This document shows positions 1-64,000 of a DNA stretch of 64,000 bases, in pieces. The notes under the pieces were generated by a model, which saw only the letters and a list, made by a program, of their open reading frames with translations, was not told where the DNA came from and searched no databases. The number at the start of each line of letters is the position of its first letter. Within the stretch, counting starts at the first letter, position 1. The stretch spans positions 3,740,985 through 3,804,984 of the forward strand of contig NC_019870.2 in assembly GCF_002234675.1 (NCBI RefSeq). The letters run 5' to 3'. Position numbers and translations under genes: made by a program. The DNA is from Oryzias latipes. Its lineage: Eukaryota > Chordata > Actinopteri > Beloniformes > Adrianichthyidae.

Positions 1-319
1 AGCAAAAAAACACAATTTTAAATCTGTCTCAACTATGATTTTACACGGACTAATGGTTGGTAATGGTTATTTTAATTTTCTTTTGAAAAGACTGATTTTT
101 AAACGAATTTTAAAATTTAAGTCACATTTTCTGAGGGAAAAAACCAAAACCTTTTGGACAAAACAAAAAGAAAAAACATATATAGCGAGATCTGAGATTA
201 AACTTCAAATTCTGAACTTTGATTTTAAGAGCAAAAATGCGTAAAAAAACAAAACAAAAATAAAATCCCCCCCAAAAAAGGTGTTTTGATTATAATTCCA
301 GAATTTTTTAATTAAAGAC

Positions 320-870
320 ACTGATGAAAATCCTGCTTTGGTGTTTTTAACACGTTCTTGTAGCATTTTTCTGATGATGGATAAAGGTTAATAAAGGTTA
401 AAATTGCATTTCTGAGTATTTTTTTATTCAAATCATTGTGAATCAGGAGCAGATGGAAAAAAAGCTTGTACTTGGTGAGCCACATGTCCTTTCTGATGCA
501 TCCTCTTGTAGACGATTAGATTTATGTACATCCCTGTTTTCCTCGTCTGAGCTGGAATCTGGATCCAAACTGGGCGGCAGCACAGCTTTTGTTGTGCCAG
601 TAATACTAGGCTGTGGAGATGAGGGGCTGTGAGCTGGTGGGGGGGTGTCTAAACAGAATAATGATGGGAAATGAGCGCAGGCTTACTCCCTGCCAACGGT
701 CCTGCCCACAACTCTGAGGTGAATTTGTAATAAAACTCCTGCCGCTCTGCAGAAACTAGTTCCTAGAAAAAGATGCGGGTTTTTTGATTTTATCCAAAAA
801 CAGCATAATCGTAATTTAAAGACCACTAGGAACGTTTTGAAAATAGATCGGGGATATCCAAACATTTTGC
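320..870 (-). repeat. Copy A of a ~550-bp interspersed family, reverse
   Basis: Shares blocks with the copy at 18767-19333 in inverse orientation: the TGTTTTTAACACGTTCTTG block, the GAGCTGGAATCTGGATCC block and the ACCACTAGGAACGTTTTG end. No coding content. Confidence 0.6.
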
Positions 871-962
871 AAATGGGGCCAGATTTGCCAAGGAGAAAAT
901 GTGTGAGGAGCGACCAATCAGCTTCCATTCTTCAAACCCTTATAAGCAACTGAAAATTTGGA

Positions 963-3376
963 ATGAAATTACTTTTTACAGCGTAATCTGGACAATCACA
1001 ATCAAGAAATAGGATACACAGGTTTGAGAAAGTGTTGGGGGCAGCATATTGTTGATTTTCTGTTGTGGACCTTTTAAAAGTCCAAATAAAGAAAAATTAA
1101 CTCATAAAGATCGTCTTCTATCGTCTCCAAATTGTACAAGTCTGAGCCTTTGGAATCTTTAAAGTATTTCTATACTTGTGTAAAATACACAAAAACTGAC
1201 TTTTTCCAAACTGTAGCAGCAAAAATTGTGTGGCAATTTAACCCTTGAGAACCCAACGACAATTTTCTTCAGGGCTTTTAAAGTTCATTTAACAAATTTG
1301 GTTTTTGATGTTCATTTTGGGAAGCAGACAAAAAATAAAAAACATAAATATAAAAACATAGGGAAAAAAATGTCATAACAAGAAAAACTAGGGCCGAGTT
1401 TGACCAAGTGTTCTTCAGGGTTAAATTGACATCTTTGTTTACTGTCTATGTATCCAAAACTTTGCTTAAAACATGTTTTATTACATTCTTAACATTAATA
1501 TCGACAAGTTTGATTTCAAACATAGGAAACGTTTTGAGGCTCCAGATTAAAAACAAATTGTCTTTCCATTCAAGCAGCAGCCATTTTTTGTCACCTCTGT
1601 AAAACATTTGTCCTGAGACGTTACTCATCATCCTGTTACTGCAGAATTAGAAACCCAATCTCTGCAAATCCAAGTCTGAGCCTTTGCTGGGACGGGAGGG
1701 TGACAGCTGATCCTTAAATCCACCCCCCCTCAGATGAACATGAGGAGGCTCAGTGGACGCCAAACTTCTGTCCAGACACGCGTCTGTGTGCGCAGCATCC
1801 TCCTGTCTCAGCTATTCTGATGAATTCAATAAAAACCGTCCGGCGCCGGTTCCCTCTCACAACAGGATTGGTGTCGGACAACAGTTTTGGGGAATTCACG
1901 GACACCCCGTTTGACTTAGACATGAACTGTGGTGCCAAGCCTTCGGGGCCTTTTCGTTTCTGCTTTCTTGGTCAGTCGATTGAAGCCTAAATGGAGCTGA
2001 AAGACAGAGGAAGTCATGTGACTTGAAGGTTTGGGGCTAAACATTGCAGTTGTTGTCAGTAACAACTGCCCTGATGCTATCAGGCACTTTCCTGGGATGG
2101 TCGTTGCTCCGACTGACCTTCCGTGTCCCTGTCGGAATAAGATCACATTTGTTTGCTGAAGAAATGCACCAGTTGTTCCAAACTGTTCAGATGAATTGAG
2201 TTGGTCACATCTGCGTGGGTTTTAAATCTGGAGTTTGTCGTTTTTCATCAAACACTGTCAGGAGTAACTCTTTAACACAGGAAAGTATCGTAGTGATATA
2301 TTACTTTCTGATCAAACAAAGTAGTATTACTCTGAACTTAATAATATTTTCTTTATTATATTTGAGTGTAAACGTTCTGTCTAATTTTTTTGACCCTTAC
2401 TGTGTTCGGGTCGACGACGTCTCCAACATGGCGGCGTTTATATCACGAAAACCTGACGACCGCATTGACTTTATGTGGTTGGAGCTGGATTTTCTATGGG
2501 TGGCGTCACACTACCTCAGTCCAGTTCTCATTTACAGTCAATGGTTTTGACCCAGAGTGGTCATCCTCGGTTTTGGTTGGAGGAAGCTAGCAGAGACCCG
2601 TACTCGTGTTGTTTGCTGGTCACAAACACAGAAATGAGCCGTTTCCTGTTCAGCTGGAGTGCAGCCGTGAAGGCTGGACCCCTGGCCCTAAAATGCTTTT
2701 TTTCTTCTCTTAAACACAGGACTGGAAGCGATTATTGGTAAGAGGATAAAAGCGACTCAAGCTCCCCCCTTTGTTTGTGCATACAAATATTTTTTATTGG
2801 CTTTGATCAGAAATTTGCAGCTGATCGCTCTTTGGATTGAATTTAAGAAAAGAGAAGGTTTTCCAAAAGGTCAAAAGTTTGGTTGACATGCTGGAGCGTG
2901 TCAACTTAATTATTTAGTTAACTTAACTATTAGAAGGTCATTCTGCTAATGGTTCATGCCCTTTTTATCAGCTGTTTCTCTGGTTCCTGGGCTTTTATCA
3001 GTCCTGGCTCTGTGGTGGTCCAGCAGTGACGCTTAGGGCTGTCAGGGACTTTCGCTTTATGAGGTGTGATGAGTTTCAAGGCCTGATGTTCAACACATTC
3101 CAGGCAGCTCTGGTCAGTACGAATTTAATCTGTTTGCACAGACGGGAGGCACCGGCAGACACCATCTTGTTTTTGGAATTTCCCTCCTGCTTCTTCTTTG
3201 CGATGGGCCACCTTCTGTGGCTTTTTGTGGGGAGACCAGTCTCGCTGAAAGTAGAGGCTGTTGTATCCGTCCTATCTTCTAAGATGCGTGACTTTTATCA
3301 CAGCTGAAGAACCAAAACCTCAAAGCTGGTGGGACATCTGATGTGCTGTTGCAGGATTTTTGAAGGTAGTGTAACT
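963..3376. other. Stretch without recognised gene
   Basis: AT-rich non-coding DNA. Small open frames here have no recognisable domain. A GC-richer patch at 2400-2600 reads as neither protein nor a known RNA to me. Confidence 0.6.
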
Positions 3377-3530
3377 CAGCGGTCGCCAACCCCCGGGCCG
3401 CGGACTGGTCCGTGGGTCACTTGGTACCAGGCCACAGAGAAAGATTAAATAACATTACTTCCGTTTTATTTATTTTGGAAACTGAAAGATGTTTTATTTT
3501 GAAAAATTGCCCGATTCTCTGTTACATCCA
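3377..3530 (+). mobile_element. hAT-type terminal fragment
   Basis: Begins CAGCGGTCGCCAACCCCCGG, the characteristic 5' terminus of a widespread vertebrate hAT group, and breaks off without the other end. Confidence 0.5.
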
Positions 3531-3541
3531 TCACTCTAGAC

Positions 3542-3780
3542 CAGGGATGGCGAACACGCGGCTCTCGGCCAATGAGCATGCGGCTCTTTGCGTCTCATCA
3601 TATTGTGGCGACCCGAGGGTTAGCCCCGCCTTCAGCCACTAAGACTCATGAGAAGTGGGGAATTGTGGGTGTAAAGTTCCTCACCATGAGCCAGGGGGCT
3701 GTTAGCAGAATTGACACCCATGCTCTTTGGCTGTTTCTGGGCGTATTAACGTATGACTTTTTATCCTGTATCTTGAATTT
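3542..3780 (+). mobile_element. Second hAT-type terminal fragment
   Basis: Begins CAGGGATGGCGAACACGCGG followed by GCGGCTCT motifs, another common hAT terminus, directly next to the previous fragment. Confidence 0.45.
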
Positions 3781-4559
3781 GTGATGATTTTAAAGTAGAT
3801 TAAAAAAGTTGTAATCAAAATTGATCTAAAATGAAACATCATAAAGCAAAAGTTCAGCACGGTGGTGGAGCAGTAATGGTCTGGGCTTTTTTTTTTTTTG
3901 CAACCAAACTCAATCTGTGGGGCCCGTGCAAATTATGGAATAGACATGAAGCCTTTTGACCTGCGAAGAAATCAAGGATTAAAGTAAAAGCCAGAAATGA
4001 TATAAATGGCTAGTTAAAAAACAATTCTCTGAGCTCCAGTGGAAAAGTCAAAATATTTCTCAATAAGATAAAAAAAGTCGGATTTTAGCCAACATAATCT
4101 CAGTCTTGGTTGCCTGGTCTGATAATGTAACACATTCATCAGCTAAACGCGTTTCTGTGGCACGACTAATCTGTTAGCAGCTAATGACTGCACGGCTCTG
4201 CTGTTTTTGTAAAAGGCGCATTGTTGCTGGGTTTACTCGGCTGCCTATCAGAACCCATGGCGAGTTCAAAGGTCACGGACCGCATTAAGACGGGAACTCC
4301 CGCCCGCTGTAGAAAGCACTTCCTGTGCTGGTCTGCAGGCTGCTGCCAGTGGGAGCCAAGCAGTGTAAGGCCAAAAGGGCGAGGAACACAAATGACGGCA
4401 AGAAGCATTTCTTCTGCGCCCTCCAAGCATGGGAATGATCCCTCTACGGACACACCAGATTATTAGTTTCCACCATGCTTAACTGTGCACAATGGAACTA
4501 CTGAATTAATTGTGTTAAAGTAGATTTAACTCAAATGATGATGAATTTCCTTTGAAGTT
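3781..4559. other. Stretch without recognised gene
   Basis: Non-coding; overlapping short frames on both strands near 4181-4466 lack domain similarity and lie in ordinary sequence. Confidence 0.5.
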
Positions 4560-4900
4560 ATAGTGTATGCTACATTCTCCTAAAATTTGAGACATCTCAA
4601 TAAATGGACTAAAGGGTACCATACTAATGCTAACTTTAGCATTTCCTAAAAATGAAAAGGCATCTCAATCCGTGGATCAAAAATTAGCATGCTAATGCTA
4701 GTATGCTAAAACGAGCCAGCTACATTTTCTAGCTAAAAATTCACAAAAAAATTAACTAGTCATTTTTTAGTCAAAGAAATTTCAATGCCTGGATCAAAAA
4801 TTAAGATGCTAATGGTACAAAGAATGAAGACATCTCAACAAATGGACCAAAAGTCAGCGTGCCAATGCTAACAATTGTCCATCTATTTTTTGTTGATAAA
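4560..4900. repeat. Degenerate tandem repeat with GCTAATGCTA motifs
   Basis: Recurring units combining CATCTCAA, a TGGATCAAAA-type segment and GCATGCTAATGCTA-like words, diverged and of variable length. Confidence 0.55.
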
Positions 4901-5078
4901 ATGCCTTTGATAATCTGAAGAAACATGTTAAACTGGCTAATTTTACACTAAATATACCAAAAATAAATCTGGGGTTTAAAAACAGATGTTTCAGCATCTG
5001 ATTTCCCAATGTTTTAATATAAATATGCTTTTGATTTGTAAATGCTAATTAAGAAGCCTTGTAAAGACATTTCTCTGA

Positions 5079-5084
5079 TTTATT
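5079..5084 (-). terminator. Candidate arsb polyadenylation signal (AATAAA on minus strand)
   Basis: First AATAAA hexamer I see on the minus strand downstream of the arsb stop, about 560 nt away. The site of cleavage is not established. Confidence 0.25.
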
Positions 5085-5510
5085 TGTTGCCTTTAAAAAT
5101 CCACTGACTTACATTTAATCGCCCTTCTCATACATTTTTTGTTCTATAAGTTAATATACTTAAAAAAAACTGCTGAGAATAAAAAACTCAAACTGCTAAT
5201 TCTGATACATAACCACATTTGTATTTTAACAGTATGTAAAGTTTAAAAAATAAAGCATTTCATAAATGTTTTCCATTATAAACAAATCTACATTCTGGAA
5301 TCACACAGGATGAATATGTCCTGTTACTTCTGTGTTGTTTGTGGAACATTCCCATGTCTGCAGCTTCTGAACAGCAGATTAAGGAGGTGCAAAGACCCGA
5401 AAGAGAAGACATGACAACATGTGCGGCAAAACAAAAGAATAAATCACTCAAAACAAAAAAAAATAATACAGACCGTAATCACGACAGTTTGGCATTTGGC
5501 AAAAGTAAAC

Positions 5511-5512
<2 letters not shown>

Positions 5513-5552
<40 letters not shown>
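5513..5552. repeat. T40 homopolymer in the arsb 3' flank
   Basis: Forty consecutive T on the plus strand, so an A40 run in the presumed arsb 3' untranslated region, about 90 nt after the stop codon. Confidence 0.9.
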
Positions 5553-5642
5553 CAATGATCCAACACAATTTCAAAAGGACATTCCCTGCAAATAGTGCAA
5601 TACATGAAAAAGGTACAAATACGTCTCCACCATCCTTTTCAC

Positions 5643-5908
5643 CTAAGCCCACGGACCCCAGGCTCCAGAGGGACCCGGGTCACACCGGGGGTCATCGTCG
5701 GGAAAGTTTATGGGCAAAGAATTTTTCAGATGAGACTGAAGTCTGGTGAGGAGATAGTCGACAACGGCGGGGAACTGAGCCGACACCTCATTTCTCTCCT
5801 CTGGATCTTTTTGGATGTCGAACAGCATCACAGGCTTCAGGGGATCCACGCTGGTGGAACTGGACTCAGAGGTGTTATGTTCTGGTCGGGGGAACCACGT
5901 TGGACAGC
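5643..5908 (-). CDS. arsb: arsb exon 8 and stop
   Basis: Encodes the C-terminal region with [15 protein letters not shown] and the terminal [17 protein letters not shown] motif, then TAG. Acceptor CCAG|GC. An NTS sequon is present. Confidence 0.95.
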
Positions 5909-8900
5909 CTGGTTTAAGACAAATGGCAAAAAAAATAAAATCCTTAAGATCTCTTTTTTGTTGTTGTAGCTGGAGCTGAAGTAGCATCCAGCGCTTGTGC
6001 ATACTTGTGACTTTAATTCTCATCCTTAAAACTTTTAAAAAAATACTTATAAAAAAATACAAAAAACAAATGCTAAACAGTTAAATTCAAGCTAAATAAG
6101 GACAATAGGTGTAAAGCAAATTTACAAAAGAATGGCTGGAAAGATGTAGCGGTACAATGCTAACAATAGTAAAATGCTCGACTCTTCTCTTGACACCACT
6201 TTAATCTGTTTGAACATTGTGTTGAACGTCAAACAGCTTTTTCAGTTTCCCGCTCTGAGCAGTTCATTTCAATCCTCACCGTACCCCTGCTTTTGTCGTT
6301 TACTTCCTTGACTTCTGGACTTTTTGTTTACCCTAAAATGAACCGAACCAAGCGGTGCACATGTCAGATCCCAGATTTCAGGTGAGCTTTCACCCCTAAA
6401 AAAGAGCAAGCTTTCCAAACCAACGGTGAAAATCAGACCTCCCAAAAACGAGACTGAAAAGGAGAGAAAACCCAACCAGCATCTAAAGGAAAGTCTTGGA
6501 AAGTTTTTGAAAATGTCTTGGTACTTGGAAGCAAAATTCTGTTATTGACATTCTGAGCACCTTTCCTGTAAGTGGGCACACTTTTGTTGTCTGCTTCAGA
6601 CTAAACATGTTTTAGGAACCAGGACAGGATACTGACCTGGGTATCCCGTTAGCAGCTTCCAATTCAGGTATCGGATGGCGGCGTGAATGGACACATTGAA
6701 GCTGGATCTGGCCCACGTTTCGCCTCTAAAACCCTGAGCCAAAGTTAACTGTTGCTGCCTGCCAGGACCTGCAGGGAGAAGAGGACAAAGCTGATTGTGC
6801 AGATTTTCCACTTAAAAAAAAAAAAGAAAACTACACAAACTGCCGATCGGAATGATATTTGGCCACCTGTGGACACAAAACATCCTTTGTGGATGTTGTC
6901 GTAACTAATACGGGAGACTAATATGACGCCGTGTTTTATTGCAAACCTCACCATCAGTGTCCATCTGTTTATACTCTCTCCCGCTAGCTTACAGCCCCTC
7001 ACACCCCCAACCAAACATCAGCGATGCAACAAAAAATGGAGCAATACTGGAGGTATCCAGCCGTACAGTTCTGATCCAGATTCCAGCTCAGACGAGGAAA
7101 ACAAAGACGTTTGTGGATCTAATCGTCTGCAAGTGGATGCATCGGAATGGAGCGGAGCAGGGAGACATTGGCCCGGCCCAGCGTATTTTCTACGTCACAA
7201 ATACGCCCTTTTCAAAGGGGATTTTTTTCATTTGTTGCAGATTCACAATGATTTGAATTACAAAATACAAATTTAAGCTTAATTCTCTTTCAATATATCC
7301 TTCATCATCAGAAAAAAGCTACAAAATGCTATAAGAACACCAAAAACACCATTTTGATGAAAAAACAGGTTGTGTCATGTGACGTCTCTCTATCATTAAA
7401 GCAGTTCAGTTAAAAAATCTACAAATGAGTTAAATAACAGTTTTTACAGCTAAACTAAATAATAAATGGTTGCTCTGCTGGTCTCCAGAATGTTCTGCAG
7501 CCTCCTGGCATCTGCTGTTTCTGATGTCTCCCAGAGGTGAGCGCACATGTCTGGCTCCCCCAAAAACAAGAGGCTCTGGCCTTAAGAGCCTTCTCGGGTT
7601 CGTGCCCCGCTTGACCCTGGAAGTATGGTCTTGATTAAGCAGATTTGTGAGCGACTTCGGCCTCGGAGCGCTGTCAAAAGCGAGCACTTCCTCGCATTCT
7701 TCCCCACAGAGTCGAGCTCGCGCTCGGCAAAGCCTGCGTTCCCATCTGAGCCGCTTCCACCGCAGCAACACGACTGGAGAGTTGAAACATTTCCGATCTC
7801 TTTTAACCACAAGATAAAAGCTTCGACTCTCGGTTTAATGACATTAAAGGAAGCTTACTGTTGCTGCCTGCTGCAAATCAACATTTTTAACCCACCAACG
7901 GACGTTTTTAACACAAAAAACTCTTTTATTCCTCTAGGATTTTGGCAGCTTTTCACCCCCTCCTGCTTCAAACCGCAAGAAATACACATTGTGCGCACAT
8001 GTCAGTCGTTCCCTCTTTCAGCAGAGGAGAGAGAGCGCCTCAAGGCATCTGGATCCCTCACAAGAACATCCACCAAATGGCTCTGGAAGGAGCAGCAAAG
8101 AGAAACTACTAGAAAGAGATGAGCGGCCAACAGAGAGGGGGTGTTGGGGTTGAACGAAGGCAAACGAGAGGTTCAGGGACCCCTCAGTGATCCATTAATT
8201 CAGGAAAACCCCTGCAAAGAAAAGCTGGAGCAAAGCGTGTTTAAAAACAAACTCTTTCAATGAATTAAAGAAGCATGAAGGGAAACTACGGGGAAAAAAT
8301 GTGGAGAGTGAGGTCTCAAAGAAAAAGGCTTAGCGAGGAAAGAAAGAAAAATTCCAGCCTGGAACGCAGGAAGAGAAGCTGCCTGTCACTTCTGCGGCCA
8401 ACCATAAAGATTCAAACATAAAACGCGACGGCAGACGCTTGTAAAGCACCAGTGTTGTCCTTTACCCATTCAATAAATCATGCGAGGGATTCAGATGGTA
8501 ATGAGCAGCCGTAAACGTAAACGCCGAGATCAGTAAAGCTGTGAAAAGTCTCATTCCAAAAACTCTAAATGGGAGACTCGACTTTTTCAGAGTTGTGAAG
8601 CCTTAACGCCTTAACGGAGCGTTTTTAGTGGGTTTTTGCCTTAAAAACAGGAGGTTTTACATTTTTCACTAGAAAAGTGAAATAAGTAACAGGAGGATGT
8701 GTCTAATTTCTGTAAATACAGTTTATTTTAATTCAAATGTATATATATAATTTATAGAATTACATTTTAAATACAGCACATTTCAGCTTTTAAGCTGAAA
8801 TGTTTGTTTTTTTTTTTTAAATCTAGCCACAGGGGTTGCAAGCCAGTTGCCTCTGTGCCGGTCCCAAGCCCGGATAAATAGAGAGGGTTGCGTCAGGAAG

Positions 8901-11900
8901 GGCATCCGGCGTAAAAATTGCCAAAGTAACCATGCGAATCATCCACAACACTTTAGACATACCGGATCGGTCGAGGCCCGGGTTAACAACGACCGCCACC
9001 GATGCTGTTAACCTACAGGGTGTCGGTGGAAATTTGACTACTGTTGGTCGAAGAAAGAGGGGAGGCAGAAGGGCCCGTGGCCAGAGAGAGAAGGGAAAAG
9101 GCAGGAACATAGGTTTGAGAATAGGGACTCTTAACGTTGGCACAATGACAGGGAAAGGCAGAGAGCTGGCAGACATGATGGAGAGAAGGAAGGTAGATGT
9201 ACTGTGTGTGCAGGAGACAAGGTGGAAGGGCAGCAAGGCACGTAGTATTGGAGGAGGATACAAACTGTTCTATCATGGTGTTGATAGGAAGAGAAACGGG
9301 GTAGGAGTGATTCTGAAGGGGAAGTTTGTAAACAGTGTTCTAGAGGTGAAAAGAGTCTCAGACAGGATGATGAGCCTAAAGTTAGAAATTGAAGGGGTGA
9401 TGGTGAATGTAGTCAGTGGGTATGCGCCACAGGTTGGCTGTGAGTTAGAAGTGAAGGAGAGATTCTGGAGTGAGTTGGATGAGGTCATAGAGGGTATCCC
9501 CAGAGGAGAGAGAGTTGTTATTGGAGCAGACTTTAATGGGCATGTTGGTGAGGGCAACAGAGGTGATGAGGAGGTGATGGGCAGGTTTGGTGTGAAGGAA
9601 AGGAATCTGGAGGGACAGATGGTGGTGGACTTTGCGAAGAGGATGGAAATGGCTGTAGTCAACACTTACTTCCAGAAGAGAGAGGAACATAGAGTGACAT
9701 ACAGAAGTGGAGGTAGGAGTACTCAGGTGGACTACATCCTATGCAGACGAGGTCATTTGAGAGAGGTTAATGACTGCAAAGTGGTGGTAGGAGAGAGTGT
9801 AGCCAGACAGCACCGCATGGTGGTGTGTAAGATGACTCTGGAGGTCAGGAAGAAGAAGAGAGGGAAAACAGAAAAGAAGACCAAGTGGTGGAAGCTACAG
9901 AATGAAGAAACTTGTGAGGAATTTAGGCAGAAGTTGAGGCAGGTCCTGGGTGGTCAGGATGAGCTTCCAGAGGACTGGGAAACTACAGCAGAGATTATCA
10001 GGGAAACAGGTAGGAAGGTGCTAGGTGTGTCATCTGGAAAGAGGAAAGACGGTAAAGAGACTTGGTGGTGGAATGAGGAAGTACAGGAATGCGTCCAGAG
10101 GAAGAGGTTGGCTAAAAGGAAGTGGGATGTAGAAAGGACTGAAGAAGGTAGACAGGAGTACAAGGAAGCGCAGCGTAGAGTGAAGAGAGAGGTGGCAAAG
10201 GCCAAACAGAAGGCTTACGATGAGCTATATGACAGGTTAGACACAAAGGAAGGAGAAAAGGACTTGTACAGGCTAGCCAGACAGAGAGACAGAGATGGGA
10301 AGGACGTGCAACAGATAAGGGTGATTAAGGACAGAGATGGAAAGGTGCTAACAACCCAGGAGAGTGTACAGAAAAGATGGAAGGAGTATTTTGAGGAGCT
10401 GATGAACGAGGAAAATGACAGGGAAAGAAGGGAGGAAGATGTGGTTGTTGTGGAGCAGGAAGTAGCAGAGATTGGAAAGGATGAGGTTAGGAAGGCTCTG
10501 AAAAGGATGAAGAGCGGAAAGGCCGTTGGTCCTGATGACGTACCTGTGGAGGTATGGAAGTGCTTAGGAGAGACAGGAGAGGAATTTCTAACGAGGTTGT
10601 TCAATAGGATTCTAGAGAGTGAGAAGATGCCTGAGGAATGGAGGAGAAGCGTTCTGGTCCCGATCTTTAAGAACAAGGGTGACACGCAGAACTGCAGCAA
10701 CTATAGAGGAATAAAGTTGATGAGCCACACAATGAAGCTGTGGGAAAGAGTAATGGAAGCCAGGCTTAGGAAGAAGGTGGAGATCTGTGAGCAGCAGTAT
10801 GGTTTCATGCCCCGTAAGAGCACCACTGATGCCATTTTTGCTTTGAGAATGTTGATGGAAAAGTACAGAGAAGGTCAGAAGGAGCTGCATTGTGTGTTCG
10901 TAGATTTAGAGAAGGCGTATGACAGGGTGCCGAGGGAGGAGCTGTGGTACTGTATGAGGTCGTCTGGAGTGGCAGAGAAGTATGTCAGAGTAGTTCAGGA
11001 CATGTATGAGAGAAGTATGACGGTGGTGAGATGTGCTGTAGGTCAGACAGAGGAGTTCAAGGTGGAGGTGGGACTACACCAAGGATCAGCTTTGAGTCCT
11101 TTTTTGTTTGCTATGCTGATGGACAGGCTGACAGACGAGGTAAGACAGGAATCTCCCTGGACAATGATGTTTGCGGATGACATTGTAATTTGCAGTGAGA
11201 GTAAAGAGCAGGTGGAGGAACAGCTAGAGAGGTGGAGGTTTGCTCTGGAAAGAAGAGGCATGAAGGTCAGTCGTAGTAAGACAGAATACATGTGTCTGAA
11301 CGAGAGGGATCAAGGTAGAAGCGTTAGGTTACAGGGGGCTGAGGTGAAGAAGGTGCAGGAGTTTAAGTACTTGGGGTCAACAGTTCAGTGTGATGGGGAG
11401 TGTGGAAAAGAGGTGAAGAGGCGAGTGCAGGCAGGTTGGAGCGGGTGGAGGAAAGTGTCAGGAGTGTTGTGTGACAGAAGAGTGCCAGCAAGACTCAAAG
11501 GAAAGGTGTACAAGACAGTGGTGAGACCAGCTCTGCTCTATGGGTTAGAGACGGTAGCAGTGAGACAGAGACAAGAGGCTGAGATGGAGGTAGCGGAGAT
11601 GAAGATGCTGAGGTTCTCCTTAGGAGTGACCAGGTTAGACAGGATAAGGAACGAGTACATCAGAGGGACGGCTCATGTTGCCTGTGTTAGGGACAAAGTC
11701 AGAGAAGCCAGACTGAGATGGTTTGGACATGTTCAGAGGAGGGATAGTGGATATATTGGTAGAAGGATGTTGGAGATGGAGCTGCCTGGCAGGAGGGCAA
11801 GAGGACGGCCAAAGAGGAGATACATGGATGTCTTAACAGAGGACATGAAGTTGGCTAATGTTAGGGTAGAAGATGTTCATGATAGAGTGAAGTGGAAAAG

Positions 11901-14900
11901 GATGATTCGCTGTGGCGACCCCTGATGGGAAAAGCCGAAAGAGAAAGAAGACATTTCAGCTTTTAAACAAGAAAAAACTTCTCGATCTGCCAATGCAAGA
12001 TATAACTTTTTTTTTTAAATAATTGGGAATCTATTTTTGCTGTAAATTTAAAGTTGGTGCTTTATTTTTGCCAACTTAATAAAATATCCAAATGTTTTGT
12101 AGCTGCTGCATTCATGCATCTTGGGGGGGATGCGCTTCATAGAAAACAAAGGTGTTTTTTCTTCCTTTTATGTCATTTATTTTATGAACTTAAACATTGA
12201 AATAAACAAAAACAGAAAAAAAACACAAATCTAACACAATCTAAAATGATCTCAAGCCATCTACACAAAATCATAAATAATCTAAAACCATCTATACACA
12301 AGATAATAAAATGATCTAAAACCATCTATACATGATCATAATCTAAAACTATCTACACACAATCATAAATGATCTAAAACTATCTAAACAAGATCATAAA
12401 TGATCTAAAACAATCTACACACGATCATAAATGATCTAAAACCATCTATTCACAAGATCATAAATGATGTAAAACCATCTACACACGATCATAAATGATC
12501 TAAAACCATCTATTCACAAGATCATAAATGATCTAAAACAAACTTCACACGATCATAAATGATCTAACCATCTACACACAATCATAAATGATCTAAAACT
12601 ATCTACACACAATCATAAATGATCTAAAACCATCTACACACAATCATAAATGATCTAAAACTATCTACACACAATCATAAATGATCTAAACCCATCTACA
12701 CACAATCATAAAGATCTACTGCTTATTCTTCCTCATTGTCAGAAGGAAGTCCTCCATGCAGACGCTACTTTCTCAAATCCCTCCGACCAACTGTGAAGTG
12801 CAGCAACAGCACTGACTAAACACAACCCCTCCCTCGCTGGTTTCTAACCAGCAACCAGTCCTCCTCATGTGTGGAGCCAAAATTAAAGCCATGTAATGCT
12901 TCACAGGTGCTTTTAAACCTGGATTTTCATGCCGGTCAAATAAAGTTTTTTTTGACAATCCTGAAAGAGAGACACCAGAGAAAACATCTGAGTTTTACTT
13001 TGGACTGTCAAATTATACCACATGTGGTACTGAGATGGAAAACTACTGTACTTCTGGTGGAGAAATCTGAAACTGATTCCTTTTTTTTTTGGTGGATCAA
13101 AAGGTCCACATCTGCTCTGGGTGACCCACTGGGCCATTGTGGTACATCTGTGAGGAATTTCAAAAATTAAAGTGTACAGCAAAGGTGAAGCATTCCCCTC
13201 AAAAGTCAGAAATAGTTGCTGGAACTCCCTTGAGATAGACGTGGTTTGGTCCACAAATTAATAAGTGGTTTGAGAAAGAGTCAGCTCAGCTGGGTTTCCG
13301 ATGTGTGTTCAGTCATGAGACCCGTTTCCAGGAAACCTCCCTACAATCAGAGGTTAATGGTGCACACACACCCAGCCTATGGATTTCAACGAAGACTGAA
13401 GGAAATCAGAGGCGGATTAATGAGGAGTTTTACACATCCCATTAATAAAACCTGTACATAAAAGTCCAAACAAAAGCCTTTAGCTAACTTCAAACTCAAA
13501 CAATAGATCAACAACATAATGCAGGTTTGGTCAAATGTTTTGTAAGGTTCTATTCTTAGGCTCACTTCGCCTTGAGTCTGGTGTTTGAGTTCAGCTTCAA
13601 ACAATAAGGCTTTGATTCCTGTGAGCACGCTGGGAGGAGAGGGAACAGCAGATTTACAACGGCAGGAAAGAAGAATAACATATCACACACAGCATGAGCA
13701 CAGAGGAGGAGGAGGAGGAGGAGGTGAAGACTCTCATAACATGAGGTATCTGTCACCTCCGGCTTCTATAGGCCATCGCTGTCGTCGGCAGATACATTTC
13801 AAATCTTGCTTGGGAGCCTCCACTTAAAGTCTTATGGTTTCTTTTTAGAAGCTTAGCCACTTTTGTCACAACATGAAGTTGATTTTTAGACCCATCAAGG
13901 GACTTTTTCCAAACGCTTTCTGTAGAAATTTAGAGTGTACTCCCACCAGACAATCTGTACTAAGCTGTACTGGAGCACATTTGTTGACCCCATCCAGCTT
14001 TTCTGTGGCCAACACTCACATCACCCAAAACTTTCCTAGTTGAGCCTCTGTTTTACAAACCCTATACAGTAGGTAAACTCCAAGATACAGTATATTCCTG
14101 ACCTTTTATTCCCATTCGCCCTGATACTTGGGGTATATGAAAACAAGTATTTTACTTCTACAAAACGAGAGCAGGTATCGCCTTTCAAACTGTCGCTGCT
14201 CGTCTTTGAGTTTCCTTCCTATGACCAGCTCATTGGCCTTGTGGTTGTGTCGGCTCTGAGACTGGAAGGTCGTGAGTTCAAATTCAGGCCGATTCATACC
14301 CAATGCGACCCAATGGTTGGGAGATCTAAACCACCAAATGGTTCCCGAGCCCAGCTGTGTCTGCAGCTCACCGCTCCCACAGGGGATGGGTCAAATGCGG
14401 AGAAAAAATTTCACACACCTAGCTGCAGGACAGATAATGGCAACAAGCAACTCTGTTGACAACTTTAATCTTAGTCATGGTTGCAAACTGGTGCAGGGGT
14501 TTGTTCTCCTTGTGCATGAGTGGGATAATTGGTGTCTTTATATTGCCCTCAGGTGTGCATGTGTGCGGGGCCCTGCAACAGACTGCCCACTTGTTCAAGA
14601 TGTACCACGCCTTCACCAACCCAACGGTAGCTGCGATAGGCTCCAGCAGCCCTGTGACTCTGAAAGGGATCCAAGGGGGTTTTAAACATGAATGATCTAA
14701 GGAATGTTAACTTCTACCTTCACTTTTAACATGTTGTCAGTGTTGGATGTATGAACCTATTTGTTTGGTTTTTAGTTTTATGTTTTTTGACATCGGTCAG
14801 TGGCCGCCTGGAGGTCGTGCGGTGGCAGTCCAGTGACAGGCAGGTGGCAAGAAGGCAGCAGTGCAGTAACCGACTGATAGGAGGGTCTCCATGTCCACAA

Positions 14901-17900
14901 AAGTGTCTGATTGGATGATCTGGCGATTTTACAGTACCACCCGTTTGCCTCCATGCTGCTGTCCCACAGCCACCTTCCGTTTTTTTTGAAATTGCAGCAC
15001 GGGGGCTCGACGAGGGATCTTGACATGGGCCAGCGGCACAGCGATGACCAGATGTCGATCTGGTGATCCCAGCCACCATAGGTCCTGCGTTTGTATTAAG
15101 ACTCCGGCTGTGGTTTGACCCCATGGACCTTCTTTTTCTTGGGCACTGGGGCTTTGCCCTTGCTGGGTTTATTGGGACTCATGCTGTCGACAATTGACAA
15201 GATAATGACGTGTGCTCAAAATCTGAGTTGCGATTGACCAGTAGTGCAGAATGGCCCGCTTCTTGTACAACCTCGGGCTACCAGGTGGCTGGTGGTCGGT
15301 GGCTCTCCGCTGTCCGGAGACATTTTCACATTGTCCAATCAGAGCTGGTGCCGGGTGACGATCCGGCTGCCACCGCCCTGTGGCAGCCACGCTGTCACCT
15401 GATTCGGAAATGGCGTCATCCCCGCCATTACAGACTGACAGCCGCTGTCTACTTTGACCACGTCAACAGTTTTCCAAAAATCTGGCAGCTGCAGTTGTAT
15501 TTGTGACCGTAGCATAAACAAAGCCTGGAGAGGGTTACATATGAAACGAACAAACATTTCTTTATTAGATTGAGCTGATTTTACTGTTTCATCTCCATGG
15601 TTTGCTTCCTAAAACAAATGTTTTTCTCTCATGGTCTCTGCGACGTCAGAAAAGCAAAAGTTTATTTGCGACTCTCAACCTAACAGGCTGGTTTTATAGA
15701 AATGACTGTTATGAAGTGCGGTGATGGAAACCAGCCGTCAGACTTTCACACTTCACAATTACCTTCCGAACTGAGACAATAGGTGGCAGTAATTGGTCTT
15801 TGGAGGGGGGGTGAACTTACATGGAGACGTGTCCTCATAGAGAGTGTCGATGTTGTGCAGCAGCTCCAGTCTGGGTGAGGCGAAGCCTTTGCTGGGAGAT
15901 AAAGGCAGCGTTCCTGTTAAACACATGGAAACACAGGCAGCACACAAACCGCCGGGCCTGACTCATGCGCTGCAAAAGCCTCTGGGGTCTGTAAATGTGA
16001 AGCAGCTGGCTGCTGTTTGCCAGCCTGTGACCACAAAGAAAACGCACTGACCAAACGCTCAGATAACACAACTAAAATAACTCTGGCTCTGCGCAGCGCC
16101 GCCCGCGTTGGCGTTTTCCTCTGTTCGACTGTTTTCTGTAAACAAACGGAAACTGCGAACCCCGCTGCAGGCCAGGCATTGTTGCGGAGCTCAAACGGCA
16201 GCGCCCGGCGGTCAGCTGACGTGATTGTCGGCCAATCGGATCACATGGAGAAGTGAGTGGTCATTAGTGGTCCAGGTTAAGCCTTGATTTTCTGCTGCAG
16301 GCCTCAATTTGTCCTCATTCTCTGCGTCCGCACTACGTTTTCTCTCGCAGTGGAACTCTCTGACAGCTCAGACAAAGATGGAAGTTTCCAAGTCACGAAA
16401 GTTCAGCTGAGTCCGTAACTCAGTTTAGTATTTTTAAAAGAATTACTTGACCTAAATATGTGCGTCTACAGAAAAAGATTGAAACCGAGTTAGCTGATCT
16501 AATAGAGCGGGAAAGAAAAGGATGAAAGGAGAGCAGATTTGTAGAAGAACGACTGATGGAATTTCCTTTTCTCTTCCTCTCATCGCCACGGTAACAAAGG
16601 TCCTATTGAACAAGACATGGCTCCCAAAAGAAAAAGGATGCCGGAGTCAGGAAGACAGGCCACGCAGTCTGCAATAAAAAGAAAGACCATAACGGGGACA
16701 ACACTTTAACTTCCTGTTTGAAGCTGATTTAAAAACAAAAGGAACAGCCGGAAGAGTGCACAAAGTAACCACTAGGGGACTTACTGCAAAAGCAAGTTGG
16801 CCTCCATATAATCCAAAGGGTAAATGAGACTTAGTCTCATTCTAGAAAATGATTTGTCTCTTTAATTATTTATTCCGTGACAACTTTACTGGGGGTGAAA
16901 CCCTTTAATACCGAAGTTGAAATTCTTTGACTACCATTTACGTAATTAACGTAGTTCCAGCAGATACTAAAGCATGGGGAAAAGCAGCCAAAGCCATATG
17001 CAGCACTTTACAGTAGTGTTTCTGAAATCATCGTGAATTTAGCCGATTCCGACATCCGAGAAAAGCGGCTAGCTTAATGGACCAAGAGTTACGGCACGTC
17101 AAAGAGTGGTTTTGGCAGAGTTTTATGGCGGATGCTCTTCCTGACACAACCCTGTATTTTACCTGGACTGGAGACCGGCACAGGGAGACCCAGACCTGGG
17201 CCCCCTTGTAGCTACACAATTAGGCCGTAGCATGAAAGATCTTGCCCAAAGACCCACACTCGATGAAGCTTATTGAGTCCCCTGGGAAACAACGCCTGAT
17301 TTCTTGGGTGCCAGTCCTACTCCCAACCAACAAGGCCATCCAGCTGCTCATTCTGACAATCCGTTGGATTTACGTTAGTTGCGTAAATGGTTGAAAAGTT
17401 ATGGTAGTTTAGGTTTATGGTAGTACAGTAGATTGGGTGACTACAAATGTATCAAAGATGGAAAAAGCTGAAAACTCAATGTAGATCAACCCAAAACAAA
17501 CAAATCTGTGACGAGCAGCGAGCAGCCCCCAATCCTCTCACCTGATGGTGTTCCACATGTTAAACCCGTCCAGAGGCTTGGTCCCGCTAGTGCTGCCTCC
17601 CGCCAATCTGACAAGCGTGGGCAGCCAGTCGGAGATGTGCATGAGTTCGTTGTTAACGGTTCCGGGGTTTTCCAACAATGGACTGCTGACGAATCCGACC
17701 CCGCGGATGCCCCCTTCCCACAGCGCCCACTTCCTGCCCCTCAGAGGCCAGTTGCTGCCACCTGCTCTCGTCTGACCTCCGTTATCTGTACAACAGACCC
17801 CAAAAAACCAGAGCATCAGAGTCAGTAAAGACAACACGCAGACGTTAACGAGGTGTGGTAATACCGTACAAGCTAGCTATTTATTCTATGCACATTTATT

Positions 17901-20900
17901 TTATTATACGAGCATTTTTACTGTATTAACAGATAAATCTTACAATGATTTGTGATTTGGACAGATTTGTATAAAAATTTCTGTAATTCTCAAATCAGGC
18001 AGGATGAGCCAGACTTTGGACGATCCTTACATGCAGTCACAAGTTTAAAATAAAGTCTCTGTTTTCACATTTTTATCTTATTAAACCTTACATGACTACA
18101 ATTTTTCGGAAGTTTTAAAGCAAACAATCCCACCAGAGGTCGAATCTTTTTTTTAAAAATGTAAAAATTCAGAACAGTTAATAACCACAGGCTGATCAAT
18201 TCCATAGCTGCTGTTATTGTTTAACATTGACCAATCCCATCCAGGCAGGCTAATTATTCCCATCACATATCCAGGAAGTAGTCTGTTTCATTTACCCCTA
18301 ATGGCTTTGCAAGATGCTTTGGCCACTTCTAACTTCCCCCGCTGAATTTCCCGCACAGTTTACAACTAATTCTGTTCACATTTGAGATTATTTGTTTATG
18401 TCCTCCATCGGGTTTTCCAGATTATACCAGAATCCTCGGAATATGTGCGAGTTGGCAAATCATTCAGGGGATTCTGGTTGAGGAACAATGAAAGAGAGCA
18501 CCTGGTCTCTCCATCCACAGACGTCAGAACACTCACAGCATTGTTCCTTCTAATGACCCCTTTAAACACCTCTAAAAATAACCCGTTTTAGAGTTTTTAC
18601 TCGTTTCACATGTGGGAAAGCAAAGAGGCGCATGTTTAGATGGCGTGTTTGAAGCCAAACGTCTTTCTTTAATCAAAAACATGACTTTAACTGTTGTTAG
18701 AGCAGAGCCTTCAAAGGCAGAAAAACACTGCCCTCTAGAGGAAAACTGCAGTAATACAAACTAGGAGTTCTTTATTTGAAGTTCCACTCAGGTCATCTTT
18801 TGATCTATTTTCAAAGCTTCCCAGTGGGCTTTTAATTACGGTTCTGCTGTTTTTTGCTAAAAACCCTAAAATCGTCATTTTTAAAACATATTTTCTGCAG
18901 AGCTGCAGGAACTCATTAGAAATTTGCTTTTTGACTTTGGGCGGGACTGTTGGCGCGGATGTTAGCCTAGCTAATTTCCCAGCATCCCTTTGTTTACTCT
19001 ATCTCATGCTAGCGACCAGCGCCTCACAAGCCCAAGCTAACATTAGCGTAGCTAATAAAACGCCGAGCGATATCGGAGCTGTCCAGCTGCACAGTTAAGA
19101 GCCAATCGGAAGCTCACACAAAAACAAGTGGAAGCATCAGAATAGAGTGGAGCAGTGCATTTTCAAACTGCATCTTTCCGTCTGCTCCTGATTCATGATT
19201 TGAATGGAAAAAAAATACTCAGAAATTCAAATTTAAGCTAATTTTCTTAACAAATGTCCATCATGTAAAAAATGCAACAAAAACATATTAAAACCACAAA
19301 AAACACAATTCTCACGGGAGTGGGTCTTTAAAACTACTTAAAAAAATGAACAGAAATGACAGTCTGATGGATCCAGGAGAAAAACGTGGTTTGTTTCTGT
19401 CCTAAACAGCAGTTGATTTGTGTTCCCACGATTCATCGGGATGATTGGAACAGCAACGTACCGGTGGAGAACACGAGGACCGTGTTGTCCCAGAGTCCGG
19501 CCTGCCGCAGAGCCAGGCTGATGTTGCCCACCGCCTCGTCCATGGCCGACACCATGCCGGCGTACTTCCTGCGGCTGACATCTTTGATGAAACTGTAGGG
19601 GGTCACGTAGCGCTCCGGCACCTGCAAAGGCTCATGGACCGCCTGCATCGCCACGTAGAGGAACAGCGGCTGACGATGAAGAGCAGAACAAAGGAAAGAA
19701 AACATGAGATGCTGACAGAAAACAGCTGCACAAAAAAGCCATAAAATAATCTTAAATAACAGTTTTTGCTTCAGTTTTATCTCCAAACGACATCTAGTTC
19801 AATCATAATTTCTTTAAGAAAAATAGAACATAAGAGCTTAATGTACGGAAGCTACTTTCTGCCATTATGGTTAAAAAACAAAACGTTAAAAGATTAGATG
19901 TAACGCCACATGATCCAGACGTCTAAGACAAAAATGAAAGAGTATAATTTAAAAAAAACACACAAAAATTATTTGTAATTACATTAAACTCAGGAACTGC
20001 GATCATAAAAGTACAAGCATAGAATGGAGAAACCTGTTTTTATGCGTCAATAATGGGAAGTAATTATGGTAAAGCAACAGTAAATAGATTGCATTAGGAA
20101 AAAATGTTTGATTTTTATTTGTTTTGCAGTATTAAGAGCTGATAGAATTGAGTTTTTGAGATATTTGATGAATATTTTAAAACATAAAAAAATTAATTAT
20201 GGACAATTATTGTGAAAAAATGACAAGTACGGAGTTTATGAAGAGATTCTTTACAGAAATAATGACAAATGAAGTTGGACTGATTACATCCATATTGCAT
20301 TTTACTTGAATTATGAAAATTGAAGTCATTAAGATTCAGTAAATAACTTTAGATTGTTCATTAGACGTTAATCAGAGAGTGGAGACGCATTTTAAAGCCT
20401 TTATCTGTAGATATATATGTAGATATATTCATACATTTGAGTAACTTATTTATTTTTACTTGATAGATTTCTGTATTTTTAAATTTTATTGACTTCTTTT
20501 ATTAATTAAAAAAATATTTATTTTATTCTATTTTTAACTTGTGTGTAGTTTTTGGCAGACTAAACAATAACCCTCAGGATTATTAAAGTATGTCGATCCA
20601 TCCATCCATCCATCCATCCATCCATCCATCCATCCATCCATCCATCCATCTATCCATCCACCAGTACTTCATTTATTTGCATAGTTTCATAAACAAATAG
20701 GATATAAATACTTTATTTTCTGCACAGCAGCAGAAAAGCCGAAGCTCTTTGCGTCGACTCCTTTGGCTCGGCGGCGGTTTAAGGCGTCAGGGAGTCACCT
20801 GGCTGGCGTTGTGTTTGGCGATGACGCTGACGGCTCGCTGGCTGAACAGCTCGGTGGAATAAGCTCCTTTGTACGCCGTGGCGACCTCCTCGCCGTCTCT

Positions 20901-23900
20901 CAGGTCCAACGCGCAGCGGGTCAGGTTGAGGGCGGTGATGGGGTAACAGCGGGTGTGCGTGTAGTAATCCTCGCTGCCCAAATAGTAACCTGGGTTACGG
21001 GGAATCAAAGATGACACGTTTTTGCGCTGATGTAATCATCGAATCTGAAAGAAAAACATTTTTTTATAACAATAATAATAATAATGGATTTTGTTGTAGT
21101 TTAAGCACATTTTTGGCGCCACCTTAATTCTGTAAAACTATTTTAATCATGATAAACAGATTTTTCTTCTTTTATTTATAATTTATTTGCATCTCTTCAA
21201 AATAAAACTCCTAAATTGAGATTATTTTTAAAAACAAAGCATGTAAAAAATAAAAAATAAACATGCAGTGTTTTAACATTTAGTTACTGAAGTCCCCACA
21301 AATCGATTAATTTGACTTTATTAGAAAATCAAGTGTTTACTTAAACTATTGAACACTTTTAAGCAGTAAATACTTTTAAACTTTTGCAGAATTAGTCAGA
21401 TCAGTCTTATGAAAAAGAGTTCTTTTTTTGATCAAATTTACTTAATTCTATTGAAAAAAAAGGGAAGTAAATTATAATGAGGACTGAATTGTTCATGTTC
21501 ACATTTTCTCACTTCCTTTCAAACAACAAATCAAACTCAAGTTGAGAAACTTGATCTAAAATGGATTCAATGTGTCATATACTTTATATGGAAATGAAAA
21601 TATCTCCATTTATGATTACAAGTAGTTATGAAGTCATGAAAATAGCATAATTTTCTTTTCTTTTCTCTGTTTCCTAATAAATTTAGATTTTTTTTTAAAA
21701 GAAATTGCTCGAAATAAAATGAATCAATCAATTAATTTAATTCTCTAGAACTGGCTCGTAAAAATCCAATTCAAAATGGGTTTTTTTTAATCACTGAAAC
21801 TGTATAAAATGGCTCTGAAAATGGATATAAAATAGTATTTATCTATATAAAAAACTGGAATAGGCTGCTCTTTTTCTAATTATATTTGACCTTTAGGATG
21901 ACCTTATTTATAGTGTCTTATTTTGGTCCCCTAAGAATTATTTGTTTGTTTATTTATTTACGTGTTTAGTTGGTTGGAGATTGGTTGTTTTTATCCTTCT
22001 TTTTCCCCTTAAGCTGAGGTGAATTTCTCCTGTGTGAGATCCGTTAAGTTGAATTCAATTTTGCATCCATTTTATTTGAATGGACACTTTTAGAGCTCCT
22101 GTAGGCTGCAGTATGTCGTCGCCAAGAGTAGAGAAGAAATGGCTCCAAACAAACCGAAGTAGGAGTCGAATCCTCGGTGGGTGGGCAGGCAGTCCTTCTT
22201 GTACATGCCCAGGTGCCACTTGCCCACCATGTGGGTGGCGTAGCCCGCCTCCTTCAGGAGCTGGGGCAGCAGCTTCTCGTCCAGAGGGACGCAGTAGGGC
22301 TGACACGGCCAGATGATCTGGTGCTGCATGCCCGTGTGGATCTGCCGGCGCAGGAACACGAAAGCAAAGAGAATGTCAGGCAATCGCACCGCAGAAAACT
22401 CAACAGGAAGCAACGTTTTTTTTATGACTTTAGTGACCATCAGGCGGTCCGTTTTGTGGATTTTGGCGACATGTTTCTGATAAAACGACTGATATAAATA
22501 CTACGAGGAGAATAACTTGTTGCTTTTAAAGCAACGTTTAGCAACAATAACTCTTAAGGAATTGTAAAGTACTTTCTGGCCTCTCTGGACACGACTTCCT
22601 GCAGTGCTGTGATCAACTGAGCATGCTCACTGCGAGTTGTTTTTCCATGGCACGGTCACATTTCAGGAGGATCCACTCCTGGAACTGTTGGCAGCAAGGG
22701 ATGTAGTTTACTTCAAAATCATGTCTTATCTGATGAATTTGACTTAAAGTTTAAGGGATACAGAGGTGAAAAATCCACAGGATGAACTTCCTTTATTTGT
22801 CTTTTTGTGATGCTGTTCAGAACAATAAATGTTTGTGAAGTCCGTGTCACACCGTCGTCACGTACATTCTCCAAGGATGGCATTTCTATCTTTTGTGATA
22901 CATGCGTGATTTACCTAATGTCCTTCCTCGATGTGCGCTGATGTCTTTACGTTAATGGGTTGAATACTATAAAGCGTTCAACCTGTAGTTTTTTCTGTTT
23001 CTCTTTCTTTATTATAGTATCTTCTGGTATTTTTTGCCGCTTAACTCCTTCACTTTTTCAGCTATTTTAACCATTCAACTATTCAAATGTTCAGCTCTTT
23101 CAGCTTTTTCCAGAAATGACTTTTGGTTCTTCAAATCCTTGAATGTTTCAAGATATTCCAGGATTTTTGCCTTCATTGAAATACATGGGGAACCCTTGGT
23201 GCAGAAGCTCGCTGGTTTGATACCCGGCGCTGGCAACTTTGATCAGTTCGTTCTTTCTTTCTTTTTGCTAATAATTACCCTTTAAGTTTTATTTTTTATC
23301 CAGCAATATAGCATTCAACCCTGCTTCATCTTCTGGAAATGCAGCCCCTTCTTGTTCAGTTTTGAGCCGTTCAAAATTCCTGGTCGGTTGAGAAATATGT
23401 TGTAGATTTCACACAATTACTACGTAACTCCTACTCAATTGTGGGTGAACTTTGCAACATGCATACACACATTTGAGGTTATCTACGACTGTTCCACGCA
23501 TATCTAACAGACATCAGATGTGTAACTTTAATATCACGCGTACGGAGTATGAATCACTAATGAATTGCATACAAACTGCACAATAATCACACACGGTTCA
23601 TGTTTTACATTGATGTACGTGTTCTTAGCGTGGTTTATTCATTATGCATTTGTGAAAATTTCACGTAAAGACCACAGCCTTTCTTAGGGGCGGCCGTAGT
23701 GCAGCGGTAGGGCGGTCGACCCATGATCGTAAGATTGCAGATTCGATTCCCGCCTTGCACACCCATGTCGATGTGTCCTTGGGTGAGACACTGAACCCCA
23801 CCTTACCTCTGGAGGGAGGTTGGCCCCAGTGTTCGGCAGCGGAGCCGCCACCAGTGCGTGACTGTAAAGCGCTTTGGGCCTTGTGGGTAGAAAAAGCGCT

Positions 23901-26371
23901 ATATAAAAGTATACACTATTTACTTTTGCCACTTATTTTCACGTGTGACCAATTTTTATCCATGGAAAATGTGCGTAGTGGCTGCGTGACATGAAAGAAG
24001 TTTAAAAAAAAAATCTTCTGGACATTTGGTCCATTGGTGAAAATCTTCCTAAAGTGTCGGAGGACAGATTTACAAATGAAAAAGTTATATTTTTGTATAC
24101 AGACGATGAGAACTGGCTCTGCTGCAGAAGGATGAGTAGGTAGCCGTGTTAACAAAACTGCTCATCGTTTGCACAACACCCTGTTGAGGCAAAAAGCTGT
24201 CGTCTGTCTGCTGCAATGTTCCTGTCTGAGCTGCTAATGTGCAGAACAGCAAAAGAAATCCAACTGAAATGAAGGCAAACCAAACACTGCAATGGGAAAC
24301 CATCAAACAAGCTGGTAAATGTAAAAGTATTTTACATAAGCTATACTGTTTTAATAAAACAAAAGACAAATGTCTGTATTTAACGCATACGGGACTGGAG
24401 GTTTGTCACAAACTGACTCCAAAATGATGAAAGTCAATTAAAAAAAAAAAGTGTGACAAAGTCTTAGAATTGAATTTGGTTAGTTCAAAAGGGGCCCAAG
24501 TCCTAGAGGTTTGTTTTTCCAGGAAATGATTTTAATTGCATAGCATTAAGGGATGCTACACCAAATGATTAATACTATACCCAGATTTAGCACCAGTTCA
24601 TAGCTTACAAATGCTCTGATATGAAGCACCTCACTTTTGTAATTTCAGAGGACTAGCAAACTAAAATCTCTGGACTTGGGCCCTTCTTGAATTAAATAGG
24701 GGCGCTGCCATATTGGATAACTAGTGCTGCCATCTATGGGATAAAGCTAAACCCATGCAAGAAAGGCCCAACTTTTGTGCACATAATCAGATAGCTTTTC
24801 CCTTGAAGGCCAAGGGAACATACAAAATCTCTACTTTGAAAAATTGTGGACTTGGGCCCCTTTTTAACTAACCGATTCAATTATGAGAAAGAAGTAGAAA
24901 ATGTTGCGAAAATTAAGTGGTTTTCACAAGACTTTTTATTTATTTATCTAAAATGTCTTTTTTTTTCTTACAACAATAAGGTTGTAGTTTCATGAAAATA
25001 CATTTGCACATTTACAAAAAAAGTAAATCATATTTAATGAGAGCAGTGTGATGTCCATCATTTTCCTCTGAATTAAACTGAACGGGTTATGTGTGAAGCT
25101 TCTTACATGTTATAGAGTCAAAGTAACATTTTAGACTACGTTCACACTGCAGGCTGAAACGACCCAATTCTGATTTTTTTGCCCCTATGTATCTGATCTT
25201 TTCATGACAGTCTGAACGACACAGATCCGATCTTTTCAAATGCGACCTCCGTCTGAACGGCCAGGCCACGTGTATTCGACCCGTACGTCATCGATACGCT
25301 ACAAACGTCATCATGCTGCGTTGAAGTAAGCGGGAACGAGAACATAAACATCAACCATGGCGGATGATGCTGCTGAGACCAGTCAGTGGAAGGGAAGCGA
25401 GGTCACCGATTGGATTCATATTTGGGGTGACCGCTCCATTCAGGCCAAACTCAAGGGCTTTTATCGCAACCGGGCGGTTTTTGAAAAGATTTCCAGCTAA
25501 ATGGGCGAGCGTGGTGTTGAACCTTTATGGTGATTACTTTTTTTGTCAGAAGCGCGGGGGAGACCTTCAACGGATCCTCCTTCGGGGTTCATTTCCTCGT
25601 TTGGACCCTCAGATTCTCCAGAACGGGTTAATAAAGAGTCAATAGCATTTATTCTGGGGGAAACCTTTTATTATCGTTCTCCTTCCTCCTTAACACACAA
25701 CATGAATGCGCGAACCCAACACACTTCCGCTGCCCCCCCTCCTTCCAGCGCTCCACGCGCTCTCCACTCTCTTACACACAGGCGCGCGGCTCTAGCACAT
25801 ACACATCCACATTCCACAACAGTGGGTACAGACGATCCTGGGTTCCAATGACTTCTTAAAATGAGAAGATTGTAATTGTGCTGGCTCCTTTGGGAAAATG
25901 AAGTTATAACATTGTTACGGACCTATATAAATTTTCCAACAAATATGAATTGCATTGGATCTCTATACATGATGCACGCTAAATATAATATTGTAATTTT
26001 TTTTTTAAAAAAAGTAACGTTTTCTTAGGAGCAGAACTAGCGGGTCTCACCTGGTATCTCAAATTATTTTAAAACAAAACCTAATATCCATAAACTTGAT
26101 GCCTCACCTGGTACCTGCCCGTCATAAGCTGGTTCCTGGACGGGCTGCACAGCGGCTGCACGTAGTAGTTCTGCAGGCGGACGCCTTTGGCGGACAGCAG
26201 GTCCAGGTTCGGGGTCTTGATCTCGGAGTTGTGGTAGCCCACATCGTTCCAGCCGAAGTCATCCGCCATGATGAAGACGATGTGCGGCCTCGGAGCCGCT
26301 AACGTTACCGGGAGGATCATGACCACGATCATCATCCAGTTGACCGCGCGACTTTTACCTCCGACTCCCAT
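5643..26371 (-). CDS. arsb: Arylsulfatase B (N-acetylgalactosamine-4-sulfatase), complete 8-exon gene
   Basis: Lysosomal sulfatase that removes 4-sulfate from N-acetylgalactosamine in dermatan and chondroitin sulfate. Eight exons join in frame to 520 residues (human about 533). Residues 1-26 form a signal peptide with a hydrophobic core. Catalytic residues expected of the family are all visible: Asp37-Asp38, the formylglycine motif C75-S-P-S-R79, Lys129 and His131 in GKWHLG, His226, Asp284-Asn285 in the DNGGQ stretch, and Lys302. Five N-x-S/T sequons fit a glycosylated lysosomal enzyme. The start is the ATG at 26371; a TTG two codons upstream is in frame but is not a normal start. The last exon ends in TAG at 5643. 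Intron 6 hosts an RTE element, intron 1 several DNA-element remnants. Identity is from family recall, with matching intron positions and no disrupted exon. Confidence 0.97.
6637..6768 (-). CDS. arsb: arsb exon 7 (residues 389-432)
   Basis: Encodes [20 protein letters not shown], matching the human [18 protein letters not shown] block. It lies 9 kb from exon 6; the intervening intron contains the RTE element. Confidence 0.94.
6950..7375 (+). repeat. Copy B of the ~550-bp family, partial
   Basis: In arsb intron 6. Matches the 44755-45150 copy over CCCGCTAGCTTAC, GATTCCAGCTCA and GCATCGGAATGGAGCGGA-like blocks, ending in the AACACCATTTT segment. Confidence 0.6.
8794..11950 (+). mobile_element. 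RTE-type non-LTR retrotransposon with perfect 16-bp target duplication
   Basis: The insertion lies in arsb intron 6, antisense to the gene. It is flanked by the perfect direct repeat ACATTTCAGCTTTTAA (8778-8793 and 11951-11966). The 5' part (about 8821-8931) is a leader shared with two other fragments in the window. The 3' end is a short GAAAGA-type tail with no long poly-A, as expected for RTE. One long ORF fills the element. About 27 bp between the left duplication and the leader are extra filler. Clade assignment is from endonuclease and RT motifs plus the tail; the nearest named fish families are RTE/Expander-like. Confidence 0.88.
8932..11925 (+). CDS. RTE endonuclease-reverse transcriptase polyprotein, uninterrupted 997 codons
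   Basis: The retrotransposon's own protein for target-primed reverse transcription. Residues about 60-310 are an apurinic-type endonuclease ([31 protein letters not shown]). Residues about 520-800 are the reverse transcriptase ([13 protein letters not shown]; catalytic FADD at 747-750). The C-terminal [12 protein letters not shown] and GRPKRRYMD segments are typical of the RTE class. The chosen ATG is the first in a frame opened by a TAA about 60 nt upstream. No stop or frameshift interrupts it, so this copy is young or recently active. It is not a host gene. Confidence 0.92.
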   Translation: MRIIHNTLDIPDRSRPGLTTTATDAVNLQGVGGNLTTVGRRKRGGRRARGQREKGKGRNIGLRIGTLNVGTMTGKGRELADMMERRKVDVLCVQETRWKGSKARSIGGGYKLFYHGVDRKRNGVGVILKGKFVNSVLEVKRVSDRMMSLKLEIEGVMVNVVSGYAPQVGCELEVKERFWSELDEVIEGIPRGERVVIGADFNGHVGEGNRGDEEVMGRFGVKERNLEGQMVVDFAKRMEMAVVNTYFQKREEHRVTYRSGGRSTQVDYILCRRGHLREVNDCKVVVGESVARQHRMVVCKMTLEVRKKKRGKTEKKTKWWKLQNEETCEEFRQKLRQVLGGQDELPEDWETTAEIIRETGRKVLGVSSGKRKDGKETWWWNEEVQECVQRKRLAKRKWDVERTEEGRQEYKEAQRRVKREVAKAKQKAYDELYDRLDTKEGEKDLYRLARQRDRDGKDVQQIRVIKDRDGKVLTTQESVQKRWKEYFEELMNEENDRERREEDVVVVEQEVAEIGKDEVRKALKRMKSGKAVGPDDVPVEVWKCLGETGEEFLTRLFNRILESEKMPEEWRRSVLVPIFKNKGDTQNCSNYRGIKLMSHTMKLWERVMEARLRKKVEICEQQYGFMPRKSTTDAIFALRMLMEKYREGQKELHCVFVDLEKAYDRVPREELWYCMRSSGVAEKYVRVVQDMYERSMTVVRCAVGQTEEFKVEVGLHQGSALSPFLFAMLMDRLTDEVRQESPWTMMFADDIVICSESKEQVEEQLERWRFALERRGMKVSRSKTEYMCLNERDQGRSVRLQGAEVKKVQEFKYLGSTVQCDGECGKEVKRRVQAGWSGWRKVSGVLCDRRVPARLKGKVYKTVVRPALLYGLETVAVRQRQEAEMEVAEMKMLRFSLGVTRLDRIRNEYIRGTAHVACVRDKVREARLRWFGHVQRRDSGYIGRRMLEMELPGRRARGRPKRRYMDVLTEDMKLANVRVEDVHDRVKWKRMIRCGDP
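12224..12716. repeat. 31-bp minisatellite
   Basis: About fifteen imperfect copies of a 31-bp AT-rich unit of the form GATCTAAAAC-NATCTACACAC-AATCATAAAT, in arsb intron 6. The first units are the most diverged; those after 12540 are nearly identical. Confidence 0.9.
13687..13722. repeat. GAG trinucleotide tract
   Basis: Short run of GAG/GGA triplets in arsb intron 6. Confidence 0.7.
14229..14445 (+). mobile_element. tRNA-derived SINE
   Basis: Pol III-type head with a B box (GAGTTCAAATTC, 14273-14284) in a GGAAGGTCGTGAGTTCAAA context, then the GGTTCCCGAGC and GATGGGTCAAATGCGGAGAA body seen in fish SINEs. Lies in arsb intron 6. Confidence 0.75.
14630..14695 (-). repeat. Fragment of a widespread teleost repeat
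   Basis: The GATAGGCTCCAGCAGCCCTG segment is the reverse of the AGCCTATC block found in the 48494-48806 copy. Confidence 0.5.
14760..15540. other. GC-richer block of unknown origin in arsb intron 6
   Basis: Base composition differs from the AT-rich surroundings. On the minus strand (15101-15184) a 28-codon frame contains the basic string [10 protein letters not shown] and then stops. Another minus frame of 82 codons (14778-15026) shows no known domain. Could be an unrecognised retroelement or processed fragment. Confidence 0.4.
15821..15891 (-). CDS. arsb: arsb exon 6 (residues 365-388)
   Basis: Short 71-nt exon encoding [11 protein letters not shown], conserved in arylsulfatase B. Acceptor CCCAG|C, donor T|GTAAGT. 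Confidence 0.93.
17087..17226 (-). mobile_element. RTE leader fragment, reverse
   Basis: The reverse complement contains GTGTCAGGAAGAGCATCCGC and CCTGTGCCGGT, matching the leader of the RTE element at 8821-8931. Lies in arsb intron 5. Confidence 0.65.
17542..17785 (-). CDS. arsb: arsb exon 5 (residues 284-364)
   Basis: Completes Asp284, then NGGQ and the [11 protein letters not shown] block with Lys302, followed by [15 protein letters not shown] and the PLDGFNMW motif. Ends phase 2 on AG|GTGAGA. Confidence 0.95.
18767..19333 (+). repeat. Copy C of the ~550-bp family, apparently full length
   Basis: In arsb intron 4. Ends look like short inverted repeats (AGTTCCACTC at the left, GAGTGGGTCTTTAA at the right), suggesting a non-autonomous DNA element. 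Middle shows TTTCTGCAGAGCTGCAGGA and GCATCAGAATAGAGTGGAG blocks shared by other copies. Confidence 0.6.
19462..19669 (-). CDS. arsb: arsb exon 4 (residues 215-283)
   Basis: Encodes [18 protein letters not shown] with active-site His226 and ends at VFST plus the first base of Asp284. Donor G|GTACGT. Confidence 0.95.
19790..20595. other. AT-rich intronic stretch
   Basis: arsb intron 3 sequence with no recognised element. Confidence 0.6.
20596..20662. repeat. (ATCC)n microsatellite
   Basis: About sixteen tetranucleotide units with one interruption, in arsb intron 3. Confidence 0.95.
20799..20989 (-). CDS. arsb: arsb exon 3 (residues 151-214)
   Basis: Encodes the LGSEDYY segment and two N-glycosylation sequons (NLT, NAS). 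Acceptor CCCAG|GT completes the split Gly; donor CAG|GTGACT, phase 0. Confidence 0.95.
21018..22079. other. AT-rich intronic stretch
   Basis: arsb intron 2; no element recognised beyond poly-A/T runs. Confidence 0.6.
22155..22341 (-). CDS. arsb: arsb exon 2 (residues 89-150)
   Basis: Carries the second sulfatase signature region with Lys129 and His131 in GKWHLGMY. Acceptor ...GGCAG|ATC; donor TTCG|GTTTGT splits a Gly codon after one base. Confidence 0.95.
22840..23993. mobile_element. Composite MITE of the GTGTCAC-terminus family with inserted SINE
   Basis: In arsb intron 1. Outer ends CCGTGTCACACCGTCGTCACG and, at the right, GTGGCTGCGTGACATG resemble the termini of the elements at 32598-39617 and 60313-60617. 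Interior carries a TTCAACTATTCAAATGTTCAG repeat and the SINE at 23687-23931. Confidence 0.45.
23687..23931 (+). mobile_element. tRNA-derived SINE
   Basis: A-box-like TAGTGCAGCGG and B-box AGATTCGATTCCC, then a body ending in AAAGCGCTATATAAAA. A related copy in reverse lies at 42873-43115. Confidence 0.75.
24468..24882. mobile_element. 415-bp MITE with ~36-bp terminal inverted repeats
   Basis: The ends are inverted copies centred on GGTTAGTT-AAAAGGGGCCCAAGTCC. No protein; target duplication unclear. Lies in arsb intron 1. Confidence 0.75.
25130..25510 (+). pseudogene. PIF/Harbinger element fragment with Myb-like exon
   Basis: An ATG at 25357 starts [20 protein letters not shown], continuing with an [11 protein letters not shown]-type segment and [10 protein letters not shown] before a TAA. 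This is the trihelix/Myb-like DNA-binding partner encoded by Harbinger transposons. The preceding GTTCACACTGCAGGC segment resembles a Harbinger terminus. Truncated; not a host gene. Confidence 0.6.
26108..26371 (-). CDS. arsb: arsb exon 1 (residues 1-88)
   Basis: Contains the signal peptide, the metal-binding MADDFGW segment and the sulfatase signature CSPSR whose Cys75 is converted to formylglycine. Ends phase 0 on a CAG|GTGAGG donor. Confidence 0.96.
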
Positions 26372-27459
26372 CTTCAAGCGCGCGCGCTCCGGTCCAGAAA
26401 AGTGAAACGAGGAAGTTATTTAGACAGAAAACGAGCTGAAACAGAAGCAGAGTGTTGATGTCCAGTCGGAACCAAGTCTGTGTCACTAGAAGGAAATGCC
26501 ACTTTTAAAGGAAAGCATCTTGTGACTGAAAAAAGGCACTTCCTTGTTTAGCAGGTTAAAAACCCCTCCTCCAGCGTGACAGCCAATCAGAGGCTTGGAT
26601 GTGAAGAACGGTTGTATGGAAGCTCGAATGAGGAAAGAAGAAAAATATGTTCACAAAAATTATTTGAATTAAAATAACTTTGAGGTAAAACAACATTCAT
26701 TTTTTTTGTATTGCAAATAAAACGTGCTTATTGTTAATAGTAATTAAAGTGAAATACATGTTTATTTCCAACAGATGAATTTAATTATTAAGTAGTTCTG
26801 TTGTATGCAAATATATTTACTTTTTTGAAAATATATTTCTGCCTTGTAAATTTGACTTTTGCACAGGTTGACTGTTGTATAGTGTCTGCTATGAGCACTA
26901 TAAAGCAAGTTAATATAAAAAAAAGTAAAAAATACCTTTAATCTTCAAAATCATTAAAAACACAAAATAAATGTTTTTTGTAATTTGTTTTTCTGTAGAA
27001 TCTTATAAAATATTTTTTTTATTTGACAATATTCTTTACACTTGAATTAAAAAATATGTAATAACCAATAAACAAAGTTGAAATAAACACAAAACAGCGT
27101 TTATTATGGAAAAACAAACGTCTTTGTATAACAAACTTGTACAACAGCACTATTTGATTTTAAGATTACTTTTCAAGTGAGACAGGAGCAAAATTGACCT
27201 GTAAACATTTAAAATCCATTTATTAAATTATGAAAAGTACTTTTTCCTTTAACATTGTAAGACTTTGGAACAGGCAAAACACAAGTTGCCTGTGAAACAC
27301 AATAAAAACTCTTTAATGGCATTTCCACCATACGACTTTCTTCTTCTGAGGTCACAAAAGAAAGAAAGAAAAACAAAACTGGCCCCCTAACTGCTCACTG
27401 TAAAGGATGTGTAGAGCATGGTCATGTTTCCAGTCCAGACTCACAGAAGGATTCACTTT
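26372..27459. other. Spacer between dmgdh 3' end and arsb start
   Basis: Holds the arsb promoter region (GC-rich next to the ATG with a GCGCGCGCGC tract; no TATA seen) and the dmgdh 3' untranslated region. No further gene. Confidence 0.6.
27219..27224 (-). terminator. Candidate dmgdh polyadenylation signal (AATAAA)
   Basis: AATAAA on the minus strand about 235 nt after the dmgdh stop codon. Position is plausible; other A/T-rich hexamers occur nearby. Confidence 0.35.
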
Positions 27460-27672
27460 TTATGCTTTTGTATTTGCTTTTTTCTGCAGTCGAGTCCTCG
27501 TGGGCTCGGTGAGGACCAGCGGCTCCTGGATGACCGTAGCCGGGTATTTTTTCCCCAGCAGCTCCACCTCCACCGTCTGACCCACAGAGTTCAGCTCCAC
27601 GGGCAGGTAGCCGAAGGCCAGGCTCTGCTGGCTGCTGTAGCTGTACGCTCCTGACGTTGTGTTACCGACCAC
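27460..27672 (-). CDS. dmgdh: dmgdh exon 16 and stop
   Basis: Encodes [20 protein letters not shown], then [15 protein letters not shown] and TAA. This is the C-terminal barrel of the folate domain. Confidence 0.95.
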
Positions 27673-30600
27673 CTGAGGAAAAGACCGAGCCGTTCGTGAT
27701 GAGCGACCAACAAGGTATGCCAAACAAGCGGCCGTGACCTGCTGACCTTGCCGTTGTGCCAGATAGTCTCGTTGCCTTCAGGGTCTATCTCATCTGTTTG
27801 GACGGCCAGATAGGACAGCTTCCTCTTTAGCCCCTTGGCTTTGATTTCTTTAAGCGCTTTTTTGCCGATGAAGTCGGCGGGCTGCTCAAACATAAACGGC
27901 TTCAGGCTGTCTGCTCGGGTCCAGAGGAAGAGTTTAGTAGATGGAATCCCACTTACCTTGTTCAGCTTGATGAAGTAATCCAGACCGGCCTCCAGAGGAT
28001 TGGTGTCACAGTTCATCTGCAAAGATCAGACACTTAAACTCTTAAGTCTACACTCACCAGCCAATTTATACCTTGCTAGTACCAGGTTGGACGCCCTTTT
28101 GCCTTCAGAACTGCCTTAACCCTTGGTGGCATAGATTCAAACATTCAGCAGAGAGTTTGGTCCATATTGACAAGACTGCGTCACACAGTTGCTGCAGATT
28201 TTTCGGCTGCAAATCCATTATGCTAATCCACCACATCAAAAAGGTGATCTATTGGGTTGAGATTTGGTGACTGTGGAGTCCATTTGAGTCCAGTGACCTC
28301 ATTGTCATGTTCAAGAAACCAATCTGAGATGATTCCAGCTTTATGATCCTGCTGGAAGTACCCATCAGATGATGGTACACTGTGGTCATAAAGGGAAGGA
28401 CATGGTCAGCAACAAAATGCAGGTAGGCTGTGGTGTTGAAACGATGCTCAATTGGTGCTAAAGGGCCAAAAGTTGCAATGAAAAAACCCATGCTTTCATG
28501 TTGTTCTGACCCTATACCATCTGCATGTGGCAGCAGAAATGGAGACTCATCTGACCTGACAATGGTTTTCCAATCTTCTATTTTCCAGTTTTGGTGAGTC
28601 TGTGTGAATTGTAGCCTCAGTTTCCTGTTCTCAGCAGACAGCAGTGGTACCCGGTGTGTCTTCTGCTGCTGGAGTCCATCTGCCTCAAGGCTGGACGTGC
28701 TCTGTGTTCAGAGATGCTCTTCTGCAGACCTCCATTGGAACCAGTGGCTCTTTCTATCAGCTGGAACCAGTCTGGTCATTCTCCTCTGACCTCTGGTGAC
28801 AACAAGGCATTTCTGCTCATAGATCTAGAGATAAACGCTAGAGATGGTTGTGGGTGAAAATCCCAGTAGATCAGCAGTTTCTGAAATCCTCAGACCAGCC
28901 CGTCTGGCACCAACAACTGTTCAAGTAAGTCCCCTTTCTTCTCCTTTCTGATGCTCGGTTTGAACTGCAGCAGATCATTTTGACCATGTAACACGCCTAC
29001 ATGCATGAAGTTGCTGCCATGTGATTGGCTGATTAGAAATTTGCATTAACAAGCTTTTGGACAGGTGTGTCCACCAAAGTGGCCACTCAACGTAATTTAG
29101 ATGGATATAAACTTCGATATAAACTAAGTCATTTTTTCGTTTTTCATATATTCAGGTGAATATCACTAATCGGAAATGTTCACAAAAAACAAAAACAAAT
29201 CCATTTGTGTCTCTTTCATATATCTTGTGAATGTAGATGGTAAATATTTGCGTGCATGTGTACCTCGGCCCCCCAGCCTCTGAAGCCCTTCTCCAGTCGG
29301 AGTGAGGCCATGGCGTAGGTGCCAAAGTTGTCAATGCCCTGATCCTTTCCGGCCTCCATCATGGCCCGATACACTGCCACCATGTTCTCCTGCTCCATGT
29401 ACAACTCCCAGCCAAGCTCACCTGAAGACCAAACCAACGACATGCACTTCATAGCAACACGGACTACAGATGGGAACGTATGGAAGCCCACCTCGTTCAA
29501 AATTAGAATGAATGAAAATACGTCTTAGATATTTGTCAGTGATAACATTCTAAACCGCAAAATTTTGTTTTTGCCAACTTTTTATAATAAGTATGGAATA
29601 TTATTTTTTCTTGTTTCCTTAAAGCTTTAAATTATTTACAGAAACTTTTTAACTCTGGAGAACCCAAGGCTTAGATTATTTATTCATTTATTTACTCATT
29701 TTTAATTTGCTGTTTGTTTTTATTTTTATCTTGTATTTTCTTAATTTAAATTTTTTATTTCTATGTTTTAATTTTTAATTTTTTGGCTGCTGTTAATTGC
29801 TACTTCCCAAAATGAAGAAACAAAAAACAAATTTGTTTAATTAACTTTAAAAAAAGAAAACCACTTAAAACTATAGTTTTTACTATAGTTTACTATACTA
29901 CATAATGGATTTACTATACATGCTTGTAAAGGTAAATAAAATGGAAAATAATATCCAAAAATTCCTCTCTAAAAGCTTTACAACTACTTTTTTGTCTCAT
30001 TTTATATTATATTAACATTTTGATGTTGATAAATCCATCATTTTTGATGTAGTTGAATATTTTTCAATTTCCAAAAACTTTTAATTAACTAAAAAGTTGT
30101 TTTATATCATTAAACTTGTTCACTAAATATGGAAAATTGTTAATAAAAGGATTTTTCTTTGAATTTTATAAATTTTTGGTATATTTTCTAACTTAAAACT
30201 TAAAGTCCATTAAAATTTCTATCCACTACCTTTTTTCAGTGAGCCGTTTTTATTGTGCTTATTAATCAACATTTTAAAATATTTAAGATAAAACAGATGC
30301 TTTGGGGACTTCTGAATTTCCATAGAAATGGTCTTTTTTTCTACATTTATCTAAAATACAAAAGATGTTCAGTAATGTTAGTGTGAACATTATCTGTCAT
30401 CTGGATCCATACGTCTGCTTATGTCATACTTGACTGAAAGATCCAGCTTTGCCTTTTAACAACAACCAACTAAAACGTTCTAGAGCAGGGGTCGGGAACC
30501 TTTTTGGCCAAGAGAGCCATAAACGCCACATATTTTGAAATGTAATTTCGAAAGAGCCATACAATAATGTAGTGTCCCTTTCCCACACTGAGGCACGGAG

Positions 30601-33600
30601 ACTTAACCTCTTTTAAGGTTCTTTATTCGGGTTACTGCAGACCGCGACAAACGCCGAACAATTAATTCAGCAACTCCTGATTCTCTCCCGCCGAGACGAG
30701 AGCGCTTCTCCCAACTTTATATTCCCCTGCTCCCGCTGCAGCCCTCCCCTTTCCCTTATTCGGCCCATAGCTGAACCCCATTGGTCCAAACTACCTAACA
30801 ACAGGCTGAGCGACAGAACTGAGAGCCAATCAGCTCTCTGCTTGATGCGGTCAATGAACTCCAGAACTTTTAACGCGGCCCAACAGCCACCCAACTCAGT
30901 CCGCGACAATATGTTTAAAACTAAAATACAAGTGAATGTGTGCATTTGATGTAATTTCAACCTTTTTAAAGTACAATAAGTCTGTGGATTCTTTTTAATA
31001 ACATTGTTATGCTGTTTCTAATAAATGATGAGTATTTCTCGTGGTAGTTTTGCTGATGGTCTAGTCTGGTTTACGTGGTGAGTTTCTGCTTCATGCAGGC
31101 GTTGAGACTTTAAACGTGATCTTAGGTTGGTATGAATGTTTTGTAGATGTGAGACAGACTGCTCACATGCGGACCTGGAGCCAAACACACACTCACACGC
31201 TGCAGTGAGTGACAGGCAGTGGGTTTTACCTATTTACAATCCCTGCGCGATTCACCTGCTGCCTGTCCCCACAACACCTCAGCCCCACCCTCTGCTTTCT
31301 CCCTCACACATCCCGTCCCCGCAACTGCGCGCTCTTTCTCAGAGACGGGAGCGCGCAGTTTTAGGCACGGCAATTCACAGGTTTCCGGGTGGTACAAACT
31401 CTGTGAATTAATAGACAATTTTAAACTTATACTAGTGCTGGCGCAGATTTGTCTCTCTAAGCACCGCTACTACTGCGCGCCTCTGCCATCGCATCGCGCA
31501 CGAGAAGGACTGGTCTAATGAAGAAAAAAAATTTGAATTAAAGATTTGTCTGCGAGCCACATGTGACCATCAAAAGAGCCATATATGGCTCGCGAGCCTT
31601 AGGTTCCCGACCCCTGTTCTAGAGGAACTCGAAATGATGGCAGTACCGGTGTAGGAGATCCTGATGGCTCGCACAGGAACACCAGCCAGCTGGACGGTCT
31701 TGCATTGCAGGAATTTAAACGCGGAGTCGCTTAAATCCTCGTCCGTCAGCTTTTGTAAAACGCTCCTGGAGTTTGGTCCTGCGATGCCCAACACGCCGAT
31801 CTGGTCTGTGACGTTACTGATCTCCACGTCGTATCCACGTTCTGCTTCTGCTTCAATCCACCTAAAGTTTCAACCCACAGAACAGAAAGGTCAAAACTCT
31901 GTTTTTATCACCGCCTCTGGATTTAGGCTTTTCGTGCACAGCATCAGCTTGTGACAGCTAGAGGTCGCCACCGAATGGAAGAGCTGCATCTGGTCTCTAT
32001 CAGGCTTTTTTTTAATAAAAGAATCCCTGGGAAGAAAATGGTGCCTTTCAATTGGAGCAAATGGAGGGGTGTTGTGTCAACAGCTGCAGTCCGGTTTCAA
32101 GTTTCCACAGTAGAGCTCCGCCTCATTTATGCAGCACGACCCTCTCAGCTCTGACCTGCTTGGTAGACTTTCCCTCCAGTGTCAACACTTTCACCCCAAG
32201 GCACAAAAAAAAATATAGCACGTAGACAGTTACTATAAACATGACAAAGTAACTTAACTTTTACCAATCCGTAAAGCTGTAATGTTGTTTATAAATTGGT
32301 ATTTTATTAAATGAGTCCGAAAAGTGAAAACATTTCATTTTTTAAAAAGATTTTATGGCAGGTTGGATGAGTCCGCATTTAAAACTAAAGGACAACAGTC
32401 TGCAACTTTTTTTGGATGTCTACATTTTAATAAATGCTTAAAAGTCCCACTCTGATTGTCCCTTGATCTATTTGTGAAGTGTTCCCGATTATGCCATTTT
32501 CATCCAAAATAATAAAAACAGACTTTTTCTAGGACATAGTTTCTGCAGAGCAGCAGGAGTTCATTCGAAATTTGTGTGTGAGTTGCTCTCAGTTTAAGGC
32601 CGTGTCACGCAGCCACTCCGTACATTTTGCACGGATGAAAATTGGTCAGACAAAAATATGTGTAGAAAAAGTGAGAGAAGTTGTGGTCTTCACGTGAAAT
32701 CTTCACGAATGTATCGTGAATGAACCATGTTAAAAGCACAGAAGTACGAATAAACCACGCAAAGAACACGTATATCAACGTAAAGCATGAACTGTGCGTG
32801 ATTATTGCGCTGTTTAAATGAAAATGATCAGTGATTTCTGCGTCAATTACGTAATTTAAATGTGGGTGCAGTTGTACATCAGTGGTACATCTATGGAGTT
32901 AATTCAGTCTCAATAATCAGAAATGCACACAACCGGTTTTACAAATGCACACGCTCCGATTCACAAATGTCATTTTATGCAAACGTGAAAAATAAATTCG
33001 GAAATACACACCCTGTGTTTCACAAACACACAGATTGTGTTTCACAAATGCACACTAAATGTTTTACAAATGCACAATAAGTGTTTCTCACAAATGTGCA
33101 CACTGTGTTTCACAAAAAACATTTTAGAAATTCACAATAAATGTATCAGAAATACACAGTAGGTGCTTCACAAACATGATTTTTAGGTACACATGTGATG
33201 TGAACTCACAGATCATTCGAATTGCAGAATGTGCATTCAAAATCCCGTTCTCGTTTGTGAATCTCCCCGTGTGTGTGAGAGATTTTTCTACGGTGAATAT
33301 TGAGACTCATCTGACGGAGCGGGTCAACTAATGTCACCATTGGCTAGTGAATCTGTCAATCAAACTCATCGGGAAAGCAGGCGGGTTCGCTTTTAGCCAA
33401 TCGTATGGCCCCTTACACTTTACGCTTTCTGCGGGTGGCAAAAGCCCCGCCCATATTTGATTCTGTACCAGTCGGTCGTTAGCGTGTTAGCCTTAGCATG
33501 GCTTGTCGGTTTATTGCCTTCGGTTGTCAAAAATGACTGGCTTGTGCAACTTTTCAGTGGACCTGGGAGCAAGGCAACAGTGGTTGAATGCAGTTGACAT

Positions 33601-36600
33601 TGAATCCATCGAACTCTGTACTGGTCATGAGATTTGAAATGAATGTTTCACTCGGGATTGTTTGTACGTTATTCTCTTAGCTTTCATGCTCGGTCATTTC
33701 AACACTCAGACACGGTTTTGATCATATGAAGGTGGAGGAGAAAAATCTTCAACTTCCACAGGTTTTGTGGAGAAACTGGCATCACTTTGCTCCGTACCAT
33801 GCAGTGGGACTACATTACCTCAAGTTCATCTCACTGTCAATCCCAGATACCCAATACACCTCCCCTGCTCAGCCCGAAGTCACTTTGCTTGACCTTAATT
33901 TTATTTTTTTAATAACTCAAATGTCATTGATTTTATATTGTAACCATATACATATACACCTCTTGGCCAGGTCACCCTCGCAAAAAAGATCCTCATCTCT
34001 CTGGGTTTTATAGCTGGTTAAATACTACACAACAAAAGATGGTCATAGAACAACAAAGTGCAAACATTCACCCTTTATTGCAGAGTAAAATTCAGTGAAA
34101 ACATGGACAGATTAAAACATCAAAATTTAAGCAAATGTGGGATCTCTACTGATTTGAATTTTATTTAAAGTGGAACTAATTTTCATAACTTCCTTACATA
34201 CAATGAAGTCCCTTGAACAATACAGCAGTATTGATTTGAACTCTGTCTTGCCCCGCTCAGTCTCTCTTCTTCTGTATGTAATTATGTCGCCTAAATTAAG
34301 TTCTAAACACACTGGACAGTAAAGATGTAGGTCCACTCCCAAACGGTCTGAATTCCACAATGGATTGATGTTGTCTTGCAGTTCCAACATTTGTGGACCC
34401 AAAAGGGGACTGTCCCATACCAGGACATTGATCCCAGGATGAGGTTCAGTCATGGATCCACTCTCCTCCCGTTCAATCTCTGGAACCAGCATACCCTGAC
34501 AAAAAAAAAAGATACTGTTTATGAACAGCACTGTTTTTTTTGTGTTTTAGATTATGTAGGAACAGTGACCGACTAATAATAACTTATATTGTTGCTTGCA
34601 GGCAGACCTCATATCTCCATAACTGTTTATAATTTGCAAATAAGTGAACCTTAACAAAGTAGTGACATTAGTACATCTGATGGCTCATAATGCCATGCAT
34701 TATGAGCCATGCGAAGGGGGGTCTAAGGGCAGGGATGCCAGTATAGCTTAGTCAGTTTGTTAGTTCATTTTAGTATTTTTCTATTGAACTCTTTGTATTC
34801 GTGATCCTTTTGATTTCATGTTTTACTTCGAAGCCCATCGAGACGACTGTTGTTGTGATTTTGGGCTATACAAATAAAATTGAAATTGAAATTGTGATGC
34901 ATTTTGAACTTGCAGATGTGCTATTATTCCTACAAACAAACAATTTAGGGAAATTGTTTGCACCACACAACAATAATCCTTTTCATTCATTTTCGATGAA
35001 AATTCACTGTAGTCATTATGATTTCATGATACTCTTCTTGATACTTTCCACTTTAGTCAAACTGCACACAAATCAGTTGTCCAGTACAGTGAGATTAAAT
35101 AAAGCATTTACCCGGGGATCAGAAACAGGGTTCTGGGTCAAGCCCAACTGCCACAGCTGATTTGGTGTCATGCTTTGCTCCGTCCTGATTGGATGGCTGT
35201 CCCACACGTCACTAAAGACATCCAAACTGGCCTGAATGTGTGGTAGAAAAATGTAATGGCAGCAGAATACGTGATGTGACTGATATTGAGCAAGTCTTGG
35301 TCCTCAGGAGAGTGCAGGATGTTGTAATATAAACCAGTAACACTCACGAAGACATCACACCAGAGGGGCTCAATCCTGTATTTGGAAAAAAGCAAAAAGA
35401 AATATTATATTGTCAGATTTATTTTTAATACATCATTCACTTTTATGTATCAGGGCTCCAGACTTAACTTTTTTCACTAGGAGCACAGTGGCCCCCAACT
35501 GAAAGTTTTAGGGGCACAACCAGAAAATTTAGGGGCGCATACCGTAAATCAACATTCTAACCAAATCTACTAATTTCCACTGTATTACAAATAAATACTT
35601 TAACAATAGATGCAGAAATTACAATGTGCTGTTTCTAATTCAGTGTCATATTTTATTCTGCACTTTTGAAGATGCAACATGAAGGTAAACTGACAGCACC
35701 ATCGCTGTCACGACAGTACAACTAAGTAAAAATAGTAAAAAAAATACCATACTTAAAATAATAATAAAATAAAAAAAAGTTTTTAGTAACAAGTGATTAC
35801 CGTAGTAACCTTTCGTAATTTCACAGTTTCAAACAATACTTAAATGTATGTAAATATTAGAGGATGGAAATTCATGTTGGTGACACCAAATAGGTTCAGC
35901 CAAGATGCACAATAAGCGTGTTTGAGATCACCCAGATGGACGCAACACTGCACAGATCACCTGGTGTGTGACGTATATTTTTGTTTTTGCTCCAACATCA
36001 CCTGTCAATCAAAACAAAAATATCACGAGAAAGGGGTGAGAGCAAGACCCCAACCTGAGCGAACGCAGCTGGAAATTTAGTATTGAATTGACTAAAAGCT
36101 GCCCTACAGACTAAAAAACAATGCATTATGGGACATGCGTCCTGATGGGTTTTTTGTAGTTCACTGATCAATTAAAATAATTTAAAATATCAACTGATTA
36201 AAAAAAGGCTACATCCATTACAAAACATTAAAATAATTATAAAAGATGTAATATCACAGATCATACTTAGGGGGAGAGGCAAATTAAAACTAAATTGAAT
36301 GTTAAGGACAACTCCTAATTCCTGGTCTCTTTCAGTCTCGCTGCAGCTTCGATTTCATGCGAGTTTGAGACCCCTGCTGTACACTCTAGCACTGGTACAC
36401 TAGCTGCAGGTCGGAAGAATGAATCAATAGTTCGCTTGCTCATAGCTCATACGCACATATCAGGTTGTGATGATATTTGTCTCCGTTTCCTTCCCACGGA
36501 TGTTTACGCGCGCTCGATTATCTCTAGGCCACGCCCCTCCACATATTTTAGCCACTTGCAGTGACTTTCCCTATTCTTCTCACACGCATTGGCCGCCTCA

Positions 36601-39600
36601 GGCATCACTCAATGAAACGCGAGTGTGTGCTCGCGTGTGCTCCAGTCTCATGAGTATTCGCGCGAGTGTGTGTGTCTGCCTGCGTGCGTGTGCGCTCGCG
36701 TCTCATTGATGATTTCATCTCTCATTTCATCGATCATTGACGTGCTCCTTTCATGTTTAATGTATAAAAAATACGGAGGGTGGAGGAGGCAAATTTACTG
36801 GTAGCACATGTGCGACTGGGTGTAAAATTCAGTCGCACACTCAAATTTTGGTCGCAACATGCGACCAAATGGACGCAGTCTGGAGCCCTGTGTATATATT
36901 AAAGCTTTTTAAAACTAGGTTCAACTCACCGTTGATTGTGTGTACACTTTTCCCACAATGAAGCCGTTTGTGTCAGTTGTACGTACTGTGAGCATCAACT
37001 CAGCTATGCCCACATTTTCTCCTCTGATCTCCTCTCACCCTGACAATAACATGAAAATCATGTCTCAAACACATAATTACAAATGCATCGGCAATACGGT
37101 ACACATCAGTTTAAAATGTAATGTTCTTATGTATGATGCCAATAAGTAGAATTTCTAGGTTAAAAAAATTGCAGGAGTGGGTTACATGTATCACTGGGGA
37201 AAAAAATGAGGTGAGAGAGACTGTTAAGGGGGGGGGTAAATGTTATTCATGAGGGGAAAGTTTTAGAGTTGCCTTTGTTTATGGAGAGGAGTCTAAAAAA
37301 AGTAATTTTATTTTTGTACAAATAACCAAGTACTTATACTGCCTGATATGTGAATAAAAGATTTCTTTATGAATAACATGAATACCTCAGAGGAAAGCCA
37401 TAAACGTTCACAGCGTCACTGAAGAAGGCCAAGTGGGTGTCTGCACAGTTGTTGTCTGCTATCTTCTCAGGTACAGGATACATGGAATACAAGTACAAAT
37501 ACTTTCAACTGACAGATGTTTACGGCGGCAAAAATGCTAAATTCCCAATTGACAGGTAAAACAGTAATACAATAGGATGATAAAATATGAAATAGAATAG
37601 AATAGAAGGGTATTTAATAATCCCTGAGGAAATTTTTTTTAAATGGCCATCTTAAAAAAACACATAAACACACATGCATTACAAATAGAAATATCACAAA
37701 ATAAAAAGATTGATAAAAAAAGGTAAATAATTGGAAAATCAGTGGGTAAAATTAAAAGAAATTACTTGTAAGATGCCCTGCCAGAGAGTTGTATTGCCTG
37801 ATGGTATGAGGAACAAAAGATTGTCACGCTGTCATGCTTCAGTAATTCCTAGAGAATAAATAAAAACACAACAAACATGGATTAGATCATTTAGCTGTCT
37901 GATCTTAAATTACATAATTTTCAAATATATGAAAGGGGAATTTTTTTAAAACACTCTTGCTATGATTACTTGAGCTTGTAGTAAAGAACAGCTTTAAAAA
38001 AAAATCAGAGACTAGACACTGATCACAGGAAGCCTGTGAGTAATACTTACAGTAACTTCTACTCTAATCACTGTTGACAGCTGATTTCTCCCATCCGCCC
38101 TTTCTGTGACTACTTATTGACTACAAAACAGCCTAAAAACATAATGTTTGGGATTCTTGTCATTACGTCATTGGAAGTAAAGAGATACGGGGATTTTAGT
38201 GGCTGTCACTCTGACACAATCTCACAGGGCTGGTCATCACAATGAATACGGGTTCTAACGTTAGAAACTTAATGAGGCTTCTTTCATTCAACAGTGGATT
38301 CATGTCTGTTATATTTAAAAAATGCCGTTTTCATGATTGTCACATGAATTAACTTCTTTGCACAGTCGACCCCGTCTTAAAGTCTGGGTTGTGAAAATGC
38401 TGTGTCTAACTTTAACCCGGATCGCGTTTACATAAAGGCAGCACATGGAACAACTAGCTAGTTAGCATAGCATAGCATCAGTGTTTAAACAAATCGCCGT
38501 CTCCAAATCAATACTTTTTATTAAACTTTCTTTGCTGCTGTAAATCCGGCATGCTTTTCCCTTAGTTCCATCTGAATCATGTTAAGAACCTACAGATCAT
38601 TGGCTATAGACGCTAGCTTGAACCGACACCGGCTTGAACTTCACTCACACTCACAGGCAGACACAACTTGCACAGGCTAAGCAAAACAAAGCTGAGCTAA
38701 TTTGCGGTGGGGGTACTCTGCAAACGACTCGGCTGCAGTGTTCATAAAGCATTCACACATGTCACTTGGCAAAGGAGAACGCTTCAACTTAGTATTCAAT
38801 AACATTACAGGACGTACGACGAGGGAATGATCATATAAATGCATTACTTACGGGCTGAGACTGATCCCGTTCAGAAGACCTCTCCGCCATGTTTGCCGCC
38901 CGCGTCCTCCCAACTGCTGTGCTGAACAGCTCCCCCCCTCGTCACTTTGAAAGTGAGGAGTGTAAGGGACCATTCGATTGGCTAAAAGCGAACCCGCCTG
39001 CTTTGCCGATAAGTTTGATTGACAGATTCACTAGCCATTGGTGAGATTAGTCGACCCGCTCCGTCAGATGAGTCTCAATATTCACCGTAGAAAAATCTCT
39101 CACACACACGGGGAGATTCACAAACGAGAACGGGATTTTGAATGCACATTCTGCAATTCGAATGATCTGTGAGTTCACATCACATGTGTACCTAAAAATC
39201 ACGTTTGTGAAGCACCTACTGTGCATTTCTGATACATTTATTGTGAATTTCTAAAATGTTTTTGTGAAAAACAGTGTGGACATTTGTGAGAAACACTTAT
39301 TGTGCATTTGTAAAACATTTAGTGTGCATGTGTGAAACACAATCTGTGTGTTTGTGAAACACAGGGTGTGTATTTCCGAATTTATTTTTCACGTTTGCAT
39401 AAAATGACATTTGTGAATCGGAGCGTGTGCATTTGTAAAACCGGTTGTGTGCATTTCTGATTATTGAGACTGAATTAACTCCATATACATCTGTTAGGCA
39501 CTTCGACAAACGATGAAAGCAAGAAACACTTATGAATTACATATATCATGCATGTACCATGAAAGACCGTAATTTCATAAATGCAGAAAATGTACACAGC

Positions 39601-42600
39601 AGCTGTGTGACACAGCCTTAAATTCGATCACATTTTGTATCTGATTCTTTCTGAACTTTTACTTTGACGGGCCACTTTGTGTGCCACTGCAGCAGTTCTG
39701 TCCAGCAATGGTTTTGGAGAACTGTCAAGAGTGAACCCTACCTTCACCCATCAGAAGCTGGTGTAGGCTCCAGCAAACTCAGAACCGGAATCAGCAGCTT
39801 TAGAAAGACAAGACACTTGAAAAGGCTTCCCCGACTGCAAGCGTCTCACCTGAGGTCATGAAGCTCCGAGCCCGATCCTGTGATGAGCAGGAACTCCCCG
39901 GGAGTCAGCTGAGTGATGGTGACCTCGGCGTAGACCTTCCCAGAAGGAGTCAGCATGTGGCTGATGTTTGTATGGCCGACCTGAGGAAACAACCCCCACA
40001 GCGGGGTGTGTGGTCAGCAGCCGTCACATAAACTCAATTACCTTTCAAACAAAGGCAGTACCTTCGGCATGGTGTTGGCAAACAGGCGATCTAACAGCTT
40101 GAGCGAGTCCTTCCCCTTTACGATGAACTTACCAAAAGGCGTGAGATCGATCACTCCCACCTTCTCCATCACCAGTTTGCACTCTCTGCCAACCGGTCCA
40201 AACCAGTTGGTGCGGCAGAAACTGGGTCTGAGAACACAAAACCAGCAACTTCATCCGTGTCCACTTTTAATACACCAACTATAATGACTTCCATGTTGAT
40301 CTGCAGCAAAAAAGCGAGCCAGTGGAGCTACCATTAGGGTTTGTCACAGATCCAAACTCAAATCAGTAACTGTATACATCCATGTGGAAGCGTTGCAGCT
40401 GCTCTTCCCCTTCAGTTATGCTTTTTAGTCAGTCGTTAGTAGTGCAGTGGCTCCTCTCTAACACGGTTCACTATTTGCAGTCTCACTGTTTCTTGGATTC
40501 TTGTTAGTGCAATTTAACATGCCTGTTTTTGCTTTTTGTTACATTGTTTTTTATGTCCTGTTTGGCTGCAGACTATTGTCAATCACTCCTCGTAAAGCAA
40601 TGAATCCTAATGGCATCCAGTTTGCCAAGTCTAAATAAATCTTTGATCACGATCAACCTTAACCTACGGAATACACACACTTCCACCAACTACACCCCAC
40701 TCTGACTTTTTACAAATGCTAAATTACTGACTGCCACACATGTGCAATAACTGACTTCTGTGCAATAACACAAAATGTCTACCATGCTGCGCTCATGAAA
40801 AACTCAACTCAGTCCATTCTATTTTTAATACGCATTTAATATTTAATTGTTTCTATACATGTTGTACATTTTTGTTTAGACTTGTGAGTTACAGTATTTT
40901 CATTTTTTATTTTATTCTATTTTAATCACCACTCCAAGGCTGATGCACCATGTACAATGACAATATAAGGATTCTGATTCTGGTTCTGATTAACCCTTTG
41001 TTTTCATCTTCTTTTTCTTCGTCTGCTTCGTGAATGAATTTCTCCTGCATGATCAAAGACCCTGATTGGTCAAACTTCAGCTGTTTGAAGTTCAAGCAGT
41101 TCACCTTGTTGACTTTTAGATTGTGTTCAGTGAAGGACTGGTTTGTTCATAGAGATGGAGAACGGACTTAGACACTTATGTAGTGACACGAAGGTTTAAG
41201 GGTTTTGAACGCAGAAGCCTGAAACGAGGGGTTTACGGGCATTTAGATATACTTTTTATTGAAAGTGGATGCTTGAACGCGAGTCGCCGTGACCAGTGGG
41301 AATGTAGCTTAAAGGCTGCTGTTGTTGACGTAGAAATAGAAGAAAGTGGTGCCTTAATTCTTTGTTGAAAATCAGATTATACAAATTAAAATTGATACAG
41401 AATTCATGAAGATTTTACACACCATCATGTAATACTGACGCTGAACTAATCTGAGAAGAGTTTGAGACACATTTCTTTGACCCATTTGAGAAAAGCTTTA
41501 AGTTAGTAAACACACAAAATCTGTAAAAGGCACCCTCTTCCAAACAAGGTCTACCAATCTTTGATAAAAATTATTCTTGTTTGGCAACACCTTCCAAAAC
41601 TGAAGCTATAGAAAGACCTGTAAAGATGACATTTAAAAGAGAGCTGAAGAGGAATATTTGAGGTACTCCATGCAATTACATTAAGGTTTGAAAAACATCT
41701 TCATACTTGTATCCAATGTCATCTCCAGGTTTGTAGAACCAATGAGGTTGCTCCCAGCCGGCATGGAAGCCCATGGACCCTTTGTCCTTCAGGAGGTCAT
41801 AGACACCACTTCTTCTGGAAGTTGGGCGTCCAGCAAAACGTTCCTCCTTGGGATAACCAACTTGAGAGGACAACACCAGCAGGGTAAGTGGTTTTAGAGA
41901 ATGTTGTCCAGTATGTGGTGGAGGAAGTGGGGTTGCGTGTAGTTCTTACCCACGTTGTTGAAGCCGTAAGATTCTCTTGCTTTGGCACACATGAAGGGAA
42001 CATCCGTCCACTTGCCATAGCGGTTGGGGTCACACTCAATCAGGTCGTAGGGAGGCTCTCCATTCCTGATCCAGTCACTTAGAAATTTACCGATGCCACC
42101 AGCATGAATGACTCCATACCTGAAGGCATGAAATCCAATTTAATCTAATCAACTTAAGACATTTTTGATCTACACATTTTGCCACACATAACTCTTTCAT
42201 TTTGAAAATATCTGGTCAACACACCCAAAGCCAATAGCAGTCCAGTAGTTGGGGACCCCCTGGTGTGGTCCAACCATGGGCAGCAGGTCGGGGGTGTACG
42301 TTATCGGCCCAGAAACAACATTAATGATGTTGGCTTTCTTCAGCACTGGTACCATTTCCATGGCCATTTCGATGTGTTCCATTATTCGGTCCAAGTCTGA
42401 CTCAAACAGCTCTTTTCCAAAGCCTACACACACAAAAACAATGCAAAAAACCATCAAGCTGAAAAAACAAATACACAACAAATTCCTTTTTTGGTGCCAC
42501 ACAGACCTGGAGGCACCCCATCTCTGACCCAGGAGTCCTGTAGCACCATCTTCTCCATCTTCTCATATGGGCCGAAAAGCAAACCGTCTCTCTCCTGGCG

Positions 42601-45600
42601 CAGATAGTAGGAGCCTTCCAGGTCTCTGATGACAGCAAGCTCCTTTTTCAGAGCCTTCACCTCTGGTACAGTTGCTGTCACAACATACTGGTGATGCACA
42701 GGGATGGTGGGATGATCAAACCCAATCATTTGTCCAACTTCCCGAGCCCAAAAGCCTGGAAAAATTAGTAAGTAGTTTACAACCAAACAGGAGAAACTGT
42801 ACACATGTGGAAGCTAACAAATGACATAAGTTTTTTACATATTTTGAGAGAATTTGGGGAATTTCTAGTGTTTTGGTAAGTGGCGTATACTTGTATACTG
42901 CTACTTCGAAGGCCCCAAAGTGCTTTACAGTCACAATCCCACACACCCACACACATTCACACACTGATGGTGGCTACGCCGAACACTGGCACCAACCTTC
43001 CACTAGAGGCAAGGGGGGGGTTCAGTGTCTTGCCCAGGGACACTTTGACACATGGGCAGGCAAGCTGGGAATCGAACTTGCAATCTTCTGATCGGATGTT
43101 GATAGCAGCTTTATATTTTATGGTAAATACCCAACCAGCCAACATTTCTAAACATTCAATTGTTGTCTTTCAGTCGTGTTTCAGAAAAAGATGTTGGCAA
43201 CAAACAGCAAGCTCAGAACGACACTGGAAATTCAAACAACCCTTGCTATCCATTGTTGATGGCTTTGCTTTTGCTGTAGTCGTTCTACTACAACACAAAG
43301 CTACGCAATTGGTCTATACCACCCATGTGCAGAGATGGTCCAGCTTTGAGTGGAAACGCTCACCTGAATGGGCTGGACTGTACAGACCTGTTCAGGGTGT
43401 ACCCTGCCTTTGCCCTACAGCTGGGATAGACTTCAGCAAGCCTGTGACCTTGAAAGGGGTTCAATGGGTTCAGATGGATGGATGGATGGGTGGGTGGGCC
43501 TACTTTTAAATGGGACTTTGAAATGAAAAAGATTCCAAATGCAACAGTTTGTTTTTATTTTAATAACAGGTTCACCATCCTCGCAGAAGCTCACATTAGA
43601 AAAGTGAAAAAGGTCTCCTGATCCCGTGAGGGTCTAGATTGAAGACAGAGTGGTTTTAATACTCTCCTCTTATCCTGCTCTAATTTAATAACTCAATTTC
43701 TCTAAATAAAAAGGGTTTGGGACATTTTATTACTCCACGTACACAGAAAATTGCATTATTGGTTCCCGTGTGTCCTCAATGGGTTGTGTAACTGACCAAC
43801 AAAGGAGTTTATACAATCCCCTAAATCATCACAATAAATAATGTTGTTTGACAACACATCCAGTGTGGGTCATTGGGCAACACCCTTAGCGCTTCTGCCT
43901 AACTATGTAGCCACAAGGGGGTCCAGGTATGGGTCCCCCTGTCCCGGTCCCAAGCCTAGATAAAATGCAGGGTTGTGTCAGGTAGGGCATCCAGCGTAAA
44001 TTTCTCTGCCAGACCACATGTGCGAAGCGGTGAGAGCTGATTCACTGTGGACATGCCGAAAGGTGAACAACAACATGAAAACATTAGGAAATGAGCTCCA
44101 ACTTGACCAGAATGCAATCCCAGCATGAAACCACAGACACAACAATGCAAGAACGAAGGTTCAAGAAGCACCGCAAACATTGAGAAGCAAGAAATCCAAC
44201 ATTAAGGACACAAACCAGAAGAAGCTCAAGATAAACTGCAACCACATTTCAGATTCAGCACAGCGTGGTTTCAAAATTAAAGCCGCAAAAAAAAAAAAAA
44301 AATATTGTGGGTTTTGAGCTGGAGAGGATCTGTGGCTTTGACGGTTCTAGTTCCATTTTCTACAGTCCAGGTTCTGTTTCTTAAACAGAACATTTAACAG
44401 CTTTTCTTTGTGGTGTTTGACTGCATCTGTTTCCTCCAAAACCTCTTTTTCTGGCACATTTAATCGCAGACGACCAAACCAGCTCAGAAGCAGCTGCTCC
44501 GTTCCCGACAATATTTAATAACATTTATGAAATTGGATCAGTTTACTTCATTTTTTCGTCTTAACCATAATCAGATCCTTTTTAGGACGTCACTAAACAA
44601 TCAAGCCTTCTGAAATGAAAGGCTTGTTTAAAACTGCAAGGAAGCTCAATTTAATTAATTCATGTGAATCCACGAGGACAAAACAAAGACAGAACCCGCT
44701 CATTATATAATTAATGAACTGTATGATTATTATACAGTTGTTAGCCAACATTAAAAAACAACATCTTTTTTTAAGAACATAGCTTCTGCAGAGCGGCAGA
44801 GTTCATTAGAAGTTAATTTCTAAAGAACCAATGAGCTAATTTCCCATCAACCCTTTGTTTAAACTGTGTCCCGCTAGCTTACTGCACCTCACAGGCCCAC
44901 GCTGACATTAGTGTGGCGAAAAAACGGCGAGCAACATCAGAGCTATCCAGCAGTACAGTTTAGAGCCAGATTCCAGCTCAAACGAGAAAAATAAAGTCGT
45001 CCATGGTTCTATCTGTCTGCAAGTGGAAGCATCAGAATGGAGCGGACGCTTTGGCTAAAGAAATACAGTTTTAATCTTAAATTCTTTTATAGATGTCCTA
45101 CATTATGGGAAAAAATACTTCAAGAACGTATGAAAAACGCCATTTTCATTTAACGAATAGAAATTTGGAATAAAAATGTTGCTGAAGAAAAATGGGATCA
45201 ACGCTTATAAACAAAACATTTTTTGTTTATATTTCAATTGACTCCAGAATAAAATAAAATAAAAATACCACAGTTTAGAAAAAGTGAGTTTTAAAACCCC
45301 AGATGTCTAAAGTACAACAGAATAAAAGCACAATAAACATTGTTAGAATGAAACTTGGAGAGATGTCAAGAAATGTTTGAAAGGCTTTCAAAGTGAACTC
45401 TTGCTGATTGGAGACAAAAAAAGTAAAAGTCAATCTGGCATGTAAGATCAAACATAGCTATAAATTTAGGCCAAAATTCACAGCATCATTTGTCATTTCA
45501 GTGTGATTCCACGACAAAACAAGTGTTTCCAACTGTGGTTCCAATGAGTTACAAGTTGTGTCAGGTCTGTGAGGACGTACTGTTCTTCTAATAAATCAAA

Positions 45601-47231
45601 TATCGCCTCTTGCAGAGCTTTGCTCAGACTGACACTAAATATGATTACAAACTGGATAAACGGGTTTTAACCCTAATGGAAAAATTGAATAAGAAGAAGG
45701 TGGCTCTGGGTAAAAACGTGTGACGTTCAGATACAGCTGGAGAGTGGAAACGTCAAAGACAAGATTTGCAAAAATGAATATAAAAGATCGGGAAGCAGCA
45801 GAATTTATTTAAAAATAGAAGAGGCGACAGGAGTGAAGTTTAATACTTGCAGTACACTAACTGGACAACAGCTGTTGTTTTTCTACTCCAATTCAAGCAG
45901 CAAATGATCATTGTTTATTATTTATCACATCAGTGATACAAAATCCACTATTTCTTACTGCAACAGCAATCAAAAACCTTTTTCTCCTTCTGGCAGAAAT
46001 ACACCTTAGTCACATGCAGCTGTACGAGGGGGTTGGGCAAGTTTTGAGTTGTCCAGCTCCATAGAGGGTCATAGAAAGAAGCGGCTGCATCTTAAAGAGA
46101 GAGCAGGTGTGTCTTACAGTTCCTCAGAGGCTCATGCGGCCACCTCAAGGGACGTCATGAAAATGGAACGTACCCTTGTCATGCGTGTGGTAAATGTATT
46201 GTGAAGTATTCGTAGGGAAAATGTAAGTTACACGCACCACGGGTGATGCGGTTGTATGGTGTCCAAGATGTGAGGAGTGGCTCCTAACCGACTGCAAGCA
46301 AATGCTGCACGCACAAGTGCCTGTAGGGTGTCCACACAAACCACACTCTGATTGTTTAGTTCTCTCATTTCTAACAGTAAAGCTACAACACAAGGAGTCT
46401 GAAATAACCGCACATGTGTTACATGAACACTGCTAACGGGCTCCTTGCACAGTGCGCAGGATTTGGAGAAAAGTCCACATCTACGTCTCACCTACTTCTC
46501 CCTTACGAGTTGTGTTTTCCTACTTGTGCCCACAGACAGCCGTAAGGGCATTTATACTATTAAGAGGAAGTTAAGATAGCGTCACCTACAGGAAAAAGTG
46601 TAAAGATTCAACATGGCTCCTATAAAGGTGATTTCTTCTCTTCAGGACTTAAATTGTGTGACTTTCTGAAGCTTTAGCTCTTGAAAATTCACTGAAAAAA
46701 ATTGTTTTTTAATAAGTTTGGAGTACTATAAAAAGCTTCTATGCAAAGCCTTCATTTCAACAGCTGGAACTTCCATTTTCATCTGCAATGACAACAGAGC
46801 AGCTGATGGAGACAAAAATGTGAGCAAACACCCCAAACTATGCATTTCCTCAACACAACTCCAGAGTTCTGCCAACTAAACAAAAAAGCAGGCAGCAGCG
46901 TCTGTCAGGAGGCGTCTCTCTGCTGCTGCTCGAAGATTGGTTGGTGTTCCTGAACTGCTGGCCTGCTGGGATTGGAGGCTAAAAGCAGAGAGGGTAAAAC
47001 AACCAGCAGCGACTGAAGCCGATAAAATGAGAGGAAACTCATGATAAAGGGAGAAAGGCTGCAGGAACGTTTCATCTCTTCTGGGTTTTTGGTAAACTTG
47101 TATTCAGGTTTCAAAAGTTCTGCTTAAAGTCAAAATGGACTTAGAGTTTATATGTTATTAGTTTTTCTATTTTGCCATAAAAAGACCAAAGAAAAACATC
47201 TTTGACCTAAGTTCTATTAACAAAAACGGCA

Positions 47232-47262
<31 letters not shown>

Positions 47263-50200
47263 TTGGATGAGACGGAGAGATTCTTGAACTGTTGCCAGAA
47301 GCAGTGGCAGCAGGGGGGGCGAAGGGAGCAGCAAACCCCCCCAGAACTGGTATGGCCCAGCTTGAGCCAAACACTCAGTCTGTGAACTGTGCAGACATGG
47401 GGGCTGCAGGGACAAAGGTCCTCTGCAGTGACGGGTTTGCAGATAATCATGTAGGTACAAAGGAATTTAGCTAGGTTTAGAAAAACTTGCACATCATGCC
47501 TTTTTTAAGAATGCTTTTTTTAACAGGTTTTAATAAAACTGTACTAAAATGCTTGTTGAGACTGAAAAGAACTTGCAAAAAACATTAGAAATTAGTGTTG
47601 CATTAAGTGTCCTTCAAATGGTACATTCTAGGGATATGACGACTCATTTAAGCAACAATACGATTCAAAGCTTCAACCAGTGTGACTCAGAGATAAATAC
47701 TAAACAGTGCAGGTTCCTCGTATTTCTTGCGAGATAATCAAGTGTAAATTAAATATGTTTACAAACAAACAAGTACACAAGAATTAATGGTAAATCCATT
47801 CACATTTTAGTTTCCTAAAGTTTAGCCCACTGTTGTTTTTCCACATCCAAATAACACAAATTATTAGAACATTCTAGCACACTGTACGGTCACATGTCTT
47901 TGCTAAATTCAAAGTGTTTCCACACATTGAACTGGAAAGATGGATGTATCAGTTTTTGCTGTCAACACGTGTGTGTTGTCCGCTCTGAGGCATTTGGTCG
48001 TTTTTACGTTATAGTAAAACAAACCTACCACACCTCAATCCTAACGGTATTTTCCAATACTGATACAATCCATTTATTTCATTTCGAAATGATTTTGTTA
48101 TGGTATAGATCGATTTGATAAACAACTTGCCTCAGACAGATTTTTCTGGTTGGATCGCAGAAATATAAATTGATTCATCAATTGATCAATCGTTACGCCC
48201 CTATGGGGAACGCTAATGACATTTAGGATCTCTTTTGTTTTGATTTTGCTCTCAGGAGAGAACCACTAATTCAAGCAAACCACCCCCCCCTGAGAAAATC
48301 ACACAGTTCCAACAAGTGCTCTATAGGGGCCAGGAAAAATCAGGAAGAAGGAAACTGGTTAGTCCCACTAAACTTCTGGTTATCAGTTATTAACCGGCGT
48401 CTGCACCTCTGTACTAATTTAGATCTACTAACAGAGCAACTTTGCTTTTCACTCTTCTCCAGATTTGTATTGTTTTTCCCCCTGTTCTTTTCCAGTTTCC
48501 ATCCATCCATTTTCTAAATCCCTTTCAGGATCACAGGGTTGCTGAAGCCTATCCTGTTAGATTAAGGCGGGGTACACCATGGCTAGTCTGTGACAGTGCC
48601 ACACAATCACAAAGACACCACAAAGGGGCAACTTGGAACCATCAATCAACCTATAAAGTACGTTTTTGGACTATAGGAGGGACCTGAAGTGCCTGGAGAA
48701 AACCCACACATGAATGAGAGGAACATGCAATCACTACACCAAAAGGTCCCCGCCGAGATTTGAACCAGAACCATCTCGCAGTGGGTGCTAGCCACTACAT
48801 CGTTAGTTCTTGACTGTTGATTGGTCTAAAAATATCGTCAGCATTCAGACTGAATCAAATCACAGCAAAGATTATCAGCAAGTGAACTTAGACTCTCATT
48901 CCCAAACGTCAGCTGGTTCGCTCCATGCCAGAGTTCGGATGAGCTTTCACAACAGGACCATCAAAGTCCACCTCCGAATTCCTGTAACTCCTTCTTCAGA
49001 CTTTAGATGCGGCACAGGACAGCCCAAACACAAACCTGCTGTATTGACGATGCGGTTTGCCTGAATGGTCCCATGAGGAGTCTGTACATCCCATTTGCCG
49101 TCAGATCTCGGAGTGAGGGCGCGCACCGGAGCGGGATTGTAAATCTGGGCGCCATACATGCGAGCTCCTGCTGCCAAAGCCATGGTGAGAGAATAAGGGT
49201 CAATGTGACCGTCTCCAGGGGTGTACAGCCCGGCCAACACCTGACGAAAGAACAAACTGCTGAAGAGAATTTCACCAACCCAACAGCAATCAAAATTAAA
49301 GATTAGGACCAGTTTCAAGTCATAAGTCAATAGGATAATATGAAAATAGCAACCAATTGACATTTGTTGATGCCAGTAGCAATCGTATTGATTTCTTAAT
49401 GTCCTTCCAACTCCCTGAACTCCAAACTAAACTTTATGGACTTTTCGTGCAGAAGAATTTCCCTCTGAAACAAGTCGTCCCTCAAGGACAAAAGGGAAAA
49501 TGGAATCATTTTTTAATCCAGGTAGATCTTAGAAACTTTTCAGCAGCAAGACCTAAGATGAATTTTTACCACTTGGTCTACTCTACTCTAGCAGTTGACG
49601 CCATTTAATCCGGAAGAAGTAACCATCTCGGGGTAACGACAGGGACGACAACAAGTGTGTCTTATCTTTATATGAGGATCAGAAAAGCATGTTTATGTCT
49701 ACCAGGATAGAACATACCTGTACGTCCTAAAAGAACAGCAGCAGTGAGTCAAAACCAGACCGAAACGCAGACATAAAGGTGAGATGCTAGTCTGGTTTAT
49801 TTGCCGAGAAGCCAAAATGGCAACAAGCAAACTGGGAGGGGAAGGCTTTAATTGTTATTCCTGCAAACCGAGATCATGCTACATCAAACAAACCTTGTCC
49901 ATGTTCAGCAGAGGGAAAAGTTCCTGGACTTTCTCTGGAGTTATGAAGTACTGAGGTGTCACATGCCAGTGTGCGCGAGTCATCTGGTACTTCATCTCAT
50001 CCACACGAGCTGCAGTCGAGGCGATGCGGACGCTGCCGGGCTGGTGGAAACCTATGGCCTGTGAACCATACCAACAAAACTTTTTACGCAAAAACTTCTC
50101 AAACAGAGACGGAAAGGTTCGATGGGCCCCTCACCTGTCCAGTTTCCTCCTCCAGGGTCTCGTACAGTTTGATGCTGTCATAGTGGACTTTCTTCAAGTT

Positions 50201-51847
50201 GATGCCCGGATGGTAGTACGTCGTCAGACCGGCCTGAAGTCGCATAAAAGCATTGTGGGAAGGCCTTCATTCGCACTAACATTCTTTTGGTTGACTTGAG
50301 CAGAATAGTAAAGGTGTTGGACTTTAACGTAAAATAGTTATACGCTCTTCAGCACATTTCACACATGCTTTCACGATCAAAGTGCTCTCCAGGACCCTCA
50401 AATCCCATCATACACCAGAAGATTACAAAAACTCTTGAAAAATAACATTTTCCAACAAGATTTCCAATAAAAAATATGAGGAACTCATGAAACGCTGAAC
50501 AAGGGGCATTCTGGAGGATATGCAGAAAAAAAATGGTTATACCAGTACTTACAAATAAAAAGGGAAATAAATAAATGATCATAAAATGAACTGTAATCAA
50601 GAGAAAGCAACAACAAAAAAATACTTTTTTAAAAAGTATCGAGCCAGCAGGTAAATTAAAAATTAAAAATACAGCATAAAAAAATAAATAAAATGATGAA
50701 AGGTGCCCAATATTTTATATAACAACAAAAATATGTATCTATTTAGTTAATTTATTCAAAATAAAATAAAAAATATTATAAATATCGTCGGGTTTAGCAT
50801 AAGTGCATTCATGAGTGGTAATAGATAGTACACCTGTCCTGTTTTACCCTCCAATAGGCAGCCATCTTTCGTTTTGTGACTCTTCTTCTTCTTTACAGTT
50901 AAAAATGTGAGTCTGGTAAACACCAGCAACTGTTATGTGTAGCATAAAAAAGGCTAAAAACGGTTTATTATTCCTTAAAGGTAAACATAATCCTTATTTT
51001 GATCGTGTTGGGACAGAAAACTGCTCATAGTTTGACAGAAAATACTTTAGTCAAACAAATATTGTAAATATGTACGTTTTTATGGAAAACTTGATTGTAT
51101 ATTTCATAGATGTATAGATTTTTAGGGTTAAAATTCAAGATAAAATTTAAAATCTATTTCACTGCATCTTACAGGCAGTTAGGATTTAAAATATAAGTAA
51201 TTGAGCAATTAATGATATAATTTTTTTGACACTTTGGTTGAAAAAAAAACACCTTTTCCTCTGGTTTTACAGCTGTTTTAGCTTTTTTTTTTTTCCTTTT
51301 CTTTGTTTTTTTTAGCAGTTTGGGGTTCTATTTCTATTTAGAGGTGCATATTTCGTGCATTTCTTGGACAGTGTGTGTGTTAAGCACAAGTCATGCGGTG
51401 AGGCTGCAGATCCCGCAGACCAGCAGCAAACCTGAGGAGAACAGCTGCACCTACGGCGTGCCAGGTGGATCCAGCCGTCAGCTCGGACTTCTCCAGCAGC
51501 ACCACATCCTTCAGGCCGCTTTTGGCCAGGTGGTAAGCCAGGCTGACCCCCACGCACCCCCCACCGATGATGACAGTGTCTGCAGTGTCCTTCCATCTTT
51601 TTCCTAAAGAGGAGGAGGCCTCCCTGGAAGGGGGGGGGGGGGTATATAGCTCCATGAACATCTGGATCACCAAAATGTTTGTTAATCTGCTTTGATGCGA
51701 CGTTTGGGGGGGAAACAGACTTTTTGGAGAGGCTCACCTGTCCTGCGCGCGCCTCCTGGAGCTGCAGCAGACCGACCTGACGGGGATCCGCCGCGCGGCT
51801 CCTCGACCCGCAGCCAGGAACCCGACGAGCTTCAGCAGCCGCGACAT
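27460..51847 (-). CDS. dmgdh: Dimethylglycine dehydrogenase, mitochondrial, complete 16-exon gene
   Basis: Flavoenzyme of the mitochondrial matrix. It oxidatively demethylates N,N-dimethylglycine to sarcosine, passing the one-carbon unit to tetrahydrofolate and electrons to electron-transfer flavoprotein. Sixteen exons join in frame to 865 residues (human 866). Residues 1-36 are Arg-rich with no acid until Asp36, a mitochondrial presequence. The dinucleotide motif G57-G-G-C-V-G62 and STWHA follow, with His92 at the position known to bind FAD covalently. Residues about 50-410 are the FAD oxidoreductase domain and about 470-860 the folate-binding aminomethyltransferase-like (GCV_T) region. Exon phases are all compatible and no exon is broken. 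Introns 11-13 are loaded with transposons. Same strand as arsb; divergent from bhmt. Confidence 0.97.
27747..27881 (-). CDS. dmgdh: dmgdh exon 15 (residues 751-795)
   Basis: Encodes [20 protein letters not shown] and [16 protein letters not shown]; 135 nt, phase 0 both ends. Confidence 0.93.
27957..28016 (-). CDS. dmgdh: dmgdh exon 14 (residues 731-750)
   Basis: Twenty codons, [20 protein letters not shown]. Donor AAG|GTAAGT opens a 75-nt intron that is a multiple of three and has no stop. Confidence 0.92.
28051..29092 (-). mobile_element. Tc1-like DNA transposon fossil
   Basis: In dmgdh intron 13 between TA dinucleotides. Terminal CACTCACCAGCC and GGTGGCCACT-like inverted ends match a very common fish Tc1 family. 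The minus strand keeps scattered transposase words such as ARRAGL and SETADLLGF but with deletions and stops. Non-functional. Confidence 0.75.
29264..29421 (-). CDS. dmgdh: dmgdh exon 13 (residues 678-730)
   Basis: Encodes [14 protein letters not shown] and [18 protein letters not shown], conserved folate-domain motifs. Confidence 0.95.
29423..30477. other. AT-rich intronic stretch
   Basis: dmgdh intron 12; no element recognised. Confidence 0.6.
30486..31616. mobile_element. hAT-type non-autonomous element with perfect 8-bp target duplication
   Basis: Terminal inverted repeats CAGGGGTCGGGAACCT / AGGTTCCCGACCCCTG, flanked by TTCTAGAG at 30478-30485 and 31617-31624. Interior has AAGAGCCATA motifs typical of this group. 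No transposase; interrupted by a solo LTR. Lies in dmgdh intron 12. Confidence 0.9.
30568..30908 (-). mobile_element. Solo LTR inside the hAT-type element
   Basis: 341 bp beginning TGTCGCGGAC and ending GACACTACA on the minus strand (TG...CA). A TATA-like AATATAAAG lies mid-way and an AATAAAG signal near the 3' end. Flanking ATAA/ATAT is a probable 4-bp target duplication with one change. No internal retroelement genes remain. Confidence 0.7.
31647..31861 (-). CDS. dmgdh: dmgdh exon 12 (residues 606-677)
   Basis: Encodes [20 protein letters not shown] and RAIRISYT. Only about 30 nt separate its 3' end from the right target duplication of a hAT-type element in intron 12. Confidence 0.95.
31862..32435. 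other. Intronic stretch without recognised feature
   Basis: Start of dmgdh intron 11 sequence; nothing recognised. Confidence 0.5.
32436..32597 (+). repeat. Copy D of the ~550-bp family, 5' half
   Basis: Starts TTAAAAGTCCCACTCTGATTG and reaches the TTTCTGCAGAGCAGCAGGAG block, then is cut by the adjoining MITE. Confidence 0.55.
32892..33419 (+). repeat. Left terminal inverted repeat of the 6.6-kb transposon
   Basis: Built largely of reiterated TTCACAAATGCACAC-like words (about ten within 32930-33170), then a unique CTCGTTTGTGAATCTCCCC stretch. Confidence 0.9.
33498..33663 (+). pseudogene. Degenerate THAP-type zinc-finger exon
   Basis: Starts ATG just inside the left TIR with [11 protein letters not shown], then after a frameshift [18 protein letters not shown] and GHEI[12 protein letters not shown]. 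The order C..C, F, R-x-x-W, A-V, then GHxI and the terminal FTRDC block follows a THAP domain. A GTACGT donor follows directly. An in-frame stop and a frameshift make it non-functional. Confidence 0.5.
34735..34905 (+). repeat. Retroposon 3' tail fragment
   Basis: The CATCGAGACGACTGTTGTTG and GGGCTATACAAATAAAATTGAA words with a (TTGAAA)n end match the tail of a common fish SINE/LINE pair. Confidence 0.5.
35451..36890. mobile_element. hAT-like element nested inside the transposase gene
   Basis: Termini CAGGGCTCCAGACT and its inverse AGTCTGGAGCCCTG bound 1440 bp. A TGTAT repeat flanks both sides; a full 8-bp duplication is not clear. It lies in the intron between two transposase blocks. No intact ORF. 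Confidence 0.7.
37580..37640. repeat. (AATAG)n stretch at a retroposon tail
   Basis: TAGAATAGAATAGAA followed by TATTTAATAATCCCTGAGGA, as at LINE 3' tails; a similar start is at 53617. Confidence 0.4.
38959..39485 (-). repeat. Right terminal inverted repeat of the 6.6-kb transposon
   Basis: Inverse copy of 32892-33419, with one single-base indel and about a dozen substitutions. Confidence 0.9.
39850..39980 (-). CDS. dmgdh: dmgdh exon 11 (residues 563-605)
   Basis: Encodes [20 protein letters not shown] and [13 protein letters not shown]. It sits only about 230 nt from the nested transposon stack of intron 11. Confidence 0.95.
40062..40227 (-). CDS. dmgdh: dmgdh exon 10 (residues 507-562)
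   Basis: Encodes [20 protein letters not shown] and [20 protein letters not shown], start of the aminomethyltransferase-like domain. Confidence 0.95.
40228..41706. other. dmgdh intron 9
   Basis: Non-coding; a LINE-tail-like ACAATGACAATATAAGGATTC is seen near 40955. Nothing else recognised. Confidence 0.5.
41707..41860 (-). CDS. dmgdh: dmgdh exon 9 (residues 456-506)
   Basis: Encodes [20 protein letters not shown] and [15 protein letters not shown], the linker into the folate-binding half. The donor is AA|GTATGA. Confidence 0.93.
41950..42119 (-). CDS. dmgdh: dmgdh exon 8 (residues 399-455)
   Basis: Encodes [16 protein letters not shown] and [10 protein letters not shown], the end of the oxidoreductase domain. 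Acceptor TTCAG|G, donor G|GTAAGA. Confidence 0.95.
42225..42423 (-). CDS. dmgdh: dmgdh exon 7 (residues 333-398)
   Basis: Encodes [16 protein letters not shown] and [19 protein letters not shown], the second FAD-contacting segment. The 83-nt intron 6 separates it from exon 6. Confidence 0.95.
42507..42755 (-). CDS. dmgdh: dmgdh exon 6 (residues 250-332)
   Basis: Encodes [15 protein letters not shown] and [17 protein letters not shown]. Lies 6.3 kb from exon 5. Confidence 0.95.
42873..43115 (-). mobile_element. tRNA-derived SINE, reverse
   Basis: The reverse complement shows the B-box AAGTTCGATTCCC and the CTGGGCAAGACACTGAACCC body seen at 23687-23931. Lies in dmgdh intron 5. Confidence 0.75.
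43395..43500 (-). repeat. Fragment of the widespread teleost repeat with (GGAT)n
   Basis: GGGTGTACCCTGCCTTTGCCC is the reverse of the GGCGGGGTACACC block at 48494-48806, followed by a GGATGGATGG run. Confidence 0.6.
43900..44070 (+). mobile_element. RTE leader fragment
   Basis: CCCGGTCCCAAGCCTAGATAAA and GTGTCAGGTAGGGCATCCAG correspond to the leader of the 8.8-kb RTE copy; diverged and truncated. Confidence 0.65.
44755..45150 (+). repeat. Copy E of the ~550-bp family
   Basis: In dmgdh intron 5. Contains AGCTTCTGCAGAGCGGCAGA and GAAGCATCAGAATGGAGCGG blocks. Confidence 0.6.
45170..47234. other. Intronic stretch without recognised gene
   Basis: dmgdh intron 5. The 46080-46560 part is less AT-rich and looks repeat-like, but I cannot place it in a family. 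Confidence 0.5.
47235..47262. repeat. G28 homopolymer
   Basis: Twenty-eight uninterrupted G on the plus strand; C28 in the dmgdh pre-mRNA of intron 5. Confidence 0.9.
48494..48806 (+). repeat. Widespread teleost interspersed repeat
   Basis: CCATCCATCCATTTTCTAAA, AAGGCGGGGTACACCATGG, GAGAAAACCCACAC and a final GAACCAGAACC-type segment are in the expected order of this very common fish repeat. Lies in dmgdh intron 5. Confidence 0.7.
49036..49240 (-). CDS. dmgdh: dmgdh exon 5 (residues 182-249)
   Basis: Encodes [20 protein letters not shown] and the ANRIVNTAG flavoprotein motif. Ends one base into Gly250. Confidence 0.95.
49894..50058 (-). CDS. dmgdh: dmgdh exon 4 (residues 127-181)
   Basis: Encodes [13 protein letters not shown] through FPLLNMDK; 165 nt. 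Donor AAG|GTTTGT. Confidence 0.95.
50135..50233 (-). CDS. dmgdh: dmgdh exon 3 (residues 94-126)
   Basis: Encodes [20 protein letters not shown]; 99 nt, phase 0 at both ends. Confidence 0.95.
50340..51454. other. dmgdh intron 2
   Basis: AT-rich, no element recognised. Confidence 0.6.
51455..51623 (-). CDS. dmgdh: dmgdh exon 2 (residues 37-93)
   Basis: Contains the FAD-binding motif [18 protein letters not shown] and [15 protein letters not shown] with the covalent-FAD histidine. The acceptor is preceded by a C-rich tract including 12 consecutive C. Donor GCC|GTAGGT. Confidence 0.95.
51738..51847 (-). CDS. dmgdh: dmgdh exon 1 (presequence)
   Basis: ATG at 51847 opens [20 protein letters not shown], an Arg-rich amphipathic leader typical of mitochondrial import. 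Donor AG|GTGAGC, phase 2. Confidence 0.92.
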
Positions 51848-54539
51848 GACTGAGGCGGAGCTCCGTAAGCAGCGCCTCCGTCTGCGCCCCCGAACCGCCG
51901 TCTGCAGCCGCATGCGCACTATTTGCAGTGACCGGCGCTCGGACACGCCCACAGACGAAACTTTCCCGGCAGACTTAACCCTTTGGGTCCCGAGGATCCC
52001 CATGTGGGTGACATATCTACAACCCCCCTAAAGTTTTTAAAATTTTCATTTTAAATATTGAAAAATATATGTCATCACATGTAATATAACTATTTATTAA
52101 TGCATCAATAATAAGTCTATTTGGTAATATTGATTATTTAATATCACTTACTAATGAATAAACATTGATTAATATATATTTGATTTTTATAACATTTTTT
52201 ATCAGAAATATAGTAAAAAAAACAAAAAACACTGCTTTTTTATAGATTTGTTTAAGCTTACACTATTACGCTCAAACTTAAGATCTCCCTGATGTCTTTT
52301 ATTTTGTTGTGCCTGTTTCTCCAAAGTTGACATTTGCTAGATTTTTTATTCACATGCTCAGAGATTTATTTGTTTTTTAGACTCTGTTGATGTTTTTCGC
52401 AATGTTAGCAACAAAAATAAGTTTATGTGTTTGCTTTAAGATAAAAAAAATCAGAACTTTTAAACGTTATAGAAATACTTTCTAAGTTTGGTTACAAGTA
52501 GAAAGCCCTTTTAGCCTAATCTTGGGTTTTATTTTGGGTCAATTAATTATTTAAAGTCAGATTTTCTGGATCCCCAAATAGAAACGGAAAACCTAATGAA
52601 TTGGTCTTAAAAGACTGTCGTGAGCCTCTATCTGACTCCTTACATCAAAAATTTTTAATAAACCTAAAATATGGGTTTTGGTTTTAGGACTTTTTGTTTT
52701 CGTTTTGATTTTCCAAGTTGAATATCTGGCTTAAGGAGATTTATCGTATCACATCTTTTACTCAAAGAAAAATCTAACTACAGAGAACCCGAATTAATGA
52801 GTCTTTTCAATCTGCAATACATCTATCAACCAGCAGGGGGCGAGCAATGTCCCCCAAAACTATCTCAGTGAAAACAACAAAAGATGAAAGAATTTTGTGA
52901 CCCATTAAAAGTTTTCTATGGACTCATGTTTGGTGATTTTACATCATCGACTAATGATTGCATAATAAATAAAATGAAACACTGAAAGATTTTAAATTTC
53001 GAAACTTTGCAGTCTATTTCTCAGACACGCCTTACTTTTTCTACGACTATTTTTCTCAGTCGTAGCTACTACACCACTGTTTACTGTTATAACAGCTGAT
53101 TAGCCGATACTGTCCTAAAACGTTTGCTGCTCTGTACTTGTGATGTCACTAATCTGATTGGCTAGAATTTTTTTTTTTTCAGGACTTGGCAGCCAAAGAA
53201 ACAACGACGTGAGTTTCCAATTTCTTCTAACGTTTGTTTCCCGTGTGAATCATTAAACTTATTTAATCTAGTTTACAGTTAATTAGTTTTGGACTGACCC
53301 TTCAGATGAAAATTGGAAATACATTATAAAATAAAATGATACTTTATGTGTCTATAGAGCAAAACAGAAGCACTTCTGGTTTCTGCAAAAACAAAGTGTT
53401 TGAGTCTGAATGACATTGTGTAATGTAAGTAAGCAAAAAGGCTTTCCAGGTCTTCCCAAACAGAAATGTTTACTTCTGACTTCTCCTTGATTCTAACAGC
53501 AGGTTAGCCTTTAACCCCACTGGAACAGCTGCCGCAGGTTTGAACTGGATGGTTCTGATAACCGCTTTATGTAATCTTTACCCTGCAGAGGTGAGACACT
53601 TCTTTGCACTATTTAGAATAGAATAGAAGACTTTATTCCTTTTGTCAGCGGCAGACATCCGAAAAACAGCGAAGTGACGTACAGCAAGTTGTGTGTAAAG
53701 TGACCAAGTAAAGTAAAGTGACCAAAAATGTTTCGGTTTAACAGTACAGTTTTCAAGTTAAATTAGATAAAATTAACGGAATAGGTAAAGTACACACCAA
53801 AACAACAGCCGTTATAAGAACAAAAAAAAACAACTGAGACACAATAATTGCGACAAAGTATATAAATAAAAGAACGAATGAATAAAAAATGAACACAGCA
53901 TGGCTATAGTGTATCACTGCAGCAGCGTGGTTGGGTTTATGTAAGGATTGAGTTTGTAAGTGAAGTAAGTGAGGGAAATTTCACATAAACAAAACACAAA
54001 AATACAAATGTTACCTATCATACGGTAAAACCGGTACCAGTTTTACATGAGATTACGTGTTTTGGACTTTAATCTCCAGTGAGCAGATTACTCATTTACA
54101 TTTAGGCGGTGGAAGCCAAAAATAGGTCGTTTTAGAGATTTGCATATCATACTTAGACTTTGGGATTTCAGTATTTCACATGTATTTAGTTTGGCAGGAA
54201 ACTGTCCTCCATGTTTTATTCGTACAGAGCAGATTGAAGAAAGTACACTGTAAAACTTTTTCAAATAAAAAAATAAGAGACTTAAAAAAACAATCATTAA
54301 AACGTTTAGATCAAGCTGTGAGAGTGAAGCACTTTTTTTCATAAAACTTTATTTAAAAGCTAGAATCGCCAATCTTTTACATTATTACCCATGTGTGGCA
54401 GTAAAAAAAAGCACTATCAAAATCATATTCAAATATTCATTCATATTTTTGTACATTTTTGGTAACATACTTTAATGTTGCCAAAATTTAAAAAGTTTTC
54501 ATTTCCAAAACTAAGAATTTCTTTCATAATCACTAAAGT
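51848..54539. other. Proximal half of the dmgdh-bhmt divergent spacer
   Basis: First ~110 nt are GC-rich promoter sequence of dmgdh, the rest is AT-rich. A TAGAATAGAATAGAA tract and LINE-tail-like sequence lie near 53617. No gene. Confidence 0.6.
51908..51919 (-). promoter_or_regulatory. NRF-1-like site upstream of dmgdh
   Basis: On the dmgdh strand the sequence GTGCGCATGCGG lies about 60-70 nt before the ATG, close to the NRF-1 consensus YGCGCAYGCGCR. NRF-1 commonly drives nuclear genes for mitochondrial proteins. The site is in a GC-rich promoter-like stretch (51850-51960). Confidence 0.45.
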
Positions 54540-54547
54540 TAGAATAT

Positions 54548-55877
54548 ACTGAGCCCGTGTCCTGACATTAAGATATAAAAATATATCTTGTTCCCACAGA
54601 TTAATATCTTGTTCCCACAGATTATTATGTCATTTGCACGAAATACTATTGCGTTCCCACAAGATACTATTGCGTTCCCTCAAATACTATCCCGTTCCCT
54701 CGAAATGATTAACTCGTGCAAACACAATAATTATGTCGTTCGAACGCAATAATTAATCCGTTCGAACGCAATAATTATTCACGTCATAAATCATTCACGC
54801 GGATATGCTCTCTGTACGATGGCAAAAGCCGCTTTCAGCGGTAACTTCCGTGTCTCTGTGACCCATATTTGTTCAAAAAAGGAACATGAAAAACAAAAAT
54901 GATCACTTTATTACTGTCTCAATGAATATAAGAAAAATATCAAAAGATTTATGATAACTAGGCTGCTTTGTCATACGATAGCTCTTGCTAGGCTACTACT
55001 AGCTCCGCCGCAGAGCTCTTTGATGTATGCCGGCATTTGGGCAACTGGCTGGTCGGTTGACAGACAGCTGATATTGTAGTTTAGGGTCGAATAGGAATAA
55101 TAATATTCAGGACTTGTCTTTTATTAACTTTAGCAGTCAGTCGCTTTACATTCGAAGGCTATTAGGCTACATGCTAACTGACTAGCCGATCATATCCTGT
55201 TATTAATTTACGTCATAGATTTACAGCAGATACCTTCACATTTCTGTCTGTGTGTGTCTCATTACATTGCATTGAAGACACGGAGGATGTTTAGAGAACA
55301 GATTTATTTATTTCAAAAAGCACAAAAGCATCCATCGTATTCACGTTCATTCACATGATGATGATGATCTGGTCCGCCCTCAGTCATCTTGCTGCAAAAG
55401 CCGCTTCCTGCCGCTACTTCCGTGTCTCTGTGAGCATTCAATAGGGGTAAAAATATAAGCAAGAATGGTCGATCTGTTATTGTCTCGATGAAAATCTGAA
55501 AAATATCATATTAAGCTGGCTGCTACGCCTAAAGCACTTACCTTTAGCTTTTTTTTTTTTTTGCACTTACCTTTAGCTCGTAGCATAACAACAATAGCAG
55601 TACGTCACGTTTCCCAGCATGCCTTGCTGCCAATCATTGGTCTTGTTGTTAAACCTTGGTCACAGGGACACGGTGATTGGCCAATGATTGGCAGCAAAGC
55701 ATGCTGGGAAACGTGACGTACTGCTATTGTTGTTATGCTACGAGCTAAAGTACAATAGTATCTTGTGGGAACGGAATAGTATTTCGTGCGAACGACATAA
55801 TAACCTGTGGGAACAAGATATTAATCTGTGGGAACAAGATATATTTTTATATCTTAATGTCAGGACACGGGCTCCGT
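54548..55877. mobile_element. 1.3-kb TIR element with 8-bp target duplication
   Basis: 125-bp terminal inverted repeats (54548-54672 and 55753-55877) starting ACTGAGCCCGTGTCCTGAC, with about five mismatches. Flanks TAGAATAT (54540-54547) and AAGAATAT (55878-55885) fit an 8-bp duplication with one change. Subterminal GTTCCCACA(A)GAT words repeat. An internal duplication (54821-54960 versus 55395-55515) and a long hairpin are inside. No transposase. hAT is the likeliest superfamily by duplication length only. Confidence 0.8.
55571..55750. repeat. Hairpin with 70-bp arms
   Basis: Arms 55571-55640 and 55681-55750 are inverted copies with one mismatch, separated by a 40-bp loop. Confidence 0.92.
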
Positions 55878-55885
55878 AAGAATAT

Positions 55886-57600
55886 GACTGCACACCATAA
55901 AATATTTTTTTTATTCATGGACATATTTTTAGACATGATATTGATCCCTGTCAAGAAATATGATCCCAGATTAAAAAACAATAACTTTAAAAAAATGTAA
56001 TGTTTTATTTTTTTCCACAACAGTGAGAGGATTTTTTCATAAAAAAAGAACTGAATAAAAATGTTGGTTAAAACACTCAAAGAGGACAACAAGAGGGCAG
56101 TCGAGGAACAGCAAGGTGTGAGGACGTCTTTCAAATTCAGATTTAAATTTAATATAAACACTCAAAATAAACAACTTTTTAAATCTTTAGACACGCTAAT
56201 AATAATTGTGTTACGTTAAATGCGTACACAGACAGGAAATTTTGTCAAACATAATTGGCAGTCATCTGCATATTTTTGATCCCAACTTAACACATTTGGT
56301 GGTGTCAGGTTTTAAACAACGAACAAAAAAAAAAACCTGTGAATTATTGACATAAACAAATTATCTCTTTCAATATAAATATTAAAAACCAAAAATATGT
56401 CTTCTTAGCTATATGAGGAAATGTTTCATAGCATTTAGCAAAAAACATTTTGCTCTTCTTCGCTGTTTTTGGTTGTTTTCAGCAGCTGCTCCACAGATCA
56501 TTCTGGAAAAAATGAAACAACTGATGTGCACTAGAGTTATAAAACACATTTAAAAATGCCTATAGCTATATTTTACTGTTACTATTAATTAAAGAAAATT
56601 AAAGAAAAAAGCCATCTTAGCAGCTTTAAAAACAAACACTTTTAAAATGTAGGAAAAACAGTTATACAGTTAAACAGTTATAATAAGGAAATAGAGATTT
56701 AGAGACACAATAAAATTCAGAGTTTCCTTTTCTCATCAGAGAGGTGTTGAACATCGTGTCTGGTAGAGTTTGTCACACCACAGATGCTGCTTGGATGGAA
56801 AAAAATCTCACCGTGGACAGAAATCTGTCAAAACAGCAGAGTTTTGATCTCTAATATGTTAATATGGAAGAAAAAACTAAAATGAGAATTAAGCAGCAGA
56901 AAAAGACCAGGATAAACAGAGAGAATAGATGCAGCTGCTGAACCTGCAGCTGAGCTTTTATTCTCTGATCAGAAGTATTTTCCCTAAATTGGAATGAATA
57001 TGTTTATCCAGTAGGGTAAAGAAACAGTACTTCAAAAATATTTCATTATTGAACACCATCCTGGCAAAAAACAGGGATTTTTTTCTTTCTCCTCTTTGCA
57101 CAAGTTTATTTTTTGCGTTGATTCTTCATGTTTTTTTACAGTTAATCTTCATGTACTTTGCGCATATTATTTAGATACTTTGCACGTGTTTTGGATTAAT
57201 CTCTCACGTATTTTGTGCTTATTCTTCAATGACGTTACACATATCGTTCACATATCTCTCTATTTCTGACGTAGAATTGTTTATTACTTTAAAGAAACCC
57301 TTCTTTACAAAGCAGTGTTGCAAAAAATATCGATTCTTAGCTACTGTTTAACAGTTCTTGACAAGATGGTGATTTAACGATTTAAATGAATTGCCGCAAA
57401 TGGATAAAGAAATGCCAAAAATACCACTTAACAAAAATATTTAAGATGTTAAAAAACTGAAAAAAAAATTTGCAAACAAAGAAGAAAAACACAAGGACAG
57501 TGTGTCTGTTGATAAAAGGATATCGCTGATAAAAAATTTAGTTGAATTTGTTTTCTTACAAAAGTGAAGGGAGGGAGGGAGACGCTTTAAATGCAGAGCG
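55886..57600. other. Upstream region of bhmt
   Basis: AT-rich with no gene seen; the TATA box lies just beyond. Confidence 0.5.
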
Positions 57601-57628
57601 GTAGGCCGGTCTTGCTCCTCTTCTGCTC

Positions 57629-57636
57629 TATAAAAG
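57629..57636 (+). promoter_or_regulatory. TATA box of bhmt (TATAAAAG)
   Basis: Canonical TATAAAAG 67-74 nt before the bhmt ATG, placing the transcript start near 57660 with a roughly 45-nt leader. Fits a strongly tissue-restricted (liver/kidney) gene. Confidence 0.75.
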
Positions 57637-57702
57637 CTGCATCCGCACCTACAAGGATCCTTTCAGACGGACTTTGGAGCTGAAAGAACTGCTGCAGGAG
57701 CC

Positions 57703-57726
57703 ATGGCACCATCCGGAACCAAGAAG
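57703..57726 (+). CDS. bhmt: bhmt exon 1 (MAPSGTKK)
   Basis: Only eight codons, followed by donor AAG|GTGCGC. A very short first coding exon is expected for this gene. Confidence 0.9.
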
Positions 57727-60700
57727 GTGCGCCGCGCGCGCGCCTCTCTGTTAGCGGTTTGTGGAAAGTTTTGACGCACCGGCGTTTCTCCTGTTTGCAG
57801 AACATCCTGGAGCGCCTGGAGGCCGGAGAGGTCATCATCGGGGACGGAGGCTTCGTGGTCGCTCTGGAGAAGAGGGGTTATGTGAAGGCGGGACCCTGGA
57901 CCCCCGAGGCCGCCGCCGAGCACCCAGAGGCGGGTACGCGCGCTCCTCCGCACCGCGGTGACCGGATGGAGCGCGCTCCTCATCCTCTCTTCCTCTTCAT
58001 CCCCTGTCGTTGCAGTGCGCCAGCTGCACAGGGAGTTCCTGCGCGCGGGCTCCACGGTCATGCAGACCTTCACCTTCTACGCCAGCGACGACAAGCTGGA
58101 GAACCGAGGCAACACGCAGCGCTTCACAGTGAGCCAACGCGCGCGCGCGCGCCCCCCACGCATGCCCCGCAACACGACCGCCCCCCCCAACCTGTCTCCG
58201 CTTTAGGGGCAGCAGATCAACGAGGCCGCCTGCGACCTGGCCCGGGAGGTGGCCAACGAGGGGGACGCTCTGGTGGCGGGGGGGGTCTCCCAGACCCCGT
58301 CCTACATGAGCTGCGAGAGCGAGCAGGCTGTGAAGGCCATCTTCAAGAAGCAGATCGACGTCTTCATCAGGAAGGACGTGGACTTTCTGATCGCAGAGGT
58401 AAAAACTCACCTGGGAATCCAGGCAAAGAGATTTGATGACGTCATTATGTTAAAGTTCCTCCTCAAACTTTTCTGCAAGTTTATTTAGCAAAAAAATACA
58501 ATATATCTATTTCCTAACTCATTTTTTACAAAATTAAATATTCATAAATATACAATAGTTCAACAATTTTATGCAAAGATAAATGAAATAAGAAAACTTG
58601 AATAAATTACGGTTAAAAAAAAGTATTCTTTCTTTAATTTAAATAAAATAAAATAAACTTTTTTGTAAGACAAAAAATCCACTGCCTCACAGATTATTTT
58701 GTTTGACTTTAAAATAAAGTCCCACTGTCCTTATGGGGTCATAAAATATATTTTAAAACTCCTAAGACAAGAATAGAACATTTTATGAGTATCGATAAAA
58801 TAATAAAGACAGTTCAAACAAAATATTTCAAAAAAAACAGTGAAAAAAGTGTTAAATTACATAGAGCATGTAGCACTTAACCTTCTTAGTGTTAAAGTGG
58901 AGTAAAACACAACAGAAATGCTCAAATGCTGCTGTTGTCTTCTTTCTGTTATCCTTTCACTCATCATTTAATTTGTCTTCTTACTTTTTTGTCTTTTTGG
59001 GACCTAAAAGGCAATAATTTTATACATGTGCTGCTCCTGTCTTAAACAAACAAACATAAGTCACCTGACAACAGGAAGAAGAATTTCCTCTTTTTGTCTT
59101 TTGCGAATGAAAAACTAAAACTATGTCCTAGAAAACTAGAGGTTTTTTTTTTTAGATTTTGGCTAAAAACAGCATAATCCTAATTAAAAACCACTAGGAA
59201 CATTTTTTTACAATAGATCTAGAAATGATCAGACTCCATGAGAGAGTATTGATGTGGATGAGCAGCTTTGTTAGCACACAAACTAAAGTGGGTATATTCA
59301 GAAAATAAAAAAAACAAACACTGGATGCACCTTATGTGAATTCCCTTCTTGTTACAAAGTAAATTATACCATGGTCCGGGTGAATACTCGATTCTGATTG
59401 GCTGCTGGGTGTGAATTAAAACCTGTTAACCGCACGGTGAAAAAAGAAGTTCCGGTCACCTAGCCTTAATGTTTTGTATCACTGCGCCGGCTTCTTGAGA
59501 ACAACTTTTTGCTTCATCATTTGGACAACGGACGGCGTGCGTTAAAAAGTAATAATGCACACTTCGTCGGCCATTAACCCTTACATAGAAAAGAGGAAAA
59601 GTCTGTCAGTGAACAAAAGATTAGAAGAAGTCTGTATTTTTTGCGAAAGTAAAGTCCTTGAAAAGCAGCTCCTGTTTGATTCTGTATTTAACTACCGCTA
59701 CATAACGGAAGGGAACCTGATCTTTTTTGGAACCTTCATCTCCCCGTGCAGAGAGTTGATTCAACCTCATAAACGCACAAAGCTTGTAGTTCTTCACTCG
59801 TTTCAATTTAATTTGTGAAAACGACCTTAAACAGACCCTTCTTTTTGCACTCTGCCACAGTACTTTGAGCACGTGGAGGAAGCAGAGTGGGCGGTTCAAA
59901 TCCTGAAGACCAGCGGGAAGCCCGTGGCTGCGACTCTGTGCATCGGACCGGAAGGGGACCTGAACGGCGTCAGCCCCGGAGACTGCGCCGTCAGGCTGGT
60001 GAAGGCCGGTACGACCTGCACCGCACGACGCCGCTAACGCCAAATCAAGACGAAACATCACACGTCCAACTGATCCAAGTCAGACTGAACGCATTTTTTA
60101 TCTTAGAAAAAAAATGTCACTTATTGAAATTATAACCCACAATCCCTCTGTCACAGAAAACCCGCCATGGCAGGAAAAGTGTTAGGAGCTTTCACAAAAT
60201 TTCCTGCAAGACTTTTTTAAATCGAATCCATCCTAGATAGTATTTTACAGTTATTGTACAGGAATTTTCCTTAATTATTAAGAAGAGACGGAAGTAGCCA
60301 CGATCTCTTTAAAGGCCGTGTCACACACGCTGATGCATGCGTGATCTAACTAATTCATACGTGTTTCTTCGTTCGTCTTTCCTCGATGTACGCAAATGTC
60401 CATCGAAGGTTTCTGCTGATGGGTCTCTACGTGAATTCGGTTTTAAGATGGATGGGTGGATGGAGGGATCTTTGGTTGAGAATTACGCCGTTAACATGTA
60501 TTTTACATAGTTTATATATTCAGAAACGTTTATGAATGACGTTTATCACTCACGAATCACGAAAAGACTGACATTTTCTTCGTGGAGAATGTACGTGGTG
60601 GCTGCGTAACACGGCCTCGACACCGGTGTAAGTCCAGGTGGAACCAGACCAGTTTACCACAGCACAACCAATAAAAGCCTCCAACCAGCTAATGTCAGGT

Positions 60701-62605
60701 TTCATCATTTCAGGCTTAATGTTTAGCAGGACTCCCGGATCCGGTTTGAGCGGCTCCACGAAAGTGACTTTTGGATGCGGCTCTCCTTGCAGGCGCAGAC
60801 ATCGTGGGGGTCAACTGCCACTTTGACCCGGAGACCTGCGTGAAAACCGTGAAGCTGATGAAGGAGGGCGTGGAGAGGGCGGGGCTAAAAGCCCACTACA
60901 TGAGCCAGCCGCTGGCCCTGCACACCCCCGACTGCAATCGGCAAGGATTCATCGACCTGCCGGAGTTCCCGTTCGGTCTGCATTCCCGACGTCACATAAC
61001 CTGAAATGGGTTTTCCTGCAACACTGAGGCCACTTTGATGTACAAACACTGAAAAACACAAAAAGATTCATAATGTTCACATAAAGGTGTACATCAGCAA
61101 ATATTTAGAGCTGTCTTTGTGACTCTAACTATCAAAATAGATCAAAATGCGCCTGAAATTGTTCAAAGAACGACGTTTTCTGACGAATTTCTGAAACGAT
61201 GAATTAGCAAAAAAGAAAAGCAGCGAAGAAATATGAAACCAAGTAAAGACGAGGAGTTAAATACAGACTGGAAAGAAGGTCAGATGATGACGCAACACGA
61301 GGTCAGGTCGCTTCAGCCAAGATTCAGTCCAAATCTTATCTTACAGATAATTTTATCAGGAGTTTGAGGCTAAACTTAGACGTACAATAAAGTTTTTTTT
61401 TTTTTACAGCTTTGGAGCCCAGAGTGTTGACCCGATGGGACATGCACAGGTACGCGCGGGGCGCCTACAACGCCGGCATCCGTTACATCGGCGGCTGCTG
61501 CGGGTTCGAGCCGTACCACATCCGGGCCGTGGCCGAGGAGCTGGCGCCCGAGCGCGGGTTCCTGCCGCCCGCCTCCGAGAAGCACGGCAGCTGGGGCGCC
61601 GGCCTGGAGATGCACACCAAGCCGTGGGTCAGGGCCAGGTAGACGAGCTTTGGGTTCATATGTGTGCGGCGCTCTAACGTGACACCTACCCCAAATTAGC
61701 ATGAAATGACATCACCACCACAGGCTTTTGCTGTTTTTTTACATGTTCTTGTGGCATTTTTCCAGCGATGGAGGACATGTCTGAAGAGAATTATTTTTAT
61801 GTTGCATTTTTCGAGCATATCCTTATTCAAACGGTTGGGAGTCAGGAGCAAATGAGAACACTGTTTGAAAAAAGGTCATATTTGTGATGTAGAAAATACA
61901 CAAGCTCCCTGCTCTGAGCTCTCAGCAACAGGTAAAAGGGAAGAGGAGGCGGCATTGCTCCTCAACTAAACAACGGCGTCATCATCATTAAAAGACCACT
62001 GGGAACGGTTTGAAAACAGACCAAAAGATGATCGGAGTGGAACTAAAGAAAATACCCTTTGATGAAAGTGTTGTTACTATGGTAATGGTATGGTAATTTA
62101 AAAAAAAAAACCTGTGTTGTTTTCTCTGACAGTTTCTGCAGAGCAGCAGAAAGTCATTAGAAATTCGCCTCTGAGTTGTGGACGGGACCATTGGAACAAC
62201 CCCGCCCTAACAGTTCTGAGCTTGAGGATTTTCTACATCATAAATACAATCTTTTTCTAAATGAATGCTTCTAATTCACAACAATTTGAATCTAGAAGTA
62301 CTCAGAAATGCAAATTTAACCTTGATTTTCTTAATAAATGTCCTCACATCACAAGAACATGTTAAAATTTCAGTTTTCATCATGGTCATTAAACTGCATG
62401 CCTTTGTGTTTCCCATCTGCAAAGGGCTCGCCGTGAATACTGGGAGACGCTGAAGCCCGCATCTGGACGTCCATTCTGCGCCGCCATGTCCAAACCTGAC
62501 TGTTGGGGTATCTCCAGAGGCCACGCTGACCTGATGCAAACAAAGGAAGCCACCAGCGAGGCTCAGCTCAAGGCTGTCTTTGACAAAGCCGCCCAGAGCC
62601 AATGA
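57703..62605 (+). CDS. bhmt: Betaine-homocysteine S-methyltransferase 1, complete 8-exon gene
   Basis: Cytosolic zinc enzyme that transfers a methyl group from betaine to homocysteine, giving methionine and dimethylglycine. Eight exons join in frame to 400 residues (human 406). The Zn ligands are visible: Cys212 in VNCHFDP, and Cys294-Cys295 in GGCCGFEP. Glu154 in IAEYFEH, at the exon 4/5 junction, matches the homocysteine-binding glutamate. The ATG has a good Kozak context (gagccATGG) and is the first after the TATA box. The product of this enzyme is the substrate of the divergently transcribed dmgdh. Introns 5 and 7 contain repeats; no exon is disrupted. Confidence 0.97.
57801..57933 (+). 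CDS. bhmt: bhmt exon 2 (residues 9-52)
   Basis: Encodes [17 protein letters not shown] and [15 protein letters not shown]; beginning of the barrel. Donor G|GTACGC. Confidence 0.95.
58016..58128 (+). CDS. bhmt: bhmt exon 3 (residues 53-90)
   Basis: Encodes [20 protein letters not shown], then [13 protein letters not shown]. It ends ACA|GTGAGC before a 78-nt intron rich in GC dinucleotides. Confidence 0.95.
58139..58152. repeat. (GC)7 tract in bhmt intron 3
   Basis: Alternating purine-pyrimidine run in the 78-nt intron, a potential Z-DNA segment. Confidence 0.8.
58207..58398 (+). CDS. bhmt: bhmt exon 4 (residues 91-154)
   Basis: Encodes [20 protein letters not shown], then [13 protein letters not shown], and ends at DFLIAE. 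Confidence 0.95.
58399..59124. other. bhmt intron 4, first part
   Basis: AT-rich, nothing recognised. Confidence 0.6.
59125..59235 (-). repeat. Copy F of the ~550-bp family, fragment
   Basis: AAACAGCATAATCCTAATT and ACCACTAGGAACATTTTT blocks match copy A, in bhmt intron 4. Confidence 0.55.
59861..60008 (+). CDS. bhmt: bhmt exon 5 (residues 155-203)
   Basis: Encodes [16 protein letters not shown] and [14 protein letters not shown]. Donor G|GTACGA. Confidence 0.95.
60313..60617. mobile_element. MITE with GGCCGTGT termini
   Basis: In bhmt intron 5. Ends AGGCCGTGTCACACACGC and, inverted, GCTGCGTAACACGGCCT. TTAA precedes the left end; the right copy is not visible. Related to the 32598-39617 element. 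Confidence 0.75.
60793..60975 (+). CDS. bhmt: bhmt exon 6 (residues 204-264)
   Basis: Contains zinc ligand Cys212 in GVNCHFDP, then [10 protein letters not shown] and [10 protein letters not shown]. Confidence 0.95.
61410..61638 (+). CDS. bhmt: bhmt exon 7 (residues 265-340)
   Basis: Contains zinc ligands Cys294-Cys295 in [15 protein letters not shown] and the [16 protein letters not shown] motif. The acceptor follows a T13 tract. Confidence 0.95.
61700..62050 (-). repeat. Copy G of the ~550-bp family, reverse
   Basis: Contains ACATGTTCTTGTGGCATTTT and ends ATGATCGGAGTGGAACT; in bhmt intron 7. Confidence 0.6.
62090..62400 (+). repeat. Copy H of the ~550-bp family, forward
   Basis: Contains TTTCTGCAGAGCAGCAGAAA and ACAAGAACATGTTAAAATTT; directly follows copy G in opposite orientation. 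Confidence 0.6.
62425..62605 (+). CDS. bhmt: bhmt exon 8 and stop
   Basis: Encodes [17 protein letters not shown] and the C-terminal [13 protein letters not shown]-type tail region, ending SQ-TGA. This segment forms the dimerisation arm in the known enzyme. Confidence 0.93.
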
Positions 62606-62895
62606 GAGCCCCTCAATCAATTCAAATCTCTTCAAAAGGTGATGCAGGGAAAATTGGCATGCATGACTTCCTTGAGCCTGAACCTGCAGGATCAACTAGT
62701 TTTGAAAGCTTCTTGTGGGATTTTATCCGTCTTTGAAGGACTTTCGTAGTATTTTTACTGATTTTTACATGATTTGTACTTTAAATATACTAAGATACAC
62801 TGCTTCAGTAATTCCTAACCATCAAATGATGTTATAATGCAAAAATTAAATCCTCTACTGAGTAAATATCTGTAGTCTTTCAGTTTTTTTTTCCC

Positions 62896-63100
62896 CCCTT
62901 GTGCTATCTTAGATGACCCCACCCTTACATTGACGTGTTCTCCCCACCATGACAAAGGTGGATAAAGGTGGAAAGATTTCATGTAATCCATGGACACCAG
63001 TGAAGATCACAAATCATTGAAGAAAAAAAGTTCAGAGCACTGTCTAGTGGGTCTAGATGACCCAACTCCCAATGTTAAAGTGCCTAGGATAGCACAAGGG
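62896..63100. mobile_element. 205-bp MITE downstream of bhmt
   Basis: Termini CCCTTGTGCTATC and GATAGCACAAGGG are exact inverted repeats; inner GATGACCC words also mirror. Lies between the bhmt stop and the candidate poly-A signals. Confidence 0.8.
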
Positions 63101-64000
63101 TTAAAGAATATGAGGGTATGTCTCAGAACACAGTTCAGTGACAGCTCAGCCTCTTTGTTTGGGATTTGCTGCCACCTAGTGGACAATTCAGGAAGTGCCT
63201 TATTATTAGCTGTTGACAGCTTTTATATTATTCATAACTCAACATGTTTACATTCTTAAGCTAAGGTCATGCAAATAATGGTAAAATAAATACATCACAT
63301 GTAATAAGCAATAAAAATGCTCATTTAAACAAACAAATAAATGTTTAGATGTAATTAAATAAGTGGCTTAATTGTTAATAAAATACTTATTTTGTATCCT
63401 TTTAACAGGAATTTTATTTTTTCCATTTTGTCTCAGAATAAAGACATCAGGGATGGTGGTGTGGACCCCATAACTGTACAGAAATGCAATGTGTGTAAAA
63501 CCATGACCACCTTCCATAAATATGTTTTTGTTAATTATTTTTGACTGAATTAATGTTCTATACTTAAAAATCTAATTGAATTCACAGAAAACCTTAAAAA
63601 AGTTTAACATAAATAAACAGTTTTAAATAACCGAGATGCATTACTCCAATGCAGTCTTTACCTTAATATTTTAGAGCTATTTAGTACCTCGTTTAAGGAA
63701 TTTCTTTATACAAAATTGATGGTACGCTAACTTTCAAAGTAAGAAAAATCAAGGCAGCTGGTGAACTGTAAACCAGTTTGTTTATAAGTCAAAGTTTTTG
63801 TTTTTTCAGCAAAAAATGTGTTTAGTCGAGCACATAATGAAGAACTGTTGCACCTCAGTAAATGTTCTTTATGAAGGCCTAAGAACTAAAGTAAATGCAT
63901 AGGCTAAATATTTGAAAAAAAGAAAAACAAGTAGGTTTTTGTATTAAATTATTTTTTCCAAAATAAAATGACAAACTTAAAAAACATTAACAGCTGTTTG
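63101..64000. other. 3' flank of bhmt
   Basis: AT-rich; several AATAAA hexamers, no further gene seen to the window edge. Confidence 0.6.
63310..63315 (+). terminator. Candidate bhmt polyadenylation signal (AATAAA)
   Basis: One of several AATAAA hexamers (others near 63283, 63338 and 63436) about 0.7-0.8 kb after the stop. Which is used cannot be decided here. Confidence 0.3.

Follow-up and report, generated by a model that had tools for sequence, protein, structure and literature searches.

The window analysed here, a stretch of 64,000 nucleotides from the medaka Oryzias latipes (NC_019870.2, positions 3,740,985 to 3,804,984), contains a long DNA transposon with a broken gene facing inwards from either end, which raises the question of what kind of transposon this is and how it came to be there in such a state. 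An earlier sequence-only reading had called it a two-gene, IS3EU-like transposon. Our best explanation, to which we give a probability of roughly 0.85, is that it represents a cut-and-paste family of IS3EU type that is non-autonomous, was multiplied as a wreck and was moved in trans.

Anatomy of the element

The transposon occupies 6.6 kb (32892-39485) and is flanked by a perfect duplication of TACATC (32886-32891 and again 39486-39491), and two flanks would agree in all 6 bp by chance with a probability of about 1 in 4096. Its termini read TATGG..CCATA, and the arms of its terminal inverted repeat (TIR), 32892-33419 and 38959-39485, share 515 identities over 527 alignment columns with one 1-base gap; the left arm includes internal repeats (33002-33116; period 22, 5.1 copies, 71% matches). 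Both the TACATC duplications and the TIRs of about 527 bp had been claimed by the sequence-only reading, as had inward-facing gene remnants at both ends, and each of these was found. On the minus strand, close to the inner edge of the right arm, where that reading had placed it, an ATG (38890-38888) opens a 13-residue exon followed by a GTAAGT donor. On the plus strand, 79 bp inwards from the end of the left arm, an ATG (33498) begins the frame-broken first exon of a different protein. The description as a two-gene transposon survives in that a gene starts at each end, but not as regards its working state, as both genes are broken in the window copy and the transposase was already broken when the family spread. 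Nor is the element a single unit: 35451-36890 is a separate, nested transposon. An Rfam scan of the window gave no match at gathering scores.

The features are as follows, where the C19 relative is a related locus on contig C19, taken up below:

32886..32891, no strand: left target-site duplication (TSD) TACATC, from the sequence
32892..33419, plus: left TIR, beginning TATGG, with imperfect repeats of about 22 bp, from the arm alignment
33498..33663, plus: first exon of the second gene, frame-broken, with THAP-like pieces including LCTGH and FTRDC; probable end, with a putative donor at 33664; no Pfam match
33749..33798, plus: 12-residue piece on the second gene's strand, 84% identical to its counterpart in the C19 relative
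34127..34495, minus: C-terminal transposase exon with stop, in frame between two tested anchors in 20 of 21 copies, from the copy alignment
34705..34891, no strand: insertion, about 190 bp long, seen in one of 21 aligned copies, the window's
35112..35375, minus: transposase exon starting RIE, with the catalytic E; internal frame break in 21 of 21 copies, from Pfam and the copy alignment
35451..36890, no strand: nested DNA transposon with termini CAGGGCTCCAGACT..AGTCTGGAGCCCTG and a 5-bp duplication TGTAT, shared by all 21 copies, from copy comparison
36930..37039, minus: transposase exon carrying the second catalytic D, its frame broken ahead of the donor in all 21 copies, from the copy alignment
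37385..37465, minus: transposase exon, 26 residues reported, among the pieces matching Pfam
37593..37830, no strand: stretch without match; at this place 1.85 kb with a helix-turn-helix and first-D exon stand in the C19 relative
38852..38890, minus: transposase exon 1, 13 residues, donor GTAAGT, from reading frame and splice site
38959..39485, minus: right TIR, ending CCATA, from the arm alignment
39486..39491, no strand: right TSD TACATC, from the sequence

We take the nested transposon, from its terminus, to be hAT-like. The insertion at 34705-34891 is missing at the seven other loci compared directly there.

The minus-strand gene was expected to be a spliced, integrase-type transposase, and its integrase-type exons lie between 37465 and 34127. 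When the pieces were joined and compared with Pfam, the check that the sequence-only reading had suggested, they matched one family alone, the integrase-core family rva_4 (PF24764; profile positions 42-187 of 194, E 3.5e-39); two single open pieces matched it at 1.8e-05 (just under the cut-off) and 2.1e-13. A generic rva_4 protein also showed a weak rve match, below the rve cut-off. An NCBIfam search gave no match, and a PDB sequence search with the transposase returned five meaningless matches (E 0.61-0.96).

Superfamily assignment

Published accounts of IS3EU, as far as the available parts of their texts go, give TA..TA termini and usually 6-bp TSDs as hallmarks, with fungal families ending in TAYGG..CCRTA (PMC10045372, PMC12730594). 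The window element has the exact 6-bp duplication, ends that conform to both patterns, and an integrase-type DDE core of the kind related to IS3/IS481. We infer that rva_4 corresponds to the IS3EU transposase. Because duplication, ends and transposase type all fit, membership of the IS3EU superfamily, judged by these features, is supported, and the sequence-only assignment stands; other copies, described below, share the arms and the 6-bp duplications. That reading had also thought a spliced transposase with a second, opposed gene uncommon in a vertebrate element. Two opposed genes are not unusual for IS3EU, judging from the available description of fungal TET+ families, in which the transposase and an alpha-kinase gene lie in opposite orientations. 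The window family differs from IS3EU as described in having 527-bp arms, a multi-exon transposase broken in every examined copy and a nested hAT-like insertion in all 21 copies, and its relatives here carry a HECT gene in place of alpha-kinase/TET. We rate the window element as a defective member, new but of a known kind.

It is very improbable that the element comes from another superfamily, whether integrase-type (Ginger1, Ginger2, Polinton) or THAP-module (Kolobok, P, ISL2EU). All of these use DDE/D enzymes, and the THAP domain is found in P and Kolobok elements. It has also been described for ISL2EU (PMC4482050), and Polinton likewise makes 6-bp TSDs (PMC10045372); against these points stand the combination of 6-bp duplications with TATGG..CCATA ends, the match of the transposase to rva_4 alone in Pfam, and TSDs of 4 bp in Ginger1 and 4-5 bp in Ginger2 (PMC10045372). 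GingerRoot, compared by its partial description, resembles the window element in its 6-bp TSD and mostly TA..TA ends; it comes from a club moss, is supposed to occur in animals too, and is not separated from IS3EU in the published tree (PMC10045372). ISL2EU, of the PHIS group, is also a DNA transposon with two genes and has a THAP domain, but in the available text its THAP sits in the transposase and its partner has a YqaJ exonuclease domain (PMC4482050), and its TSD and transposase differ from those seen here. Izanagi, a non-autonomous medaka element, also carries a degenerate THAP remnant, but is described, in the part of the paper available, as 1.3 kb long, with 27-bp TIRs and an 8-bp TSD, and as belonging to the P superfamily; its published TIR differs from the window element's terminus, and we rejected identity with it on the TSD and TIR lengths (PMC2820524). 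The literature found on IS3EU, available in part, included no dissection of a vertebrate IS3EU element, and a literature search for IS3EU with THAP found the words together only in unrelated lines.

A family with shared lesions

The exact 38-bp terminus occurs 279 times in the medaka genome (131 + 148), with 0 occurrences of the reversed control, implying at least some 140 family members, whether elements or remnants of them. Among 100 terminus matches listed there were 34 inward-facing pairs less than 20 kb apart, 22 of them spanning 6.0-6.75 kb. We fetched the 20 copies with the best arm matches besides the window's (best 40 of 929 candidates scored); this choice may have passed over an intact copy whose arms differ slightly. 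This comparison, also suggested by the sequence-only reading, found both arms in 20/20 copies and 6-bp duplications that were exact in 18 and had one mismatch in two. Viral contigs and prokaryote genome contigs searched for related loci yielded none, and the terminal 20-mer found no relatives in viral contigs.

Multiplication within segmental or tandem duplications, without transposition, is the least probable of the readings we considered. On one contig (C5), four termini of the same orientation follow one another at intervals of about 16.0 kb, and some copies there do sit in a tandem block, but all 20 fetched copies lie between 6-bp duplications whose letters differ from copy to copy, and they are spread over 14 contigs.

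With the window copy included, the 21 copies have a mean pairwise identity of 98.1%. All share two transposase frame breaks; all retain the second D and the E of the DDE triad and lack the first-D block, which the identical query detected in 20/20 other rva_4 loci. An open transposase with a complete triad, as expected of an autonomous IS3EU element, was present in none of the 21. Genome-wide, a query spanning one frame break gave 485 candidates, and 133 of the 150 scored rows started at 31-35, past the break (counted by eye); five more, starting at 13 or 17, contained an internal stop, and another 12 ran from position 1.

These counts bear on the possibility that an autonomous two-gene IS3EU was active until recently and that each copy, the window's included, decayed separately after insertion. 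Inward-facing gene starts at both ends and still recognisable splice sites would suit such a history, as would the distribution of singleton substitutions in three open exon pieces of the 21 copies: 3, 7 and 14 at codon positions 1, 2 and 3, or 2, 4 and 12 without CpG sites. This skew was matched by only 3/245 control windows, in an unplanned test resting on 24 events; the excess would not be expected had the pieces never coded after the spread, and it counts against our best explanation. We nevertheless rejected independent decay, as highly unlikely, on the shared lesions: frame breaks, missing first-D block and nested insertion are identical in 21/21 copies, and most scored rows begin past the break. 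Because 21 copies at 98% identity share these three lesions, the family spread after its transposase broke, most likely mobilised in trans by a transposase made elsewhere.

Relatives, the second gene and the origin of the family

The C19 relative, which was seen with one arm and may be incomplete, has 55 of its first 60 terminal bases identical to the family terminus. Identity to the family is 94% in the arm, 82 and 86% in core-exon blocks and 76% in the C-terminal-exon block. It retains the first-D exon, an unbroken core exon (rva_4 103-187, E 6.2e-29) and the start of rva_4. A further trait of IS3EU is the lack of an HHCC finger upstream of the core. The upstream exon of the C19 relative gave weak helix-turn-helix matches, the best of which (8e-5) fell short of the curated cut-off, and the families listed for it included no finger; upstream exons are lost in the window family. 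The C19 relative also carries 1.8 kb with a LINE-like frame, absent from the window family but present in the C18 relative (L053) as well. At the C19 relative there is an empty site for the nested insertion, and insertion and visible empty site together put the events in order.

Convergent to its transposase, the C19 relative has a gene with a HECT (ubiquitin-ligase) C-terminus (E 3.2e-6), the only HECT match among five pieces scanned from that strand. Two further rva_4 families in this genome also have a convergent HECT gene, making 3/3 relatives fetched at length. In the scanned left-end pieces of the window copy Pfam found no HECT; past the counterpart of 33749-33798, the sequence of the C19 relative is a different one and includes its HECT C-terminus.

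None of the 21 copies has an unbroken first exon of the second gene. In 20 the frame breaks between its first two pieces; the 21st (L022) reads through them only in a frame that loses AFGC. The exon nevertheless looks THAP-like: three such pieces follow in order within about 170 bp, and two of the three motifs are rare in the 64 kb, although the motifs were written after the sequence had been inspected. Of 500 shuffles, the read-through exon beat 500 for THAP1, 500 for THAP2, 495 for THAP11 and 480 for the P-element THAP, and the C3 copy's exon as encoded beat 500 (THAP11), 488 (THAP2), 472 (P-element) and 470 (THAP1). Against this, Pfam THAP (PF05485) matched the exon in no form tried, the C3 copy's included, and a PDB search with the second gene gave no match. 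A frame-tolerant scan with a four-sequence THAP profile scored 33.4 here, the eighth-best value on the plus strand; each of six random sequences reached a higher maximum (35.0-48.0). The first two cysteines lie six residues apart, a wider spacing than in THAP domains. On the ordered motifs and shuffle scores, despite non-significant Pfam and profile results, we keep a THAP-like first exon as a suggestion; that the remnant instead begins the HECT protein, or is some unrelated exon, its THAP look due to chance, is a serious contender, at a little under even odds.

On our preferred reading, movement in trans of a wreck, the ancestor would have had two genes, an integrase-type transposase reading inwards from one arm and a second, probably HECT, gene from the other. 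The exon bearing the helix-turn-helix and first catalytic D would have gone, along with most of the second gene, and frame breaks and the hAT-like insertion would have been added. The wreck, retaining both 527-bp arms, would then have been multiplied: the transposase of a low-copy relative with near-identical arms, the C19 relative or one like it, would bind the arms, perhaps through the repeats of about 22 bp, excise the element and join it to cuts staggered by 6 bp, leaving the 6-bp duplications.

More speculatively, and in our view improbably, vertebrate IS3EU elements might be two-gene transposons in which the transposase is accompanied by a ubiquitin-ligase-like protein, encoded convergently and starting with an exon for a DNA-binding module of THAP type; this partner would bind the element's arms or transposase and steer ubiquitin-dependent control of transposition, and the window family would have lost the ligase and kept arms and THAP exon. 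A HECT/THAP partner deserves pursuit, and the convergent HECT gene raises the question of what use a ubiquitin ligase is to a transposon. The low-copy relatives in this genome may be, or resemble, the source of the family; together with its large size and the ordered events, they allow the mobilisation of large, gene-carrying wrecks in trans to be tested in this fish.

Element anatomy and placement in IS3EU

The element at window 32892-39485 has arms with 515 identities over 527 aligned columns, each beginning with TATGG and carrying imperfect repeats of ~22 bp, and TACATC lies on either flank, so that both arms and 6-bp duplication are directly demonstrated. The flanking open frames resemble arylsulfatase B, DMGDH and BHMT; if these identities are right, the element sits within a DMGDH intron.

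Elsewhere in the window, a 1015-codon plus-strand open frame (8878-11925) resembles, by eye, a LINE endonuclease plus reverse transcriptase, a tandem array of 31-bp period occupies 12184-12767, and a minus-strand open frame (28249-28707) resembles a fragment of a Tc1-type transposase. An inverted-repeat pair (54547-54672 and 55753-55878; 126 nt, 96%, separation 1080 nt) is perhaps a second small DNA transposon.

IS3EU elements are described with TA..TA ends and target-site duplications usually of 6 bp (PMC10045372), while fungal TET+ families have TAYGG..CCRTA ends and oppositely oriented transposase and alpha-kinase genes with a TET/JBP gene between them (PMC12730594); IS3EU has also been recorded before as a repeat class in fish genomes (PMC12763893). 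Our element agrees with IS3EU in termini, duplication length and transposase type, bearing out the IS3EU-like assignment of the sequence-only reading, and on these features we file it as a defective IS3EU member rather than a new superfamily.

Spread of a family with a broken transposase

Three features of the element recur below:

Directly inside the right arm, minus strand: transposase exon 1, with a GTAAGT donor
33498 (ATG, 79 bp inside the left arm), plus strand: first exon of a second gene, with a frame change inside
35451-36890: nested DNA transposon, ends CAGGGCTCCAGACT..AGTCTGGAGCCCTG, 5-bp duplication TGTAT

The family is large and uniform. In the genome searched (734 Mb, 25 contigs), where the window occupies C12:3740985-3804984, perfect matches to the 38-bp terminus number 131 + 148, against 0 for the reversed control, and an arm search gave 929 candidates, 40 of which were scored, all at 98-100% identity. 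The first 20 of these 40 matches, excluding the window itself, were fetched: all have both arms, 18 have exact 6-bp duplications and two have one mismatch, and 17 measure 6340-6420 bp (the others 6219, 6615 and 7551 bp). Together with the window copy, these 21 copies have a mean pairwise identity of 98.1% and diverge from the column majority by 0.6-1.3%, with a single exception at 3.4%.

All 21 copies share the same transposase defects. In the window copy, the exons downstream of exon 1 match the Pfam integrase-core family rva_4 (PF24764), with E 1.8e-05 and 2.1e-13 for two open pieces taken singly and E 3.5e-39 (profile positions 42-187 of 194) for the joined pieces; of the catalytic residues, the second D and the E are retained. 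Frame breaks ahead of the donor of exon 36930-37039 and within exon 35112-35375 are present in 21/21 copies, and no first-D block was found in any of the 21 (best E 2.0). The query for that block comes from a generic rva_4 protein (as a whole, it scores 3e-85 for rva_4 in Pfam, with a match to rve at 7.3e-06 that falls under the cut-off), and it detected the block in 20/20 other rva_4 loci of the genome. The nested transposon, with its CAGGG..CCCTG ends and TGTAT duplication, is likewise in 21/21 copies. The shared frame breaks and missing first-D block indicate that the family multiplied after its transposase was broken.

A genome query across the exon break gave 485 candidates; among the 150 scored rows, tallied by eye, 133 begin after the break (at 31-35), five begin at 13 or 17 and contain an internal stop, and 12 are continuous from position 1. 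Eight of these 12 share 72-89% identity with the window protein, and some of the eight have stops; the other four share 54-55%.

Running counter to a simple dead-family picture, the singleton substitutions that the 21 copies show within three open exon pieces (34286-34495, 35115-35276 and 37388-37465) number 3, 7 and 14 at codon positions 1, 2 and 3 (2, 4 and 12 without CpG sites), with an equal skew in 3/245 overlapping control windows. With 24 events in all, this third-position excess may be due to chance; exchange with relatives that code, or a coding role that persists in part, would be other possible explanations.

Terminus positions also revealed other arrangements. Four same-orientation termini spaced ~16.0 kb apart (C5:25017376, 25033369, 25049392 and 25065381) look like a tandem duplication including one element end. 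An inward-facing pair only 1461 bp apart (C2:20605961-20607421) is perhaps a short deletion derivative, and inward-facing pairs of 5723 and 5724 bp (C4:156814 and C6:303768) look like one subfamily. Pairs 15.8 and 16.5 kb apart (C4:1369159-1384919 and C6:1941312-1957796), each enclosing a broken-exon copy, look like family copies holding large insertions.

The second gene

The sequence-only reading had proposed a two-gene layout; inward gene starts do stand at both ends, but as a remnant rather than a working pair. The first exon of the second gene has a stop in most copies in addition to its frame change, and the frame is broken between its first two pieces in 20/21 copies; the remaining copy (L022) reads through, though the frame in which it does so no longer includes AFGC.

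These pieces resemble a THAP module, with mixed support and through motifs composed post hoc. Neither Pfam nor a frame-tolerant profile scan found THAP in this exon. For the window's read-through exon, 0, 0, 5 and 20 of 500 shuffles reached the score for THAP1, THAP2, THAP11 and P-element THAP, respectively; for the exon of a C3 copy as encoded, the counts were 0, 12, 28 and 30 of 500 for THAP11, THAP2, P-element THAP and THAP1.

Relatives and a HECT partner

The genome holds 858 rva_4 candidates (150 scored); 14 control genomes gave none. One relative, on C19 (L050 joined to L052), was examined over a stretch containing one arm. Of its first 60 terminal bases, 55 are identical to those of the family, and identity is 94% in the arm, 82 and 86% in core-exon blocks, 76% in a C-terminal-exon block and 72% in one more block. 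Its core exon is unbroken (rva_4 103-187, E 6.2e-29), its upstream exon gives weak helix-turn-helix matches together with a below-cut-off hit to the start of rva_4 (positions 2-22, E 0.031), and the empty site for the nested transposon is visible. The family lacks 1.85 kb of this relative containing the helix-turn-helix and first-D exon. It also lacks a 1.8-kb segment, present in both the C19 relative and a C18 relative (L053), in which there is a LINE-like frame. In the C3 copy, whose left end is family-like (95% over element positions 1-1163), the core exon is continuous across the break yet contains a stop.

On the opposite strand, the C19 relative encodes a HECT C-terminus (PF00632 266-304 of 306, E 3.2e-6), with no Pfam match in four other pieces scanned on that strand; the last 3.5 kb of the stretch examined, with the HECT end, has no family counterpart. 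Two further rva_4 families (L049 and L051, examined over 8 kb each) also carry a convergent HECT gene (E 1.3e-9 and 1.8e-12), which is thus present in 3/3 relatives examined over at least 8 kb.

Since the transposase of all examined copies is broken, the relative's terminus is near-identical and the family is uniform, we infer that a relative's transposase would act on the family's arms and so move the broken copies; the ~22-bp arm repeats, judged solely by their position, would be putative binding sites. What makes the family interesting is that so large a group of copies spread while its transposase was broken, and that its relatives carry a HECT partner.
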